Source: Peptococcaceae bacterium BICA1-7 (lineage in GTDB: Bacteria > Bacillota > Desulfotomaculia > Desulfotomaculales > Desulfocucumaceae). Taken from it: DNA of 64,000 nt. The stretch's first letter is position 1, and every line of letters starts with the position of its first letter. A program made the translations under genes and the position numbers. The stretch is taken from contig JUEB01000024.1 in assembly GCA_000802095.1 (NCBI GenBank), forward strand, positions 124,001 through 188,000. Reading direction: 5' to 3'. The notes beneath the pieces were generated by a model. That model did no database searches and was not told where the DNA came from. It saw only the letters and a list, made by a program, of their open reading frames with translations. Positions 1-64,000 of this stretch are shown here, piece by piece.

Positions 1-1071
1 TATTATGTTCAGTATGGATTGGGGGCCAGGGAGCGAAAAATATACCGGCTGAGCCCTCCGGACGTAGGCACCTTCCTGCATGCCGTTATTGAAAACTTCT
101 CCAGGAAGGTTGCCGATCAAAATATAGACTGGCGGGAATTTGACAGGGAATGGTGTAAGGATACGGTTTCCCTGATTGTGGATGAAATGCTGGATAATAT
201 GCAGGGCGCAGGCCTTTCCGGATCGAAAAGATTCACTGCTCTTACCCTGAGGCTGAAGAGGGTAATTACAAGGGCTGTCTGGATCATCGCCGAGCATATC
301 AGGAGAGGCAGCTTTTATCCCGTTGGCTATGAGATGGATTTTGGGGATGGAGAAAAACTTCCTCCCATTGCCATAGAACTGGAATCAGGTGAAAAGATAT
401 ACCTTACCGGAAGAATCGATCGTTTGGATGCCCTGAAGGCGGAAGAGGGCACTTACCTCAGGATTGTGGACTATAAGTCGGGAAATAAGGCTTTTAAGCT
501 GTCGGATGTATTTTATGGCTTACAGGTTCAGCTAATCACCTATCTGGATGCCATTGGGGAAAACAGCGGGCTGGACATAACACCGCCTGTTCTTCCGGGA
601 GGAGTGCTGTACTTTAAGATTGACGACCCTATTATAAAAGGGACTGGCAGGCTCCCGGAGGAAGAAATAGAGAGATCCATCATGAGGCAGCTTAAGATGA
701 AGGGACTGCTGCTGGCCGACGTGAAGCTGATCAGGGAAATGGATAACACCATGGAAGGGACTTCACTGATTATCCCGGCCAGGATCAATAAAGGGGATGT
801 GCTGGGCAAATCCTCGGCAGCCTCTCCGGAGCAGTTCGGGCTGCTCAGAAAATATGTGCGGAAGCTGTTAAAGAGCCTTTGTGAGGAGATCATGAAAGGG
901 AATACCTCTATACAGCCTTATAAGAAAAAAGGGATCACCTCCTGCAAATACTGCGGCTTTTCCGCAGTGTGCCAGTTTGATACCGCCAGAGAAGAGAACA
1001 ACTTCAGGCTTTTATATGACCGTGAGGATGAAGAAGTCTGGAGGCTTTTGGGGGTAAACAGTGATGTCTGA
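1..1071 (+). CDS. addB: AddB (RexB-like) C-terminal part, 5' end outside window
   Basis: Subunit of the AddAB helicase-nuclease that processes double-strand DNA breaks for RecA loading. The reading frame is open from base 1, so the gene starts upstream; the first possible start in the window (TTG at 19) is internal. The visible ~356 residues carry the RecB-family nuclease fold, with IDRLD followed by RIVDYKSG near visible residues 130-153. A Cys cluster C-x2-C-x5-C (CKYCGFSAVC) sits near the end; with an upstream Cys in the missing part it forms the [4Fe-4S] staple known in AddB. The stop overlaps the start of addA, as expected for translational coupling. Confidence 0.93.
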   Translation, partial: YYVQYGLGARERKIYRLSPPDVGTFLHAVIENFSRKVADQNIDWREFDREWCKDTVSLIVDEMLDNMQGAGLSGSKRFTALTLRLKRVITRAVWIIAEHIRRGSFYPVGYEMDFGDGEKLPPIAIELESGEKIYLTGRIDRLDALKAEEGTYLRIVDYKSGNKAFKLSDVFYGLQVQLITYLDAIGENSGLDITPPVLPGGVLYFKIDDPIIKGTGRLPEEEIERSIMRQLKMKGLLLADVKLIREMDNTMEGTSLIIPARINKGDVLGKSSAASPEQFGLLRKYVRKLLKSLCEEIMKGNTSIQPYKKKGITSCKYCGFSAVCQFDTAREENNFRLLYDREDEEVWRLLGVNSDV

Positions 1072-4000
1072 CAGTGCAAAGGTGGAAAGTGTGATGAGGG
1101 GAAATACCAACTGGACTGCCGAGCAGTGGGATGCCATCACTGAAAGGGACTGCAGCCTGCTGGTGGCTGCGGCTGCAGGAGCGGGCAAAACCGCCGTGCT
1201 GGTGGAGAGAATTATCCGGAAGATAACAGACCCCGATAATCCCGTAGATATTGACAGTCTTTTGATAGTGACCTTTACCAATGCGGCGGCCACTGAAATG
1301 AGAGAGAGAATTGCCGGGGCCATAGCGGCGGTTTTGGAGAAAAATCCCGGCTCAAAAAATATTCTAAGACAGCTGGCCTTATTAAACAAGGCCAGCATCA
1401 CCACCATTCACTCCTTTTGCCTGGAGGTGATCCGCAGCAATTTCCAGAGCATCAATATAGACCCGGGCTTTAGGATTACCGATGAAACCGAGGCCGCGCT
1501 GATGAAGCTGGAGGTTTTACAGGAGCTGTTCGAGGACCAGTATGAGCAGGAAGATAATAAATATTTCTTCGATCTGCTGGAGTGCTATGGAGGGAACAGG
1601 GATGACCAGGCGCTGCAGGACATGGTCTTAAGCCTGCACAGCTTTATACAGAGCAGCCCGTGGCCGGAAAAGTGGCTTGCTGAGATGACCGGGGGCTTTA
1701 ATGTCTCCGAAGGGCTTGATTTTGGAGAAACCCCCTGGGGGCAGGTGCTCATTGGCTCAGTCAGGTTTGAGCTTGGCGGCCTGAAAGAAATGCTGGCCCG
1801 GGCGTTAGATATTTTAAGGAATGCCCGGGGCCTTGAAAAATACGTTGGCGTCTTCCAGGAGGACCTGTCTGAACTGGAGGCTCTATTGAAGGTCTGCGAA
1901 GGTGAAAGCGGCACAAAGTGGGATACAGTGTATAGCGCCCTCCAAAACCGGGAATTCAGGCGCCTGCCTTCGGCGGCCAGGGATGCCGACAGTGAAAAGC
2001 AGGATTATGTTAAAAAAATAAGGGATGACGTTAAGGCCGGAATAAGGAAAATAAAAGAAAAAAATATTACTGCCGGTTCCGCTGAAATATTAAATGACCT
2101 CAAAGCCATGTACCCGGTGATAAAGTGCCTGGCAGGGCTGGTGTCGGATTTTAGCAAAAGGTACGCCGCCAGGAAAAGCCAAAAATCGGTGGCTGACTTT
2201 AATGACCTGGAGCACTTCTGCCTTGAAATTCTGTCGGAACGGGATGAGCATGGCCACATCAGGCCCTCCGGGGCAGCTCTGGGCTACCGGGAGCGGTATG
2301 CGGAAATTCTTGTGGACGAGTACCAGGACAGCAACCTTATACAGGAAATAATGATCAACATGGTTTCCCGGGAGGACACCGGCAGGCCCAATGTGTTTAT
2401 GGTGGGAGATATTAAGCAGAGCATATACCGGTTCAGGCAGGCCAGGCCGGAGCTGTTCCTTGATAAGTACAGCAGGTATTCCACCGGGAAAGGAAATTCC
2501 CATAGAAAAATACTGCTGTTTAAGAATTTTCGAAGCCGTAAAGAGGTAGTGGAGGCAGTCAATTTCATATTCCGGCAGATCATGTCGGCCAGTGTGGGAG
2601 AGCTGGACTATACCGATATTGAAGCCCTTAATCCGGGGGCGTCTTTCGCAGAGAATGACAGTGAGGCCAGGGTGGTGGGGGGAGAGGCCGAGCTTCACCT
2701 GATTCAGACCGGTGGCAGCGGTGACATCTTCTCTGAGGAGGAGTCAGACTCTGAAGAGCAGGAGTCCGGTGAGGATCAGCCCGGGGATGAGGAAATGCTG
2801 GACAGCATTCAGTGTGAGGCCCGGCTTGCCGCCAGGCGGATAATGGAGCTTATGCAGCCGGATGATCAGGGCAGAGAATTCTGTGTATATGATCAGGGAA
2901 GGCAGGAATACCGGAGGGCAGACTACCGGGATATAGTTATACTTTTACGCACCATGAGGAGATGGTCTGATGTCTTTATGGAAGAGCTGGCCCTGCAGGG
3001 AATCCCAGCCTTTGCGGATACAGGCGCAGGTTTTTTTAAAACCTCCGAGGTGCAGGTAATTCTGTCGCTGCTGCAAATAATTGACAACCCTCTGCAGGAT
3101 ATCCCACTGCTGTCGGTGATTCGTTCACCTATTTTTTCTTTTTCAACCGATGAGCTGGCTGATCTGCGCCTGGCCGACAGGAAGGCAGCGCTTTATAATG
3201 CCCTTCAGGTATTGGCGGAGGGCAGTGAAGGCCCGGCGTCAAAAAAGGCAGCCTCATTTTTGCGTGATCTGCAAAGGTGGAGGGACATGGCGCTGTATAT
3301 GTCCACCGACCAGCTGCTGTGGCGGCTCTATAATGAAACAGGCTATTTTGGAATGGTGGGGGCCATGCCGGCAGGGGAGCAGCGGCAGGCCAACCTGCGC
3401 ATTTTATTTGAGAGGGCCAGGCAGTTTGAAGAAACCAGCTACAAGGGTTTGTTCAATTTTATAAACTTTGTGGACAAATTAAAAGGCAGCAGAGGGGACC
3501 TGGGGAGCGCCAAAATACTGGGAGAGAATGATAATGTGGTGCGCATCCTGAGTATCCATAAAAGCAAGGGACTGGAATTTCCGGTGGTGATACTTTCGGG
3601 CTGCGGGAAGAAATTCAACCTGCAGGACATGAATAAAAGTATTTTGCTTCACCAGGAGCTTGGCCTGGGCCCTGATGTGGTTGACCACAGGCTGAGGCTT
3701 TCCTACCCCTCCGCTCCCAAGCAGGCTATCCGGGAGAGGCTGAAAGCAGAAACACTCTCCGAGGAAATGAGGATACTCTATGTGGCCCTGACCAGGGCCA
3801 GGGAAAAGCTTATCATCACCGGAGCGGTCAGTGATGTTCCCAGGGCCGTGGCAAAATGGGCCAGGTGTGCCGGTGTCCCGGAGAACAGGCTGCCGGCCCA
3901 TGAAATGCTTAAAGGAGGCCGTTATCTTGACTGGATTGGCCCTGCCCTGCTAAGGCATAAAGACTGCGGGGGCTTAAGGGAAAGCGCCGGAATGGGCAGC

Positions 4001-4861
4001 CAGTTCCAGGGACTTCTGATGGAAGACCCCTCTGAATGGGGCATCCGGATATGGAATAAAAGCGATGTATTGGGCGGCCAGTCAGCCGTAGAGCAGGACC
4101 AGGGCCAGTTTATCCAGTGGCTGGAAGGACTGGAGACGGCAGAGGTGACCGGTGCATTACAGGAAGAAATACACAGAAGACTTAGCTGGGAATACCAGTA
4201 CCAAAAGGCCTCCCGGGTGCCTGCCAAGGTTTCGGTAACCGAGCTGAAAAGGCGTTTTGACGCCCAGCTTATGGAGGAGGCCGGCGCCTTTTCCCCAATC
4301 CTTCCGGCTCTGGTCAAAAAGCCCCTTTTCCTGGAGGAGAAGAAGGGCCTCAGCCCCGCGGAGGCCGGGACCGCCCTGCACTTTGTCATGCAGACCTTAA
4401 ATTACAGGCAGGCTGAAATTGAAGCCCAGATAGAGGATATGGTGGACAGGGACCTTCTCACAGAGCAGCAGGCCCGGAGCGTGGACCCGGACAAAATAAG
4501 GCGCTTCCTTGAATCACCCCTGGGGGTGAGGCTCCTTGCCTCGGACAGTGTCTACCGGGAAATGCCCTTCAATATGGAGATACCCTGCCAGGAGCTGTAC
4601 CGGGATATGTTAGACGAGGCCTTCCAGGGAGAGACCCTGCTGCTGCAGGGAGTAATCGACTGCTACTTTGAGGAAGAGGATGGCCTTGTGCTGCTGGACT
4701 ACAAGACCGACTATGCCCCCGCCGGCAGGGTGGAAGCCATCAGGGAAAGGTACCGGCCCCAGATCAGCTATTATACCCGGGCTTTAGAGCTGCTCACCGG
4801 GAAGAAGGTTAAGGAGAAATATATTTATCTTTTCTGGAATGGGGAAGTGCTGGAATACTAG
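1061..4861 (+). CDS. addA: AddA helicase-nuclease subunit
   Basis: ATP-dependent 3'-5' helicase/nuclease subunit of AddAB. At 1266 aa it has the family length. It shows a Q-motif-like NWTAEQWDAI (17-26), Walker A GAGKT (40-44), the UvrD/REP DEYQD box near 418, the helicase motif LYVALTRAREKL near 905 and the C-terminal RecB-type nuclease motif LLDYKTD near 1211. The start could be GTG 1061 or ATG 1064; both overlap the end of addB. An acidic stretch rich in Glu, Asp and Ser around residues 550-580 looks like a surface insertion. Identification is firm. Confidence 0.96.
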   Translation: MMSDSAKVESVMRGNTNWTAEQWDAITERDCSLLVAAAAGAGKTAVLVERIIRKITDPDNPVDIDSLLIVTFTNAAATEMRERIAGAIAAVLEKNPGSKNILRQLALLNKASITTIHSFCLEVIRSNFQSINIDPGFRITDETEAALMKLEVLQELFEDQYEQEDNKYFFDLLECYGGNRDDQALQDMVLSLHSFIQSSPWPEKWLAEMTGGFNVSEGLDFGETPWGQVLIGSVRFELGGLKEMLARALDILRNARGLEKYVGVFQEDLSELEALLKVCEGESGTKWDTVYSALQNREFRRLPSAARDADSEKQDYVKKIRDDVKAGIRKIKEKNITAGSAEILNDLKAMYPVIKCLAGLVSDFSKRYAARKSQKSVADFNDLEHFCLEILSERDEHGHIRPSGAALGYRERYAEILVDEYQDSNLIQEIMINMVSREDTGRPNVFMVGDIKQSIYRFRQARPELFLDKYSRYSTGKGNSHRKILLFKNFRSRKEVVEAVNFIFRQIMSASVGELDYTDIEALNPGASFAENDSEARVVGGEAELHLIQTGGSGDIFSEEESDSEEQESGEDQPGDEEMLDSIQCEARLAARRIMELMQPDDQGREFCVYDQGRQEYRRADYRDIVILLRTMRRWSDVFMEELALQGIPAFADTGAGFFKTSEVQVILSLLQIIDNPLQDIPLLSVIRSPIFSFSTDELADLRLADRKAALYNALQVLAEGSEGPASKKAASFLRDLQRWRDMALYMSTDQLLWRLYNETGYFGMVGAMPAGEQRQANLRILFERARQFEETSYKGLFNFINFVDKLKGSRGDLGSAKILGENDNVVRILSIHKSKGLEFPVVILSGCGKKFNLQDMNKSILLHQELGLGPDVVDHRLRLSYPSAPKQAIRERLKAETLSEEMRILYVALTRAREKLIITGAVSDVPRAVAKWARCAGVPENRLPAHEMLKGGRYLDWIGPALLRHKDCGGLRESAGMGSQFQGLLMEDPSEWGIRIWNKSDVLGGQSAVEQDQGQFIQWLEGLETAEVTGALQEEIHRRLSWEYQYQKASRVPAKVSVTELKRRFDAQLMEEAGAFSPILPALVKKPLFLEEKKGLSPAEAGTALHFVMQTLNYRQAEIEAQIEDMVDRDLLTEQQARSVDPDKIRRFLESPLGVRLLASDSVYREMPFNMEIPCQELYRDMLDEAFQGETLLLQGVIDCYFEEEDGLVLLDYKTDYAPAGRVEAIRERYRPQISYYTRALELLTGKKVKEKYIYLFWNGEVLEY

Positions 4862-4881
4862 CTTATAGGTGATGCTCTCCG

Positions 4882-4920
4882 GTCGGAATACAGGAGACAG
4901 AATACAGGAGACAGGAGGGC
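4882..4920. repeat. GGAGACAG-type short repeat
   Basis: This stretch has two imperfect copies of GAATACAGGAGACAG. Its reverse complement (CTCCTGTATTCCGAC-like) resembles tracts at 57189-57243, 59299-59351 and 59631-59820. It sits in the addA-hisG spacer and is followed by a weak hairpin with arms CCGGgCATT and AATaTGCCGG (about 4920-4943) that may end addA transcription. Confidence 0.5.
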
Positions 4921-5000
4921 CGGGCATTTCTAATATGCCGGTTGATGCTTTAATGTTATTGAAATTGGATCGTGAAGTAAATCCCATAAGGAAAAAAGAA

Positions 5001-5029
5001 TTGACACTCCGGCTGTCCGGGATTATACT
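5001..5029 (+). promoter_or_regulatory. sigma-A promoter of hisG
   Basis: TTGACA at 5001-5006 and TATACT at 5024-5029 are separated by exactly 17 bp, 72 bp upstream of the hisG start. This is a near-consensus housekeeping promoter, so hisG is probably transcribed independently of addAB. Confidence 0.8.
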
Positions 5030-5100
5030 AAATCTATAAAACTTTAGCACGGTAAAGCGATAACATATTAATTGATTAAAGAGATTCAGGAGGAGTACAT

Positions 5101-5973
5101 ATGAGTAAGCTGAGACTGGGAATACCGAAGGGGAGCCTGCAGGAGGCCACCTTCCAGCTTTTTAAGAGGGCCGGGTTCAATATAACGGTAAGGAGCCGGT
5201 CATATTTTCCGGCCATCGATGACCCGGAGATAGAGGTGGTGCTTATGCGCGCCCAGGAGATACCCAGGTATGTAAATGAGGGAGTGCTGGACGCGGGACT
5301 GAGCGGGCTGGACTGGATACTGGAAAATGACGCCGACGTGGTGGAAGTGGCCGACCTGGTTTACTCCAAGCAGACCAATAACCCCATCCGGCTGGTGCTG
5401 GCCGTGGCCAACGACAGCAATATAAAGACCGTTAAAGATCTCCAGGGCAAGAGGATAGCCACCGAGCTGGTCAGGGTGACCAGGAAATACCTGGAGGATA
5501 ACGATGTGGGAGCCATGGTTGAATTCTCCTATGGGGCCACAGAGGTCAAGGTCCCGGACCTGGTAGACGCCATCGCCGACCTTACCGAAACAGGCAGCTC
5601 TTTAAAGGCCAACAACCTGAGGATAATAGCCACCATACTGACATCCAACACCAAGCTGCACGCCAACAGAAAGTCCTGGGCAGACCCCTGGAAGAAAGAG
5701 AAGCTGGAAAACCTCTCGGTCCTCCTGCAGGGAGCACTGCGGGCCGACTCCCAGGTGGGCCTTAAAATGAATGTGCCCGGAGACAAAATAAAAGACGTCC
5801 TCTCGGTCCTCCCGGCCATGAAGCACCCCACTGTCTCCCAGCTTTTCAACAGCGACTGGGTGGCCATTGAGACCGTGCTGGACGAAAGAACCGCCCGGGA
5901 CCTGATCCCCTCCCTGAGGAAAAAAGGCGCCCAGGATATAATAGAGTACCCCCTGAATAAGGTCATCCCGTAA
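5101..5973 (+). CDS. hisG: ATP phosphoribosyltransferase, long form
   Basis: Catalyses the first step of histidine synthesis, ATP + PRPP to phosphoribosyl-ATP. The N-terminal start ([10 protein letters not shown]), the [12 protein letters not shown] segment near 62-73 and the PRPP-binding [15 protein letters not shown] near 158-172 are typical of HisG. At 290 aa it is the long form, with a C-terminal ACT-like domain (about 212-290) that normally gives histidine feedback and removes the need for HisZ. An AGGAGG site (5088-5093) precedes the ATG. No other his gene lies nearby, so it is separated from any his operon. Confidence 0.94.
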
Positions 5974-6051
5974 GACCGAAGGAGACAAGACGCTCTTGGC
6001 CACAGAGGATAGAAAATATACTGTGCATGTCATCCTTGCAGGTATTTTTAA

Positions 6052-6195
6052 AGCCACAGAGGACACAGAGGACACAGAGTTTTTTAGCTCTGCTTGTATG
6101 CTTAAAAATAAATAAATTGAGACGGCTGATAACGGTTTCCAAATTATCGGTTTCTTGCTAAGCCAATTCTCTGTGATCTCTGTGTCCTCTGTGGC
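6052..6195. repeat. CCACAGAGG palindromic repeat, copy A
   Basis: The left arm (6052-6079) repeats CACAGAGGA and the right arm (6166-6195) reads CTCTGTG...CCTCTGTGGCT. Together they can pair into a long hairpin with an ~86-nt AT-rich loop. The 50 bases before it (6005-6055, including CTGTGCATGTCATCCTTGC) recur at 12660 and 13558. Possible short ORFs across it are repeat translations, not genes. Confidence 0.85.
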
Positions 6196-6243
6196 TGATA
6201 AAGACCTGAGAGCCTCTAAATACCGGCTTAGTACGGGCAGTTA

Positions 6244-7758
6244 TTAATTTAGACGCTCACGGAGCACGTGTTTCATCAGTTTGCCCACTCCATTCCTGGG
6301 GAGGGAGTCCAGGAAAACCACCTCTTTTAAGGACTTGAATTTGGCCAGCCTGTCCCGGCAAATTCCAATCACATCATCTTCGTTCAGATCTGACTCTGGT
6401 GATTTCACCACGAAGGCCACAGGAATCTCTCCCCACTTTTGATCCGCTTTACCCACCACAGCCACATCGGCAATACCGGGATGCTGGATAATCACAGCCT
6501 CCAGTTCGGCAGGGTAGATATTTTCTCCGCCGCTGATAACCATATCCTTAAGGCGGTCAACTATGTAGATAAAACCGTCGGTATCCTTTATTCCCAGGTC
6601 GCCGGAGTAGTAGCAGCCATTTGCCAGAACAGCGGCCGTGGCTTCAGGGTTGTTCCAGTAGCCCTTGAAGACCTGGGGCCCCATGACGCAGATTTCACCA
6701 ATTTCACCGCTGGGTAGCTCCTTGCGGGTTTCCGGGTCAACTATTTTTACATCACCGTGAAAAACCGGTTTTCCCACCGAGGTGTGCTTATCCCAGCCCA
6801 TGTCGTGAGTCCAGAAGGTCAGTGCGCCGGAATATTCTGTTAGGCCCAGGACATTTTCCACTTCTATTCCCATTTTTTTGTACTCAATAAAGATTTGCTC
6901 CGGTACTATAGAACCCCCGCAGACAATGTGTTCCAAGGAAGACAGGTCTTTTTTGTCCAGGCCGGGAACTCTCAGCATGGCAGCGGTCATAACAGGCACC
7001 GTCATCATGAGGGTGATGCGTTCCTTTTCCACCAGATCCCATACCATTACCGGGTCGAAATCGGCTAAAAATACGGTGGTAACGCCGCAGTGGATATTGG
7101 TCATCATGGGAGCAAGGCCCCCGATGTGAAAGAGAGGGGCGATGGAAAGAAACCGGTCCTTGTATTTCCAGCTGATGGTATGGCAATGCCCCGCCGTAAC
7201 AAAAAACAGGTTGCTGTGAGTGAGCATAGCCCCCTTCGGCCTGCCGGTGGTTCCGGAGGTATACATTATAATAGCCGTGTCATCACCTCCGGACACAAAT
7301 AAGGGCTCGTCAGCGGGACTTTCAGCCAGTGCCTCCTCAAAGGAGATGTCTTTACCCTGACCGCCGATGCAAATGAATTCACGGGCCCCGGTTTGGGAGC
7401 GGATCTGGTCCACCACCGGCGCAAATTCTTCATCGTAGATAAGGCAGGCCGCGCCGCTGTTATTCAGTATGTACTCAATTTCGGCTGGGTGGAGTCTCCA
7501 GTTAAGCGGCACAGTAATGGCGTCTGCCTTTGCTATGGCAAAAAGTGCGGTCACATACTGGTTTCTGTTTTTGCCCAGGATAGCCACCCTGTCTCCCGGA
7601 TAAATGGACTTTGCCTTAAGGTAGTGGGCCAGTTGATTGACCCTCTGATTAGCCTGCCTGAAGGTATAGCGGTCCCCTTGATCTACAAAGCACTCCAGTT
7701 CTGGTGATAAATACGCCCGGTTGGCCATCATGCCACCGATGTTAATATTGGAATTCAT
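6244..7758 (-). CDS. AMP-forming acyl-CoA ligase (long-chain fatty-acid type)
   Basis: Activates a carboxylic acid to its acyl-AMP and then acyl-CoA (ANL superfamily). It has the phosphate-binding loop YTSGTTGRPKG (166-176), YYSGDLG near 388, the hinge VDRLKDMVISGGENIYP near 399 and the C-terminal lysine motif PRNGVGKLMK near 488-497. The chain is 504 aa, normal for the family. A strong AAGGGGG site lies upstream of the start. It is 24 bp downstream of the acyl-CoA dehydrogenase in the same direction, so the two form an operon for fatty- or aromatic-acid activation and oxidation. The substrate cannot be read from sequence. Confidence 0.9.
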   Translation of the reverse strand: MNSNINIGGMMANRAYLSPELECFVDQGDRYTFRQANQRVNQLAHYLKAKSIYPGDRVAILGKNRNQYVTALFAIAKADAITVPLNWRLHPAEIEYILNNSGAACLIYDEEFAPVVDQIRSQTGAREFICIGGQGKDISFEEALAESPADEPLFVSGGDDTAIIMYTSGTTGRPKGAMLTHSNLFFVTAGHCHTISWKYKDRFLSIAPLFHIGGLAPMMTNIHCGVTTVFLADFDPVMVWDLVEKERITLMMTVPVMTAAMLRVPGLDKKDLSSLEHIVCGGSIVPEQIFIEYKKMGIEVENVLGLTEYSGALTFWTHDMGWDKHTSVGKPVFHGDVKIVDPETRKELPSGEIGEICVMGPQVFKGYWNNPEATAAVLANGCYYSGDLGIKDTDGFIYIVDRLKDMVISGGENIYPAELEAVIIQHPGIADVAVVGKADQKWGEIPVAFVVKSPESDLNEDDVIGICRDRLAKFKSLKEVVFLDSLPRNGVGKLMKHVLRERLN

Positions 7759-7782
7759 AGCAATCCCCCTTATAGGTGTTGA

Positions 7783-9378
7783 TTATAGACTATGTTCCAC
7801 CTCGTTTAGTGCATTTAACTGGTATTCATGGAATAGATCATGACAAAAACTGTCCCAGTGATGGTAGACTTTTATGGATTGTTCATTTACCTCCAGATCG
7901 GGATAGGCCAGCAATTGGCTTATTTCCTGCTGGTATTTTTGAATGACTGCCGGATCGGACCCCTTCAGTATGCTGGCAATAAAGTCACTGGCCGGGTACC
8001 AGCCGGCCGCCCTTTGAAGGTCCCTGGAGATCTGCATGATCAGAACATTTCGGGGGCCTTCCCATAGTTCGTTTACCGCTGAATCACGGTAAAGCCTGGG
8101 CAGGGCCGAAAAATCCTCCATCACCCCGTGGCCGCCGAACAGTGACATGGACAGGCGGATGACATCTGTGCTGTCCCAGGAGGCGGCAATCTTTTGCAGC
8201 ATGATCAGCTCCCGGATATCGAACTGCTTCTTTTTACTCTCCTGGCCATCACCTCCTGGCAGGCCGCGTGGCTGTTCACTCTCCATTTGCAAAAACTGCT
8301 GGTATACCTTAAAAGCGCCTGCTACTGTTTGTTTGGTAAGGCGGTCAATTTTTTGCACCTGGCCGGCCACCAGTGGAAACTGACCTATTTTTCTGTCGAA
8401 GGCTTCCCGGAATTCCGCGTATTGTTTGGCTTCCCTGGCTGCGCGGGTCATAAAGCCGGCTGCAGAAAGGCCTACGGTCAGCCTTGAATAAGTCAGAACG
8501 ATGCCAACCACATTGGCCACTCCCCGGTCCAGAGGCCCCACAGGATAAGCCAGCGCTCCATTGAAGGTAATCTCGGCGGTGGTCAGCTCGCTGGTGCCCA
8601 TTTTCCACTTAATGCGGTCAATGGTATAGCCGTTGCGGATTTCCTTTTCTTTGTTCCCGGGCAGCCAGGAGGGAACCACAAAAAGGGCCACCTTCTCGGA
8701 CCCAACCGGCTTGGCGGTAACGATGGCGTAGTCGGCATGGGTGGCGGAGCAAAAAAACTTATTCCCGTATAACCTCCACTGGCCTCCCTCCTGTACGGCC
8801 TCCAGAACATTGGCGGGAACATCCGAGCCTCCCTGGATTTCCGAGAGGTACTGCGCCCCGATGGCAAAGTCACCATCAATTCCCTCCCGGCAGTGGCGGA
8901 GTATTTGCCGGGTTTCTTCGGTGCCGGCATTTTTTTTCAGTATCTCCACCATGCCCTCGGTACAGGTAATGGGGCAGGCTATGCAGGCCTCACCGTTTTG
9001 GTAGATGATGTACATTTTTACCAGCTTAACCCACGGAGATGTGCTGCTGGAGAAAATGGCCTCGGAGAATATTTCCTTTTCCATAATCTCAGTCTCAGCA
9101 GGGCGAACGATGCGGTCAATCCTGTGCTTATGCCCGTCGTAGTGAACCATATAGGGGCGCTTCTCAGGGCAGGCAATGGAATCCGCCATTTTCCTCCAGC
9201 GAAAAGAGGCTTTTCGGGAAACAGCCCGGGCCTCCCGGTCTACACTTTGCCAATCTTCACCGGCAAAGTGCCTGATCACCTTTTGAATAAAGGGATCATC
9301 GGCATAATAATCCACACTTTCCCGCCATTGCAGGAATTCGTCAAAATTATAGGGATAATTTCGGTCCGGAAATGACAT
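7783..9378 (-). CDS. acyl-CoA dehydrogenase, large (AidB-like) type
   Basis: FAD enzyme of the acyl-CoA dehydrogenase superfamily. At 531 aa it is longer than the usual ~380 aa, matching the AidB/large subclass. The flavin-loop motif EIQGGSDVPAN falls near residues 180-190, and LFGGHGVMEDFSALPRLYRDS with VNELWEGPRN near 430-460 resembles the AidB C-terminal half. It is first in the leftward operon with the ligase and is transcribed away from the XRE regulator. The likely role is alpha,beta-oxidation of a branched or unusual acyl-CoA; a repair-type AidB role is less likely given the ligase next door. Confidence 0.88.
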   Translation of the reverse strand: MSFPDRNYPYNFDEFLQWRESVDYYADDPFIQKVIRHFAGEDWQSVDREARAVSRKASFRWRKMADSIACPEKRPYMVHYDGHKHRIDRIVRPAETEIMEKEIFSEAIFSSSTSPWVKLVKMYIIYQNGEACIACPITCTEGMVEILKKNAGTEETRQILRHCREGIDGDFAIGAQYLSEIQGGSDVPANVLEAVQEGGQWRLYGNKFFCSATHADYAIVTAKPVGSEKVALFVVPSWLPGNKEKEIRNGYTIDRIKWKMGTSELTTAEITFNGALAYPVGPLDRGVANVVGIVLTYSRLTVGLSAAGFMTRAAREAKQYAEFREAFDRKIGQFPLVAGQVQKIDRLTKQTVAGAFKVYQQFLQMESEQPRGLPGGDGQESKKKQFDIRELIMLQKIAASWDSTDVIRLSMSLFGGHGVMEDFSALPRLYRDSAVNELWEGPRNVLIMQISRDLQRAAGWYPASDFIASILKGSDPAVIQKYQQEISQLLAYPDLEVNEQSIKVYHHWDSFCHDLFHEYQLNALNEVEHSL

Positions 9379-9438
9379 GACTTCAACCTTCCTTCTGATA
9401 ATGAATGAAATTCAGTAATTAGCGCTTTTGAGAACACT

Positions 9439-9467
9439 GGTGTAATAAATGTGATAAATATTACACC
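9439..9467. promoter_or_regulatory. candidate operator, 9-bp perfect inverted repeat
   Basis: GGTGTAATA (9439-9447) and TATTACACC (9459-9467) are perfect inverted arms with an 11-bp centre, 60 bp upstream of the leftward dehydrogenase start. The rest of the 375-bp divergent gap holds a small GGAGGC/GCCTCC hairpin (9655-9670) and a TATAAT (9695-9700) with a weak TTGTTA upstream, likely the promoter of the rightward regulator. Confidence 0.5.
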
Positions 9468-9753
9468 ATTTATATTCAATTATAGGAGCCGGACCTCTCC
9501 CGGTCAAGGTCAATTTTGCGCTTTCTTAGATGAAAAACCATTTAAACAACAGACTCGAGGCTCTTCTGGAAAATTTACGCAGCTGTGCGGGATTTGCGTT
9601 TGCTGATAATATATATTACAATTCCAGATAAATAGCCTGATCAAAATTATAAGAGGAGGCCTCCGCCTCCCACTTGTTAAGGTATTGAATTCAGTATAAT
9701 ATTTATTATGTGTGAGTAATAAATTCTGTAATTTTCTTTTAATGGAGAGCATC

Positions 9754-10104
9754 ATGAAATACAGGGAAATAGGCTACAGAATTACCATAGCAAGAGAAGA
9801 AGCGGGTTTAAACCAGAAGGAGCTGGCCGAAATACTGGGTCTATCCCAGGCTACTCTTTCCAATTATGAAAAGGGTAAACGCCGGGTATACCTGCCTCAG
9901 CTTCAAAAAATGGCCGATGCGCTGGGGAAGCCTCTGGATTACTTTTCCCAGCCCATCGATGTTGATTTGCACCACCCGGGGGCCGGGTACAGTGAGGTCA
10001 AAGAATTGCTGCAGATTATGAACGAATTAAGCGATTTGCCCCAAGAAGACCGCAAATCTGTGGTGGACTATATTCGGTGGTTAAAATCCCGGAAAGGGGA
10101 GTGA
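9754..10104 (+). CDS. XRE-family transcriptional regulator
   Basis: Helix-turn-helix DNA-binding protein of 116 aa. The HTH_3 fold covers residues ~8-60 (ITIAREEAGLNQKELAEILG, then LSQATLSNYEKGKRRVYLP). The tail (SDLPQEDRKSVVDYIRWL) is a short helical extension common in Firmicute XRE proteins. ATG 9754 is preferred because GGAGAG lies 6-7 bp upstream; an in-frame ATG at 9742 and GTG at 9712 lack such a site. It is four bases from the next dehydrogenase and divergent from the first, so it probably controls both acyl-CoA operons. Confidence 0.88.
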   Translation: MKYREIGYRITIAREEAGLNQKELAEILGLSQATLSNYEKGKRRVYLPQLQKMADALGKPLDYFSQPIDVDLHHPGAGYSEVKELLQIMNELSDLPQEDRKSVVDYIRWLKSRKGE

Positions 10105-10108
10105 GGGC

Positions 10109-11242
10109 ATGATAGGATTCTCCATGACTGAAGAACAAATAGAATTGGTGGAGTTGGTGCGATCTTTATTGCGGGAGGAGATATATCCCACTGTTCTGAA
10201 GACGGATCAGAAAAACGATGAAATCTTTGACTGGAGCTATATCCGGGTGCTGGCCCGGCACAACCTCATAGCCCCTTTGATTCCAAAAGAATACGGCGGG
10301 CGGGGGCTTGATTTTGTAACCACCTCTCTGATCATCGAGGAAATAGCCGCGGTTTGTGCCGGGCTGGCAGCCTGTATGGTGGGGACTTTACACGGCCTCC
10401 TGCCTATTATACTTGCAGGCAGTGAAGATCAAAAGAGAAGGTTTCTTCCCCTGTTTGTGGAAAGAGAGGCGTCCCTGGCCTCTTTCGCCCTGACCGAGCC
10501 CAAGGGAGGCTCAGATATTGAACGGCTGGAGACCACCGCCCAGTTGCGGGACGGGTGTTATTACATACAGGGTATAAAGGATTATGTAATTAACGGAGCC
10601 GTTTCCAATTTTGTCACGGTATGCGCCAACGGCGGGAAAAACCGGCGGGCAGCCTGCCAGTTTTTTGTAGTGCCCCGGGAACAGGTTAAGGTAAATAAAA
10701 ACAGGAAAACCCTTGGGATCAGATATGCCAACACAGCCCAGCTGCACTTCCAAAATGCCTGCGTATCCAATAATAACCTGGTGGGGGATATTGACGGCGC
10801 ATACCTGCTTTTAAACCATACACTGGATCTGGGCCGGCCCCTGATCGGGGCTATTGAGGTGGGCATAGCGAGGGCCGCGTATGAACTGGTGCTGGCCTAT
10901 GCCCAGGAGAGGGAACAGTTTGGAAGGCCTATCTTTTCCAACCAGGGTGTATCCTTTCCACTGGTGCGCATGGCTACTTCCATCGATGCCGCGCGCCTGA
11001 TGGTCTGGAGAGCATGCTCGCTGATAGATCAGGAAGGAGATTACACCAAGGCGTCCTCTATGGCCAAACTATTTGCCAGCGAGGCCGGGCAGTCCGTTAC
11101 CGCCCGGGCCATAGATATAATGGGGGCCTTTGGTTACACCGAGGAAAGCCTGTTGAACGTCTATTTCAGGGACGCCAAAGTATGCAGCATAGTTGGGGGA
11201 ACAGACAACGTGCAGCAAATGATTATCGCATCGCTTTTGTAA
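10109..11242 (+). CDS. acyl-CoA dehydrogenase
   Basis: FAD-dependent acyl-CoA dehydrogenase of standard length (377 aa). It has the FAD/acyl motif FALTEPKGGSDIERL (~residues 131-145), the QFGRPIFSNQGVSFPLVRMA segment after the domain boundary, and the C-terminal DIMGAFGYTEES and IVGGTDNVQQMII typical of the family. The catalytic base lies in or near the VGGTDNVQ region. It has a GGAAAGGGGAG ribosome site and follows the XRE gene by 4 bp. It is probably the straight-chain partner of the larger dehydrogenase. Confidence 0.92.
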   Translation: MIGFSMTEEQIELVELVRSLLREEIYPTVLKTDQKNDEIFDWSYIRVLARHNLIAPLIPKEYGGRGLDFVTTSLIIEEIAAVCAGLAACMVGTLHGLLPIILAGSEDQKRRFLPLFVEREASLASFALTEPKGGSDIERLETTAQLRDGCYYIQGIKDYVINGAVSNFVTVCANGGKNRRAACQFFVVPREQVKVNKNRKTLGIRYANTAQLHFQNACVSNNNLVGDIDGAYLLLNHTLDLGRPLIGAIEVGIARAAYELVLAYAQEREQFGRPIFSNQGVSFPLVRMATSIDAARLMVWRACSLIDQEGDYTKASSMAKLFASEAGQSVTARAIDIMGAFGYTEESLLNVYFRDAKVCSIVGGTDNVQQMIIASLL

Positions 11243-11300
11243 AAAAGGTCCTTTTGAGCCAGGGACAAAGAGTGGTTTTGGGGACAGGCATTTTAATAAA

Positions 11301-11462
11301 CCACAGAGGGCACAGAGGACACAGAGGTTTTTATGCCCTGCTTGAATGCTTTGAAAGGTTTTTATAAAATGGATTGGAGAAAGAAACTTGCTTAATTTTC
11401 CACATAGGTTTCAGGCCTGCCTTTAGAGCAAATTCTCTGTGATCTCTGTGACCTCTGTGGCC
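11301..11462. repeat. CCACAGAGG palindromic repeat, copy B (full length)
   Basis: The left arm is CCACAGAGGGCACAGAGGAC plus ACAGAGG, and the right arm is the near complement ending CCTCTGTGGCC. The interior (GCTTGAATGCTTTGAAAGG, then ACATAGGTTTCAGGCCTG) matches the interior of copy E (59071-59238, opposite orientation). So arms and loop are both conserved. AATAAA stands on both sides, a possible target duplication. The rest of the 346-bp gap holds only the upstream region of the next gene. Confidence 0.88.
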
Positions 11463-11588
11463 AATAAAGGCCCGGGTTATTTCCATGGTTAGACAGGCAA
11501 AGTCCTTCCAGGTTTTGGGGAGGATTTTTGTATTTCAGGAAGAAGCAGTGATCAAAAGTCAAAAAAGTTTGTTCATCAAGGAGTAATA

Positions 11589-12650
11589 ATGAAAGTAAAG
11601 AATGATGTGCACGAGAGAAAACAAATACTTATCGAAATGACTGCAGGCTTCTGCGACAAAAAACTTGATAGCGAATACCGTGAGCTGTGCGAAAAGCTTA
11701 TCAGCAAGATGGCCAGAAAGAGGCAGGTCCCTTTTCTTGCCGGAAAGCTGGAACTCTGGGCGGCGGCGGTTGTTCATGCCCTGGGCTACATTAATTTCCT
11801 GTTTGAAAAGGACGCATATCCTTCTATTTCCAGGGATGACATTTGCGGATATTTTAAAACCTCAAAAAGCTCAACAGTGCAGAAATCAAAGCTAATCCGC
11901 GATATGTTTAAATTGTCCTACTTTGACCCGGAGTTTTCCACGGCCCAAACCGCCCGGAGCAATCCACTTTCTGATATGATCAATATTAACGGCCTTTTTG
12001 TGCCCCAGGCGCTGCTTAAATCCCTAAGCGGGACTGCTGTCACTGAAAAGGCTGAAAAGAAGGAAAGGCATTTGAGGCTGGTCGTTAACAAAAGCGCAGA
12101 CAGTGAAAAAAACCAAAAGGAAACAATGTACATTATAAAAGTTACCCTGAAAGACTGCCGGCCCCCGATCTGGCGTCGGTTCCAGATCTCCGGCAGCAGC
12201 ACACTGTACAAGCTGCACAGGGTGCTGCAGGTGGTTATGGGCTGGGAAAACAGCCACCTGTACCAGTTTTGTATTAAAAAGGTTTTTTATAGTGACCCGG
12301 ACCCGGGATATGGAATTGAAAACGCCAAAAAGATAAGGCTGGATCAGTTGGCCGGGGCCAGGGACTCATTTACCTATGAATACGACTTTGGCGACGGCTG
12401 GAATCACAGCATCCAGGTGGAAAAAGTGCTGCCCGCCCAGGAAAAGGAAGCCCCCCGGTGCCTGGCCGGCGCCAGGGCCTGCCCCCCGGAGGACTGCGGC
12501 GGCCCGTGGGGCTATGGAGAAATACTTGAGGCTATAAATGACCCTGAACATGGGGAAGATGAGATGCTGGAGTGGGTCGGGGAGGACTATGATCCGGAGG
12601 CCTTTGACCTGGATCAGGTGAACAGGGGGCTGAAAAGGCTGAAGTGCTAG
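11589..12650 (+). CDS. plasmid pRiA4b ORF-3-like protein with DUF6398-like N-terminus
   Basis: 353 aa in two parts. Residues ~1-125 resemble the DUF6398 region often fused to this family. Residues ~180-353 are the pRiA4b ORF-3 domain (IKVTLKDCRPPIWRRFQI, FTYEYDFGDGWNHSI, ACPPEDCGGPWGYGEIL). The biochemical role of the family is unknown; it is common on mobile DNA. The start (ATG after AAGGAGTAAT) looks sound. Part of its 3' end is repeated as a decayed copy at 13458-13546. Confidence 0.8.
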   Translation: MKVKNDVHERKQILIEMTAGFCDKKLDSEYRELCEKLISKMARKRQVPFLAGKLELWAAAVVHALGYINFLFEKDAYPSISRDDICGYFKTSKSSTVQKSKLIRDMFKLSYFDPEFSTAQTARSNPLSDMININGLFVPQALLKSLSGTAVTEKAEKKERHLRLVVNKSADSEKNQKETMYIIKVTLKDCRPPIWRRFQISGSSTLYKLHRVLQVVMGWENSHLYQFCIKKVFYSDPDPGYGIENAKKIRLDQLAGARDSFTYEYDFGDGWNHSIQVEKVLPAQEKEAPRCLAGARACPPEDCGGPWGYGEILEAINDPEHGEDEMLEWVGEDYDPEAFDLDQVNRGLKRLKC

Positions 12651-12706
12651 GTGGAGGCCGCAGAGGATAAATTAACTGTGCATGTCATTCTTGAGGGTCT
12701 TTTTTG

Positions 12707-12734
12707 AGCCACAGAGGGCACAGAGGACACAGAG
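12707..12734. repeat. CCACAGAGG repeat, half copy C
   Basis: A single arm (AGCCACAGAGGGCACAGAGG plus ACACAGAG) is preceded by the same ~50-nt leader as copies A and D (12660-12706). No matching right arm follows before the next gene. It lies inside the segment duplicated at 13458-13829. Confidence 0.75.
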
Positions 12735-12907
12735 AAAAACATAATAGGCACTACTATCAGGTCTGTATGGTGATTTTATAATTCGGGAAGTTATGCCGGT
12801 CGAAAGCCTAATGCCCAGCCGGGTATCATTGAATATCCGTAAAAAGTGCCTAAATTCCTAAAAGCTTAATGCTTGGTTAAGGTGCGAAAACAGAAGGAGG
12901 GCCAAAA

Positions 12908-13333
12908 GTGGAGTTGGGGAAAAGTTATGAGGAAATTTCGTTAGGAGATAAAGCCACTTTTACAAAAACTGTAACTGAGGCCGATGTGGTTATGTTTGCC
13001 GGTATATCCGGGGACTTTAATCCGGTACATATAAACAGTGAATACGCTAAAACAACTCAATTTAAAGAAAGAATCGCTCATGGACCTTTAACCCTTAGTC
13101 TGATAGCTCCGGTTATCGGAATGATTCTTCCCGGCCTGGGTTCAATATTGCTGGATATTCAGGCGCGTTTTCAATGCCCGGTAAGAATAGGGGATACAAT
13201 CACTGCAGAAGCTGAAGTGTCAGAAAAACTTGCTAAGAATAAATTTGTCAGGTTTAAGATTCGTTTCACCAATCAGGAAGGGGTTGAAGTGATCACAGGC
13301 AGTGTACTTGTGCTTCCACCTTCAAAAGATTGA
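12908..13333 (+). CDS. MaoC-like (R)-specific enoyl-CoA hydratase
   Basis: 141-aa hot-dog-fold hydratase of the PhaJ/MaoC type, adding water to enoyl-CoA. The signature GDFNPVH (35-41) contains the catalytic Asp36/His41 pair. The chain starts at GTG 12908 behind AGAAGGAGG. It stands alone between two copies of a duplicated segment and near the acyl-CoA dehydrogenases, so it may supply a hydration step for the same pathway. It could also be a dehydratase of the FabZ-related group, but the motif fits R-hydratases better. Confidence 0.88.
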   Translation: MELGKSYEEISLGDKATFTKTVTEADVVMFAGISGDFNPVHINSEYAKTTQFKERIAHGPLTLSLIAPVIGMILPGLGSILLDIQARFQCPVRIGDTITAEAEVSEKLAKNKFVRFKIRFTNQEGVEVITGSVLVLPPSKD

Positions 13334-13457
13334 ATGAAGTGGAGGAATGGAAAATTTTTTTCAGGCTTGCGTGCAAGTGGGGAGATAAAGTCTGCAAATA
13401 GCCAGGGAATGGTGACAAACATCCGCGAATATTTAATGCTTAGTTAACCAATTGACC

Positions 13458-13546
13458 TGGGGAAGATGAGGCCCTGGCCTGGGTCGAAGGGGACTATGAT
13501 CCAGAGGCGGATCAGGTGCAAGGGGCTGAGAAGGCTGAGGTGCTAG
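13458..13546 (+). pseudogene. decayed copy of the 3' end of the pRiA4b ORF-3-like gene
   Basis: Bases 13458-13546 (TGGGGAAGATGAG ... GTGCTAG) align with 12551-12650, the last codons of the upstream gene, with small deletions that break the frame. The stop codon and the 3' flank are also copied (see 13547-13829). It has no start and is not a gene. Confidence 0.75.
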
Positions 13547-13829
13547 GTTGGAGGCCGCAGAGGATAAAGTTAACTGTTCATGTCATCCTTGCGGGTCTTT
13601 TTTAGCCACAGAGGGCACAGAGATCACAGAGAAAAACATAATAGGCACTACTATCAGTTCTGTATGGAAATTTTACAATTTGATAGTTATGCCAGTCGAA
13701 AGCTCCAGTGCCTGGCCGGAGAAAGGGCCTGCCTGCCGGGCCGATCTTATTGGCTTTGGGGCGGAATAGTGATTGCTATTATTGAATATCTGTAAAAAGG
13801 GCTAAATTCCATATAACTTAATTACTGAG
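13547..13829. repeat. downstream half of a segmental duplication, with CCACAGAGG half copy D at 13604-13632
   Basis: The sequence after the decayed gene end tracks 12651-12863: GGAGGCCGCAGAGGATAAA, the CACAGAG arm, ACATAATAGGCACTACTATC, then ATTGAATATC-GTAAAAAG and CTAAATTCC. A piece at 13710-13738 (GTGCCTGGCCGG...GGGCCTGCC) instead resembles 12459-12487 inside the pRiA4b-like gene, so the copy is rearranged. The repeated bases can be read as short peptides but these are repeat artefacts. Confidence 0.75.
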
Positions 13830-14258
13830 AATCCCAGTGACCCCAGAGTTGACAAGGCACGAGGGGGATGTTTTTGCAGCGAAGCGGATGTTCCGAAGGT
13901 TATTATCTGACTCTTAGCGACAGAGCCGTACGGACCGCCGGGCCGGATGGACGCATCCGGCAGCCCTAACCGACGCATGACGCGGCGATGCAAATACATC
14001 CACCAGCCCCAAAGCGACCCTAATAAGCTGATTTATGTGCTCTAATGCCAATGATGTCAATTGACGGCCCCCAATATACATGTGGGGGAAAGTTGAGTTA
14101 ATAACTTAGTTAACCGGTACCAATTGGCCCTAGTAAAGCGGGAAGGCCTCAGCGCGATATACCTAGGGTTTTCCTAATGCGATTTCAATTACTTTCCGAT
14201 GTTAGCAATTTTCAAAACCCTGTGCATAGAACAGATGAGAGTATTATTGTACATTGTT
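13830..14258. other. non-coding gap at edge of accessory island
   Basis: No convincing gene. A tight hairpin with arms CCGGATG/CATCCGG and loop GACG stands at 13943-13960. A second, CCCCCA...TGGGGG (about 14070-14090), could end transcription of the leftward methyltransferase. A 65-codon leftward frame (13802-13999) has no recognisable domain and is not called. Confidence 0.5.
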
Positions 14259-15176
14259 CTATTTTACCACTGCACACGCAAAGTGCGCATGCTCGCATGC
14301 ATGATAAAAATCAGTACGTCCCATAAAGTGACGAACTTCGATATCCCACGGGCTTAAATCCTCTTCGAGACGTAAACCTAGACGGTCCAGTTCCGCAGCG
14401 AGCGTGGACGGCTCAAAGCCCGCTATCATAATCTCGCCCTTCTGCTGCGCAAACCCCAGCATTCCTTGCACGCGTGGAGCCGCTTTTTCAGGAACAAATG
14501 CTTCTTTATCCAAATAATCAAAAATAACCAAGCTGCCCGTAGGAGAGACTTTGGCGATGGTCTTCAACATTGCAAATACAACGTCTTGGGGCAAGTAATA
14601 GGAAACGCCCAGCCAGCTAAAAAAGGTCAACGCCTGTGGGTCATATGGCGAGCGTTTTAAGGCCTCTGAAAAGCTATCTTTAGTAAAATCTACCGGAACA
14701 AAGTGCAGTTGTTCAGGAATCTCCCAGCCCAACTCGGTAATCCTATTACGCTTGAAATCCTGTGTCGCCGGATGGTCAATCTCAAATATCTGAAGCTGCT
14801 CTACCAATTCCTTACGCCGAAACGCAAAGGTATCCATCCCTGCCCCGAGAATCACATACTGCCGCACTCCTTGTCTTACAGTCTTCTCAAGGATTTCTTC
14901 CGTATATTTTGCACGGCTGAGGGTGATAGGTGTGCCCGCTAAGGTTTGCATCAACCACGCCAAGGCGGTCGCTTGGTCAGGAAACACCGAAGTATATGCG
15001 GGGTTAAACGCTTTAATAATATTCATCATTTGTTGGCCTAAAGACGTACGTTCTTCCTCATTAAAAAAACCCCAGGCCAAAAAGTCATCAAATATTTTCG
15101 GTTCATCATGTGTAGCATGGTAAGCCCGAAAGTAGGTGGTCCACAAAGCCATACTACTAACTTGGTTCTCTTTCAT
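14259..15176 (-). CDS. SAM-dependent methyltransferase, LCMT/TIGR00027 family
   Basis: 305-aa class I methyltransferase of the leucine-carboxyl-methyltransferase-like group often linked to polyketide or lipid modification. It has the SAM-binding motif RQYVILGAGMDTFAFRR (~residues 104-120), the acidic ribose loop IFEIDHPATQ and TFFSWLGVSYYLPQ. AGGGAGGAT precedes the start. It is not in an operon, and it borders the decayed island. The substrate is unknown. Confidence 0.85.
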   Translation of the reverse strand: MKENQVSSMALWTTYFRAYHATHDEPKIFDDFLAWGFFNEEERTSLGQQMMNIIKAFNPAYTSVFPDQATALAWLMQTLAGTPITLSRAKYTEEILEKTVRQGVRQYVILGAGMDTFAFRRKELVEQLQIFEIDHPATQDFKRNRITELGWEIPEQLHFVPVDFTKDSFSEALKRSPYDPQALTFFSWLGVSYYLPQDVVFAMLKTIAKVSPTGSLVIFDYLDKEAFVPEKAAPRVQGMLGFAQQKGEIMIAGFEPSTLAAELDRLGLRLEEDLSPWDIEVRHFMGRTDFYHACEHAHFACAVVK

Positions 15177-15641
15177 TAAAACATCCTCCCTTAATACTCT
15201 TCAATTACCTTTAGATATCTTCATGTTTCTTAGAATTTCACTTTGTTTTCGGATAGCCCATCTCTTGTTATTTACATCAATGTGTAATATGGATGACGGT
15301 GTGTAACCTTACCCAAGACCGCGTCTTTTTTGTATTATGGCCAGTGGGATTCCACATCGTCTCCCGGCAGCAAACCTCCCATGTCTTCCTGGGTCTTCGC
15401 CCTAAATCCCTTCGTCCTGCCTATCCAAGAGGTGGAACGTCAGTCATGCTCCTAAACTGGGTCTATGCCCTCATGGTAAAATTCAACCTGACTGTCCCGG
15501 CTCCAGTTTTCAAAGTGCGTTCAAAGCCTGTGGATAATTGTTTGGGGTATTCACATCTTCGTCTGGACGGCTGCGGCGCTTTTCACCCTACGACGATATG
15601 CAATGTTGTTTACATCGTTTGTCAGAATGTCTCCAAATTCT

Positions 15642-16001
15642 TTATGCAGCTGCTTTCACGACTGTTGAATGATGGCAATCATGGAACAGCCCATGTCTCA
15701 ATCGCTTCCGCCCCCGGTGACTGATAGTGGTCTTTCCTTTGTGCTTGCCGGAGCTGTTCTCTACCAGGTTGCAACCGGCCAGTTTTTGTATCTGACTTGG
15801 GTGTTCAAACCTGCGGATATCACCAGTTTCACCGACAAAGGTGGCAGCCGTAACCAACCCCACTCCCTTGATCTGGTTTTGTACCTCTCTTTGCTGGATC
15901 AGCACATTACCATTGTATTGATGGGCGTCTCTTTTTTCAAAGGTCGTTTTCAATGATTTCAGGAATGCTCCACACATAATTCGTTTTTCGTTTTTAGCCA
16001 T
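15642..16001 (-). pseudogene. IS110-family transposase remnant
   Basis: The 119 residues match the C-terminal transposase_20 domain of IS110/IS116/IS902 elements (IKGVGLVTAATFVGETGDI, then FEHPSQIQKLAGCNL and KGKTTISHRGRKRLR). The N-terminal DEDD RuvC-like part is missing, and the 3' portion breaks up into stops in the next ~350 bases (to about 15290). It is a dead fragment. The stretch 15177-15641 holds only its scrambled continuation. Confidence 0.8.
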
Positions 16002-16091
16002 TTCGGTAGAAAGGAAGATTATTCCTGCGACTATCTTAAAGAAAAATTCGACAAGGGATCCCAGGGGGGGCAGGCCTGAAACCTTGACACT

Positions 16092-16330
16092 TTGTGTGAC
16101 TTTCTTATATTTTCCTCCACGCCTTCTTTCCCTCGGGCCAACATCTTGGATACTGCGGATTCAGTAATGATAATTACTTCTGCTAACTCACGTTTCTGGT
16201 ATATTCCTACAAAAGTATACCAGGATTCTCAAGTATTCAGGCCTGACCCCTTTGTCTCTGCACACAAGTACATCGATAACCTCCATTTTTACTCCTCTTC
16301 TGTGGGAGGAATTTTGCACAATTTAACAAA
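16092..16330 (-). pseudogene. possible REP/Y1 transposase C-terminal remnant
   Basis: Read leftward, one frame gives QKRELAEVIIITESAVSKML followed by ARGKEGVEEN, an HTH-like tail typical of REP-associated tyrosine transposases. An adjacent frame gives DKGVRPEYLRILVYF. The frames do not join and there is no catalytic region. The sequence AGGCCTGA with C-rich flank occurs twice (16072 and 16240). Confidence 0.3.
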
Positions 16331-16462
16331 GAATGCTTTCTCTAATTTTCTCGCCAGTTCGATGCTGCGTATGTTTTTTTCTTCCTGCGTGAGGGTCAGA
16401 TCGTTTCGCACTTACTCAATCTCTTTGATTGTTTTTCTGCGCAACTCTTCCAGTGGAAAACA

Positions 16463-16720
16463 TTTGATCTCGGAGAAAAATTAAAAGAATTACGCAAATA
16501 ACGAAATCTCAAGCAAGAAGAACTTGCTTTAATTCTAAATGTTGACAGAACTACTGTTTCCAATTGGGAAAGAGGAGAGAAAAAGCCAAGTATAGATATA
16601 CTTATAAAACTGCGCTCCATATATGGCCTTACTAAGGATGAAGTTGTAGGTTTAAAGAATGATAATCCCAAGAGTGATATTAATCTTTGCTCTTATATCA
16701 GATCCTGTTGTCAAATTGCT
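16463..16720 (+). pseudogene. XRE regulator with in-frame stop
   Basis: The frame reads FDLGEKLKELRK, then TAA at 16499-16501, then RNLKQEELALILNVDRTTVS and NWERGEKKPSIDILIKLRSI. This is an obvious HTH_3 domain interrupted between helices. The premature stop is a one-base change from GAA. A further frameshift separates it from VVKLLSEKTGIPPRTISAFI (16706-16795), which may be its tail. It is a dead regulator. Confidence 0.7.
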
Positions 16721-16901
16721 CTCTGAAAAAACCGGCATTCCCCCCAGAACAATCTCTGCATTTATAAGGGCATTAAAAACTGATCACGAAAAATAGAACC
16801 CACGCACCCCATAATCTGCAAGGGTAGCCGAAATCCAACCCCATAACCCCGGCCAATGTCAAAAAGGTCATCTTGATAATAAATACGTTGGAAGAGTTTA
16901 A

Positions 16902-16930
16902 AAAAGAAGGCTGAAAAATAGCCTTCTTTT
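16902..16930. terminator. bidirectional hairpin AAAAGAAGGCT/AGCCTTCTTTT
   Basis: An 11-bp perfect stem with a 7-nt loop and A/T tracts on both sides. The same stem core recurs at 35068-35096 downstream of the Ter block. Confidence 0.7.
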
Positions 16931-17263
16931 ATATTATAGCCGTCATTATACGAGGGACTATATCTGAATGGTCCCAATAACTTAATATCTCAACTTTCGC
17001 AGGACAAAAATTGACTTAAAACCTTGATATTCCTAAACTTTCTCTATGAAATAAAGAAAAACACCCCTAACTTTTGGTAAAATAGAATCACCACAAAACC
17101 ACTCCACCAAAGGCAGGCTGGGTCAGGTAAAATATGTTAATTTTGAAACAAAAATTGGAGAGTTAACATGCCAAGAGTCATTAGAGATAAGGGAGTTTTC
17201 TTGCCGGTTAGCGGAGCACCAGAATTCTCGTTTAATTTGCAATACTGTTTTTTGTGAAACCTA
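16931..17263. other. non-coding stretch, possible transposon end
   Basis: No intact gene. A short frame from ATG 17168 (MPRVIRDKGVFLPVSGAPEF...) runs 29 codons behind GGAGAGTTAAC and then stops. It has the look of the first codons of a truncated insertion-sequence gene, but I cannot name the family. Confidence 0.3.
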
Positions 17264-17313
17264 TTGACAAGTAAACGCACGTTGACTATAGTAATAGTGA
17301 ACGGCAGTTTACT
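17264..17313 (+). promoter_or_regulatory. promoter and overlapping dyad of the TetR gene
   Basis: TTGACA (17264-17269) and TATAGT (17287-17292) are 17 bp apart. Around them, an imperfect dyad runs from GTAAACgcacGTTgACT (17271) to AGTgAACggcaGTTTAC (ending 17312). Its arms frame the -10 box, the usual layout of a self-repressing TetR gene. Confidence 0.65.
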
Positions 17314-17332
17314 GCATGGGGAGGATTTTTAG

Positions 17333-17962
17333 ATGGCCGACACAAAAGAAAACATTTTGCATACTGCGCTTCGTTTGTTTGCGCGGGATGGATATGAGGC
17401 CGCTTCGGTCAGCGATATTGCCGGGGAGCTTGGCATGACAAAAGGGGCTTTATACAAGCACTATAAGAATAAGCGGGATATATTCGACAACATTGTGGAG
17501 CGTATGTATCAGATTGATGTTGAAAGAGCGAAAAAGTATGAAGTGCCGGAGGAAACATTTGATAAATCACCGTCCGCCTACCGCAATACTGCTGTGGATA
17601 AAATCAAGGTTTTCATCGAGGCGCAGTTTCATTTTTTGACGGAGGACGAATTTGCCAGTAATTTCCGAAAAATGTTGACTTTGGAGCAATACAGAAACCC
17701 GGAAATAACGGAACTGTATCAAAAATGCCTTGTAAGCGGGCCGGTCAGCTATATGGAAGATTTATTCCGTGAAATGATGGAACAAGGTATTTGGAACAAA
17801 AGCAACCCGAAACAGCTTGCGCTTGAGTTTTACGCGCCGTTTTATTTGTTGTTAAGCATTTCAGATACAACGTCTGACCAGAAAGAGGCCGCTAAGCTAT
17901 TAGCGGCGCACATTGAGCGGTTTATAGAAAAGAACTCCGCCCCACGGAAACAAAAGGAGTAA
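17333..17962 (+). CDS. TetR-family regulator
   Basis: 209 aa. The N-terminal HTH (ILHTALRLFARDGYEAASVS and DIAGELGMTKGALYKHYKNK, residues ~7-50) is textbook TetR_N; the C-terminal part is the ligand-binding region. It has GGGGAGG before the ATG and its own promoter with a dyad. It is followed by a broken GTPase fragment and an intact methyltransferase, which may be its regulon. Low local GC and the island setting suggest acquisition by transfer. Confidence 0.88.
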   Translation: MADTKENILHTALRLFARDGYEAASVSDIAGELGMTKGALYKHYKNKRDIFDNIVERMYQIDVERAKKYEVPEETFDKSPSAYRNTAVDKIKVFIEAQFHFLTEDEFASNFRKMLTLEQYRNPEITELYQKCLVSGPVSYMEDLFREMMEQGIWNKSNPKQLALEFYAPFYLLLSISDTTSDQKEAAKLLAAHIERFIEKNSAPRKQKE

Positions 17963-17993
17963 TTGGTGTGACACAAATTAACATGACCGCATT

Positions 17994-18070
17994 TGGTAAT
18001 CGACACGCCTGGTATGCGTGAACTTGGACTATGGAACGCCGCCGAGGGGTTAGACAAAAGGTATAATTAG
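17994..18070 (+). pseudogene. fragment of RsgA-type ribosome-associated GTPase
   Basis: One frame reads LVIDTPGMRELGLWNAAEGL then DKRYN and a stop. This is the G3 segment of RsgA/YjeQ GTPases (IDTPGMREL-LW). The rest of the gene is missing on both sides. The fragment lies in the 120-bp gap between tetR and the methyltransferase, so a GTPase gene of the same operon was probably deleted here. Confidence 0.65.
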
Positions 18071-18082
18071 AAGATAAGGAGT

Positions 18083-18856
18083 ATGACAATGGAAGAAATA
18101 ACAATCCACGAATTTGATTTTGCCCTCATCAATGAATTTTTCACAGAGCTTGAACGGCAGGGACCCGGCAGCCCCGAAGAAACCATCAGGGCATTAGGTT
18201 TTATCGGCAATCTTTCAAACAAAACAAAAATTGCCGATTTAGGCTGCGGCACAGGCGTTCAAACAATGGTTCTGGCACAAAATACAGAAGCAACCATCAC
18301 CGCCCTCGACCTTTACGCCGGCTCGATTGATAAACTTAACGCAACAGCCGGAAAACTTGGTTTGCAGAACAGGGTAAAAGGTATTGTCGGTTCAATGGAT
18401 AATTTGCCGTTTCAGAATGACGAATTTAATCTTATATGGTCTGAGGGGGCTATTGCCAATATAGGTTTTGAAAAAGGCTTGAATCACTGGAAGGGCTTCC
18501 TCAAAAAAGATGGTTATATTGCCGTAACATATGAGTCATGGTTTACAGATGAGCGCCCCGCTGAAATTGAGAAGTGGTGGTTGGACGCAGTTCCTGAAAT
18601 TGGCACAATAGGGTATAATATTTCCATCATGCAAAAAACAGGTTATATTCCTGTTGCCGCATTTACGCTGCCTGAAAATTGTTGGATAGACAATTATTTT
18701 ATTCCGCAAAAAGCAAGGCAAGAGGAATTCTTGAAAAAACATGCGGGAAATAAAACCGTTGAGGATATGATTGCATTTATGAGGCGTGAGGCAGACTTGT
18801 ATTCAAAATACAAACAGTATTATGGATATGTATTTTATATTGGGAAAAAGATGTAA
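18083..18856 (+). CDS. class I SAM-dependent methyltransferase
   Basis: 257 aa, methyltransferase_11/25 fold. It has motif [14 protein letters not shown] (~52-64), the acidic loop [14 protein letters not shown], motif [17 protein letters not shown] and a C-terminal aromatic-rich cap. AAGGAG precedes the ATG. It lies downstream of TetR and of an rsgA fragment, so it is likely co-transcribed. The substrate is unknown. The following 200 bp hold a short unassigned frame (18864-18983). Confidence 0.85.
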
Positions 18857-19063
18857 AATAATAATGGTTTACGCCGCTACTTCGTATACCAGACCAGAAA
18901 CTGCTTCGCCGCCATTTCCGCTGGAACGCATTGAAGAAATGACACGGCTTATGGACGGTGATGGAAGCACGACGCTTAGATAATTTTTCTGTCATGAGGA
19001 CATGTCGTTTCCTCCGCCCCCTTGACAGGGATTTTTGTTGGTGCAGTATCACCACTGGTTCTG

Positions 19064-19969
19064 TTACAGCCCTTTAGAAGAGTTTTTGTAAACCCCACTC
19101 TGCTGCATATTGTAATAAACCCCCAGTACAATTAAAAAACTGCCCACAAAGAAGGTAATGCTTAATTGTTCATTAAGGAATAACCAGCCCAGCAGGGTTC
19201 CCACCACTGGCTGAAAGAAGAAGAACAGTCCTGCCTGGTGCGAGGGCAAAAGGGCTAAGCCTTTATTCCAGCTAAAAAATGCCACTGCCGTGGAAATAAT
19301 GCCGAGATAGAGGATACTCAGTATAATGGGTATTTGGGTTAAAGACTGTACTGACCAAAGCCCCCGCTCTAAAAAGGTGCAGGGAAATGTCAGCCCAGCG
19401 GCTATAACAATTCCCCAGGTTGTAATTTGCAGTGGGGAATAAAGGGAGGATATCTTTCTGGAAATAACCGAGTAATACCCCCAAAAAAGGGCGGCGGCCA
19501 ACAGCAACAGATTACCCGGCAGTGACCGGCCATCCCCCTGTGCCCCCTGTATACCCACCACCACCAGCACACCGGCAAAGGCAATGGTGATAGAAACCGC
19601 CTGTTTCCCGGTAATCTTTTCTTTTAGCAGGAAGATGGCAAAGGCCGATAAGAAGACCGGTGATAATGTGGTAATGACCGATCCCATATGAGCGGAGGAA
19701 TATTTTGTACCCATAAACTGGGCCGCGATAGAAAGAAAGTAACCCACAAAACCAATCTGAAATACATAATTCCTCTGGCGGCGGGGTACAAATTCCACCT
19801 TTTTCATACAGCAAAAAAAGCCCAGCGCCAGGGCTGCGATTAGATAACGGAGAAATAGCAGGGTAAAGGGCGGGATAGTATCAAGGGCATACTTACTCAC
19901 CACATACATTCCCCCCCAGATAACTGAGGCCAGAGACAGATAAAATGCCCCTCCTAAAATTCCTTTCAT
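19064..19969 (-). CDS. EamA/DMT-family transporter
   Basis: 301-aa membrane protein made of two EamA repeats with about ten predicted membrane helices. The first repeat starts at LASVIWGGMYVVSKYALDTI and the second at LLLAAALFWGYYSVISRKIS; GLALLPSHQAGLFFFFQPVV is typical of the last helices. It probably exports amino acids or other metabolites. It follows the AraC regulator by 83 bp in the same direction, so that regulator probably controls it. Confidence 0.9.
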   Translation of the reverse strand: MKGILGGAFYLSLASVIWGGMYVVSKYALDTIPPFTLLFLRYLIAALALGFFCCMKKVEFVPRRQRNYVFQIGFVGYFLSIAAQFMGTKYSSAHMGSVITTLSPVFLSAFAIFLLKEKITGKQAVSITIAFAGVLVVVGIQGAQGDGRSLPGNLLLLAAALFWGYYSVISRKISSLYSPLQITTWGIVIAAGLTFPCTFLERGLWSVQSLTQIPIILSILYLGIISTAVAFFSWNKGLALLPSHQAGLFFFFQPVVGTLLGWLFLNEQLSITFFVGSFLIVLGVYYNMQQSGVYKNSSKGL

Positions 19970-20052
19970 AACAATCCTCCTGATTACGAACTATCCCTAT
20001 TCTAAAACAAAAAGAAGAGCATTCTTTGCCCTTCCTATGGTTAAGTTTTATC

Positions 20053-20775
20053 CTATTTTCGGAACTTCTTCCGGAAATCAGTGGGAGATACAGACTCCTT
20101 TTGTTTAAACAACCTGGTTAACGAAGATTGCTGCTCATAGCCGACCTCGTGAGCTATCTGAAGCAGGGATAAGTCTGTATTCAGCAGGAGGCTCTTGGCC
20201 CTTTGTAAACGTAATTTTTGCAAATAGGCCCCGGGGGTCAGTCCGGTCTTTTTCTGAAACCACTGACAATAATAAGTAGGGTTATAATGCTCAAGGGCCG
20301 CCAGTTTATTAAGATTAAATTCTTCCTGAAAGTGATCCTGCAGGTACTTTATAGAGACTGATTGGTCCTTTTTAACTAGCAACCGGGAGGCATATCTGAA
20401 TAAATCGTTAAGGGATTGGCTATGTGCGGCATTTCTCCCTGATTCATAAAGAAACAAACTTCGCAGGGCCTGCCAGCGCTGGTCCATTGTTAAAAACATG
20501 CCGCCACTGGGGGTCTTAAAATACTGACTGGGGAATAGGGATAACGGTATGTCCAAAACAAGAAACTCATTCCTGTCCTCTGCATAAAAGGTATGCTCAT
20601 CCCCCGGCGGCAAAAAGAACAGGTGCTGCTGTTCAATACTTACCCGGTGCAGGCGGGTTTTTATAAATAGTGTTCCCTGAAGGGGCAAAAGCAGCTGGGC
20701 GTAAGGGTGCGTATGGGTGTAACTGATTTGTGTATAAGTCCTTCTTTCACAAACAATATTTCTTAAATCAGTCAT
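20053..20775 (-). CDS. AraC-family regulator with cupin sensor
   Basis: 240 aa. The N-terminal cupin (HTHPYAQLLLPLQG) binds an effector. The C-terminal AraC DNA-binding domain has two HTHs (NLNKLAALEHYNPTYYCQWF with KKTGLTPGAYLQKLRLQRAK, and DLSLLQIAHEVGYEQQSSLT with RLFKQ). ATG 20775 is chosen because GGAGGGG lies just upstream; a longer frame from 20826 lacks a ribosome site. It is placed ahead of the EamA exporter. Confidence 0.88.
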   Translation of the reverse strand: MTDLRNIVCERRTYTQISYTHTHPYAQLLLPLQGTLFIKTRLHRVSIEQQHLFFLPPGDEHTFYAEDRNEFLVLDIPLSLFPSQYFKTPSGGMFLTMDQRWQALRSLFLYESGRNAAHSQSLNDLFRYASRLLVKKDQSVSIKYLQDHFQEEFNLNKLAALEHYNPTYYCQWFQKKTGLTPGAYLQKLRLQRAKSLLLNTDLSLLQIAHEVGYEQQSSLTRLFKQKESVSPTDFRKKFRK

Positions 20776-20826
20776 AGCCTTTTCCCCTCCCTTCGGTGGA
20801 CACTTGTCAACTATCACTTTTATCAC

Positions 20827-20840
20827 AGCTTATATAAGCT
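20827..20840. promoter_or_regulatory. 14-bp perfect palindrome upstream of the araC-like gene
   Basis: AGCTTATATAAGCT is self-complementary and lies 51 bp upstream of the regulator start. It is a candidate autoregulatory operator. Confidence 0.35.
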
Positions 20841-20904
20841 CAATAAACTTTCACTATTTTTCAATCAGCTCTATAAAATAAGCAATGCTAACTTCCAGCT
20901 CAGT

Positions 20905-21066
20905 TCAAATTTTTTTGATCGTCCGCAGGGAGGGGCTTTTTAGCCCTCTTTCCAGTTGGCTTATATAGGTGCGATGCAGGCCGACATTCATTGCGAATTC
21001 TTCCTGGCTAAAGCCCCGCTCTGTTCTTAGTGCTTTTAACACTTTACCAAATTTTTTATCTATCAT
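20905..21066 (-). pseudogene. short XRE regulator, probably frameshifted
   Basis: 53 residues form most of an XRE HTH (FGKVLKALRTERGFSQEEFA and NVGLHRTYISQLERGLKSPS). The frame ends abruptly at LRTIKKI in a run of seven A. Shifting by one base continues as FELSWKLALLIL, so a homopolymer frameshift is likely. The stub may still fold as a minimal HTH. Confidence 0.55.
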
Positions 21067-21107
21067 AAGTATAGAATATATTAAAGCTAATACTATAAGT
21101 CTACACA

Positions 21108-21530
21108 CTAAAGTATTCGATAGTGCAACCTGGTCTGCCTGCCGCTGGACAACAATTCCTGTTCATATTCTTCAGACAAATTCAATTCTCTGGCCAATAT
21201 TTCTTTTATTTCCGCTTTACTGTGCTCCTTCCTGTTGCCCAACACTTTCAGGAAAGGCAGCATTTTGCTATGCCATCTTAAAGGGTTTAGTGAAGAGTGT
21301 ATCTGAAGGTTTACCCAGGCCTCATTAATTTCAGCCCCAATTTTTTTATACTGGTCGTCAGAGTATTCCCTGGCTATATCCTCCCTTAGCAGGGGTTTGG
21401 TTTTTTCCCATAAATCCATTGCATGCTGTTTATAGGAAACATTTTCTTTGCTGTCTTTATCAAAGGATATTCTTTTTACTTCAATACTTTTCGAAGATGA
21501 CTCTTCTATTGCTAGAAAAGCTCTTTTCAT
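21108..21530 (-). pseudogene. truncated Mrr-N-domain protein
   Basis: 140 aa. The C-terminal half (MLPFLKVLGNRKEHSKAEIK through LARELNLSEEYEQELLSSGR and QTRLHYRI) matches the Mrr_N winged-helix domain of type IV restriction enzymes, including the S-G-R-Q-T-R signature. The frame stops where the WA-x-YLKKAGLL part and the nuclease domain should follow. The first ~75 residues are unassigned. GAGG precedes the start. It is a leftover of a restriction system or a stand-alone DNA-binding stub. Confidence 0.6.
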
Positions 21531-21679
21531 AGTAGAACCTCTATGGTTTGACCGGGGGCTTTTCTGGCTGTACGAACCGCTAACCGGACATCCGGAGGGC
21601 CTGCCTACTTCACTGGATATGCCTGACGTTGTAATGGGGCGGCATATGGACTATCTGGCCAGGGACGAAGTGCGGGTAT

Positions 21680-21833
21680 AAAAAATATTGAGCTGCTCAC
21701 CAGGCGGGAGCAGGAAATTGTAAGGTTGGTTACTTGTGGCGCCTCCAACCGGGAAAATGCATCCCAGCTGGGTATATTCCTGAATACTGTCAAAATGCAC
21801 CTACAGAACGTTTTTGGCAAAATTTCAGATTAA
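21680..21833 (+). pseudogene. LuxR-type HTH remnant
   Basis: The frame reads NIELLTRREQEIVRLVTCGA, SNRENASQLGIFLNTVKMHL, QNVFGKISD, then a stop. This is the GerE/LuxR C-terminal HTH without an N-terminal receiver and with a truncated last helix. Upstream (21541-21680) is a different frame with no clear domain. It is the end of a lost response regulator. Confidence 0.6.
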
Positions 21834-22085
21834 AGACGCAGCCAGTTGTTTTTAATATAAATTGATATTGGGACCGTTCTCTGGAGCCGCTGTTTTTGGA
21901 TATTGGCAGAGGTTTGGCGGACAAAGAGACTACTCCTTTAATGGATTAATTAAATTATTTTGCAAAATATTGTTTACAACAATGATTAATTAAGGGTATC
22001 ATTTAATAGAAGAATGGTTTTATGGGTAGTTGTTTGAAAAAAATGGCAGTATGGTTGGATGGTAGGCAGATAGTCCGGTATAACC

Positions 22086-22146
22086 CCGGGTGTTGGCCCG
22101 GTTTTTGTGTTTTACCGACCTTTTTGACTCCTGCGGGAGTTTTTTA
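22086..22146 (+). terminator. two tandem hairpins with T tracts in the dctP leader
   Basis: The first has CCGGG/CCCGG arms (22086-22101) followed by TTTTT. The second has ACTCC/GGAGT arms (22127-22140) followed by TTTTTT. The second lies only 28 bp before the transporter start, so it would stop transcripts from upstream or act as an attenuator. Nothing else recognisable fills 21840-22085. Confidence 0.55.
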
Positions 22147-22173
22147 TTTATAAAAATATAAGGAGGGAAAGCG

Positions 22174-23265
22174 GTGAGGGGATTGTCGCGAGTAAACTTT
22201 TGGAGGGTATTGGCAAGGGTGAATAAAATGGCCTTGCTGGCATCAATGTTAGTTGTGCTGGTTGCATTGGCAGGCTGTTCTTCATCTCAGCCCAAGGAAG
22301 CTGAAAAGAAAGTTGTAGAACTTAAACTGGCTCATTTTTTCCCAAGTACACACCCTGCTGAGACCGAATTAATACAACCGTGGGCAAAGGATATTGAAAA
22401 GGCCACCAACGGCCAGGTAAAGATAACCAGCTATCCCGGTAATACTCTGCTTCCGGCAGACGCAGTATATGACGGTGTGGTAAATGGTATAGCGGATATG
22501 GGTCTTTCCTGCTTCTCTTATACCAGGGGGCGTTTTCCTCTACTGGAAGCCTTTGAGCTGCCGGGGGTCACCTACAACAACTCAAAGGTGGCCAGCAAAG
22601 TGGCCTGGGAGGGTATCAAGCAGTTAAACCCCAAAGAAGTCCAGGATACAAAGCTGATGATGGTTCTTACTACCGGCCCTGGGGACCTGTTTACAAAAGT
22701 GCCGGTAAGAAACCTGAATGACATGAAAGGCCTTGGTATAAGGGCCACGGGGCTAAGCGCCAAAACACTTATGGCTCTTGGGGCAAACCCTGTCGCCATG
22801 CCCCAGTCGGATGCCTATGAGGCTCTGTCCAAGGGAGTGGTAAAGGGCAACCTGTCTCCTGTTGAAGTTCTGCAGGGCTGGAAGCATGCCGAAGTTACAG
22901 AGTATTTGACAAGAACCCCCTTTCTTTATAACACTCTGTTCTTTATAACCATGAACCTTGAAAAGTGGAACTCTCTGTCCCCCGATGTTCAAAAAGCAAT
23001 TGAACAGGTTAATGAAAAATATTTTGAGGAAGTGGCCATTGGCCTGTGGGACAAGCAGAACGAATCGGCACTTAAATATGCGGTGGAAGAGAAGGGCATG
23101 AAAGTTATCACTCTTCCGAAGGAAGAGGCAGACCACTGGATAGAATTAGTCAAACCTATCCAGGATGAGTATCTGACCGGTGTAAATGCAAAGGGACTGA
23201 ACGGACAGCAGGCATTAGACACAGTTAAGCAGCTGTCGGACAAATATAACACTCAGTATAAATAA
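22174..23265 (+). CDS. TRAP transporter substrate-binding lipoprotein, DctP type
   Basis: Extracytoplasmic solute-binding protein of a TRAP transporter. A basic stretch, then hydrophobic core (MALLASMLVVLVALAG), then lipobox LAGC gives an acylated cysteine in the outer leaflet. DctP-family features include LKLAHFFPSTHPAETE, GIRATGLSAKTLMALGANPV and PQSDAYEALSKGVVKG. GTG 22174 lies behind AAGGAGGG. It is first of three TRAP genes. Ligand class is probably an organic acid; the specific one is not visible. Confidence 0.92.
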   Translation: MRGLSRVNFWRVLARVNKMALLASMLVVLVALAGCSSSQPKEAEKKVVELKLAHFFPSTHPAETELIQPWAKDIEKATNGQVKITSYPGNTLLPADAVYDGVVNGIADMGLSCFSYTRGRFPLLEAFELPGVTYNNSKVASKVAWEGIKQLNPKEVQDTKLMMVLTTGPGDLFTKVPVRNLNDMKGLGIRATGLSAKTLMALGANPVAMPQSDAYEALSKGVVKGNLSPVEVLQGWKHAEVTEYLTRTPFLYNTLFFITMNLEKWNSLSPDVQKAIEQVNEKYFEEVAIGLWDKQNESALKYAVEEKGMKVITLPKEEADHWIELVKPIQDEYLTGVNAKGLNGQQALDTVKQLSDKYNTQYK

Positions 23266-23278
23266 CCAGTTCGGAGGC

Positions 23279-23779
23279 GTGGGCGTCATGAAGCAGTTTG
23301 CAGGCCTGGTTAGCGGGCTGAGCAGTGTATTGGACAAAATGTCGGGATTGCTTATGGTATCCATTATGCTGTTGATTGTTGCCAACATTTTTTTGCGGGT
23401 GCTATTTAACCATCCCGTGCTTGGAGCATACGAATATGTGGGATTTTTAACTGCGGCACTGATTGGCCTGTCACTGGCAAACTGCGCTGTAAAAAAAGGA
23501 CATATTGCCATAAGCTTTTTGGTTGAGCGGTTACCTGAAAGGGTACAGGCGGTTGTTGATATTTTCATAAACACAGCGGCTCTTTTGTTTTGGGGTTTTT
23601 CCGCCTGGTACATATGTGCATACGCCAAAAGTATAGCAGTTAACGGAGTGGTTTCAGCAACTACCCAGACGCCAATTTCTCCCTTTATCTATCTTGTTGC
23701 CATAGGCCTGTTTGTGCTTTGCCTGGTTTTACTGGCTAACTTGATAGAATCTATAAAAAAGGCGGCATTTGACAGATGA
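23279..23779 (+). CDS. TRAP transporter small permease, DctQ type
   Basis: 166-aa four-helix membrane protein. NIFLRVLFNHPVLGAYEYVG is the DctQ signature. ATG 23288 behind GGAGG (23272-23276) is as likely a start as GTG 23279. It overlaps the large permease gene by four bases (ATGA). It partners DctM in Na+- or H+-driven uptake. Confidence 0.9.
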   Translation: MGVMKQFAGLVSGLSSVLDKMSGLLMVSIMLLIVANIFLRVLFNHPVLGAYEYVGFLTAALIGLSLANCAVKKGHIAISFLVERLPERVQAVVDIFINTAALLFWGFSAWYICAYAKSIAVNGVVSATTQTPISPFIYLVAIGLFVLCLVLLANLIESIKKAAFDR

Positions 23780-25086
23780 GTTCACAGCTTGTTGGTTTTG
23801 TTGGGATATTGGCTTTTTTTGCGCTACTGGCATTGCGGATGCCCATTGCATCCGCAATGGCCCTGATAGGGTTTGTGGGCTTCAGTTATCTGACTTCACC
23901 TGTGGTGGCTTTTAACATGGTGGCAAAGGAGATTTTCTCCACATTTTCTTCCTATTCACTGAGCGTTATCGCCATGTTTGTCTGGATGGGGTTCCTTGCC
24001 TACTATTCTGGAATTGGGTCCAGACTTTATGTTTTTGCAAATAGAATGATGGGGCATTACCCAGGGGGACTGGCTATAGCCACCCAGGCGGCCTGTGCTG
24101 TTTTCGGGGCCATTTGCGGCTCAAATACGGCCACGGCGGCCACTATGGGGGCTATCGCCCTGCCGGAAATGAAGAAGTATAAATATGATGATTCGCTGGC
24201 CACCGCCAGTATCGCAGCCGGCGGGGTGCTGGGGGTTTTAATCCCGCCCAGCGTGATCATGATTGTATATGGCATGGCCACTGAACAGTCCATAGGAAAG
24301 CTCTTCATGGCCGGAATCATTCCGGGAGTATTGCTGATGCTGCTGTATATGGCGGCTATCTATATTCTGGCAAAGCGAAACCCTGATCTGGCGCCTTTAG
24401 GTTCCAGGTACAGCTGGAAGGAAAGGCTTCAGTCGCTGCACGGGGGTTTGGGAGAGGTGCTGTTTGTATTTGCCATCTCCATGGGTGGTTTATTCGCCGG
24501 ATGGTTTACTCCTACAGAGGCAGGCGCAGTGGGCGCGGCAGGCGTTTTGGGAGCGGCTTTAATATGGAGAAGCCTTAGCTGGGAGGGTTTTAAAAGATCC
24601 CTTTGGGACTCCACGAGAACAACGGCCATGATCATGTTTATGGTTGCGGGGGCAATTATTTTCGGCCGCTTTATGGCCATCAGCAGGGTCCCCTTCGAAC
24701 TTGCCAACTGGGCAGGCTCCCTGCCCCTGCCACCTGTTTTAGTCCTCATTATTGTGCTTTTTATTTATTTTATCCTGGGCTGCTTTATTGATGCCCTGGC
24801 CATGGTTTTATTAACCATACCCATATTTTATCCAGTAGTAGTTACCACCCTTGGATACGATCCCATATGGTTTGGCGTAATTGTGGTTTTGGTTGTGGCC
24901 ATGGGTGTAATCACTCCTCCGGTAGGCATGAATGTCTACATAATAAAGGGGGTTGCCCCGGAAATACCACTTGAGGTGATTTTTAAAGGAGTCTGGCCAT
25001 TCTTAATTGCTATTATTATCTGTATAGCAATTGTGATAGCTTTCCCGCAAACAGCTACCTTTCTGCCAAGTATTTTATTAAAGTAA
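23776..25086 (+). CDS. TRAP transporter large permease, DctM type
   Basis: 436 aa with about twelve hydrophobic segments. Family motifs include AAGGVLGVLIPPSVIMIVYG, GWFTPTEAGAVGAAGVLG and GVITPPVGMNVYIIKGVAPE. It forms the transport channel with DctQ. A rho-independent terminator follows. Confidence 0.93.
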   Translation: MSSQLVGFVGILAFFALLALRMPIASAMALIGFVGFSYLTSPVVAFNMVAKEIFSTFSSYSLSVIAMFVWMGFLAYYSGIGSRLYVFANRMMGHYPGGLAIATQAACAVFGAICGSNTATAATMGAIALPEMKKYKYDDSLATASIAAGGVLGVLIPPSVIMIVYGMATEQSIGKLFMAGIIPGVLLMLLYMAAIYILAKRNPDLAPLGSRYSWKERLQSLHGGLGEVLFVFAISMGGLFAGWFTPTEAGAVGAAGVLGAALIWRSLSWEGFKRSLWDSTRTTAMIMFMVAGAIIFGRFMAISRVPFELANWAGSLPLPPVLVLIIVLFIYFILGCFIDALAMVLLTIPIFYPVVVTTLGYDPIWFGVIVVLVVAMGVITPPVGMNVYIIKGVAPEIPLEVIFKGVWPFLIAIIICIAIVIAFPQTATFLPSILLK

Positions 25087-25123
25087 TCAGAAAAAGGGGA
25101 CAGGCTACTTTTTCCAATAAAAA

Positions 25124-25150
25124 TCTTTCCGCATGGCGGAAGGGTTTTTT
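25124..25150 (+). terminator. terminator of the TRAP operon
   Basis: A CTTTCCGC...GCGGAAGG stem with a 3-nt loop, followed by TTTTTT. Confidence 0.75.
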
Positions 25151-25342
25151 ATTTTTAGGAAGTAATATAGGGAAAAAAAGAATCATCGGCTATAACTTTC
25201 GGCCTGACGTTTTACGCTGATGGGGGAATTATTTGAGGGGCCTTTTTTAAAATCTTTGCCGCTCGTTCCAAAAATTTGTTTTTTTAGCAGGTGATGCTAC
25301 AGGGCTTATAAGATTTCGCTTTTTCAGTATAGCTTTCTTTTT

Positions 25343-25444
25343 TGATAATCACTAATATTAGTTAGACTAATAATTATCATAATAATTAATTAATATATTA
25401 AATATATTAATATTCTTGCAGCATGCTGCACAATATCTTATAAT
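25343..25444 (+). promoter_or_regulatory. terD promoter with nested palindromes
   Basis: TTGCAG (25416-25421) and TATAAT (25439-25444) are 17 bp apart. A 14-bp perfect palindrome TGCAGCATGCTGCA (25417-25430) overlaps the -35 and spacer. Upstream lie a 12-bp palindrome ACTAATATTAGT (25351-25362) and TGATAAT/ATTATCA arms (25343-25349, 25373-25379), which resemble Fur/PerR-class metal boxes. The region is extremely AT-rich. The preceding 25151-25342 has no gene. Confidence 0.6.
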
Positions 25445-25499
25445 TTTACTAAAGATATTATTTGTTTAGCCAGACTATGCTATAAAGGAGGTTTTTTTC

Positions 25500-26072
25500 T
25501 TGGCGGTTAACTTACAAAAAGGTCAGAAAGTAGATTTAACAAAAGGTAGAGCAGGCCTATCAAAGGTTATTGTTGGTCTGGGATGGGATACCAATAAATT
25601 TGATGGCCCGGATTTTGACCTGGATGCTTCTGTTTTCTTGTTGGGTGAAAATGGCAAGTGCGCCAGCGCTGATGACTTTGTTTTCTACAATAACCTGAAG
25701 CATTCAAGCGCCTCTGTTGAGCATATGGGGGACAACCTTACCGGCGAAGGTGATGGTGATGACGAACAGATCAAGATTGAACTGAGCAAGGTTCCTGCTC
25801 ACGTCCATAAAATTTCTATTGCCGTTACTATCCACATGGCTAAGGAGCGTAATCAGAACTTTGGTCTTGTATCTAACGCCTTTGTTCGGGTAGTGGATGA
25901 AAATACCAATGCTGAACTGATACGTTATGATTTGAGTGAAGATTACAGCATTGAAACTGCCCTGGTGTTTGCCGAGCTATATCGTCACGGCTCCGAATGG
26001 AAATTTGCCGCAGTGGGACAAGGCTTCAACGATGGACTGCAAGGGCTTGTTAACCTGTACGGTTTAAATTAG
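25500..26072 (+). CDS. TerD-family stress protein 1
   Basis: 190-aa calcium-binding TerD fold. It has the N-terminal [12 protein letters not shown], the metal site [23 protein letters not shown] and [14 protein letters not shown]. The TTG start lies 7 bp from AAAGGAGG. TerD proteins act in tellurite, phage and envelope-stress resistance in the cytosol or at the membrane. First gene of the rightward Ter block; equivalent to B. subtilis YceC/YceD. Confidence 0.93.
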
Positions 26073-26085
26073 AAGGGGAGGTAGT

Positions 26086-26700
26086 TTGTTGATTAATTTA
26101 CAGAAGGGTCAGAAGGTTGATCTCACCAAAACAAATCCCGGTCTCAACAAGATTATGGTTGGCCTGGGCTGGGATCCCGTCAAGAGCGGTGGTGGCGGTG
26201 GTGGTATACTGGGAGGCCTCTTTGGCGGTGGCTCCGCCCAGACCATTGACTGCGATGCTTCGGTTTATATGCTGGACGCCAACCAGAAGTTAGCTCAGAA
26301 AAAAAACCTTATATATTTTGGCAATCTGGGTAGCCCCTGCGGGAGTGTGCGCCACTCCGGGGACAACCTCACAGGGCAGGGCGATGGTGACGACGAGCAA
26401 ATCCATGTTGATTTAAGTAAAGTTCCTGCTGATGTTCACCGCCTGGTATTTGTGGTAAACATCTATGACTGTGTAAAACGTAAGCAGCACTTCGGAATGA
26501 TCAGAAATGCATTTATCCGTGTTGTAAGCAGCGCCAACGGTCAAGAGCTGTGCAAGTTCAACCTGTCTGAAGGCTATGACGGAAAAACTTCGCTAATCAC
26601 CGGAGAGGTTTACCGTCACAACGGTGAGTGGAAGTTTGCAGCCCTTGGCGAAGCTACTACGGACCCCGGCCTGGAAAGCCTGACCAGACGGTATATGTAA
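26086..26700 (+). CDS. TerD-family stress protein 2 with glycine-rich insert
   Basis: 204 aa. It has the usual [20 protein letters not shown] start and DCDASVYML metal site, but a loop of about 16 residues, mostly glycine (about 37-52, SGGGGGGILGGLFGGG), is inserted just before it. The same Gly-rich insertion occurs in the second domain of the TerD-TerA fusion (33480). TTG start; GGGGAGG upstream. In tandem with the other terD genes. Confidence 0.92.
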   Translation: MLINLQKGQKVDLTKTNPGLNKIMVGLGWDPVKSGGGGGGILGGLFGGGSAQTIDCDASVYMLDANQKLAQKKNLIYFGNLGSPCGSVRHSGDNLTGQGDGDDEQIHVDLSKVPADVHRLVFVVNIYDCVKRKQHFGMIRNAFIRVVSSANGQELCKFNLSEGYDGKTSLITGEVYRHNGEWKFAALGEATTDPGLESLTRRYM

Positions 26701-26729
26701 GTCCCAAATATAAATTTGGAGGGAATAAA

Positions 26730-27308
26730 ATGATTTCTCTGGCAAAAGGCCAAAAAGTGGATTTAACCAAAACTAATCCTGGCCTGACAAAGATTATGGT
26801 TGGCCTCGGTTGGGATACCAACAAATATGATGGCGGCAATGAATTCGATCTGGATGCTGTGGTTTTTTTGCTTAATGCGGAAGGAAAGGCTACCGGCGAC
26901 GGTGCTTTCATATTCTACAACAATAAGCAGGATCCCAGCGGCTCCATAGTCCTTTCCGGCGATAACCGATCCGGCGAGGGCGAAGGGGATGATGAAACCA
27001 TTAAAATCAACCTGGCTGGCGTACCTGCTGATGTTCATAAAATTGCAGTCTGCATTAATATACACGAGGCTGCAGGCCGCAACCAAAACTTTGGTCAGGT
27101 TTCCAACGCTTTTGTGCGGGTGGCCAACGATGAAACCGGCGAAGAGCTGCTTCGTTACGACCTGGGGGAAGATTACTCAATTGAAACGGGTATCGTAGCT
27201 GCTGAAATCTACCGTCATAGCGGTGAGTGGAAGTTCAATGCGGTGGGCAGCGGTTTCCAGGGTGGACTTGCTTCCCTGGCTGCCACATATGGACTTAACG
27301 CCAACTAA
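26730..27308 (+). CDS. TerD-family stress protein 3
   Basis: 192 aa, close to TerD 1 ([65 protein letters not shown]). ATG 26730 is chosen because GGAGGG (26717-26722) lies correctly upstream; a frame extension to 26628 overlaps the preceding gene. Ends just before a strong hairpin. Confidence 0.93.
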   Translation: MISLAKGQKVDLTKTNPGLTKIMVGLGWDTNKYDGGNEFDLDAVVFLLNAEGKATGDGAFIFYNNKQDPSGSIVLSGDNRSGEGEGDDETIKINLAGVPADVHKIAVCINIHEAAGRNQNFGQVSNAFVRVANDETGEELLRYDLGEDYSIETGIVAAEIYRHSGEWKFNAVGSGFQGGLASLAATYGLNAN

Positions 27309-27327
27309 AATAATTAAAAATTATTTA

Positions 27328-27360
27328 TATAAAGGGGTGCTGTTTTGGCACCCCTTTATA
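27328..27360 (+). terminator. 13-bp hairpin between terD3 and terC
   Basis: TATAAAGGGGTGC and its perfect complement flank a TGTTTTG loop. No T tract follows on the plus strand, so it may be a partial terminator or an mRNA 3'-end stabiliser that lowers terC relative to terD. The 115 bp after it contain no yybP-ykoY-like Mn riboswitch that I can see. Confidence 0.6.
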
Positions 27361-27475
27361 AGGCGCTTTGATAAATTACATTGTTAATAGTAGTTCTCTG
27401 ATACCAGTCAGGTTAAGAGACAATTTCCCGCTATTAACTTAGACCAAGGTTAAAACCTAAGGAGGAAACAATTAA

Positions 27476-28237
27476 GTGGAAGGCATTTGGGGATATGTTG
27501 CAGGTCTGTTTGCAAACTACGGTCAGTTTTTCTCTTGGGATGCTATATATGCAGTAGTCACTGATCCGGTTAGTTGGGGAATTGTTTTCTGGTTGGTTAT
27601 ATTGGAAGGCTTACTGTCTTGCGATAATGCCCTGGTACTGGCGGTAGTGGTCAATCGTCTGCCGAAGCATCAGCAGAAGAAGGCTCTATTGTATGGTATA
27701 TGGGGTGCGTATGTATTCCGGTTTCTGGCAATTGGCCTGGGTACCTATCTTATTAAATTCAAGTGGATACAGATTTTCGGCGCTGGATACCTGCTTTGGA
27801 TGGCTGCAAAATACTTTCTTTCCAAGAGAGCTGAAGCCGGAGACGATGATGGGGCGCCTGTTGTCAGAAAAGGTGGCTTCTGGGATACATTTTGGGGCGT
27901 GGTCGTAACTGTTGAATTAATGGATATTTCCTTTAGTGTTGACAGCATCCTGGCGGCCTTTGCAATGAGTGACAAGGTCTGGGTTCTGTTCCTTGGCGGT
28001 TTGTTGGGTATTCTAATGATGAGGGGAGTGGCTACAGTTTTTATTAAGCTACTGGAGAAATACCCCACTTTGGAATCCGCTGCTTACGTTCTAATCGCTT
28101 TAATTGGCGGTAAGCTTATGGGTCAGGCCTTCGACTTCCACGTGCCGCATTACGCATTCTTCTCAGTGATGGCAGCAGTATTGCTGGGGACAATTATACT
28201 TCATCATATCCGTGAAGGTGGTAAAAAAACCACATGA
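27476..28237 (+). CDS. TerC-family integral membrane protein
   Basis: 253 aa with about seven membrane helices. It carries the paired TerC motifs EGLLSCDNALVLAVVV (about 44-59) and VELMDISFSVDSILAAFAMS (with the conserved Asp residues). TerC proteins are linked to metal (manganese) efflux during protein secretion and interact with TerD proteins. GTG start behind AAGGAGG. It overlaps the next gene by four bases (B. subtilis YceF equivalent). Confidence 0.93.
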   Translation: MEGIWGYVAGLFANYGQFFSWDAIYAVVTDPVSWGIVFWLVILEGLLSCDNALVLAVVVNRLPKHQQKKALLYGIWGAYVFRFLAIGLGTYLIKFKWIQIFGAGYLLWMAAKYFLSKRAEAGDDDGAPVVRKGGFWDTFWGVVVTVELMDISFSVDSILAAFAMSDKVWVLFLGGLLGILMMRGVATVFIKLLEKYPTLESAAYVLIALIGGKLMGQAFDFHVPHYAFFSVMAAVLLGTIILHHIREGGKKTT

Positions 28238-29400
28238 TCTATTTTGATTATCTGAGCAGGGAACAAAAGCAGAGGATATTCTATATTCCTCCGGAGGAAT
28301 TGGATGCAGGTAAGGAAACACTGGCCTATGCTCTAGGCGCCATTATTTATATGCCGGCGAACTCTATGGCTATTCAAAAGCTGATAGATAACGAAATTCC
28401 CGGCCTGGTTTCTACAGTGTTATGCCTGGAGGATGGGGTAGATGACAGGGAGGTTGACTTTGCCGAAGAGAACCTTGCTCTCCAATTGAAAACCCTTCTT
28501 TTTCAAAAGGAAAAGGGGGGTTGTATCCCCTTTATCTTTGTTAGGGTCAGGAATGTAGAACAGTTCAAAAAGCTTACAGAGAAACTTGGCCCGACACTTT
28601 CTGTGTTGAGTGGATTTGTATTTCCAAAGTTTGATACTGCTGTAGGCTTTGAATATTTTGAACACCTTGCAGAGCTAAACGGGCAAATTGGTAAAACACT
28701 ATATGGCATGCCTATATTGGAGGGACCGGGAGTAATTCACCTGGAGTCCAGGGCAGGACAACTTCTCAAAATAAAGGACCTGCTCGATCGATACAAGGAC
28801 CTGGTTCTTAATGTCCGTATGGGGGCCACTGATTTATCAGGGCTGTATGGCCTCCGCAGGAGCCCTGAGCTCACCGTTTACGATATTGAGGTGATCCGGG
28901 ACTTTATTGCCGACCTGGTCAATGTATTTGGCAGGCCCTGCGATGGATATGTTATCTCCGGTCCGGTCTGGGAATACTTCTCTTCTGGTTTCAGGATTCT
29001 AAAGCCTCAATTAAGACAAACTCCTTTTCGGGAACATTTTGGTAAAGATGGCAAAAGGTTGCGTCAGGATTTGCTTTGCAGATATATTGACGGACTTATT
29101 CGTGAAGTGATGTTTGATAAGGCAAATGGCTTAATTGGCAAGACAGTAATTCACCCTAGCCACATCCTGCCGGTGCAGGCACTTTATACTGTAACCCACG
29201 AAGAATATTGCGATGCCAGAGATATCCTGGATAATGATGGTTATGGTGGGGTCACAAAGAGTATCTATAATAACAAAATGAATGAATCTAAACCCCATAC
29301 CAACTGGGCAAGAAAGATTATGACACTGTCAAGGATATACGGAGTGTTAAATGAAAGGTATGACTATACAAGCATTATCTGCGAAGAAAATAAGTTATAG
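28234..29400 (+). CDS. Ter-associated HpcH/HpaI-citrate-lyase-like C-C bond lyase
   Basis: 388-aa TIM-barrel protein of the citrate lyase beta-like superfamily that occurs in Ter gene clusters. Barrel-strand motifs include LVSTVLCLEDGVDDREV, FIFVRVRNVEQF, VLNVRMGATDLSGLYGLRRS and IGKTVIHPSHILPVQALYTV. It is translationally coupled to terC and overlaps the next gene by 50 bp. In the published Ter-system model it supplies a C-C bond lysis step for a nucleoside-like metabolite; the actual reaction is unproven. Confidence 0.85.
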   Translation: MIYFDYLSREQKQRIFYIPPEELDAGKETLAYALGAIIYMPANSMAIQKLIDNEIPGLVSTVLCLEDGVDDREVDFAEENLALQLKTLLFQKEKGGCIPFIFVRVRNVEQFKKLTEKLGPTLSVLSGFVFPKFDTAVGFEYFEHLAELNGQIGKTLYGMPILEGPGVIHLESRAGQLLKIKDLLDRYKDLVLNVRMGATDLSGLYGLRRSPELTVYDIEVIRDFIADLVNVFGRPCDGYVISGPVWEYFSSGFRILKPQLRQTPFREHFGKDGKRLRQDLLCRYIDGLIREVMFDKANGLIGKTVIHPSHILPVQALYTVTHEEYCDARDILDNDGYGGVTKSIYNNKMNESKPHTNWARKIMTLSRIYGVLNERYDYTSIICEENKL

Positions 29401-30691
29401 TATATTGGATTGTCTTTCAGTTAGTATAAAAGCGGAAGAAAATCCCTATTCTTTGCCCCTCGGGCGCATCTTCTCGATGGCAGCAAGAAACAACCCCAAA
29501 AGGAGCTACCTATTTGTCAGTAAACTAATTGGCAAACATATCCCTGTACGTCCCCAAGTCCCCTTAATTACCGGATTCCTTTTGGCCTCAAGACTTGCGG
29601 AAACCCTGGGGCTTCCGGTAAGTAAGGAAAAGATCAATGAGGCTGCTAATTTATTGTCGATGGATTTAGATTATCATTTCCAGAGTCCATCGTATAACTT
29701 TTCCGTGAAATCTTTGTTTATAGGTTTTGCTGAGACTGCTACTGCGCTTGGTCATTCTGTATTCAGTTCCTTTACAGGAGATATTCGCTTTCTCCATACA
29801 ACAAGGGAAAATGTTGAAGGCGCATACGATACTATTTACTTTACAGAGGAGCACTGCCATGCGCCTGATCAGAGGTGCCTTATAGGCAATGAATCCCTTA
29901 TGCGGGATAATGAACTTGTGGTGTTGATTGACGACGAAATCACTTCGGGCAATACATGCCTGAATATAATAAAAACAATTCAAAAAAAATACCCCCAAAA
30001 GAGATATGCCGTTTTAACCATCCTTGACTGGCGATCTGAAGAGGCCAAAGAAAAGTACCTTCAAGTGGAGCAAGAGTTAGGAGTCACAATAGAAGTCGTA
30101 TCCCTTATAAGGGGTTTTTTTGGATCAGAGGGGGATTCCCCGGTTCTTGATGAACCATTATCTGCCATCATAGGCCGTATGCCTGAAGTTGATATGTTAT
30201 ATCAAAATATGCTGTGTGATATTAATATATCCTGCCAAAACGATAAAAGCCTTACCTATCTGGGATTTACCGGACGTTTCGGGATGGACGGAAGAGATAA
30301 TGGTTTATTGCATACCCAGGCAGAGGAGATAGGTAAAAAGCTCTCCAAAATCAGGAAGGGTAAAAAGACACTGTGCCTTGGCACAGGAGAGTTCATGTAT
30401 ATACCTTTCCTGATCTCACGGTTTATGGGTGACGGTATTATGGTGCAGTCAACAACACGCAGCCCTGTGCATCCTCGCTTAACAGAGGACTATGCCGTTA
30501 AGTATTCCATAACCTTCAAGGACCCTTTCAGACAAGATATAAAAAACTTTATATATAATATCCCTCCCAACTGCTACGATGAAGTGTTTGTATTCTGGGA
30601 AAGAAAGGTTTTGCCGGAACAGGTTGCCCCACTGGTTCAATCATTTAAGCAAGCAGGCATAAAGAACATTTCATTCGTCAGCTTCTGCTGA
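29351..30691 (+). CDS. Ter-associated phosphoribosyltransferase with TRSP domain
   Basis: 446 aa. The PRTase half contains the PRPP loop VVLIDDEITSGNTCLNI (about 195-211) after the family-specific FSMAARNNPKRSYLFVSKLI and GKHIPV. The C-terminal TRSP domain has TLCLGTGEFMYIPFLI and TTRSPVHP, which name it. Start ATG 29351 or 29360; both lie in the end of the lyase gene. Proposed role is base-ribose-phosphate joining in the Ter metabolite pathway. Confidence 0.87.
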   Translation: MKGMTIQALSAKKISYSILDCLSVSIKAEENPYSLPLGRIFSMAARNNPKRSYLFVSKLIGKHIPVRPQVPLITGFLLASRLAETLGLPVSKEKINEAANLLSMDLDYHFQSPSYNFSVKSLFIGFAETATALGHSVFSSFTGDIRFLHTTRENVEGAYDTIYFTEEHCHAPDQRCLIGNESLMRDNELVVLIDDEITSGNTCLNIIKTIQKKYPQKRYAVLTILDWRSEEAKEKYLQVEQELGVTIEVVSLIRGFFGSEGDSPVLDEPLSAIIGRMPEVDMLYQNMLCDINISCQNDKSLTYLGFTGRFGMDGRDNGLLHTQAEEIGKKLSKIRKGKKTLCLGTGEFMYIPFLISRFMGDGIMVQSTTRSPVHPRLTEDYAVKYSITFKDPFRQDIKNFIYNIPPNCYDEVFVFWERKVLPEQVAPLVQSFKQAGIKNISFVSFC

Positions 30692-30696
30692 TTTAC

Positions 30697-31881
30697 TTGG
30701 AGGTGCCCATTATAAACAAAGCTGAATACAGCATCTATGGAAACCTTAAGGATTATCCGAGAATTCCTGATCCCGCGCCTCTGGGAAGCTATACGGCCAA
30801 TGATGTAATCTTCTTATTAAAAGATATTGGCCCATATATTAAAGAACAGGGGAACGAGGAAAGGGAAAGAGCAGTTCAAAGTGGTAAGCACTATTCAGAA
30901 ATGCTGCCCATTGAATACAAACCCAGCCGGGAATATATTGATTTGTTCCATAAGTCCTTGAAAGATACGGTATATAGACTTGCCACCGCCACGGCTATTG
31001 TTTCGGAAACTATTATAAAAAAGCGTGGTAAAAATGTGGTGCTGGTTTCCCTTGCCAGAGCGGGTACTCCTGTAGGGGTTCTTATAAAAAGATATATTCA
31101 TCGTTTTTATGGTGTAAATATGCCCCATTATAGTATTTCGATCATTCGAGACAAGGGTATTGATAAGAATGCCATGATTTATTTGCTTCAAAGGCACCCG
31201 GGCTGCGAGATTCAATTCATTGACGGGTGGACAGGCAAAGGCGTAATTACTATGGAGTTATTTAAGTCTGTCCTGGACTTTGAGAGGCAGCTAGGTATGA
31301 ATGAAAATACAATTTGTAAAGATATAGCGGTTTTAGCGGATCCCGGATATTGCGCGAATATCTTCGGCACAAGGGATGATTTCCTTATCCCAAGCGCTTG
31401 TCTTAATTCAACGGTTTCCGGTTTAATGTCCAGAACGGTTTGCAGAACTGACCTGATAGGCACTTTGGATTTCCATGGCGCTAAATATTACCGGGAACTC
31501 TTAGACGAAGACCTCTCTAACTATTTTGTTGACGCTGTCGATAAATGTTTCGTCGAGGTCTATAGAAATGCCCTGAGGATTTTACAAGACAATCCTGATA
31601 TTGGAGTGGACAGGCACCCTGCCTGGATAGGTAAAAAGGAAACCCATAAGATTCAAATGAAGTTTGGAATTAAAAACATTAGTTATGTAAAGCCGGGGGT
31701 TGGAGAAACTACCAGAGTTCTCCTGCGGCGGGTGCCATGGAAAATACTGGTTAAATGCGCTAAAAACCCTGACATTAAGCACATTCAACTGCTTGCAGAG
31801 GACAGGGGGGTACCGGTAGAGGAATATCCCAATATAAATTATTCCTGCTATGGTCTTATCAAAACAATGGAGGAAATGTAA
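30697..31881 (+). CDS. Ter-associated PRTase with C-terminal PELOTA RNA-binding domain
   Basis: 394 aa. The N-terminal two-thirds match the Ter-cluster PRTase_3-like family (VLVSLARAGTPVGVLIKRYI, HYSISIIRDKGID, IQFIDGWTGKGVITMEL). Residues ~330-394 look like the PELOTA_1 domain (GVGETTRVLLRRVPWKILVK, HIQLLAEDRGVPVEEYPNIN). The start is unclear: TTG 30697 overlaps the GGAGG site (30699-30703), while the well-spaced codon is ATT 30709. The stop overlaps the next start (TAATG). Confidence 0.82.
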   Translation: MEVPIINKAEYSIYGNLKDYPRIPDPAPLGSYTANDVIFLLKDIGPYIKEQGNEERERAVQSGKHYSEMLPIEYKPSREYIDLFHKSLKDTVYRLATATAIVSETIIKKRGKNVVLVSLARAGTPVGVLIKRYIHRFYGVNMPHYSISIIRDKGIDKNAMIYLLQRHPGCEIQFIDGWTGKGVITMELFKSVLDFERQLGMNENTICKDIAVLADPGYCANIFGTRDDFLIPSACLNSTVSGLMSRTVCRTDLIGTLDFHGAKYYRELLDEDLSNYFVDAVDKCFVEVYRNALRILQDNPDIGVDRHPAWIGKKETHKIQMKFGIKNISYVKPGVGETTRVLLRRVPWKILVKCAKNPDIKHIQLLAEDRGVPVEEYPNINYSCYGLIKTMEEM

Positions 31882-32669
31882 TGATTTTTGCCAGTGATCT
31901 GGACCGTACGCTCATTTACTCGGATAAGTTCCTGCAAAGTTTCTCCGGGCAGGCCATAGCAGTGGAAACTGGCAAGTATTTCTCTTACATGACCGAACGT
32001 TCAGTAGACTTGCTTAAACATATTGTCAGCAAAGCAATTTTTGTCCCCTGTACCACAAGAACCATCGAACAGTACCAGCGCATACAATTCTTTCAAAATG
32101 TAGTGACGCCTAAGTTTTCGGTTGTCAGTAACGGGGCTAATCTCCTGGTGGACGGTGCATTAGACATAGGATACAATAAAAAAATTCACAAAACAATAGC
32201 AGATGAATGTGCTGCAGGTGAGGTTGTTCTGAGGGAATTTTATAAACTGGCGGGTGATCAGTGGACTCAGCCGATTCGCCAGGCAGACGGCGCGTTTTAT
32301 TACTGTATTATAGACAGGGACAAAGCACCGCTCCAGGAGTTGGCTGATTTTAGCAGATGGGCGCAGGAACAGAAATGGGATATATCAATACAGGGTAGAA
32401 AACTTTATCTGGTTCCCCAGGTTATTAATAAATGGTCGGCAATAAAAAGAGTGGCCGAGATTACGGGTGATGACAGGATTATCGGCGCCGGGGATTCTTT
32501 GTTGGACATGCCTCTTATTAAGGGGGCACATAACTCTATATCTCCTGCTCATGGCGAATTATACGATCAGTTTGGTAAGTCGGGTAATTTTTTGTTTACA
32601 CAGTCTTCAGGAATGATTGCCGGGGAAGAAATTTTAAATAAGGTAGTTAGCTGGTTAATATCTGAATAG
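31881..32669 (+). CDS. Ter-associated HAD-superfamily phosphatase
   Basis: 262 aa. HAD motif I is FASDLDRTLIYSDKF (Asp5/Asp7 region), motif II VPCTTRTIEQY and motif IV IIGAGDSLLDMPLI. The cap is C2-like as in sucrose-phosphate/mannosyl phosphatases. It probably dephosphorylates the product of the PRTase steps. Directly coupled to the PELOTA-PRTase gene. Confidence 0.87.
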   Translation: MIFASDLDRTLIYSDKFLQSFSGQAIAVETGKYFSYMTERSVDLLKHIVSKAIFVPCTTRTIEQYQRIQFFQNVVTPKFSVVSNGANLLVDGALDIGYNKKIHKTIADECAAGEVVLREFYKLAGDQWTQPIRQADGAFYYCIIDRDKAPLQELADFSRWAQEQKWDISIQGRKLYLVPQVINKWSAIKRVAEITGDDRIIGAGDSLLDMPLIKGAHNSISPAHGELYDQFGKSGNFLFTQSSGMIAGEEILNKVVSWLISE

Positions 32670-32735
32670 ATAGTTCTCTTATTTGGCGGCAGTATATTAA
32701 AATTATCTGATAAATTAGTATGAGGAGGCATTACT

Positions 32736-33416
32736 GTGAAATACAAAATACTATATCAAGGAGCGTTTCCTTTAGTTCAGATTAACCTGGAGCCTGGGGA
32801 GACCATAAAGGCAGAATCTGACGCCATGGTGGCTATGTCTACAGCCATTGATGTAGAAGGAAAGATGGATGGCGGTTTATTAGGAGGGCTTACCCGCATG
32901 ATAGCGGGAGAGAGCTTTTTCTTCCAGACCCTCACCGCCCGTAGGGGGGCTGGGGAGGTACTATTAGCTCCATCAATACCAGGGGATGTTGTTGATGTGG
33001 AATTGGACGGGTCCTATGGCCTTAACGTGCAAAAAGATGGCTTTCTTGCCGGTTCGGCCGCATTGCAGGTATCTACTAAAATGCAGAACCTCTCCCAGGG
33101 GTTATTCTCCGGTGAGGGTTTCTTCGTTGTTAAGGTAAGCGGTAAAGGGATTGTGTTTATTAATTCTTACGGCGGTATCCATATTATTAATCTCGAGCCC
33201 GGGCAGGAGTACGTTGTAGACAATAGCCACCTGGTAGCCTGGCCCGACTATATGCACTATACCATTGAGAAAGCATCCAGTGGATGGATTTCAACCTTTA
33301 CCTCCGGGGAAGTGGCAGTCTGCCGGTTCCGGGGACCGGGCCCTGTGATCATTCAAACAAGAAACCCCAGAGGATTTGGAAGTTGGATACGCCGATTTAT
33401 TCCATCAAGTAAATAA
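32736..33416 (+). CDS. AIM24/TIGR00266-family protein
   Basis: 226-aa all-beta protein of the AIM24 family (YKILYQGAFPLVQINLEPGE, AMVAMSTAIDVEGKMDGGLL, GSAALQVSTKMQNLSQGLFS, EPGQEYVVDNSHLVAWPDYM). The family's function is unknown; in bacteria it often occurs with TerD-like genes. GTG start behind GAGGAGG. It continues the Ter block. Confidence 0.88.
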   Translation: MKYKILYQGAFPLVQINLEPGETIKAESDAMVAMSTAIDVEGKMDGGLLGGLTRMIAGESFFFQTLTARRGAGEVLLAPSIPGDVVDVELDGSYGLNVQKDGFLAGSAALQVSTKMQNLSQGLFSGEGFFVVKVSGKGIVFINSYGGIHIINLEPGQEYVVDNSHLVAWPDYMHYTIEKASSGWISTFTSGEVAVCRFRGPGPVIIQTRNPRGFGSWIRRFIPSSK

Positions 33417-33479
33417 AAGATTTTTTATGTAACCGTAGAAAGAGTTGACTCCAGGGTTTAAAAGAGTGAGGTGGTTAAA

Positions 33480-34736
33480 GTGTCACTGACAGTTATGAGG
33501 GGGCAAAAAACAGATCTGACCAAAAGGTTTCCCGGCGTGACCGAGGTTATCGTGGGAATAGGCTGGGAGACTGGTATGAGCGGGATAGAGATTGACGCTG
33601 CTGCATTTATGCTTCAGGGGGACGGTAAGTGCCGGGGGGACGAAGACTTCATCTTCTATGGCAACCCAAGCGGTAGAAGCGGCTCCATCATGATTGAAAC
33701 TGCCGGAGCTTCGGATAAAGCGCAGCTAAAGGTCAACCTTAAAGCAATACCTTCCGACATAGAGCGAATTGCCTTTACCCTTACACTTTACGAGGGACCC
33801 AAAAGAGGCCATAACTTTGGACAAGTTCCCGGCTCATACATAAGGGTAGCCAGTACCGGGAATGAGGAGCTGATCCGCTTTAACATGGGAAGGGACTTCA
33901 GTACAGAAACAGCTATTGTGGTGGCTGAGCTCTATCGCCACAATGGTGAGTGGAAGTTCAACCCCGTTGCCATGGGTTATCAGGGAGGTTTGGCTGCTCT
34001 TTGCGGGGGATTTGGTATTATGGTAGCCGATGAACCAGCTAATCAACAACAAAAGGAAGCTGTCCCGGCCACTGATGTGCCGGGAGCCAAGGTTAAAGAA
34101 CAGCCTCAACAGAAAATAAACCTCAGTAAGATTGAACTGAAGAAAAAAGGCGATAAGATCAATCTTGAAAAGAAAGTCAATAATAAACTGGGTGAAATAC
34201 TTGTCAACCTAAACTGGAATCAAGTAAAAAAACCCGCCGGTTTCTTTGGGTCTGTCTTCGGTGGCGGTGGAGGGGTTGACCTTGATCTGGGCTGCTTTTA
34301 TGAGATGAAAAATGGTGATAAGAGTGTCATTCAGGCGCTTGGAAAATCTTTTGGAAACTACCAAAACTATCCCTATATTGCTTTGGATGGTGATGACAGG
34401 ACTGGTTCGGTAGCTTCCGGTGAAAACATCCGGATCAATGGCGACCGCATCCCTGAGTTTAAAAGAATACTTGTATTTGCCTATATCTACGAAGGTGTTA
34501 CAAACTGGGCCCAGGCAGATGGTGTTGTAGCAATTAAGCAGTCGGGAGGGCCCGATATTGTAGTAAGACTGGACGAGCATGACAACCGCATGATTATGTG
34601 CGCTATTGCTCTTATTGAAAATGTTAAAAATGAAACTTTCAGTATTGAGCGGATGGTTCGATATTTCTCGGGGCACAAGGAAATGGACCAGGCATTCGGA
34701 TGGGGCATGCGCTGGAAGGTAGGTCGTAAAGATTAA
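33480..34736 (+). CDS. TerD-TerA two-domain fusion
   Basis: 418 aa. Residues 1-180 are a TerD domain (GQKTDLTKRFPGVTEVIVGI, EIDAAAFMLQGDGKCRGDED). A linker rich in Gln, Lys and Pro (about 185-225) leads to a second TerD-like domain of TerA type (KINLEKKVNNKLGEILVNLN, VDLDLGCFYEMKNGDKSVIQ, FGWGMRWKVG) with a Gly-rich insert (FFGSVFGGGGG). GTG 33480 is spaced correctly from GAGG; GTG 33471 overlaps it. Last gene of the rightward Ter block. Confidence 0.9.
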   Translation: MSLTVMRGQKTDLTKRFPGVTEVIVGIGWETGMSGIEIDAAAFMLQGDGKCRGDEDFIFYGNPSGRSGSIMIETAGASDKAQLKVNLKAIPSDIERIAFTLTLYEGPKRGHNFGQVPGSYIRVASTGNEELIRFNMGRDFSTETAIVVAELYRHNGEWKFNPVAMGYQGGLAALCGGFGIMVADEPANQQQKEAVPATDVPGAKVKEQPQQKINLSKIELKKKGDKINLEKKVNNKLGEILVNLNWNQVKKPAGFFGSVFGGGGGVDLDLGCFYEMKNGDKSVIQALGKSFGNYQNYPYIALDGDDRTGSVASGENIRINGDRIPEFKRILVFAYIYEGVTNWAQADGVVAIKQSGGPDIVVRLDEHDNRMIMCAIALIENVKNETFSIERMVRYFSGHKEMDQAFGWGMRWKVGRKD

Positions 34737-34776
34737 AGAGTAAGGATGTAGGACAAGCCTTATATCGCGTAAAAGT

Positions 34777-34905
34777 TTATTCTCTAAAAAATTTGTCGCT
34801 GTATATACTGCGGTTCCTTAATATTTTGAAGATTTCCGAGCGTTGGGCAATAGCTATAGTGAATATTAATGCGGCCACCAGGGATGCCAAAATGGTCTCG
34901 CTCAA
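34777..34905 (-). CDS. candidate small membrane protein
   Basis: A 42-residue leftward frame starts at TTG (34905) with AGGTGA upstream. The sequence has one hydrophobic segment (ILASLVAALIFTIAIAQ, about 5-21) followed by a basic tail (KILRNRSIYSDKFFRE). It fits a small stress-linked membrane peptide. No homologue is recognised. The rest of the 400-bp gap holds only the shared terminator. Confidence 0.3.
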   Translation of the reverse strand: MSETILASLVAALIFTIAIAQRSEIFKILRNRSIYSDKFFRE

Positions 34906-35067
34906 AGCCAGTCACCTGCCCTGCAGTAACAATTTGCTATAGTATATGTTGAAGTTTTAAGTTTGCAACAAAGTACGACAATAATTTGTATGTTAGTATT
35001 TGCTAATCTTCCAGAAGAATGTAAATTTGGCTCAACTCACCGGTCTGCGGGCATGATGGGCGAATAA

Positions 35068-35096
35068 AAAAGAAGGCTGACGTACAGCCTTCTTTT
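35068..35096. terminator. bidirectional terminator between the Ter operons
   Basis: A 12-bp perfect stem AAAAGAAGGCTG/CAGCCTTCTTTT with loop ACGTA. It separates the rightward terD-terA fusion from the leftward telA and repeats the stem core seen at 16902-16930. Confidence 0.8.
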
Positions 35097-35136
35097 GGGT
35101 AAAAAATGTTGTAACTCTATTGTCTTACTTTAGTTT

Positions 35137-36231
35137 TTATTCAATAATTTTCCTGCTGGCAAAATCATTTTTCATTTGCTGTAAACGCTGGCTTCCTTCA
35201 AACCTTTTTTGCCGGTTGTCTTCCTGAATTTTCTTGGTTTCTTCTATTCCTTTTACGATAGTTTCCCAGGTTTTTTCCAGAGTTTCTATATTGACAAAAC
35301 TACCTGATGCCAGTTGAGCAGCCATTTTGGACTGCAATGCGTTGTTTTCTGCATTTCTCAGAAGCAGTTCATTAGTTTTTTCATCTAGAGCACTTATTGC
35401 TTTTGCTTGAATTTGCTGACGCTTTAACATGATAGAATCAATAATGCATCGTTTGAAAACAGGTATTGTTACTATAAATGCGGAGTTTATTTTTCTCACC
35501 AGATTATAGTTGCTATATGCCATCATCTTTATCTGAGGCATACTTTGTATGGCGATGTTTTCGGCCAACTTCAAATCATAAACCCTTTGTTCAAACATAT
35601 CTAAAAATTGCATCAGGTTGTTAAGCTCAAGCTGATCAGTGTTATTGCCCGATGATTCCGCTTTTCTTTGCATATTAGGTATTACCTTATTTTTAATCTC
35701 ATCAATTACTATTTCACCAGCAGCAATATATTGTTTTAGTTGTTCGTAATACTGTAGGTTTTTTTCATGCATAACCTCCAGTTGCTTATTAGCATTATTT
35801 ATTTCGGCCTCATATTGTTTAAGTGAAACAAAAACCTTATCAATCTCATCTCCCATAGTATGATATTTTTGAAATAATGCCTCTATAGTATCTTTAGCCA
35901 TGTTGAATATTCTTTGAAATAATCCCGGTTTTTTGGGTTGGAAATCTTTTATATCAAATTTTTCCATAATATTATTCAGATGCATTAATAATTGCCCCGA
36001 ATCTTCTATTTTTGTGGTTTCCATGGAATGAAGCAGGCTGTCGGCAAATTTTGATATTTCTTCCGCTGCTCCTTTCCCAAAAGTAACAATGCTACTGGGA
36101 TCATTAAGCTTGACCTGCTTGACAATGTTATTGACCACAGGGGAGTTTTGCACTCTAACAGTAATTTCATCTTTTTGTTTTTCCAAATCAAATTCCAGTG
36201 CAGATTGGTTTTCTTTGATTAAGTTATCCAT
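35137..36231 (-). CDS. telA: toxic anion resistance protein TelA (YceH-like)
   Basis: 364-aa TelA/KlaA family protein, the same size as B. subtilis YceH. Largely helical with long coiled-coil stretches (about 105-180 and 290-345). Motifs include VTFGKGAAEEISKFADSLLH, DTIEALFQKYHTMGDEIDKV and IPVFKRCIIDSIMLKRQQIQ. It gives tellurite and envelope-drug tolerance by an unknown mechanism. It follows the yceG-like gene by 20 bp. Confidence 0.92.
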   Translation of the reverse strand: MDNLIKENQSALEFDLEKQKDEITVRVQNSPVVNNIVKQVKLNDPSSIVTFGKGAAEEISKFADSLLHSMETTKIEDSGQLLMHLNNIMEKFDIKDFQPKKPGLFQRIFNMAKDTIEALFQKYHTMGDEIDKVFVSLKQYEAEINNANKQLEVMHEKNLQYYEQLKQYIAAGEIVIDEIKNKVIPNMQRKAESSGNNTDQLELNNLMQFLDMFEQRVYDLKLAENIAIQSMPQIKMMAYSNYNLVRKINSAFIVTIPVFKRCIIDSIMLKRQQIQAKAISALDEKTNELLLRNAENNALQSKMAAQLASGSFVNIETLEKTWETIVKGIEETKKIQEDNRQKRFEGSQRLQQMKNDFASRKIIE

Positions 36232-36251
36232 ACTAATCCTCCTCTATAAAA

Positions 36252-37826
36252 TTAATTAAAAAGTAAACTTAATATTGATTTTCTTTTTCGGACAGGCTCC
36301 TTTAAATCTGGCATTGGAAGTTCATAAGCCACAGAAGGCAGTTGATGTACATCAAATAAATCACTTTTCATCCGGACTTCTATGTTATTATAACTGGTAG
36401 GTGTAAATATGATTATATCAATGCCTGATAAATATAGAAATGAGATAATAATTATATCATCATCATTAAATATCTCCTTGCTGTTGTCATAAATAATTAT
36501 TTTAGGTATACTTTGCGGAAAGTCAAACTGCTCTAGTAGTTTAAGTATTTTTTCATCCATGGATAGTACAGTATTTAAAATTTTGGCCTGGAACATCCTG
36601 TCCATGGGGAGGACAAATATATCAGAAGTGATCAACTCTTCTATTTTTGAAAGGATAAAATCCTGTAAAGAGGACTTTAAATAGCTGTATTTGTAAATAT
36701 CGCTGTTGATTATTTTGTTTCGATCTAAAGTCCCATCCTCATTAATTAGGAAAACTGTGGTGCATAAATCTCGTCTTGTATAAGTAACCTTTGTAAAAGG
36801 CACATGATCTATTAAATAGACATTACTGGCTTCGAGAAGCTTTCTAAAGGTATCCCAATACGTAGATATATCCTGAGGCACACCATTTATTTTGGCAAAT
36901 AGATTAGGCACATAAACTTTATTTGTATCTACTCTGAATTCAGGACGCAGTTTGGCTTCTTTGTTCCATAATATCATTAACTCATCATACGTCGTTTTTA
37001 GGGTGATTGGTTGGGTTAAATATTTTGCAAATTGCCAGGGTTTATATAAACCGGAATCATTGTCGTAAATAATTTTTTGGATTTCTTCTGAAGCATTGTA
37101 AGCTACAGTAGCTTTTCTTACTATTCTTTCAGATTTGGGAAATTCGTGAAGCGGTCTGCTTTTGGAATTTTGTATTAAAGTCGTGTATTTATCAGAGCAT
37201 TTAATGGATTTGAACGTATCTTTTTCAATTTGAGAATGGATAAACAATACGTCGCAACCAAGCATGGAAATAAATATTAAGAAAAATATTTCATGTACGT
37301 TTATTTCGCCGTAAAATATTATCTTAGGAACTTCAAAGGGCTCTTTGTAAAATAATTGATCAATATACCTGTTCGTCCAGTACGCAATTTTTAAAGAAAA
37401 ATTCTTTAATGCAGAGATATTTATATTTTTTTTATATGTCTTATATAAATTAATTAATTCCAGAAATTTTTGGTTTAAATGTTCTTCGTATGGGTATTTA
37501 TTGTTTTTAATTAATGTTGCCAATCTAATGGATTCAATGTTATTTATATTATCTAATCTCTGTTTTATAGAGTTAATCTCATTGAACAGAGGATTTGGAA
37601 TATGATCTGTAAACTTTAAATAGCCATATTGTAACTGGGTTAATTTTCTGTCCAATAGGAAGATTTTATTGTAATACTCATTTATACTATTTTTATCGTT
37701 TCCATCCACACCAATGAAGCGATAAAAGAAAACAGGGATATTTTCACTAAGAACGCTCCTTTCACTCAAAGGCAGCAGAATATCTTGAAATATGTTACTA
37801 GTCTGTTTGTATATTACTGCAGGCAA
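36252..37826 (-). CDS. YceG-like Ter-associated protein
   Basis: 524 aa, similar in length and position to B. subtilis YceG, which Pfam labels a putative component of a biosynthetic module. Visible segments: IPVFFYRFIGVDGNDKNSIN, KIIFYGEINVHEIFFLIFIS and a late repeat of the same Rossmann-like pattern (IPKIIIYDNSKEIFNDDDII followed by ISFLYLSGIDIIIFTP). It is notably Asn/Ile/Lys-rich and AT-rich. TTG start behind GGGAGG. First gene of the leftward yceG-telA operon. Function unknown. Confidence 0.8.
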   Translation of the reverse strand: MPAVIYKQTSNIFQDILLPLSERSVLSENIPVFFYRFIGVDGNDKNSINEYYNKIFLLDRKLTQLQYGYLKFTDHIPNPLFNEINSIKQRLDNINNIESIRLATLIKNNKYPYEEHLNQKFLELINLYKTYKKNINISALKNFSLKIAYWTNRYIDQLFYKEPFEVPKIIFYGEINVHEIFFLIFISMLGCDVLFIHSQIEKDTFKSIKCSDKYTTLIQNSKSRPLHEFPKSERIVRKATVAYNASEEIQKIIYDNDSGLYKPWQFAKYLTQPITLKTTYDELMILWNKEAKLRPEFRVDTNKVYVPNLFAKINGVPQDISTYWDTFRKLLEASNVYLIDHVPFTKVTYTRRDLCTTVFLINEDGTLDRNKIINSDIYKYSYLKSSLQDFILSKIEELITSDIFVLPMDRMFQAKILNTVLSMDEKILKLLEQFDFPQSIPKIIIYDNSKEIFNDDDIIIISFLYLSGIDIIIFTPTSYNNIEVRMKSDLFDVHQLPSVAYELPMPDLKEPVRKRKSILSLLFN

Positions 37827-38358
37827 GAAAAACTTCCTCCCTATAAATGATTTTTCTTCCTGTTTTTTGAATGGGCTTCATGAAAAAAACTGTATAATAC
37901 TCATTTTAGCATATAAATGAACTATAATATTATACAATTTATTGCAAATAAAAACAATAAATAGCAAAACCATGTGATACCGGATGCCGAGATATGGAGT
38001 TGTTAAGAGCAGTTAACGCGATTTAGTGAATATTTAATGAGTCAATAAATAAAAGAGGCATAATTATAGCCTGTTTTCTTCTGCCAAAGTTATTGCCTAC
38101 TCCCCGGAATAGCCTGCTAAGTAGGCGATATGCCGGCCATATGGGCAACGGTAAAGTATGTATAATACCTGAATAGATGCACAACTGAAAGCCTGACCCC
38201 GGCACTTCCCGGGATTTGTTTTAAAGGCCCGTAAGAATCGATGAAAAAGGACTGGAAAAAAATTTATATTGGATGTTTCCAGGTGCTCATATTCTGCTGT
38301 AAAATCGTATGAACGGGAGGCCGGAGGAAATGGCCGCAGGAAATGGGGAGGTCTTGGC
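37827..38358. other. non-coding gap between the Ter block and azlC
   Basis: Very AT-rich just upstream of the yceG-like gene, with several TATAAT-like boxes around 37890-37940 but no unique promoter. A GCCTAC...GTAGGC stem is at about 38095-38127. No supported gene. A longer azlC frame reaching into it to 38269 lacks a ribosome site. Confidence 0.5.
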
Positions 38359-39084
38359 ATGTCTTTAAATTCAGACCGGGAAAGCGGACAGGCGGATGAC
38401 GGGGTAATTTTTAGCGCCGGAGGTTTTTGGGTGGGTTTCAGGCAAAGCATTCCCATTGCCCTAAGCGTTTTTGCCTACGGGCTGGTTTTTGGATTACTGG
38501 CCCGGCAGGCCGGGCTTAGCCTTGGGGAGTCTGTGATCATGAGCGGACTGGTCTTTGCGGGCGCTTCACAATTTGCCGCGCTGGGCCTCTGGCAGGCGCC
38601 CCTTCCTGTGGCGGCCATAATTGTCACCACCCTGGTGGTCAACTTGAGGCACCTTCTTATGGGGGCTGCGCTGTACCCGTGGTTTTCCAGGCTGTCTCCG
38701 GCCAGGGCCTATGGATCACTCTTTTTTATGAATGATGAAAGCTGGGCGCTTACCATGGCCAGCCTGTCCAGGGGAGAAAAGAACTCCTCGTTTTTACTGG
38801 GCAGCGGGCTGATAGTTTTTATCTCCTGGTTGTCGGCAACGGTTCTTGGACGGACACTGGGCGGGGTACTTCAGGATCCGTCCCTCTGGGGGCTGGACTT
38901 TGCTTTTACGGCAGTCTTCCTGGCACTTTTGGTGGGACTCTGGAAAGGCAAAAAGGACATTCTCCCCTGGGGGGTGGCGGTGGCGGTATCTCTGGTTGCC
39001 AGCCACTGGCTGCCAGGCAAATGGTATATAATACTGGGCGGCCTGGCGGGCAGCTGTGTGGGGGCGGTGCGGCATGCAGACTGA
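38359..39084 (+). CDS. azlC: AzlC-type branched-chain amino-acid exporter subunit
   Basis: 241 aa with six or more membrane helices. AzlC motifs include FWVGFRQSIPIALSVFAYGL, VFAGASQFAALGLWQ and NLRHLLMGAALYPWF. ATG 38359 is 7 bp after GGGGAGG. It overlaps the azlD-like gene by 11 bp. Exports branched-chain or related amino acids (LIV-E family). Confidence 0.9.
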   Translation: MSLNSDRESGQADDGVIFSAGGFWVGFRQSIPIALSVFAYGLVFGLLARQAGLSLGESVIMSGLVFAGASQFAALGLWQAPLPVAAIIVTTLVVNLRHLLMGAALYPWFSRLSPARAYGSLFFMNDESWALTMASLSRGEKNSSFLLGSGLIVFISWLSATVLGRTLGGVLQDPSLWGLDFAFTAVFLALLVGLWKGKKDILPWGVAVAVSLVASHWLPGKWYIILGGLAGSCVGAVRHAD

Positions 39085-39376
39085 CGTTACGGCACTATTA
39101 ACCATCGCGGGAATGGCCCTGGTGACCTACCTGACCCGGGCGGGGGGGCTGTTTTTAATGAAGAGGGTTACTTTTTCTCCACGGTTTGAAGCCTGGCTGA
39201 ACTGCCTTCCGGGCGCGGTTATAATATCCATGGTGGCCCCTTCAGCTCTCAGCGGTAAAATTCCCGAGACGGTGGCCGCACTGGCCACCATTCTGGTGAC
39301 GATCAGGTTTAAAAGCATATTCCCGGCCATGCTGGCGGGGGTGGGCACGGTATGGATATTAAGGACAGTGATGTAA
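39074..39376 (+). CDS. azlD: AzlD-type branched-chain amino-acid exporter subunit
   Basis: 100-aa small membrane partner of AzlC (TALLTIAGMALVTYLTRAGG, WLNCLPGAVIISMVAPSALS). Start at ATG 39074 inside the azlC end, a usual coupled arrangement. Confidence 0.88.
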   Translation: MQTDVTALLTIAGMALVTYLTRAGGLFLMKRVTFSPRFEAWLNCLPGAVIISMVAPSALSGKIPETVAALATILVTIRFKSIFPAMLAGVGTVWILRTVM

Positions 39377-39395
39377 AGAAAGTAAGGAGGTATAC

Positions 39396-39878
39396 ATGAA
39401 AAAGCACCATATGAATAAGGCTGATAGGGAGGTTATCGATAGGGAGGAGCTGCGGGATCTCCTTAAAACCGGCAAATACGCCTCCATCGCCATGTGCCGT
39501 GATAATGATCCCTACATAGTCACCTTAAGCTACGGATATGATCAGCAGAATGACTGCCTTTATTTTCACACTGCCCTAAAAGGACTTAAGCTTGCCATCA
39601 TTAAGGATAACCCTAATGTCTGCGCCACTGTTATACAGGATGGCGGCTATGAAAAGGACCAGTGCGCCCACCATTACTTTTCTGCGGTTATGTGGGGAAC
39701 CATGACGGTAATCGATGACCTTGAAGAAAAGAAACACGCCCTGGAGGTTCTTTTGCATCACCTGGAGAATAATCCGGACCCCATCAGGCAGAGGAACCTA
39801 AAGAATGACGCTGCCTATAAAGGCGTTGCCATACTCAAGCTGACCATTACACATCTGACCGGAAAGAGGGGCAGCTGA
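39396..39878 (+). CDS. pyridoxamine 5'-phosphate oxidase-like FMN-binding protein
   Basis: 160-aa split-barrel flavoprotein related to NimA/5-nitroimidazole resistance proteins. GKYASIAMCRDNDPYIVTLS, YGYDQQNDCLYFHTALKGLK and VMWGTMTVIDDLEEK fit the fold. GGAGG precedes the start. It follows the azlCD pair by 20 bp and may share its transcript. Confidence 0.85.
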   Translation: MKKHHMNKADREVIDREELRDLLKTGKYASIAMCRDNDPYIVTLSYGYDQQNDCLYFHTALKGLKLAIIKDNPNVCATVIQDGGYEKDQCAHHYFSAVMWGTMTVIDDLEEKKHALEVLLHHLENNPDPIRQRNLKNDAAYKGVAILKLTITHLTGKRGS

Positions 39879-39912
39879 GTTAACAGTGCGCCCATATATG
39901 CAAATATTTTTA

Positions 39913-41019
39913 TCAGGCAACCTCACCGGTTGATTCAATTTTTACATTAACCTTTACTTTTATAGCACTTTTGCAAAAAACTTCATCCCAGTCCTGTTTT
40001 TGTACCAGTGGCGGCCACTTGGCCCTTGCATACCGGCCCAGCAGAATTGCGTCCACCCGGTGTTCATTCTGCAGGTCGTAAATCAAGGCCTCACAGCGGC
40101 GCCTGACTTCTTCCTCCAGGGCCCTGGCTGCAATTGCTACATTTTCCTCCTTACCGGCAAATTCCATGGTGTCTATGGATTCGGCTATATAGCCTTCAAG
40201 ATTTACGTTTATTTCAAAAACAGGTAGTCCATCCACAAGTTTTGCTTTTACGGACCGGCTGTTCTGCCCTTCAAAGGTAATCTGCCTGGTTTTTCCTTCC
40301 TGGTCGGTAAAGCTGTAAAAAACATCTCCGTAACTTTCCTGACCGCGCAGCCATACCAGTGCGGCAGTCTCATCGGTGCTTATTTGTGACACCATTTTAT
40401 ATTTTTTGAAAAGGGCCGCACCGGAAATTTTTAATTTATTATTGCCGTGCACGCCAATAACAGGCAATACCGGATTAAATCCCTCTGTCAGTAAATCCTT
40501 TCTGAACAGGTGTAATCGCTCTCTCGGTATAAAGCTATTTTTTGGCGAGTTCCTTAGCAGGTCTATAATATTCTGGCCCACGGTCTGGTAGTTATGGGGC
40601 TCGATGGTAATAATGTCTGTAGTCCGGACTTCCGTCACCGCCAGCAGTATTGTATTGCTAAAGCGGGGGTCGCGGAATATTAAGTCGACCACATCATGTA
40701 CACCTCTTCTGGCCAGGTCATTGCCAAATAATACAACCCTGAGATCGCCGATGGCCATCCCCCTGGAGGATTTATTTCCCCTGTCGATACGGGTGGCTGC
40801 AATGGTTTCCCCCTCAACCACCATCACATCCGAATTTTCCTTGGCATTTCTGCTGAGAGTGGGAAAATTAACGGTAAGGGAGTATTTCTTACCCCCGGCA
40901 TTCTCTATCAGGTCATAGCCACCCACAAAGGGAATGAAGAGGTCGTCTATATCCTTTGCATCCCAGCAGCCTGTCAGAACAACAGCCAATAAAACCATCA
41001 TCAAAAGCTGTTTAACCAT
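39913..41019 (-). CDS. spore germination lipoprotein, Ger(x)C family
   Basis: 368 aa. The signal LLMMVLLAVVLTGC ends in a lipobox (LTGC), followed by WDAKDIDDL, the family hallmark. This is the C subunit of the GerABC nutrient receptor in the inner spore membrane. It overlaps the B subunit gene by 8 bp. Third gene of the leftward operon. Confidence 0.92.
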   Translation of the reverse strand: MVKQLLMMVLLAVVLTGCWDAKDIDDLFIPFVGGYDLIENAGGKKYSLTVNFPTLSRNAKENSDVMVVEGETIAATRIDRGNKSSRGMAIGDLRVVLFGNDLARRGVHDVVDLIFRDPRFSNTILLAVTEVRTTDIITIEPHNYQTVGQNIIDLLRNSPKNSFIPRERLHLFRKDLLTEGFNPVLPVIGVHGNNKLKISGAALFKKYKMVSQISTDETAALVWLRGQESYGDVFYSFTDQEGKTRQITFEGQNSRSVKAKLVDGLPVFEINVNLEGYIAESIDTMEFAGKEENVAIAARALEEEVRRRCEALIYDLQNEHRVDAILLGRYARAKWPPLVQKQDWDEVFCKSAIKVKVNVKIESTGEVA

Positions 41020-42103
41020 GCTTGCCTCCCAGGGACATGCGTATAAAACGCACCAGCAGTAAAAATACCGGCACCATTAGCATAAAACCCATACCAAAGA
41101 AACCAATTATAGAGCTATAATGCAAAGCCTGCTCTAAATTCCGGGGAACCAGTGATATTATCAGGGCCAGAGGAAATAAGAGCACGGTCAATATGCCCGG
41201 TGAATTAAAGCCCAACACTTTTTGAGCGGTGTAGCGGCTGGCAAAGTACATATTGGCAGCCGGGCGGAAAGCCACAAAGACCCAGAATATAATAAAGAAG
41301 AATTCCGCTCTCTCAATCACCGGCGCGGTGTATGTTTTTTGAATTACCATGAGAGCAAATCTTAATCTTTCCAGAACATCGGGACCGAAAACACCGGTGG
41401 ATATCACCACCACCAGGAGGTAAATAAAGGTTATAATTATAATTGCAATCAGGCCTGCTTTGATAATTTCCCTCTTATTCCTGACCATAGGAGAGATCAC
41501 CAGCAATAGCTCTATGCCAAGGTAGGAAAAAGCTGTATGATAGGCTCCCTTTAATATATTTAATAAGCCTGAGCCGCCTACCGGCTGGAAAAAGGTCAAA
41601 TCTATCTGGAAGGCAGAGCCTATTAAAAAAGCAAATAAAACAAGGGCCTCAAAAAACATAAGTTCATTTACCCTGGCCAAAACTCTGGCATCCTGGGAGG
41701 CCAGGTAGGCTGCTACAAAAAGAATTAGCGCGCTAAGCGCCCAGATAGGGGTCATTGGGAAAAGGTACATTTTTAGAATGCTGACAAAGATTCTGGTTAC
41801 TATGCTGGCAAAAATAAGAGCATACAGTATAAATAAAAGGGAAAGAGCTTTACCCGGCCACTTTCCCAGTATGGTTTCACTGAACTCGGCAAAGGTGTGA
41901 TCAGGATATCTACTGGTAATCAGATTTATAGTAAATAGTCCGGCAACCGGCAGCAGAGCGCCAATTATAGTGGAAATCCAGGCATCCTGCCTTGACTCCC
42001 TGGCAATAGTGGAGGCCAGGGTTAATATACCAACACCTATAGTGGCGCCTATAATCATAAATATTAATTGCTTGCTGGTGATTACATTTTTGTTATTCTT
42101 CAT
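41012..42103 (-). CDS. spore germination permease, GerB family
   Basis: 363 aa, about ten membrane helices of the amino-acid/polyamine-permease-like GerB (endospore germination permease) fold. SKQLIFMIIGATIGVGILTL and FVAFRPAANMYFASRYTAQK are typical. Overlaps gerA by 11 bp and gerC by 8 bp. Forms the germinant receptor with the GerA-type subunit. Confidence 0.92.
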   Translation of the reverse strand: MKNNKNVITSKQLIFMIIGATIGVGILTLASTIARESRQDAWISTIIGALLPVAGLFTINLITSRYPDHTFAEFSETILGKWPGKALSLLFILYALIFASIVTRIFVSILKMYLFPMTPIWALSALILFVAAYLASQDARVLARVNELMFFEALVLFAFLIGSAFQIDLTFFQPVGGSGLLNILKGAYHTAFSYLGIELLLVISPMVRNKREIIKAGLIAIIIITFIYLLVVVISTGVFGPDVLERLRFALMVIQKTYTAPVIERAEFFFIIFWVFVAFRPAANMYFASRYTAQKVLGFNSPGILTVLLFPLALIISLVPRNLEQALHYSSIIGFFGMGFMLMVPVFLLLVRFIRMSLGGKHG

Positions 42104-43664
42104 TGGCCGGTTCTCTGGGTGACCCCTTTATTCTGCGTTTATCTATATGCGGTATGGAGGCGGGCCTTTTATCGTGCTTCCAGATATGTGAAACCACAAA
42201 GGTATCTCCCAGGTCCTTATAGCGCATCGGGCTGAGAGGACCCATGTAGGGGACACCCAGGCTTTCCAGTGACACCAGGTGAATGGTAACAAGCAGCCAG
42301 CCCACGGCGATGCCCACTGCGCCAAATGACGCGGCAAGAATCATCATGGGAAATTTAATCAGCCGTACTGCCAGCGCCATACTGTAATTGGGGAATACAA
42401 AGGAGCTGACTGCCGCCAGTGATACGGTTACTACAATAAGGGGACTGACAAGCCTTGCCGCCAGTACTGCCTGGCCGATTACGATACCTCCTACAACTCC
42501 CAGCGTCTGTCCTACTGAAGTGGGCAGGCGGAGTCCTGCTTCCCGTAGAATCTCTATGACCACCTCCATAAACAGTGCCTCGGCAAGTGGTGTAAAGGGC
42601 AGCTGTTCCCTATTTTCTGCCACAGCCAGCAATAAGTCGGTGGGCAGCAGGGAATGGTGGAAGGTGATCAGAGCTATGTATACAGAAGTGCTGGTTGTTG
42701 TGATCATCAGGGCCAGGTACCGGACCAGCCTTGCCACCGAACCAACTATAGCCCTTTCATAATAATCCTCGGACCCCTGAAGGAACTGTAGAAATACAGC
42801 AGGGGCCACCAATACAAAGGGAGTTCCGTCCACCACTATGGCGATACGTCCCTCAAGCAGGTTGGCAACAACCTTGTCCGGTCTTTCAGTGCCATAGATC
42901 TGGGGAAACAGGCTCCACGGGTGATCCTCTATAAACCGCTCAATATAGCCTGATGCTAAAATCCCGTCCACTTCAATCTTCGAAATGCGGTGGCGGATTT
43001 CCTGAACAATTTTGGGGTCGGCAATATCAGAAATGTAGACAATGGCAACCTTGGTGAAGCTTCTCTCTCCGATGTGCAAGGTTTCTATGGCCAGTCTGGG
43101 GGACTTTATTCTGCGCCGGATACTGGCCAGATTCACCCCTATGTCTTCAGTAAAGCCCTCTCTTGAGCCGCGCACGGTCCGTTCGGTGGGCGGCTCCTCA
43201 ATGCTTCGCCTTGTGCCGCCCCGGGTCTCCAGAATAAGGCCCTCTTTAATACCCTCTACTAGTATTACAGTCCGGCCCAGCAGTATTTCTACAAGTAAAT
43301 CAGCCACCAGAGTATTACTCATAAACCTACGGCCGCTTGATAAAACTTTTTTCCCTATATATTCGAGGGGGTTGTCCGTCTGAGCAGGGAACTCCTGCAG
43401 TCTTTGAAGCCGGCTCAAGATCTCCTTATTAATCAGATCTATATCGACTATGCCTTCAATGTAAATCAGAAAAGCCTGTTTTTTTCCAATTAAAATTTTC
43501 CTCTGTACAATGTCCACGCTTCCACCAAGCCCATGAAAAAGGACCTGACGGTCTTTCTCAAGGTCACCTGTTAAGGTAGTCTGGTGCTTTGCTGATTTAA
43601 TAATCTGATTCTGTTTTTCATTTTTGGTCCTGGACCATTTGCCGAATATATTCTTTAGTAACAT
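42093..43664 (-). CDS. spore germination receptor subunit, GerA family
   Basis: 523 aa. A large N-terminal soluble domain, then the membrane part with the family motif EGRIAIVVDGTPFVLVAPAV (about 275-294) and TSVYIALITFHHSLLPTDLL. ATG 43664 has GGAGA 5-9 bp upstream; a TTG extension to 43715 has no such signal. It ends in a basic RRIKG tail. First gene of the Ger operon, which should be active in the forespore. Germinant unknown. Confidence 0.93.
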   Translation of the reverse strand: MLLKNIFGKWSRTKNEKQNQIIKSAKHQTTLTGDLEKDRQVLFHGLGGSVDIVQRKILIGKKQAFLIYIEGIVDIDLINKEILSRLQRLQEFPAQTDNPLEYIGKKVLSSGRRFMSNTLVADLLVEILLGRTVILVEGIKEGLILETRGGTRRSIEEPPTERTVRGSREGFTEDIGVNLASIRRRIKSPRLAIETLHIGERSFTKVAIVYISDIADPKIVQEIRHRISKIEVDGILASGYIERFIEDHPWSLFPQIYGTERPDKVVANLLEGRIAIVVDGTPFVLVAPAVFLQFLQGSEDYYERAIVGSVARLVRYLALMITTTSTSVYIALITFHHSLLPTDLLLAVAENREQLPFTPLAEALFMEVVIEILREAGLRLPTSVGQTLGVVGGIVIGQAVLAARLVSPLIVVTVSLAAVSSFVFPNYSMALAVRLIKFPMMILAASFGAVGIAVGWLLVTIHLVSLESLGVPYMGPLSPMRYKDLGDTFVVSHIWKHDKRPASIPHIDKRRIKGSPREPANEE

Positions 43665-43871
43665 AAGATCTCCAAACATGGGCGATATTTGTAATGTATT
43701 AAATATATCCTTCAATCTTAAATTTTATGAATATATTCTTAATGTGTATAATCAATAAATCATTGAGCTTTCCCCATAAATTTCCTCGGGGGAAAAAAAA
43801 TCAGGGGGAGAAAATAGAGTTGGCGTAGTATTTATAATAATATATAAATTCTGGGGAAGCGGGGTGTTGTT

Positions 43872-44558
43872 GTGATACCTTTGAGAGACAGTGTCAGGCC
43901 AAGGACCACTCCTTTTGTGAACTGGATACTAATTGCCCTGAACCTGTACGTTTTTATAAGAGAAGTAATGCTTCCTCCCAGACAGCTGAACGAGGTTTTT
44001 TATACCCTGGGGGTAATACCGGCCAGTGTGACCCAGCTTTTACTGAATGGGTCCGACATGGTATATGTGATAATAACCTTTTTCACCGCTATGTTCCTGC
44101 ACGGCGGGTGGACGCACATGCTGGGCAATATGCTTTTTCTCTGGGTTTTTGGGGATAATGTGGAGGACCGCCTGGGCCACTTTAAATATTTTCTTTTTTA
44201 CTTGGCCACCGGAATATTTGGATCCATTGCCCATATAATTTCCAATCCCTTTTCTGAGGTTCCCATTATTGGGGCCAGCGGCGCTATCGCCGGAGTGCTG
44301 GGCGCTTATTTCGTCACCTTCCCCAGGGCCAGGGTGCTTACGTTGCTGCCCATCATTATTTTCTTTACCATAGTAGAGATACCCGCTGTGATTTTCCTGG
44401 CCTTTTGGTTTGTTCTTCAGCTGTTTAACGGCACTGCCTCCCTTGGAGGGGCGGTTAATCCGGTGGCCTGGTGGGCTCACGTGGGAGGCTTTTTATCAGG
44501 GATAGCGCTGATCAAGATAATGGCCCCGGGAAGGAAACATATCTACAACAGAGAGTAA
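43872..44558 (+). CDS. rhomboid-family intramembrane serine protease
   Basis: 228 aa, six or seven membrane helices. Catalytic GASG with Ser136 and the partner His203 in WAHVGG; HGGWTHMLGNMLFLWVFGDN is the oxyanion/L1-loop region. It cuts single-span membrane proteins in the bilayer. Divergent from gerA and followed by a small regulator gene. Confidence 0.92.
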   Translation: MIPLRDSVRPRTTPFVNWILIALNLYVFIREVMLPPRQLNEVFYTLGVIPASVTQLLLNGSDMVYVIITFFTAMFLHGGWTHMLGNMLFLWVFGDNVEDRLGHFKYFLFYLATGIFGSIAHIISNPFSEVPIIGASGAIAGVLGAYFVTFPRARVLTLLPIIIFFTIVEIPAVIFLAFWFVLQLFNGTASLGGAVNPVAWWAHVGGFLSGIALIKIMAPGRKHIYNRE

Positions 44559-44612
44559 ATAACTCTCCCGTTTTGGAAATAATATGTGCAGAAAACCAGC
44601 GGGAGGTTTGAC

Positions 44613-44870
44613 ATGTCCAGAGATATCAGGGTAGTGGGAATACTGGTGGAGAAGAGGGCGTCGCACGCCCCGGAGGTTCAGGATGTGCTGACCAGATATG
44701 GCTCCAGGATACTGATGAGGTGCGGCATACCTGACCCTGGCAGGGAAAGGGGTATAATCACCCTGACCATGCAGGCTGAGGAGGATGAATACCGGGTCAT
44801 GGAAAATGATCTCCAGCAAATAGAAGGTGTGTCTGTAAAAAGCGTCTCCCTGGCCGGGGCAATAGGATAG
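44613..44870 (+). CDS. TM1266-like small ACT/NikR-C-fold protein
   Basis: 85 aa. RDIRVVGILVEKRASHAPEV, SRILMRCGIPDPGRERGIIT and QQIEGVSVKSVSLAG match the TM1266 family, described as a putative regulator linked to iron-only hydrogenases. ATG 44613 is 6-7 bp from GGGAGG; a frame extension to 44586 lacks a site. A strong hairpin follows (44900-44933). No hydrogenase gene is in view. Confidence 0.75.
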   Translation: MSRDIRVVGILVEKRASHAPEVQDVLTRYGSRILMRCGIPDPGRERGIITLTMQAEEDEYRVMENDLQQIEGVSVKSVSLAGAIG

Positions 44871-44899
44871 CTAAATTTAAAAAGTCCTTTTAAAGTCAA

Positions 44900-44933
44900 G
44901 GGGGCCGGTACATCTATACTGTACCTGGCCCCC
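44900..44933 (+). terminator. hairpin after the TM1266-like gene
   Basis: GGGGGCC-GGTACA pairs with TGTACC-t-GGCCCCC, an interrupted 13-bp stem. It is the likely end of the rhomboid transcript. Confidence 0.65.
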
Positions 44934-45026
44934 TACCGGTTTCCTTCAATTTTCGGTTGCAATGCATGTACCTCCAATCTCCAGACTTGTATGTCAACTT
45001 ATTAAGTCAACATACTGTTAAAATAC

Positions 45027-45110
45027 CTACTGTTCATCCTCTTCGTGATCATGGTCGATGCTTTCCAGACCAATTCCCTTGAGAATTTCATCGATAAGCT
45101 CTTTCGTCAT
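45027..45110 (-). CDS. candidate 27-aa small protein with acidic His-rich tail
   Basis: MTKELIDEILKGIGLESIDH then DHEEDEQ. ATG 45110 has a GAGGGGGG site ~6 bp upstream. A promoter on the same strand (-35 TTGACA at 45206-45201, -10 TATAAT at 45184-45179, 16 bp apart) lies about 70 bases upstream. The amphipathic helix plus HDHEEDE tail suggests a metal-binding or regulatory peptide. Signals are good but homology is unknown. Confidence 0.45.
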   Translation of the reverse strand: MTKELIDEILKGIGLESIDHDHEEDEQ

Positions 45111-45317
45111 TGAGTACCCCCCCTCATTACAGATTGGCGTAAGTAAAAAAATTCAAAATTCTCACACCTGATTTATTGATTATATTCTTTTTCTGTTATA
45201 TGTCAATAAATATTTGGTTAAAAAGCTGTAAATATCAAATAAGCGGTAGAAATATTAAGTTCAATTGCAGCCCCTCTCCCCCTCAGGAAAATAATTACGG
45301 CATACAGCCATTTTCAC

Positions 45318-45346
45318 TTGCTTTTTACAGCTTCAAATAGTATATT
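45318..45346 (+). promoter_or_regulatory. probable promoter of the T-box leader
   Basis: TTGCTT (45318-45323) and TATATT (45341-45346) are 17 bp apart and stand about 35 bp before the predicted 5' end of the T-box. Confidence 0.5.
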
Positions 45347-45380
45347 ACTGTTATAACTAAATGTTTCATATAAAATCTGT

Positions 45381-45790
45381 GAAGGAGAAAAGTAGGCCGG
45401 AAACAACCCTTAAGGGAGAAGGCGTCACCGACTGTAAGCGCTTTCAGGGAATGCCTTGCTGAAGTTCTCTCCGGAGATGCAGGCTGAAGCTGTTTTCTAA
45501 ACCGGAAACGGTGTGTAGGCTGGGCCGTAATTCCCGCGTTAAAGGGAAGGGGTATCGGATATTTCCCGTACCTTGCCGAGTGGGCGCGCTGCTATTTAAT
45601 ACACAGCGGGCCAATGGGGTGGTAACACGGATAGCAATGCTTTTCGTCCCTAGAAGAGGGGTGAAAGGTTTTTTTGTTTTTCCGGGGATTTTTTTCCGGT
45701 AGCTGTAAAGGGGGCTCTCTGTATGGGGGCCAATAGGGGTGGTACCACGGAAGCCTGCTTTCGTCCCGGTGGCGGAAGCAGGCTTATTAA
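45381..45790 (+). promoter_or_regulatory. T-box leader with two antiterminator/terminator modules, likely tRNA-Phe
   Basis: Stem I base GGAGA...TCTCC runs 45384-45472. The 5' loop-E AGTA (45391-45394) faces GAA (45461-45463), followed by specifier TTC at 45465-45467 (Phe). The first T-box motif GGGGTGGTAACACGG (45616-45630) precedes a stem ending in GGTTTTTTTG (45640-45680). A second, better motif AGGGGTGGTACCACGG (45735-45750) precedes the terminator AAGCCTGCTT/AAGCAGGCTT (45751-45786). Uncharged tRNA would allow read-through into aroF-pheA. The second module has no Stem I of its own (a semi-tandem T-box). Confidence 0.85.
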
Positions 45791-46124
45791 ATGAATGGGG
45801 ACACACCAAAAGCGGAAAGGGGACACACCTGCTGAAGATAAGGTATTCCTTTATGGACAGGAATGTCCCCGATCTGTTCTGGCTCTGTGGGTCGGAGGAA
45901 TGTCCCCGATCGGGATGGCGGGGATACACCAAATAAGGAATGCGTTAGGGATAGTGTCACCGATCGGTTGGCTTTGGGAGTGTCCTGAATGGGGGGTGGT
46001 TTGATGAGTGATGATGGCTTTTTTAGAAACATACACTGTCACTATGGTGAACTGATAATTATTAAGATAAGAGGAGGTGTTCCGGCCCGCCCGGTGTGTG
46101 GTTAGTAGGGGGGCTGGGGAAAAT
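45791..46124 (+). other. spacer between T-box and aroF
   Basis: Carries four GGGGACA/TGTCCCC motifs and three GTCcCCGATC motifs (45798-45975), forming possible short hairpins. AAGAGGAGG (46068-46076) is a good ribosome site but the only start at the right distance (GTG 46077) overlaps it; the true aroF start is probably 46125. The repeats have no known function. Confidence 0.4.
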
Positions 46125-47138
46125 ATGATTATTGTAATGGAAATCAACTGCCCGGAGGAACATGTGGATGCAGTGGTGAGAAAACTGGAGCAGAATGGGC
46201 TGCAGGCACACCTGATCAGAGGCGCAAAAAGATTGGTTATAGGCGCGGTGGGAGACAAGGGCTCTATACAGTCCTTGGGTATTGAGGGAATGCCCGGAGT
46301 GATGAGCGCAGTGCCCATCATGAAGCCCTTCAAGCTTGTGAGCAGGGAGGCCCGGGGTGAGAACTCGGTGGTCAGGGTTGGCAATGTTGATATAGGCGGT
46401 AGCCAAATTGCACTGATGGCGGGCCCCTGTGCGGTGGAAACAGCGGACCAGATGTATGCGGCAGCTTCGGCGGTCAAAGCTGCCGGGGCTGGTGTTTTGA
46501 GAGGGGGGGCCTTCAAGCCCAGGACTTCTCCTTACAGCTTCCAGGGGCTGGAGGAGGAGGGCCTTAAAATGATGTCCGAGGCCGCCAAAAAATTCGGCCT
46601 GGCCACGGTTACCGAGGTAATAGACCTTGAGAGCCTCGATAAGGCCTTGAAATATGTTGACATGGTCCAGGTAGGGGCCAGAAACATGCAGAATTTCAGG
46701 CTGCTGCAGGCGGTGGGCCGGGCTGGGCTACCGGTGCTGCTTAAAAGGGGACTTTCGGCCACCATTGAGGAGTGGCTGATGGCTGCAGAGTATATAGCCT
46801 CCGAGGGTAATATCGATATAGTGCTCTGTGAAAGAGGTATAAGGACTTTCGAGAGCTATACCAGGAACACCCTGGACCTCAGCGCGGTGCCCCTTGTAAA
46901 GAGCCTTTCCCACCTTCCGGTGGTGGTGGACCCCAGCCATGCCACCGGGATAAGAGCTCTGGTGGGTCCCATGAGCCTGGCGGCAGTGGCCGCCGGGGCG
47001 GATGGGCTGATTGTGGAGGTGCACCCTGATCCACAGAGGGCTTTGTGTGACGGAAAGCAGTCTCTCAGCCCCGGAGAATTCAGCAGGGTAGCCGGAGATT
47101 TGAAGGCGGTTGCCGCAGCTGTCGGGCGGTCAGCCTAA
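46125..47138 (+). CDS. aroF: 3-deoxy-7-phosphoheptulonate synthase (DAHP synthase, type Ibeta)
   Basis: Catalyses PEP + erythrose-4-phosphate to DAHP, the entry to the shikimate pathway. 337 aa. An N-terminal ferredoxin-like regulatory domain (about 1-70) precedes the KDO8P/DAHP barrel (MAGPCAVET, GGAFKPRTSPYSFQG, QVGARNMQNFRLL, KRGLSATIEEWL, VDPSHATG). The FL domain is typical of type I-beta enzymes allosterically controlled by aromatic acids. Located behind the T-box and 15 bp from pheA. Confidence 0.93.
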   Translation: MIIVMEINCPEEHVDAVVRKLEQNGLQAHLIRGAKRLVIGAVGDKGSIQSLGIEGMPGVMSAVPIMKPFKLVSREARGENSVVRVGNVDIGGSQIALMAGPCAVETADQMYAAASAVKAAGAGVLRGGAFKPRTSPYSFQGLEEEGLKMMSEAAKKFGLATVTEVIDLESLDKALKYVDMVQVGARNMQNFRLLQAVGRAGLPVLLKRGLSATIEEWLMAAEYIASEGNIDIVLCERGIRTFESYTRNTLDLSAVPLVKSLSHLPVVVDPSHATGIRALVGPMSLAAVAAGADGLIVEVHPDPQRALCDGKQSLSPGEFSRVAGDLKAVAAAVGRSA

Positions 47139-47153
47139 GGCGGGGGTGCATTT

Positions 47154-48296
47154 ATGAAAAAGATAGGGTATTTGGGGCCTTCCGGAACTTTTACCGAGGC
47201 CGCCACCAGAAAATACTCTGGTAGAGAACCGGTGGAGCTGGTCTGCTGCCGAAGTTTTCCCCAGATAGTGTCAGATGTTAAAAGCGGCCTTTTGGACGAA
47301 GGCGTGGTTCCCCTGGAAAACTCCACTGAAGGGGCTGTTAGCCAGATACTGGATTTAATGGCCCAGGAGGAAGGGGTTATGTTCCGGGGGGAAATAGTGT
47401 TAAGTGTGCGGCATAACCTTCTGGTCAGGCCGGGAACCGAAATCAGTGAGATAAAAAAAGTTCTGTCACATCCTCAGGCCCTGGCCCAGTGCAGGGGCTA
47501 TCTCTCCCGGGAGCTGCCCGGGGTGGAGATAGAGGAAACCACCAGCACTGCCCGGGCGGCCAGCATTGTGGCAGGCTCAGCCGGGCCGTGGGCAGCCATT
47601 GGCACCTACCTGGCTGCCGGTAATTACAGCCTGAAATTAGCCGTGGCCGACATCCAGGACAGCAGCCAGAACGCCACCCGGTTTATAGTGCTGGGTAAGA
47701 GTGACGCGGGCCCGGGGAATAACTGCCGGACCTCAATAATAGTGGAGGCCAGGGATCGCCCGGGTGCTCTGTACGGTATACTGAGGGAGTTTGCCCTAAG
47801 AGATATAAGCCTTACCCGGATAGAGTCCAGGCCTGTCAAAAAAAGGCTGGGGCAGTACATGTTTTTTATAGACATGGATGGGCACCGCACTGACCGCAAA
47901 GTAGGGGAGGCCCTGGAGGCTGTTGCCCGAAACGCATACTACCTGAGGATACTGGGTTCCTACCCTGCGGACAGAAGTCTTGCGCCCCCTGAGGAGCCTT
48001 CTCCGGCACAGGGTATAACCCTGGAGGAGGCCAGGGCGGAGATAGACATGGTGGACAGCCAGATAGTGGAGCTTATCGGAATGCGTACCAGGCTGGTGGA
48101 AAAGATTGCCGGTGTTAAAAGTCCCGGGAGAATACGGGATGAGGCCAGGGAGGAAGAGGTGCTGAGGAGGGTTCGTTCTTTGGCCGTGGCTAAGGGGGTT
48201 GACCCGGAAATGATTGAAAGTGTGTACAGGATTATGATCACAGAGTATGTGAAAATGCAGAAGAGAAGGGTACAGAGTAGGATGTCCGGGTGCTAA
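47154..48296 (+). CDS. pheA: prephenate dehydratase - ACT - chorismate mutase fusion
   Basis: 380 aa. Residues 1-185 are the dehydratase (YLGPSGTFTEAATRKY, PLENSTEGAV, catalytic TRF at 175-177). Residues ~192-270 are the ACT domain (EARDRPGALYGILREFA, ESRP at 224-227), which senses Phe. Residues ~287-375 are an AroQ chorismate mutase (LEEARAEIDMVDSQIVELIG, MRTRLVEKIAGVKS). The mutase is C-terminal, opposite to the E. coli PheA order. It makes phenylpyruvate from chorismate. Same operon as aroF. Confidence 0.92.
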   Translation: MKKIGYLGPSGTFTEAATRKYSGREPVELVCCRSFPQIVSDVKSGLLDEGVVPLENSTEGAVSQILDLMAQEEGVMFRGEIVLSVRHNLLVRPGTEISEIKKVLSHPQALAQCRGYLSRELPGVEIEETTSTARAASIVAGSAGPWAAIGTYLAAGNYSLKLAVADIQDSSQNATRFIVLGKSDAGPGNNCRTSIIVEARDRPGALYGILREFALRDISLTRIESRPVKKRLGQYMFFIDMDGHRTDRKVGEALEAVARNAYYLRILGSYPADRSLAPPEEPSPAQGITLEEARAEIDMVDSQIVELIGMRTRLVEKIAGVKSPGRIRDEAREEEVLRRVRSLAVAKGVDPEMIESVYRIMITEYVKMQKRRVQSRMSGC

Positions 48297-48300
48297 CGGG

Positions 48301-48328
48301 AAAACCGGCCTGTGGGAAGGCCGGTTTT
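48301..48328 (+). terminator. terminator of aroF-pheA
   Basis: AAAACCGGCC and GGCCGGTTTT form a 10-bp stem with an 8-nt loop, followed by CTTAATTT. Confidence 0.75.
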
Positions 48329-48349
48329 CTTAATTTATGCTTGGACTGT

Positions 48350-48706
48350 TTAGCTTTCGCACTGGTCCAGCAGCATCTGCCTTTGAACCTTCCCCGATGG
48401 TGTCCGCGGTATTTTGCACACTGTTACCGATACCGGCGCCCGCCGGCAGTCTGACTTTTGTGCGCACTGGTTGATTATAGACTGGGCGTTTAGATCTGTG
48501 TCTTCTTCCGGTTCCACAAAAGCTTTGAGTACCGGTTCTCCTGAAGGCTGTTCAACTGAGATGACAACCACATCGCTGACGCCCTCCATCCGGGAAATAA
48601 TTTTTTCCAGCTCCCTCACATGATGATGAACATCCGTGCATTCCAGCACACCGATCCCCTCCCCCGTATCTATATAGTTTAGTTCCCGCTGATTCACAGC
48701 CTCCAT
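48350..48706 (-). CDS. stand-alone C-terminal domain of an AMP-binding enzyme
   Basis: 118 aa. ELEKIISRMEGVSDVVVISV, EQPSGEPVLKAFVEPEED and the lysine motif PRTPSGKVQRQML belong to the mobile C-terminal domain of the ANL superfamily. The ~400-residue N-terminal domain with the ATP loop is absent upstream, so the protein cannot activate an acid by itself. The ribosome site is weak. It could be a remnant, or a partner acting in trans. Confidence 0.7.
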   Translation of the reverse strand: MEAVNQRELNYIDTGEGIGVLECTDVHHHVRELEKIISRMEGVSDVVVISVEQPSGEPVLKAFVEPEEDTDLNAQSIINQCAQKSDCRRAPVSVTVCKIPRTPSGKVQRQMLLDQCES

Positions 48707-48974
48707 ATTATTCTGGGGCTGATCTTATGTCTTGTGAGTATAGTTATCTAATTATATGATCCCCGCATACTGCAAGCAAATAAATAAATCCTAAAATGCA
48801 GTATATTGATATTGACTGGTTTATATAGCATCTATAATAAATAAATAATTTATCCCGGGTAACTCCATCGACTAAATAGTGTATAAATTTCTGATTGACA
48901 TATCCAGCCAATACAGGTTTAATACTAATATATGGTGAATGTAATCACAATCCGGCATGGAGGGAGATATGCCT

Positions 48975-49718
48975 ATGAAGTTAAGTTTTGATTCAAAAAC
49001 TATCGCTGTGTACAGTGTTAGCCAAAAATCGGGAAAATCCACTGTGGCCAGAGAGTTGTCCGGGTTTTATCAGATCTCAGGTAAAAAGTCTCTTTTGGTT
49101 GACTTTACTCTGGGGAAAAGCAAAATAATGAAATACATGCCGGATGCTTCCGGTGAGGACCTGTCGATGTGGGTGGGCGACATTAATAGAAAGCTGTCCA
49201 AACTCCCCTGGCCCCAAATAGAGTACCGGCCGGAGGAAGTCACCAGGTACATATTCAATGACGTGACAGGGATGGGTATATTGTCCTGCAGGCCTATAGA
49301 AAAGCCTGAAAGAATGATGGAGATAACCGGCATAATACTCCGGTCACTGGCCCAAAGCCCCTATGATGTGATAGTGTTTGATCTGGAATCAGGGGTAAAG
49401 GATTATATAATAAGGGTGCTTGAATCGGTGGATACTGTGCTGCTGGTGGCCGATACCTTTCGGTATGATGTGATTGAGACCCGGGAGGTCATTGAAAGGC
49501 TGAAGGAGGCCAACTGCAGGACAGATCATTTTAAGCTGCTTTTCAATAAAAAGCCAACCCTTTTGGACCAAACGCCCATGCAGGTGGCCGGCGAACTAAA
49601 TCTTCCCCTGTCCGGCGCGCTGCCCGACTACCCGGACATAAGAGAAAGGCTTCAGTACAGCCTTGACAAAATGACGGAGTACAGCCAGGCTATGGAGTCG
49701 ATTATAGAAAATCTCTAG
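48975..49718 (+). CDS. MinD/ParA/CpaE-like P-loop ATPase
   Basis: 247 aa. Deviant Walker A SVSQKSGKSTVARELSGFYQ (residues ~11-30, KSGKS with the signature lysine), Walker A' LLVDFTLGKSKIMKYM, Walker B YDVIVFDLESGVKDYIIRVL. ATG 48975 is 8 bp from GGAGGGAG; upstream ATGs overlap the site. It stands alone with its own upstream region, so it is not a chromosomal parAB pair. The role is unassigned. Confidence 0.8.
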   Translation: MKLSFDSKTIAVYSVSQKSGKSTVARELSGFYQISGKKSLLVDFTLGKSKIMKYMPDASGEDLSMWVGDINRKLSKLPWPQIEYRPEEVTRYIFNDVTGMGILSCRPIEKPERMMEITGIILRSLAQSPYDVIVFDLESGVKDYIIRVLESVDTVLLVADTFRYDVIETREVIERLKEANCRTDHFKLLFNKKPTLLDQTPMQVAGELNLPLSGALPDYPDIRERLQYSLDKMTEYSQAMESIIENL

Positions 49719-49785
49719 ATTTTAGGAGGTCTTACCCGGTATAGTGTTACGGTAAGGTATAAAAAATATTTAAGCGTATTTAAGG

Positions 49786-49812
49786 AGACTGCGGTGTGAT
49801 GCCGCAGTCTTT
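49786..49812 (+). terminator. terminator after the MinD-like gene
   Basis: GACTGCGG TGTGAT(G) CCGCAGTC forms an 8-bp stem followed by TTTG. Confidence 0.65.
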
Positions 49813-49924
49813 GTCAATAAAAATACTTTCCTTTCCTGCACGTTTTTCTAAAAACATGTGTATAGACGGGAAGCTTCGACATCATGATAATTATGGGTTA
49901 TTACTATAGCGGGAGGGTTGTATT

Positions 49925-51028
49925 ATGAAGCTAAGGGTGGGAGTAATCGGGGCAGGCATGGCCTTTGAGCGCCTGCACTACCCCGCTTACCAGGAAATGA
50001 CTGATAAGTTTAGCATTGTGGCTATATGTGATCAGAGCAGGGAGAAGGCCTCCTTCTGGGCGGGAAGACTGGGTATTGACAACGGCGGGGTATACACCGA
50101 CTATAGGGAGATGTGCAGAAGGGGCGACATTGACTGCTTTGATATAATGGTTCCCATCAATAAGAATTTTTCAGTAACCGAAGATGTGGCCAGGACAGCC
50201 AAAAAGCCCATTATCTGTGAGAAACCTCTGGCTCCTACCAGGGAACAGGCCATTCTCCACAGAGACCTGCCTAAAAAGTACGGCATCCCCATACTCATTG
50301 CTGAAAACTTCAGGTATAACGAGGAGATTGACAAAATAAGAGATATGGTCAGGACTAAAAAGGTGGGAGACATTGTATACTTCATTCAAAACAGGGTGTA
50401 TAACTTTCCTGTAGACATGCAAAAGAACTCCTTCGCCAGGGTTGAGTGGAGACAGCACCCTGATTATCCCGGAGGAACCATACTGGATACCACTGTGCAC
50501 GATATGGCGGCTCTAAGGCATATTCTGGGCCCCGTCGACAGACTCCAGGCCTTTGGTGTTCCCCAGGATGACGACTTCTCCCCCTATGCCGTGGTCAATG
50601 TCAATATGCAGTTTGTCAGCGGGGTAAACGGCAGTTTTTCTTTCTACTGCGCCGGGGTGGAAATGCAGAGACCTCTCATAGGGCTGCGGATGTTTGGGAC
50701 CAGGGGCATGATCTACCTGGAGGAAAGGGACTGCGGGACTATAAATGTGGCCTACAATGACGGAGGCTACGAAAGGATTCCTTACAGGCCCCAGAGAGGC
50801 TTCTATAACGAGCTGCTCAATTTTTATAACGCCGCTATAGGCAGGGAGCAGCTTTCCGTTACCCCGGAGATGGAATTTGGGGATGCCATGACTGTATTTG
50901 CAATACTGGATTCCATTAAGGAAAAGAGGATTGTCGGTGTGGACGGGCCTGGTGATTACCAGACTGTCTACCGTGATGCCGGGGAGCACGGCGGGCTGCA
51001 TGACGAAAACAGGTCTTTTATTCAGTAG
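49925..51028 (+). CDS. Gfo/Idh/MocA-family oxidoreductase
   Basis: 367 aa. The N-terminal Rossmann NAD(P) motif is VGVIGAGMAFERLHYPAYQE; EKPLAP near residue 100 is the family lysine motif; DTTVHDMAALRHI matches the HxxxH-like catalytic stretch. It oxidises or dehydrates a sugar or inositol-like substrate, not identifiable. GGGAGGG precedes ATG. Monocistronic between two terminators. Confidence 0.88.
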   Translation: MKLRVGVIGAGMAFERLHYPAYQEMTDKFSIVAICDQSREKASFWAGRLGIDNGGVYTDYREMCRRGDIDCFDIMVPINKNFSVTEDVARTAKKPIICEKPLAPTREQAILHRDLPKKYGIPILIAENFRYNEEIDKIRDMVRTKKVGDIVYFIQNRVYNFPVDMQKNSFARVEWRQHPDYPGGTILDTTVHDMAALRHILGPVDRLQAFGVPQDDDFSPYAVVNVNMQFVSGVNGSFSFYCAGVEMQRPLIGLRMFGTRGMIYLEERDCGTINVAYNDGGYERIPYRPQRGFYNELLNFYNAAIGREQLSVTPEMEFGDAMTVFAILDSIKEKRIVGVDGPGDYQTVYRDAGEHGGLHDENRSFIQ

Positions 51029-51032
51029 CGAT

Positions 51033-51078
51033 AAAGGATACAGCTGTTGTTATTCTATTAGGGCAGACTGTATCCTTT
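51033..51078 (+). terminator. terminator after the Gfo/Idh gene
   Basis: AAAGGATACAG and its perfect complement CTGTATCCTTT close a 24-nt loop; ATTCTTCTTG follows. Confidence 0.6.
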
Positions 51079-51176
51079 ATTCTTCTTGTAGAAAATTTGT
51101 ATTAAAACTTATATAATTATATAATCAGTCAATAAATCAGCTGATGGATATTATCTACAAACCGGGGGGTAAAGAA

Positions 51177-52865
51177 ATGACTGCTTTGGACCATAATGAG
51201 ATAACCGCTGAAAGCATGATCACGTTGACAATACCCCAAAATGGAGAGTACAGGGTCCCCAAAGGTATCAGGGCGGAAGATGCCATGAAATACGATACCG
51301 AGGCCAGGGATACTCCGGTGGTGGCCGTAAAAATAGATAATTCCCTGGAAGATCTGGATACTGTTTTGGATAAAGACTGCACCCTTGAATTTGTAGACTT
51401 AAACAGTGAAGAGGGGATGAGGATTTACCAGAACGGCCTGATACTGGTGCTGTCCAGGGCCGCCGAAGAAATCATCCCGGAGGGAAGGGTAGTGCTGGAG
51501 CACTCTCTGGGCAATGCCGTATATGGGGAAATAAGCATGAAGGTAGCTCTTAAGGTCAGTGATGTGGAAAAGATTGAGAAGAGAATGAGATCTATAATAA
51601 ACGGTGGCGGGCAGATAGAAAGGCTCACCCTTCCCCTGGAGGATGCTGTCAATCTGTTTGGCGCCAGGGGAATGCAAGGCAAGGTGGGCCTTCTGGGGTA
51701 CTGGGACTCACAGACTGTCAGGGTGGTCAGAAGCGGCGACTACTATGACTACGTTCTTGGCCCGGTTGTGCCTGACCTGGGCATATTGAAGCACTTCAGG
51801 CTAAAATTTTATCTGCCCGGCTTTATACTGGAGCTCCCCCGCAAGAAGGACCCCTTAAGGCTGCCGGAATATATCGAGCACGGCAAGCTGGCCAATGTTT
51901 TCTTTGAGGCCGACAAGTGGGGAAAAATACTAAAGGTTAGAGACGTTGTCTCGCTGAACAGGGTATTGGAAAGAGGGGACCCGGGGGATCTGATCAGGGT
52001 GGCCGAGGCTTTTCAGGAGAAAAAAATAAGCCAGGTGGCCGATATGATCACCACCAATATTGACAGGACAAGGCTGGTCCTTGTTGCAGGCCCCTCCTCG
52101 TCGGGGAAAACCACTTTCTCCAAGAGGCTGTCCATCCAGCTAAGAGTAAATGGCATTAATCCCTACGCCATTTCCCTGGATGACTATTTTGTTGACCGGG
52201 AGAGAACACCCCGGGGGGAAAATGGGGAGTATGACTTTGAAAGTATTGACGCCATTGACCGGGAGCTTTTTAACGAGCATCTTATAAAACTCATCCAGGG
52301 GGAGGAAATAGATCTTCCACGCTATAATTTCAAAACCGGGATGAGGGAGTACCATGGGGAAAAGCTTAAGCTTAAAAGCTATGATCTTATAGTTGTAGAG
52401 GGAATTCACGGTCTGAATGACATGCTCACTTCCTCCATCCCCAAGGGAAGAAAATTCAAGGTCTATGTAAGCGCCATCACCCACCTGTCCCTGGACAGGC
52501 AGAAAAGGGTGCACACTACTGACTTAAGGCTAATCAGGCGGATGGTCCGGGACTATAACTTCAGGGGCTACAGCGCCGTGCAGACTCTGGAAAGGTGGCC
52601 CATGGTGAGGCTGGGGGAGGAAAGAAATATATTCCCCTTCCAGGAAGAGGCCGACGCCATGTTCAATTCTGCGCTGGTGTATGAGCTGGCAGTATTAAAA
52701 GGTTATGCCCAGCCTCTGCTGGAAAGTGTCCCCAGAGAGTCCCCCCAGTATTCAGAGGCCAGGAGGCTTCTGGGAATACTGAGTTTCTTAAAGGTGCTGG
52801 GCTGCGATGAGGTGCCCTCCAACTCTCTTGTGAGGGAATTCATAGGACAGAGCTGTTTTTATTAA
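51177..52865 (+). CDS. nucleoside kinase fused to a ThrRS-like N-terminal region
   Basis: 562 aa. Residues ~1-270 resemble the TGS and second-additional (SAD) domains of threonyl-tRNA synthetase (SMITLTIPQNGEYRVPKGIR), without obvious HxxxH editing residues. Residues ~275-562 are a uridine-kinase/phosphoribulokinase-like P-loop kinase (VLVAGPSSSGKTTFSKRLSI, SLDDYFVDRERTPRGENGEY, IVVEGIHGLND). It phosphorylates a nucleoside (uridine/cytidine class). ATG 51177 follows GGGGGG. A known Firmicute fusion with unclear added function. Confidence 0.88.
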   Translation: MTALDHNEITAESMITLTIPQNGEYRVPKGIRAEDAMKYDTEARDTPVVAVKIDNSLEDLDTVLDKDCTLEFVDLNSEEGMRIYQNGLILVLSRAAEEIIPEGRVVLEHSLGNAVYGEISMKVALKVSDVEKIEKRMRSIINGGGQIERLTLPLEDAVNLFGARGMQGKVGLLGYWDSQTVRVVRSGDYYDYVLGPVVPDLGILKHFRLKFYLPGFILELPRKKDPLRLPEYIEHGKLANVFFEADKWGKILKVRDVVSLNRVLERGDPGDLIRVAEAFQEKKISQVADMITTNIDRTRLVLVAGPSSSGKTTFSKRLSIQLRVNGINPYAISLDDYFVDRERTPRGENGEYDFESIDAIDRELFNEHLIKLIQGEEIDLPRYNFKTGMREYHGEKLKLKSYDLIVVEGIHGLNDMLTSSIPKGRKFKVYVSAITHLSLDRQKRVHTTDLRLIRRMVRDYNFRGYSAVQTLERWPMVRLGEERNIFPFQEEADAMFNSALVYELAVLKGYAQPLLESVPRESPQYSEARRLLGILSFLKVLGCDEVPSNSLVREFIGQSCFY

Positions 52866-52908
52866 TTTTGAGTACAGTCCGCCAATATGACGGCTTTAGA
52901 TTAATGAC

Positions 52909-52939
52909 AAACCCCTGGTTTTTACCGAGCCAGGGGTTT
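52909..52939 (+). terminator. terminator after the nucleoside kinase
   Basis: AAACCCCTGG and CCAGGGGTTT with an 11-nt loop, then CCTTTTT. Confidence 0.8.
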
Positions 52940-53020
52940 CCTTTTTCCGATAAAAATATATTGCTGTAAAGTTGAATGTCGTGATAATATGTTGAATATA
53001 ATTAAACTTGAGGTGCTGTT

Positions 53021-53572
53021 GTGGAAGAAGGCATTATTGCCCAGAGGATAAAAAGTATCAGGAAACAAAGGGGATTCACCCTTGATGAGGTGGCCAGGAG
53101 GACCGGTTTTACCAAAGGACTACTTTCAAAGGTGGAGAACAATAAGGTCTCACCGCCGGTGTCTACCCTGGTTAAAATAGCCAAGGCACTGGACGTCACC
53201 CTGGGCGATTTGTTCAGCGCTTCTGACGGTCAGCAAATAAGAATAGTCCGTAAGGGAGAGAGGGCTAGCTATAACCCTGAATACCAGGGCGGGCGGCAGA
53301 TAATTGAAACTCTGGTGAGCGGTTTTTACAGGCAGAGGATGGAGCCTGTTATTATAACAATTGATGCTGCCGGAGAGCATGAGCCCAGATTATACAGTCA
53401 TCCCGGACAGGAGTTCATTTTTGTTCTGGAGGGGACCATGAATTACATATATGGAGAGGAAAGGTATACCCTTATGGAAGGCGACTCGCTTTATTTTAAT
53501 TCTGAATTCAGGCACGGTGCTTCTCCGGTCCCCGGGAAAAATGTAAAATATCTTTCTATTCTGTGCACATAA
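53021..53572 (+). CDS. XRE-cupin transcriptional regulator
   Basis: 183 aa. HTH_3 (RIKSIRKQRGFTLDEVARRT, GFTKGLLSKVENNKVSPPVS, residues ~8-60) followed by a cupin_2 (about 105-180; HPGQEFIFVLEGTMNYIYGE and YFNSEFRHGA). PuuR/SgaR-like layout; senses a small ligand, often an amino acid or polyamine. GTG start. The methyltransferase 60 bp downstream may be its target. Confidence 0.87.
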   Translation: MEEGIIAQRIKSIRKQRGFTLDEVARRTGFTKGLLSKVENNKVSPPVSTLVKIAKALDVTLGDLFSASDGQQIRIVRKGERASYNPEYQGGRQIIETLVSGFYRQRMEPVIITIDAAGEHEPRLYSHPGQEFIFVLEGTMNYIYGEERYTLMEGDSLYFNSEFRHGASPVPGKNVKYLSILCT

Positions 53573-53643
53573 ATTTTTTTTAAGTATCATGTTTAATGAC
53601 AGTTAATTTAATTGAATACAAGTAAATTTAGGAGGTGGGCCAG

Positions 53644-54450
53644 TTGGTTGATAATGGGTTTAGCGCCAGGGCAAAGGAATACGAAAAAGATTCGCTGGTG
53701 CAAAAAAATGCTTCGGAAGAGTTGTTGAGTCTGCTTTCAATAAAAGGATCAGAGGATGTGCTGGACCTGGGCTGTGGGCCCGGACACGTGACCAGGAAAA
53801 TTGCCCGTATTACCAGAGGTAGGGTTGTGGGCGCCGATATTTCAGAGGGGATGATCAGGGAGGCCTCCAGTGCGGAGAATAATCCCCCCAACGCTGTTTA
53901 CCAGGTTAAGAACGCAGCAGACCTGAGGTTTGAAGAGGAGTTTGATGTTATATTCTGCAACTCCACTTTTCAATGGTTTTTAAGTCCCCAAAGGGTGCTT
54001 AAGCATTGTTACAGCGCGTTAAGAAAGGGTGGACGCATGGGTGTCCAGTCCCCTGCCACATCTATGTACTGCCCCAATTTTGTGGCCGCCATCGAAAAAG
54101 TAAAGAGGGACCCGGATACCCGCCATGTTTTCAAAACCTTTAAAAGCCCCTGGCTCTTCCCTGAAAGCACTGATGAATACCGTAAACTATTTGAAGAGTG
54201 CGGCTTTACTGTTGCACACTGCAGCCTGCAGAAAGAGACTGGCAATTATAGGGCAGGCCAGGTATACCGTATTTTCCGATCGGGGGCTGAAAATGGCTAC
54301 CTTAATAGCAATTTTTACTCAATTACTCCGGATGAAGCTTATATTGAGGAGTTTCGCCGCCTGGTGTGGGACAGCATAATGGAACAGTCTGACGACAATG
54401 GCGTTGTTCTCCTGGAATTTACACGCATTTACCTGGTTGCCGAGAAATAA
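53644..54450 (+). CDS. class I SAM-dependent methyltransferase (BioC/Tam-like)
   Basis: 268 aa. Motif I VLDLGCGPGHVTRKIA (about 38-53), acidic loop VVGADISEGMI, motif IV FDVIFCNSTFQWFLSPQRVL, which resembles trans-aconitate methyltransferase and BioC. TTG 53644 is 8 bp from GGAGG (53631-53635); the GTG at 53635 overlaps it. No biotin gene is near, so BioC is not asserted. Ends at a terminator shared with the convergent gene. Confidence 0.85.
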   Translation: MVDNGFSARAKEYEKDSLVQKNASEELLSLLSIKGSEDVLDLGCGPGHVTRKIARITRGRVVGADISEGMIREASSAENNPPNAVYQVKNAADLRFEEEFDVIFCNSTFQWFLSPQRVLKHCYSALRKGGRMGVQSPATSMYCPNFVAAIEKVKRDPDTRHVFKTFKSPWLFPESTDEYRKLFEECGFTVAHCSLQKETGNYRAGQVYRIFRSGAENGYLNSNFYSITPDEAYIEEFRRLVWDSIMEQSDDNGVVLLEFTRIYLVAEK

Positions 54451-54451
54451 A

Positions 54452-54473
54452 AAGGCGGCCATTAGGCCGCCTT
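54452..54473. terminator. bidirectional terminator
   Basis: AAGGCGGCC ATTA GGCCGCCTT, a 9-bp perfect stem between the convergent methyltransferase and Cys-rich genes. Confidence 0.65.
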
Positions 54474-54481
54474 CAGGCTTC

Positions 54482-54688
54482 TTAGTTAAGCAGTACCGGC
54501 ACCACTTCGATGACTGTGCCGCAGTTATCGCACTCTATTTTCCTGCGGGATAAATTCCTGTCGGTTAGTATCTCCCTTTCACAGGTGGGACACTGCACGG
54601 CGGAGTATCCTTGGGGATTTATATATTCAGGCGCCCTGCAGTCACTTTCACAACCGCCACAGCCGGAACAGCCCCCTGACATATACAT
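54482..54688 (-). CDS. small Cys-rich zinc-ribbon protein
   Basis: 68 aa. An N-terminal cluster GGCSGCGGCESDC (five Cys in a few residues) is followed by a zinc ribbon (CPTCEREI, then ECDNCGTVIEV). ATG 54688 or 54682 (GGATGGTGG upstream). It may bind Zn, or an Fe-S cluster at the N-terminus. It lies downstream of a ferredoxin in the same direction. No named family. Confidence 0.6.
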   Translation of the reverse strand: MYMSGGCSGCGGCESDCRAPEYINPQGYSAVQCPTCEREILTDRNLSRRKIECDNCGTVIEVVPVLLN

Positions 54689-54729
54689 CCACCATCCTTT
54701 CACAATCGGCGTATTCCATAAAAAATATT

Positions 54730-54747
54730 CCCCTACAGCTGTAGGGG
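54730..54747 (-). terminator. 18-bp perfect palindrome terminator after ferredoxin
   Basis: CCCCTACAGCTGTAGGGG, with A/T tracts on both sides. It is between the ferredoxin and the Cys-rich gene and would limit read-through. Confidence 0.7.
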
Positions 54748-54754
54748 CTTTTTG

Positions 54755-54967
54755 TTAAGCATTGGTGATTTTAAGTATTGCCCCGCTTGGGCAGGCCCTG
54801 TGGCACTTGCCGCAGCGTTTGCAGTTGTCCTGGTTTATGGCGTAGGTAACATTATCGTCCACATAAACAGCGTTGTCCTTACATTCCAGTTCACAGGCGG
54901 CGCAGGCCATACAGTCCTGGGCGTTAATCTGAAAACTGAATTTAAACTTTTTTGGCTCAGCGGTCAT
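54755..54967 (-). CDS. 2[4Fe-4S] ferredoxin-like protein
   Basis: 70 aa. Two four-Cys clusters, CMACAACELEC and CKRCGKCHRACP, the classical bacterial ferredoxin pattern with a C-terminal Pro. It has a 15-residue N-terminal extension (MTAEPKKFKFSFQIN). Small electron carrier. GGGGGAGG precedes the start. No redox partner adjacent. Confidence 0.85.
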   Translation of the reverse strand: MTAEPKKFKFSFQINAQDCMACAACELECKDNAVYVDDNVTYAINQDNCKRCGKCHRACPSGAILKITNA

Positions 54968-55140
54968 GCTTTACCTCCCCCTCCACTAATTACTTTTCTT
55001 TATAAAAGAAATTTTAAGTCCACTTTTATTTCTTTTCTACGGTGGGGGTTAAAATCCTCCTCAGGTGTCGGGTCATTTCCTAAATAAATATTTTTTTGTC
55101 AGGGAGAATAATAGTATTCGGTTTACAGGGAGGATACAAA

Positions 55141-55290
55141 TTGACCAGAAGAATAATAAAGGGTGTGGCAAAAAAATATACCGTTCCGGAGAGTGGCCCC
55201 CGGGGGTACCGGCCTGTGTGGGATACCGGTCCGGCCTCTTATCACAGCAGGATAAAAAAGGTTACCGGCATTAACAGGCCAAGCACCTAA
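55141..55290 (+). CDS. candidate 49-aa basic protein
   Basis: From TTG 55141 the frame runs MTRRIIKGVAKKYTVPESGP, then RGYRPVWDTGPASYHSRIKK and VTGINRPST, behind GGGAGG (about 55129-55134). It is strongly basic. No family is recognised. It sits in the 430-bp gap upstream of the coiled-coil gene. Could be a small nucleic-acid-binding protein or chance. Confidence 0.35.
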   Translation: MTRRIIKGVAKKYTVPESGPRGYRPVWDTGPASYHSRIKKVTGINRPST

Positions 55291-55400
55291 AAGGAGCAAT
55301 GGACAGCACTGCCCTCCCGTGACAAATGCTTGAAGGATTATTTTGTATAATGGCAAATATAATTAAGGATGGCATAATATGGAAATATTGGGGGGGTAGT

Positions 55401-55946
55401 ATGTTCCGCTTTGGTTTCAAAAACAGGCAGAGAGAGATGCTGGGTATTACCATCACCGAACTAAGGGAACTGAAGGCCGAGCTGTCAGATCTGAAAGAAC
55501 AGCTCCGGCAGATTATACCTGGTGGCACCGATGACACCCAAAAACAGGAACTCCCGGCAGGAGAGCGCTGGGATTATGCGGATACAGCCGATGGAGAGTA
55601 TCCCGGCCTGGGAGAAGAGTATTTTTCTTCACCCGCAAGAGACCCCGGAAAGGGTCAGGAGGAGCCCTGTAATATCGATTTAGAAACAGTAGCCGGCGCA
55701 TTTGCCGGTGCTGCAGTCGCCGTTACTGAGGCTGCCTGCGGTAGTGAAGAGGGCGGGGAAGAGGTGGGCAAGGCCGACCAGGCTGGTTCAGAGGAGATTT
55801 TGGCAGTAGGGGAAGGCAGTGAAAAGGCTTCTTTAGACAGGAGAGAGTGGGCGGTGGTAAACTATCAGACTAAAGAGCCCTGGTGGAAATTGTGGGGAAG
55901 ACGGGGGAGAATCTATGGAGATTATTCCGGCGGAGGGCCGCAGTGA
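55401..55946 (+). CDS. hypothetical coiled-coil, acidic low-complexity protein
   Basis: 181 aa from ATG 55401 (GGGGGGG upstream). Residues ~8-40 form a short coiled coil (ITITELRELKAELSDLKEQL). The middle is rich in Glu, Gly and Ala (about 85-145). The C-terminus WWKLWGRRGRIYGDY is Trp/Arg-rich and could bind membrane. It overlaps the metallophosphoesterase gene by 32 bp, suggesting a linked role. No family recognised. Confidence 0.6.
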   Translation: MFRFGFKNRQREMLGITITELRELKAELSDLKEQLRQIIPGGTDDTQKQELPAGERWDYADTADGEYPGLGEEYFSSPARDPGKGQEEPCNIDLETVAGAFAGAAVAVTEAACGSEEGGEEVGKADQAGSEEILAVGEGSEKASLDRREWAVVNYQTKEPWWKLWGRRGRIYGDYSGGGPQ

Positions 55947-56934
55947 GCGAAAAAAATACTGCCGGGTTTGCGGCAGCAGGGTTCGTCGCTTTAATAATGA
56001 CGGGGACTGGAAAAAGTGCGTGGTCTGCCTGCACCGCACTCATAGTGAGCACATGGCCGGGAATAAAAGGGTGTGCGCCCTTTGTTCCCGGGAAGAATGC
56101 AATATCCCGCAGGAATATCAAATAAGGCCTGATTCCGTATCTCTTCTACTTCTAACCGACCTGCACTTTAGCCGGGGCGGCGGCAAGGAAATCCTCTGCC
56201 TTAAAAAATGGCTGAAGGAAAGGGTAATGGACTATGTGCTGATCAGCGGAGATTTGACCTCCGGGGCCGACAGTGTGGAGTACCGGAGGGCAGCCGGGTG
56301 GATAAGGGAAGTAGAACTCTCCGGAATGCGGGTTGCAGTAGTCCCTGGCAATCATGACATAGGCTACTGGAGGAATGTGTCATCACTGGGGAAACAGCTT
56401 TCCGGCGATAAGTACCACCGGTGGACAGAAATAATTGACAGGCCCATTGAGCCGTGCTTGAGGGGCCCTTTCTTTATGTCCCTGGGACTTAATACGGCCC
56501 ACGGAATAAGCCCCACCAGGTTTTTAAACGGTTATTTGAGGAGCGGCCAAAGGGCCAGGGCCAGAGAGTTGCTGGCTGCCACTCCCCCGGGACACCTAAA
56601 GGTGGTGTTCTGCCATCACCCCCTGGTAACTTTTCCAAACAGCTATCACAAGGCTATTTTTAGGGCTGATGAAATCAAAAGGGAAATGCTGGACAGCGGG
56701 GCCGACCTTTTGCTCTGGGGGCACCAGCACAGCTTTGACACCATCGAAATGGAAAGGGGCGGGGGAAAATGCATAGCCGTACAGGGGCCTACCATGTCTG
56801 AAAGGACAAGAGACGGCTTGCCAGGCTTTGTTTCAGTCCACTGGTTCTTTGACCGGAAGGTAATCATCAAATCATACAGAGTTGAGGGCAAATGCAGTAT
56901 TAAGGAAGACAGGGTGGTTGAATACAGCCTGTAG
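55915..56934 (+). CDS. calcineurin-like metallophosphoesterase with N-terminal zinc ribbon
   Basis: 339 aa. Residues ~15-60 hold a Cys-rich ribbon (CRVCG, CVVC, CALCSREEC). The phosphoesterase core follows: LLLTDLHFSRGG (motif I), LISGDLTSGAD (motif II), VVPGNHDIGYW (motif III), VFCHHPL and LLWGHQHSFD. It hydrolyses phosphodiesters using two metal ions. GGGGGAG is spaced for ATG 55915. Confidence 0.88.
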   Translation: MEIIPAEGRSERKKYCRVCGSRVRRFNNDGDWKKCVVCLHRTHSEHMAGNKRVCALCSREECNIPQEYQIRPDSVSLLLLTDLHFSRGGGKEILCLKKWLKERVMDYVLISGDLTSGADSVEYRRAAGWIREVELSGMRVAVVPGNHDIGYWRNVSSLGKQLSGDKYHRWTEIIDRPIEPCLRGPFFMSLGLNTAHGISPTRFLNGYLRSGQRARARELLAATPPGHLKVVFCHHPLVTFPNSYHKAIFRADEIKREMLDSGADLLLWGHQHSFDTIEMERGGGKCIAVQGPTMSERTRDGLPGFVSVHWFFDRKVIIKSYRVEGKCSIKEDRVVEYSL

Positions 56935-57110
56935 CCCGCCCCTAAAGCCCCAGGAAGGATCAGGGCGGGACGCTGTGGAATATGCTTAAGGGTAGTACCT
57001 CGGGTCAGGAGACTGCTCTGAGGCAGTAACCCGGGTCGGGAGACGGGAGACGCCGGGGCATTCCTTTTTACATAATTGGGATGGTCATCAGGGTTATTTT
57101 AATATAGATT

Positions 57111-57131
57111 TTCTCTGTGTCCTCTGTGGCT
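57111..57131. repeat. CCACAGAGG repeat, single right arm F
   Basis: TTCTCTGTGTCCTCTGTGGC plus T, one arm only. The spacer also has GGAGACGGGAGACG (~57039) and a CTGACTCCTGTATT...GACAGAATTAGAATGTCAGTAT tract (57189-57243) that matches 59299-59351. Nothing else is in 56935-57263. Confidence 0.65.
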
Positions 57132-57263
57132 AAAGAAGGACCTAAGATTAAAGCTTCCTGTACTGAAAGGAAGGCTGTAACTATTCTGAATTCTGACTCC
57201 TGTATTTTGTATTCCGACAGAATTAGAATGTCAGTATAAGCATTGTAAAGGGAGGTGTCCCGT

Positions 57264-58391
57264 TTGTTTTTTGAACAGGGGCCTATCAGGCCGCCCAGCG
57301 AGGCGGAAAGTCTTCTGCTAAGGCTGACCAGGAATTGCCCCTGGAATAAGTGCCAGTTCTGTGTAACATACAGGGGGGAAGTATTTTCCCGGAGGACTGT
57401 GGAGGAAATAAAGGGAGATGTGGACACAGTTGCACGGATACTGGACAGCCTTAAGGAAATGTCAGTTAAGCTGGGCTATAATGGTGAGGTCAACCGGCAG
57501 GTGCTGTCCGGCGCATACCAGACAGGGGATCATTATGTGATCCATGTGGCCTCCTGGATGTACCGGGGGGGAAGGAGTGTTTTTGTGCAGGATGCCAATT
57601 CACTGGTCATGAAAACCTCCGAATTGATTGACGTGCTGGAATATATAAGAAAAAAGCTGCCCACGGTGGACAGGATAACCTCTTATGCCAGGTCCAGGAC
57701 ATTGTTGCGCAAGTCTCCCGGGGAGCTTGCCGACATTGGCCGGGCCGGACTGAACAGGATTCATGTGGGCATGGAGTCGGGCTCCGACGCAGTGCTGAGA
57801 TTTATAAACAAGGGTGTCACCTCAGGGGAGCATATAGAGGCCGGAAGACGGGTTGTGGAGGCAGGCATTTCACTGTCGGAGTACGTTATACTGGGACTGG
57901 GGGGACGGCTCTGGTCTGAAGAGCACCCACTGGAAACGGCCAGGGCGCTGAATGAGATCAACCCCCATTTTATAAGGCTGAGGACCTTGACCGTCCCTCC
58001 CGGCACCCCACTGTATGACAGGCTTGCAGCAGGGGAGTTTGCCGAGCAGACCGAGGATGAGATAGTGGCAGGGGAAAGGCTTATGCTAGAAAAGTTGCAG
58101 GGTATTACCAGCGAGGTGGTCAGCGACCATATGCTTAACCTGCTGGAAGAGGTGGGGGGCAGGCTTCCCGAAGGAAAGGATCAAATGCTCGGTGTGATTG
58201 ACAGGTATCTTTCCCTGCCTGAGGCTGACCGGCTGAATTTCCGCCTGGGCAGGCGGTCCGGCCTGTACAGGCGGCTTGACGACATGGCCGACCCGGCCAG
58301 GCGGGCCAGGGTGGAGGCGCTGGTGAAACAGCTTTCCGGTGAGGGAAGGCTTGACGGCACCCTTTCTTCCCTGAGGGCCCATATGATTTGA
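57264..58391 (+). CDS. radical SAM protein
   Basis: 375 aa. The SAM iron-sulfur motif is NCPWNKCQFC (residues ~25-34; C-x4-C-x2-C spacing of the Elp3/MiaB-like group). GMESGSDAVLRFINKGVT is a TIM-barrel signature of this group, and TVPPGTPLYDRL follows. TTG 57264 is 8 bp from GGAGG (57251-57255); GTG 57255 overlaps it. The reaction is not identifiable. It ends 10 bp before the next gene. Confidence 0.85.
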   Translation: MFFEQGPIRPPSEAESLLLRLTRNCPWNKCQFCVTYRGEVFSRRTVEEIKGDVDTVARILDSLKEMSVKLGYNGEVNRQVLSGAYQTGDHYVIHVASWMYRGGRSVFVQDANSLVMKTSELIDVLEYIRKKLPTVDRITSYARSRTLLRKSPGELADIGRAGLNRIHVGMESGSDAVLRFINKGVTSGEHIEAGRRVVEAGISLSEYVILGLGGRLWSEEHPLETARALNEINPHFIRLRTLTVPPGTPLYDRLAAGEFAEQTEDEIVAGERLMLEKLQGITSEVVSDHMLNLLEEVGGRLPEGKDQMLGVIDRYLSLPEADRLNFRLGRRSGLYRRLDDMADPARRARVEALVKQLSGEGRLDGTLSSLRAHMI

Positions 58392-58401
58392 GGTGCGTAG
58401 T

Positions 58402-59055
58402 ATGGATAAAACCGTAAAAACCATTGAAGCTTACAATTTAACTGCCGAAGACTTTGAAAAAAAATTCATGGATTTAAAACTATACCGGCAAAGTCTTGAT
58501 TATTTCATTGAGCTTTTGAGTCCGGGTTCGAGAGTTCTGGATTTGGGCTGCGGGCCGGGGAATATAGCCAGACTTTTGATGGACAGCCGAAAGGAATTTA
58601 AAGTTAACGGCATAGACTTGTCTGGTGAAATGGTCAGGCGGGCTGTTAAAAATGTTCCCGGGGCAAATTTTAGTGTGGGTGACATCAGAATGTTTGAAAA
58701 AAGGCCCGGAGAATACGATGCAATTGTGGCCGCCTTCTGCCTTCCCCACCTTACGTATAAAGAGGCCGGTGATCTTTTAAAAGATATTGGCCTTATACTG
58801 AAAACGGGTGGCCACGTTTACCTTAGCTGTATGGAAGGGAAAAAATCAGGTTTTGAGTTTACCAGTTTCAGCCCGGAAAAGGAAATATTCTTTAACTATT
58901 ACAGTAGAAGCTTTCTGGGAAAAGCACTGCTGGACAGCGGACTGGAAGTGATTGAGTTTTTCCGGCAGGAATACCCCGAGCCCGGGGGAGGTATTACCAT
59001 GGAAATGATTTTTATTGCCCAAAAGCCAAACCCCGATATTCTACACTGCAAGTGA
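58402..59055 (+). CDS. class I SAM-dependent methyltransferase
   Basis: 217 aa. Motif I VLDLGCGPGNIARLL (about 44-58), acidic loop VNGIDLSGEMVRRAV, motif IV YDAIVAAFCLPHL. ATG 58402 lies behind GAGGTG. Downstream of, and probably co-transcribed with, the radical SAM gene, so both may act on one substrate. Confidence 0.85.
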   Translation: MDKTVKTIEAYNLTAEDFEKKFMDLKLYRQSLDYFIELLSPGSRVLDLGCGPGNIARLLMDSRKEFKVNGIDLSGEMVRRAVKNVPGANFSVGDIRMFEKRPGEYDAIVAAFCLPHLTYKEAGDLLKDIGLILKTGGHVYLSCMEGKKSGFEFTSFSPEKEIFFNYYSRSFLGKALLDSGLEVIEFFRQEYPEPGGGITMEMIFIAQKPNPDILHCK

Positions 59056-59070
59056 TGAATGTTTTCATGA

Positions 59071-59238
59071 ACCACAGAGGACACAGAGATCACAGAGAAT
59101 TTGCTCTCAGGCATTACTCTCAGGTCTGAAACCTATGTAGTATAAGAGAAGTTTGTTTTGCCCAACCCATTTAATAAAAACCTTTTAAAACATTCAAGTA
59201 GGCATAAAAACCTCTGTGTCCTCTGTGTGCTCTGTGGT
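59071..59238. repeat. CCACAGAGG palindromic repeat, copy E (full length, inverted)
   Basis: Arms ACCACAGAGGACACAGAGAT plus CACAGAG and CCTCTGTGTCCTCTGTGTGC plus TCTGTGGT. Read in reverse its loop matches copy B (GCTTGAATG, AAAGGTTTTTAT, ACATAGGTTTCAG, GAGCAAATTCTCTG). The following 59299-59351 tract (ATTCTGACTCCTG...TCAGTATAAGCAT) is the second repeat type, also seen at 57189. Confidence 0.88.
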
Positions 59239-59420
59239 TTAAAAAGAACCCCAATTTCATCTTCCTTGGTGACCGTTTTAGGCGGCCCGGGTGTCTGGAT
59301 TCTGACTCCTGAATTCTGGATTCCGACGGAATAAAACATCAGTATAAGCATCATGTATTGCCAAAAAGTCGAGAATGTGAGAAATTATATAAAGTTAAAT
59401 GATTAACCCGGGAGGGTAGT

Positions 59421-59612
59421 ATGGAAAAAGAATGCAGCCTGTCAGTATATTTCAAGGAAAAGTACGCCGGGGAGATACAGGAGATTATCACCCGTGAGCA
59501 GGTCAGTCCAGAGGTGGCGGTCTGCAGTTACCTGTGCCCCGAGGTTATCGGCTGTGTGGAGGATGTTGAGGAGAAGGCCTGTGCCCTGAGGCTGAGGGCG
59601 ATGAAGAGCTAA
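59421..59612 (+). CDS. small hypothetical protein
   Basis: 63 aa behind GGGAGGG. Predicted helical N-terminal half; three Cys (CSYLC, then GC and AC later) in the second half. Frame, start and codon use look like a real gene but I recognise no family. Stands between repeat elements. Confidence 0.6.
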   Translation: MEKECSLSVYFKEKYAGEIQEIITREQVSPEVAVCSYLCPEVIGCVEDVEEKACALRLRAMKS

Positions 59613-59630
59613 TACTGAATTTCTTTTGGT

Positions 59631-59820
59631 CAGGAGACAGGAAACAGGAAACAGGAGACAGGAGACAGGAGACGGGAGATGGGAGATCCAGGTGCTACTA
59701 ATATGTGGATTAATACTGCAATACTACAGGGTTATTCTTTATTTTTGACCTCAGAGCCCGCATTAAAAAGTTAGTCTCCTGTCTACGGTCTACTGTCTCC
59801 TGTCTCCTGTCTCCTGACAG
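59631..59820. repeat. GGAGACAG inverted repeat tract
   Basis: The left arm (59631-59688) is five to seven imperfect copies of AGGAGACAGGAAACA-type 7-mers. The right arm (59774-59820) is the complement (CTCCTGTCTAC..., TGTCTCCTGTCTCCTG). An 85-nt spacer separates them. Together they can form a long irregular stem between the small gene and yhaM. Confidence 0.7.
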
Positions 59821-59859
59821 CATTTTCTTTCAGAATGAGTTGTTTACAGGGAGGATTCA

Positions 59860-60810
59860 ATGGCAAGGGTTAATGTGTGCGATATTAAAAATGGAATGAA
59901 AATTGTATCGAAATATGTTGTTAATGATAAAAAACTAATTTCGTTTAAGGGTAAGCCAGGGCATTTTCTTGCCCTTATACTGGCGGACAGCACCGGCAGG
60001 ATAGAGGGAAAGATCTGGGAGAGGGCCGAAGATGGCAACGCTCTGATCAACACAGGAGATCTTCTGGAAATTAAGGGCGGTGTTATTGAGTATAATGGTG
60101 TGCTGCAGGTAAACATAGGTACTTACAGGGTTTGCCCGGAGGGTGAGTTCGATCCCAGGGAATTTTTGCCTTCCTCCTCCAGGGATACCGGGGAGATGCT
60201 GGCAGAAATAAAAGGTTTAATTGATTCTATAGAAAACTTTCACCTTAAGAGCCTGCTGCTGAGCTTTTTTGATGACATGGAGTGGGTCAGGGAGTTTTGC
60301 AGTGTACCGGCGGCCAAGGCCAATCACCAGGCCTACCTGGGGGGGCTTCTGGAGCACACCCTCAATGTTGCCAGGGCAGCCTTTGCCGCAGCAGGGCTTT
60401 ATCCCAGGCTGGACCGGGACCTCCTGCTGGCCGGATCAATATTGCACGATATAGGAAAAATAAAAGAATACAGCTATGCCAGAAACATAGATGTCACCGA
60501 CCAGGGCCGGCTGCTGGGCCATATAGTGATGGGGGTGTCCGAGGTGGACAGGAGGATCAGCGGCCTGGAGGAACCTTTTCCCGAAGGTCTGAGAATAAAG
60601 GTGCTGCACATAATAACCAGCCACCACGGGCTGTATGAGTGGCAGTCGCCCAAAAAGCCCAAATTTACCGAGGCTGCAGTGGTGCATATACTGGATATGT
60701 TGGATTCGGTGGTGGACACCTTTACCAGGGCCAGGGAAGAAAACACCGACCAGTCTTTATCCTGGTCCCCCTGGAACAGGGCGCTGGAAAGGTTTGTATA
60801 CCTGAAATAA
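59860..60810 (+). CDS. yhaM: 3'-5' exoribonuclease YhaM
   Basis: 316 aa. N-terminal OB-fold (about 10-95; IEGKIWERAEDGNALINTGD) and a C-terminal HD metal-dependent domain (HTLNVARAAFAAAG near 165, LHDIGKIKEYS near 203, HIITSHHGLYEW near 250). Degrades RNA 3'-5' and helps DNA replication in Firmicutes. GGGAGG precedes the ATG. A strong terminator follows. Confidence 0.92.
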   Translation: MARVNVCDIKNGMKIVSKYVVNDKKLISFKGKPGHFLALILADSTGRIEGKIWERAEDGNALINTGDLLEIKGGVIEYNGVLQVNIGTYRVCPEGEFDPREFLPSSSRDTGEMLAEIKGLIDSIENFHLKSLLLSFFDDMEWVREFCSVPAAKANHQAYLGGLLEHTLNVARAAFAAAGLYPRLDRDLLLAGSILHDIGKIKEYSYARNIDVTDQGRLLGHIVMGVSEVDRRISGLEEPFPEGLRIKVLHIITSHHGLYEWQSPKKPKFTEAAVVHILDMLDSVVDTFTRAREENTDQSLSWSPWNRALERFVYLK

Positions 60811-60823
60811 AAACATGATCAAT

Positions 60824-60866
60824 AAAAAAGCTGCCGGCATTTTAGTTTTAGCCCGGCAGCTTTTTT
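60824..60866 (+). terminator. terminator of yhaM
   Basis: AAAAAAGCTGCCGG and CCGGCAGCTTTTTT form a 14-bp stem, followed by ATTG. Confidence 0.85.
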
Positions 60867-60887
60867 ATTGGATACTGTTTAATGAAA

Positions 60888-60926
60888 GACAATGGCCAGG
60901 TTCACCGGGTGAACCTGGCCATTGTC
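60888..60926. repeat. 39-bp near-perfect palindrome
   Basis: Arms of 19 bp (60888-60906 and 60908-60926, GACAATGGCCAGGTTCACC and its exact complement) flank a single G. A second small hairpin CGAAAGG/CCTTTCG (60926-60942) follows at once. No T tract. The remaining 61000-61305 shows a CTAATC/GATTAG dyad (61033-61052), a hairpin GAAACTG/CAGTTTC near 61248-61280, and no gene. Confidence 0.75.
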
Positions 60927-61305
60927 GAAAGGAAGCCTTTCGGAGAAAAATAATAAGTTGGGGCGATTTGTACATAAATTAAAGAATGGCTTACACTAAA
61001 ACGACAAATATTGCTATAATATAGTATTATCACTAATCTTAATGCCGATTAGATGTAATTACGAGATATGGTATTATGTTTTTGTAAAAATATGATGGTA
61101 GATTTGCCTATGTGCCAATATTAGATTATCTAGTATTATTATAGACTTTCACCTTTCTCCAAAAAATGCATAGAAAACAGTTGTTTATTCGATGTTTAAC
61201 GGTTATATTTTATTATATGTATAGCATGGCTTGGCTATTGTTGAAAAATGAAACTGTCTTTAAAAATTCCAGGCAGTTTCAACTGTTACCTGAAAGGTGG
61301 TTTAC

Positions 61306-62832
61306 ATGAGTGATTTACAGTTTGGCAGAGGCGTGAGGAAGTATTTTAAGAGTAAGGAAAAAGAAGAAATGATTCAAAAAGAGAAAATTCTCATCGTTGA
61401 TGACATGGAGCTGCATCTTGAAACAGCCGTTCTTTATTTGGAGAAGTCAGGCTACAAAATGTTTACCGCCTCTGATATCAAAAGCGCATGGCGATTGGTT
61501 ACAGAGGAAGAGCCGGATATTATTCTCCTGGATGTGGTTATGCCCGGAGAAAGCGGACTGGACCTTCTGTCAAGGGTAAAATCAAGCTATCCCCAGATAG
61601 GGGTGATAGTCATGACTTCATTTGGAAGTGAGGATGTTGCTGCTGCAGCATTCAAGCTCGGAGCCCTGGACTACATAAAAAAACCCCTAAAATACAGCAA
61701 TTTAAAAGAGGTTCTCGAAAAAACCATACAAAAGCAAAAACAGTCAAAAATGCACGAGTTGGAGTTAAAAACATTAAAGAGAGCCTACGCGGATTTACAG
61801 GTCAGCGCAGACTCCATTCTTCAGTGCATGTCTTCCGGCGTTGTTGCAGTTGATAACAATCTTTGCGTAAGGATTATCAATCAAAAGGCAAAGAAAATTT
61901 TGGACGCAGAAAACAGGGATATCATTGGACAGTATTGTTATGATGCCTTCCCCTTCTTAAAGAAAAATTCATTAATAAAAAGCACTCTGGAAAAAGACCG
62001 GGGCTTAAGTCTGGACAGGGTTGAGGTTCCTGGTGCGGTGGGGGGAACCATTGTAAGGATAAATACCGATGTTATATATGACTTTGACGGCAACAGGGTA
62101 GGTGCTGTGGCGGTATTTGACGATGTTACCCAATTAATAAAAAGGGAAGAGGTGCTCAGGGAAAGAGAAAAGCTTGCACTAATAGGTCAGATGGCCGCCG
62201 GAATGGCTCATGAGCTGAAAAACCCGCTGACTTCCATAAGGGGATTCGCCCAGCTTCTATCCGGCAAATCAGTAGATCCGGTCCTGAGTGATTATCTGAA
62301 AATAGTAATCACTGAAATAGACAGGATGAATCAGGTGATCCAGGATTTTTTGCAGTTGGCCAGGCCGAAGTCGATGGAGTTTTCAAAAAAATCAATTAAT
62401 GAAGTGATCAGAGAAATTATACCAATGATTGAGCCACAGGCATTTCTAAAAGAAATAGACGTTCACACTGAAACCGATGACAGCATTCCGGAAGTAATGA
62501 TTGATCCAGCTCATATTAAGCAGGTGCTGCTAAACCTTATACAAAATTCCATAGAGGCAATGGTGAAAGGGGGCACCCTGGGCATAAGGACTAAATATTT
62601 GAAAGAGCGGAATGAAATTAAGCTTGACATCAGCGACACCGGCTGTGGGATTCCGGCTGGAGATCTGAATCAGATCGGGGTTCCTTTCTTTAGCACAAAG
62701 TCAGGAGGCACAGGTCTGGGGCTGAGTATTTCATTTAACATAGTAAAAAAGCATAGGGGCCGTATAGAGATAGAAAGCTGTGAGGGAAGCGGAACGACCT
62801 TTTCCATCCTCCTGCCTGCAGGCCTTAATTAA
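61306..62832 (+). CDS. receiver-PAS-histidine kinase hybrid
   Basis: 508 aa. The receiver domain is N-terminal (ILIVDDMELHLETAVLYLEK, phospho-Asp in IILLDVVMPGESG near residue 76, KKPLK). A PAS domain follows (ILQCMSSGVVAVDNNLCVRI). Then HisKA with HELKNPLTSIRGFAQLLSGK (phospho-His near 302) and HATPase (GTGLGLSISFNIVKKHRG). ATG 61306 with AAAGGTGG upstream. No membrane segments, so it is a cytosolic sensor. Next gene is a membrane receptor 28 bp away. Confidence 0.92.
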   Translation: MSDLQFGRGVRKYFKSKEKEEMIQKEKILIVDDMELHLETAVLYLEKSGYKMFTASDIKSAWRLVTEEEPDIILLDVVMPGESGLDLLSRVKSSYPQIGVIVMTSFGSEDVAAAAFKLGALDYIKKPLKYSNLKEVLEKTIQKQKQSKMHELELKTLKRAYADLQVSADSILQCMSSGVVAVDNNLCVRIINQKAKKILDAENRDIIGQYCYDAFPFLKKNSLIKSTLEKDRGLSLDRVEVPGAVGGTIVRINTDVIYDFDGNRVGAVAVFDDVTQLIKREEVLREREKLALIGQMAAGMAHELKNPLTSIRGFAQLLSGKSVDPVLSDYLKIVITEIDRMNQVIQDFLQLARPKSMEFSKKSINEVIREIIPMIEPQAFLKEIDVHTETDDSIPEVMIDPAHIKQVLLNLIQNSIEAMVKGGTLGIRTKYLKERNEIKLDISDTGCGIPAGDLNQIGVPFFSTKSGGTGLGLSISFNIVKKHRGRIEIESCEGSGTTFSILLPAGLN

Positions 62833-62860
62833 ATGTAATGCTTAATCAGGAGGAAGCAAA

Positions 62861-64000
62861 ATGTTCAAGAAGATAGTCAGTAAACCTGTTTCAGAAGTGC
62901 AGAATACTATAAATTCCATGAGGGCAGGGGTTCGCCTTAAACTAATGGCGGTTGTGCTGGTGGCGTTATTGCTGCTGGTGGTTAAAAACCTGTATTTTGA
63001 TTACTGGCATGCGCTGGACAGGAACAAAGCACAGGTGGGGAAGAGTTTTTCTCTGCTGGGAGATATGCTGGAAAACGATATTCTCCGTTGGATTGACAAC
63101 AGGGAGAATGATGTCTCTACAATGGCCGATAATCCACTGGTTAGAAAATTTGCCGGTGAAGTGGCGAGGGGGTCCGGGAATTCAACCGGAACAGCGGAAG
63201 AACTACAGCGATATTGGGAAAAAATAATGGAACAGTATGGTGTTTATGATGAGATTTATATTTCCGATATTGCAGGTAAGATTTTGGTTTCAACCGACAG
63301 CAGCCGCATAAACTCCTACCGTCCGGCGGATAACCTAATCATAGAGCCTCTTAGAACAGGCGCCATTTATTTTAATGACGCATACCTGTCACCGGCCACT
63401 AAAAAGCCGTGCATTGCTTTTTCCATCCCGGTGAGGGCGGAGGAGGGTGGGGCGCCAGATGGTATTGCCTGTATCCTGGTGTACCGCATAGACATACAGT
63501 CTGTGATCCAGCCCCTGCTGGAGGGCACCATCAGCCTTGGCAACACTGGGGAATTGGTTCTTTTAAATAAGCAGGGAATTGCTATTAACGAATTACGGTT
63601 TCGTCCGGGATCAGCTCTCAGGTACCAGTTGAAAAGCGAGCCCGCCCTGAGAGTGGTTCAGGGTGACGAAGGAATAGCGCAGGGCATTGGCTATAACGGG
63701 GAGGAAATGATATCTGTTTACCGTTATATACCCAAAGTGAGCTGGGGCCTGATTATCCGGCAGGAGACCAATGAATTATTCGGTCCCCTCAGGGGAGATA
63801 TATTAAACTCCCTGTTTATAAGCATGGCCTGGGTTCTTTTGGTGCTGGGGATTCTTCTTTATTTTCTAAACCGGATGATCAAACCCCTCAATAGTATGGA
63901 GATAGCTGCCCGGGAAATTGCAGGCGGGGATTTTTCCAGAAGGGTTGCTGTCAATAGAAGGGATGAAATAGGCCGTCTGGGTAATTCACTTAATTACATG
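62861..64000 (+). CDS. dCache-HAMP transmembrane receptor, C-terminus outside window
   Basis: First 380 residues. A TM helix (LMAVVLVALLLLVVKNLYF, about 29-47) precedes an extracellular dCache_1-like sensor (about 60-300; GVYDEIYISDIAGKILVSTD, GNTGELVLLNKQGIAI, SWGLIIRQETNELFGP). A second TM (about 318-340) and HAMP (IKPLNSMEIAAREIAGGDFS) follow. The output domain (kinase, GGDEF, MCP or phosphatase) is beyond the window. AGGAGG precedes ATG. Probably paired with the upstream kinase. Confidence 0.88.
   Translation, partial: MFKKIVSKPVSEVQNTINSMRAGVRLKLMAVVLVALLLLVVKNLYFDYWHALDRNKAQVGKSFSLLGDMLENDILRWIDNRENDVSTMADNPLVRKFAGEVARGSGNSTGTAEELQRYWEKIMEQYGVYDEIYISDIAGKILVSTDSSRINSYRPADNLIIEPLRTGAIYFNDAYLSPATKKPCIAFSIPVRAEEGGAPDGIACILVYRIDIQSVIQPLLEGTISLGNTGELVLLNKQGIAINELRFRPGSALRYQLKSEPALRVVQGDEGIAQGIGYNGEEMISVYRYIPKVSWGLIIRQETNELFGPLRGDILNSLFISMAWVLLVLGILLYFLNRMIKPLNSMEIAAREIAGGDFSRRVAVNRRDEIGRLGNSLNYM

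Follow-up and report, generated by a model that had tools for sequence, protein, structure and literature searches.

A repeated docking strand in a T-box leader with one Stem I and two antiterminator modules, predicted to read tRNA-Phe upstream of aroF-pheA

How can a single Stem I serve two T-box modules that lie one behind the other in the same leader? T-boxes with duplicated terminator–antiterminator elements were reportedly described by Vitreschak and colleagues in RNA in 2008. T-boxes of the partially tandem kind are known, and their mode of action has been described as unknown (PMC7583486). The leader upstream of aroF in Peptococcaceae bacterium BICA1-7 raises the question in a concrete form. 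It lies in a window of 64,000 nt, the whole stretch of DNA analysed here (contig JUEB01000024.1, positions 124,001–188,000 of the forward strand, assembly GCA_000802095.1); coordinates below are those of the window, and features lie on its forward (+) strand unless stated otherwise.

The leader is a member of the known class of partially tandem, or semi-tandem, T-boxes. A covariance-model search of each module, as an earlier note made from the sequence alone had proposed, was run with E-value reporting and gave an end-to-end match to RF00230 at 45370–45654 (model positions 1–219, 83.4 bits, E 2.1e-18), followed by a second, partial match at 45704–45768 that covers model positions 155–216 only (31.6 bits, E 4.7e-5). 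A default Rfam scan of the window reported no T-box, because the 83.4 bits of this leader fall below the curated cut-off of 93 bits; of the 14 full-length T-boxes that this genome contains, four others also score too low for it. The T-box cores, at 45616 and 45736, are 120 nt apart, and a pattern of two cores spaced by about that distance matched once in the window and never in 100 shuffles (0 expected). The search thus bore out the claim of the earlier note that one Stem I is followed by two modules about 120 nt apart. A complete Stem I ahead of the second module had been named there as the observation that would speak against this reading; between the modules we found neither a model match to a second Stem I nor room for one, so that objection fails. 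The ~55 nt from the U-tract of the first terminator to the second core are taken up entirely by Stem III of module 2 and the sequence leading into it.

As judged from model matches and local folding, the leader is made up of one decoding domain (Stem I, Stem II, and Stem IIA/B) and two complete predicted discriminators, each a Stem III with an antiterminator. Stem I (45376–45478) has distal loops AGGGA and UGUAA and the AGTA/GAA loop E that had been pointed out before (45391–45394 and 45461–45463). Stem II and Stem IIA/B follow (45480–45541; GCGTTA, with CGTTA at 45537–45541), and then come a linker hairpin, which we call the docking hairpin (45549–45574, –10.1 kcal/mol), and Stem III of module 1 (45583–45612), placed by the RF00230 match and folding. 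Antiterminator 1 (45616–45651, bulge UGGUAAC at 45620–45626) overlaps the stem of terminator 1 (45639–45669), which makes the two hairpins mutually exclusive, and a U-tract extends terminator 1 to 45681. In module 2, the partial RF00230 match and folding place Stem III at 45713–45731; antiterminator 2 (45737–45767, bulge UGGUACC at 45740–45746) overlaps a terminator-like hairpin (45751–45785, about –22 to –25 kcal/mol), whose U-tract is poor. The proposal of two antiterminator/terminator modules thus stands as regards the overlapping hairpin pair, which is present in both, but a true U-tract is absent from the second terminator (TTATTAAATGAAT). For the structure assignment we set aside the minimum-energy fold of the entire leader, which mixes domains.

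Specifier, tRNA, and downstream genes support the prediction that this leader is a tRNA-Phe-reading T-box of aroF–pheA, as had been supposed. First, three T-boxes of this genome with genes that can be recognised by sequence, those of leuS (CUC), valS (GUC), and ileS (AUC), served to set the register of GAA, linker, and specifier; applied to the aroF leader, this register gives UUC at 45465–45467. A Val or other register was ruled out by the same calibration. Second, the host tRNA-Phe has anticodon GAA, A73, and a 3′ end, ACCA, that is complementary to the UGGU of both bulges. Third, the downstream genes fit Phe control: aroF (46125–47138, start placed at the ATG at 46125) encodes a DAHP synthase (NF006421), and pheA (47154–48296) encodes a prephenate dehydratase that also has a chorismate mutase domain. 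A second semi-tandem leader of this genome (L008) also carries UUC and lies upstream of a sodium/solute symporter gene. Upstream of the aroF T-box, a divergent small ORF, MTKELIDEILKGIGLESIDHDHEEDEQ (45027–45110, minus strand), is conserved beside the aroF leader in four relatives (G001, G002, G004, and G007).

The earlier note was mistaken in regarding the U that follows the specifier (45468) as unusual. A pyrimidine stands at this position in 64 of 72 distinct, related UUC semi-tandem leaders (U 41, C 23, A 4, G 4), and U is the class norm. A review gives a 2.4-fold defect for A19U in N. farcinica ileS, compared with loss of binding in glyQS (PMC7583486); a pyrimidine after the specifier costs little in T-boxes with Stem II. 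Strict pairing of the +1 U with an opposite A was considered and rejected: the opposite base is usually A even when C is at +1, and therefore there is no clean covariation at this position.

The main clue to how one Stem I might serve both modules, which the first reading of the sequence had missed, is a repeated docking strand. The hairpin between Stem IIA/B and the first Stem III consists of a 5′ strand, GGUAUCGGA, and a 3′ strand, UCCCGUACC; in the window these are GGTATCGGA (45551–45559) and TTTCCCGTACC (45562–45572). The 3′ strand is duplicated before module 2, and the 5′ strand is single. Copy 2 in the window, TTCCGGTAGC (45694–45703), matches TCCCGTACC at 7 of 9 positions. Among the 72 Phe leaders, the 5′ strand was found in 66, once each and 13–15 nt from CGTTA, and in none of the 72 between the modules; a copy 2 with at least 7 of 9 matches precedes the second Stem III in 57 of these 66. 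In both modules the T-box core follows the docking strand at a similar distance (median 34 nt in module 1, 31 nt in module 2). We believe this arrangement to be new.

Comparison of the leaders supports the proposal that the one 5′ strand can pair with the 3′ strand before either module. First, the two sides of the long-range helix covary. Positions 2–9 of the 5′ strand, outside the conserved core, were compared with the sequence before copy 2, and leaders were permuted 2000 times; within-leader pairing was 4.92 of 8 versus 3.75 after permutation (z 6.7, n=52, 0 of 2000 permutations), although such tests overstate independence because the leaders are related. With greedy dereplication, pairing was 5.03 versus 3.81 under 85% identity (z 5.4, n=33, 0 of 2000) and 4.72 versus 3.56 under 80% identity (z 3.7, n=18, 0 of 2000); in the most dereplicated set, under 75% identity, n was 6 and z only ~2. 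Single linkage at 72% identity merged nearly all leaders and was uninformative. When the register was slid, pairing dropped to the permuted level. Second, complementarity of copy 2 merely through its resemblance to copy 1 was rejected, as similarity between the copies is barely raised: 70 of 2000 permutations reach the observed likeness at n=52 and 245 of 2000 at n=33. Simple duplication therefore does not explain the pairing of the 5′ strand with copy 2. Third, in four further UUC leaders (L115, L124, L148, and L153) the core of the 5′ strand is GAUAU in place of GGUAU; all four have GUAUC as copy 1, and three of them have it as copy 2 as well, the fourth having GUAUU there. Finally, in energies that omit the closing cost of the ~100 nt loop, 55 of 56 leaders favour the copy-2 duplex over hairpin 1 (median –15.4 versus –7.4 kcal/mol). 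In the window, the duplex of 45549–45566 with 45682–45704 has –13.8 kcal/mol and a competing local hairpin, CCGGGGATTTTTTTCCGG, –8.5 kcal/mol; copy 2 is partly degenerate here, with one G-G mismatch and C-C replaced by C-G.

The best explanation of this leader, and in our judgment the probable one, is that Stem I and Stem II, loaded with tRNA, re-dock onto module 2 by strand exchange. Uncharged tRNA-Phe would bind Stem I. With the docking strand paired to copy 1, the tRNA would be held beside antiterminator 1, and polymerase would pass terminator 1. Newly transcribed copy 2 would then invade the docking hairpin and loop out module 1. The second Stem III and antiterminator 2 would thereby come to lie next to the tRNA already bound, and the free 3′ end of one and the same tRNA would be tested twice. 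We infer the hand-off itself from the pattern of pairing. The wider proposal, that semi-tandem T-boxes in general use one 5′ and two 3′ strands in this exchange so that the aminoacylation of the same tRNA is tested twice, with the second test translational in some lineages, seems to us an evenly balanced one.

The terminators bear on what module 2 might do apart from a hand-off. Across the class, the first terminator has a median hairpin energy of –15.5 kcal/mol and a median U-tract score of 4.94; for the second terminator the medians are –22.8 kcal/mol and 4.56. That the second hairpin is usually the stronger would be expected of a leak stopper, a module that eliminates transcripts which got past terminator 1 in the absence of tRNA while leaving the induced level almost as it is. 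This reading, which overlaps with the re-docking model, is possible, if somewhat doubtful; leak stopping alone leaves the docking strands unexplained, and in this genome the second U-tract is poor. Whereas terminator 1 of the window is normal (–12.0 kcal/mol, U-tract score 5.75), its second hairpin is strong (–21.6 kcal/mol) with a U-tract score of 2.63 against the class median of 4.56, and an independent terminator scan of the window found the first terminator and not the second. Directly after the second hairpin, moreover, a dispersed repeat begins in slightly varied form; a related string, GGAATGGGGACACACC, occurs in 43 exact copies in the genome. Given the poor U-tract and the repeat behind it, termination at the second decision may be weak in this genome, and the sharper response to phenylalanine starvation that the earlier note expected from two decisions in series is a conjecture.

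From the same degraded U-tract, the degenerate copy 2, and the repeat inserted between module 2 and aroF, one could argue that module 2 is a decaying remnant in this genome and that regulation is exerted by module 1 only. We consider this rather unlikely, as bulge, Stem III, and the A2 helix are intact, hairpin 2 is near-perfect, and the sister genome G002, in which the dispersed repeat also stands right after the second terminator, retains module 2 with a TTTTCT tail. Another relative (G001) has an intact TTTTTTATTTT tract at this place. The repeat in the window spans ~45793–45990, between hairpin 2 and aroF, and contains GGGGACACACC and AATGTCCCCGATC motifs.

The string GGAATGGGGACACACC also occurs beside the leuS T-box of this genome, a locus with a peculiarity of its own. 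Nested in Stem III of that T-box, between the two arms of the stem, is an entire gene for tRNA-Ala(GGC) whose CCA is encoded (L002:1501–1797; G000:C29:196569–196865). The same nesting is seen at loci of 14 relatives (L267–L279 and L281), some of them before an AMP-ligase-like gene instead of leuS. It is possibly more unusual than the semi-tandem aroF leader.

It is improbable, in our view, that the two modules decide independently and in series. In that case each antiterminator would be stabilised by a separate tRNA event, through rebinding or a second uncharged tRNA, the docking helix would not be exchanged, and the probabilities of the two decisions would multiply to give read-through. In favour of this reading, the modules are both complete, conserved, and alike in their UGGU bulges, and digital, pseudo-cooperative behaviour has been proposed for fully tandem T-boxes (PMC12452182); yet this leader has a single Stem I, and independent decisions would leave unexplained both the repeated 3′ docking strand and its covariation with a single 5′ strand. 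The long-range helix could have a role other than tRNA hand-off, since covariation indicates pairing and not purpose, but that it merely closes off module 1 as an inert domain after read-through appears quite unlikely to us, as the distance from copy 2 to its Stem III is the same as that from copy 1 to the first Stem III, which is what re-docking predicts.

The leader was compared with known T-box systems. Like canonical transcriptional T-boxes (RF00230), it has a Stem I that carries loop E and the specifier, Stem II, Stem IIA/B, Stem III, a UGGN bulge, and an antiterminator/terminator switch; unlike them, it has an additional discriminator to which no Stem I of its own belongs, and it scores under the curated cut-off. 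With fully tandem T-boxes (trp, ilv-leu, and thrS in Bacillota; PMC12452182) it shares two serial switches for one amino acid, whereas those carry a complete Stem I per switch. Its single Stem I and two discriminator/terminator modules are those of partially tandem T-boxes, to which our analysis adds the repeated, covarying docking strand, an asymmetric bulge (AAC, then ACC), the pyrimidine after the specifier, and, in one genus, an apparently translational second module.

That last feature appears in aroF leaders of a Desulfotomaculum-like genus (L193, L194, L232, L234, L235, and L069), which have no usual second terminator. In all six, a CGUCCCU strand of antiterminator 2 pairs with a GGAGGGA Shine-Dalgarno sequence before the start codon. 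These leaders appear to be hybrids, with a transcriptional first switch and a translational second one in which module 2 would hide the ribosome-binding site of aroF. Four U follow the Shine-Dalgarno hairpin in L069, L193, and L235, where it might still act as a terminator; none follow it in L194, L232, and L234. Translational T-boxes (ileS of Actinobacteria; PMC7583486) likewise have a CGUCCC strand for which the Shine-Dalgarno sequence is an alternative partner. Module 2 of L193, L194, L232, and L234 shares this feature, but there the translational module sits behind a transcriptional one. The window is not of this type: sequestration of a Shine-Dalgarno sequence by its module 2 is absent, and aroF starts ~340 nt past hairpin 2.

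The distribution of the two-core pattern marks the semi-tandem layout as what is, on this evidence, an old class that is conserved in many genera. Of the 31 relatives, 21 carry the pattern, and a reversed control pattern had no match; among the 24 Phe T-boxes upstream of aroF in these relatives, about 22 have two modules and two (in G004 and G025) have one. A scan of genome contigs found the pattern in many further Bacillota; tandem-repeat noise from other phyla was removed by accepting only matches accompanied by further T-box features. Specifiers for Tyr, Trp, Leu, or Pro were seen in other semi-tandem leaders, and further ones precede genes that, judged by their N-termini, resemble serC, serA, ilvD, ilvH, or trpE. 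Three antiterminator cores in series were seen in Paenibacillus alvei (L074:4429–4616) and in a Veillonellaceae MAG (L123:1546–1741). Within the class, the A2 helices of both antiterminators covary. The bulge is UGGU-AAC in module 1 of 41 of the 72 Phe leaders and UGGUACC in module 2 of 62, with AAC in module 2 of 8 and discordant pairs at 33:0; the AAC bulge is also present in single T-boxes, and we therefore claim no function for its enrichment in module 1. Seven Phe semi-tandem T-boxes (L176, L179, L187, L229–L231, and L233) precede candidate phenylacetate-CoA ligase genes (N-termini YWDAYHETMSR...), which suggests that Phe may be made from aryl acids there.

For partially tandem T-boxes, the docking strand with its covariation offers a concrete candidate mechanism that can be tested by compensatory mutants. 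The hybrid leaders suggest, in turn, that one tRNA sensor may control transcription first and translation second.
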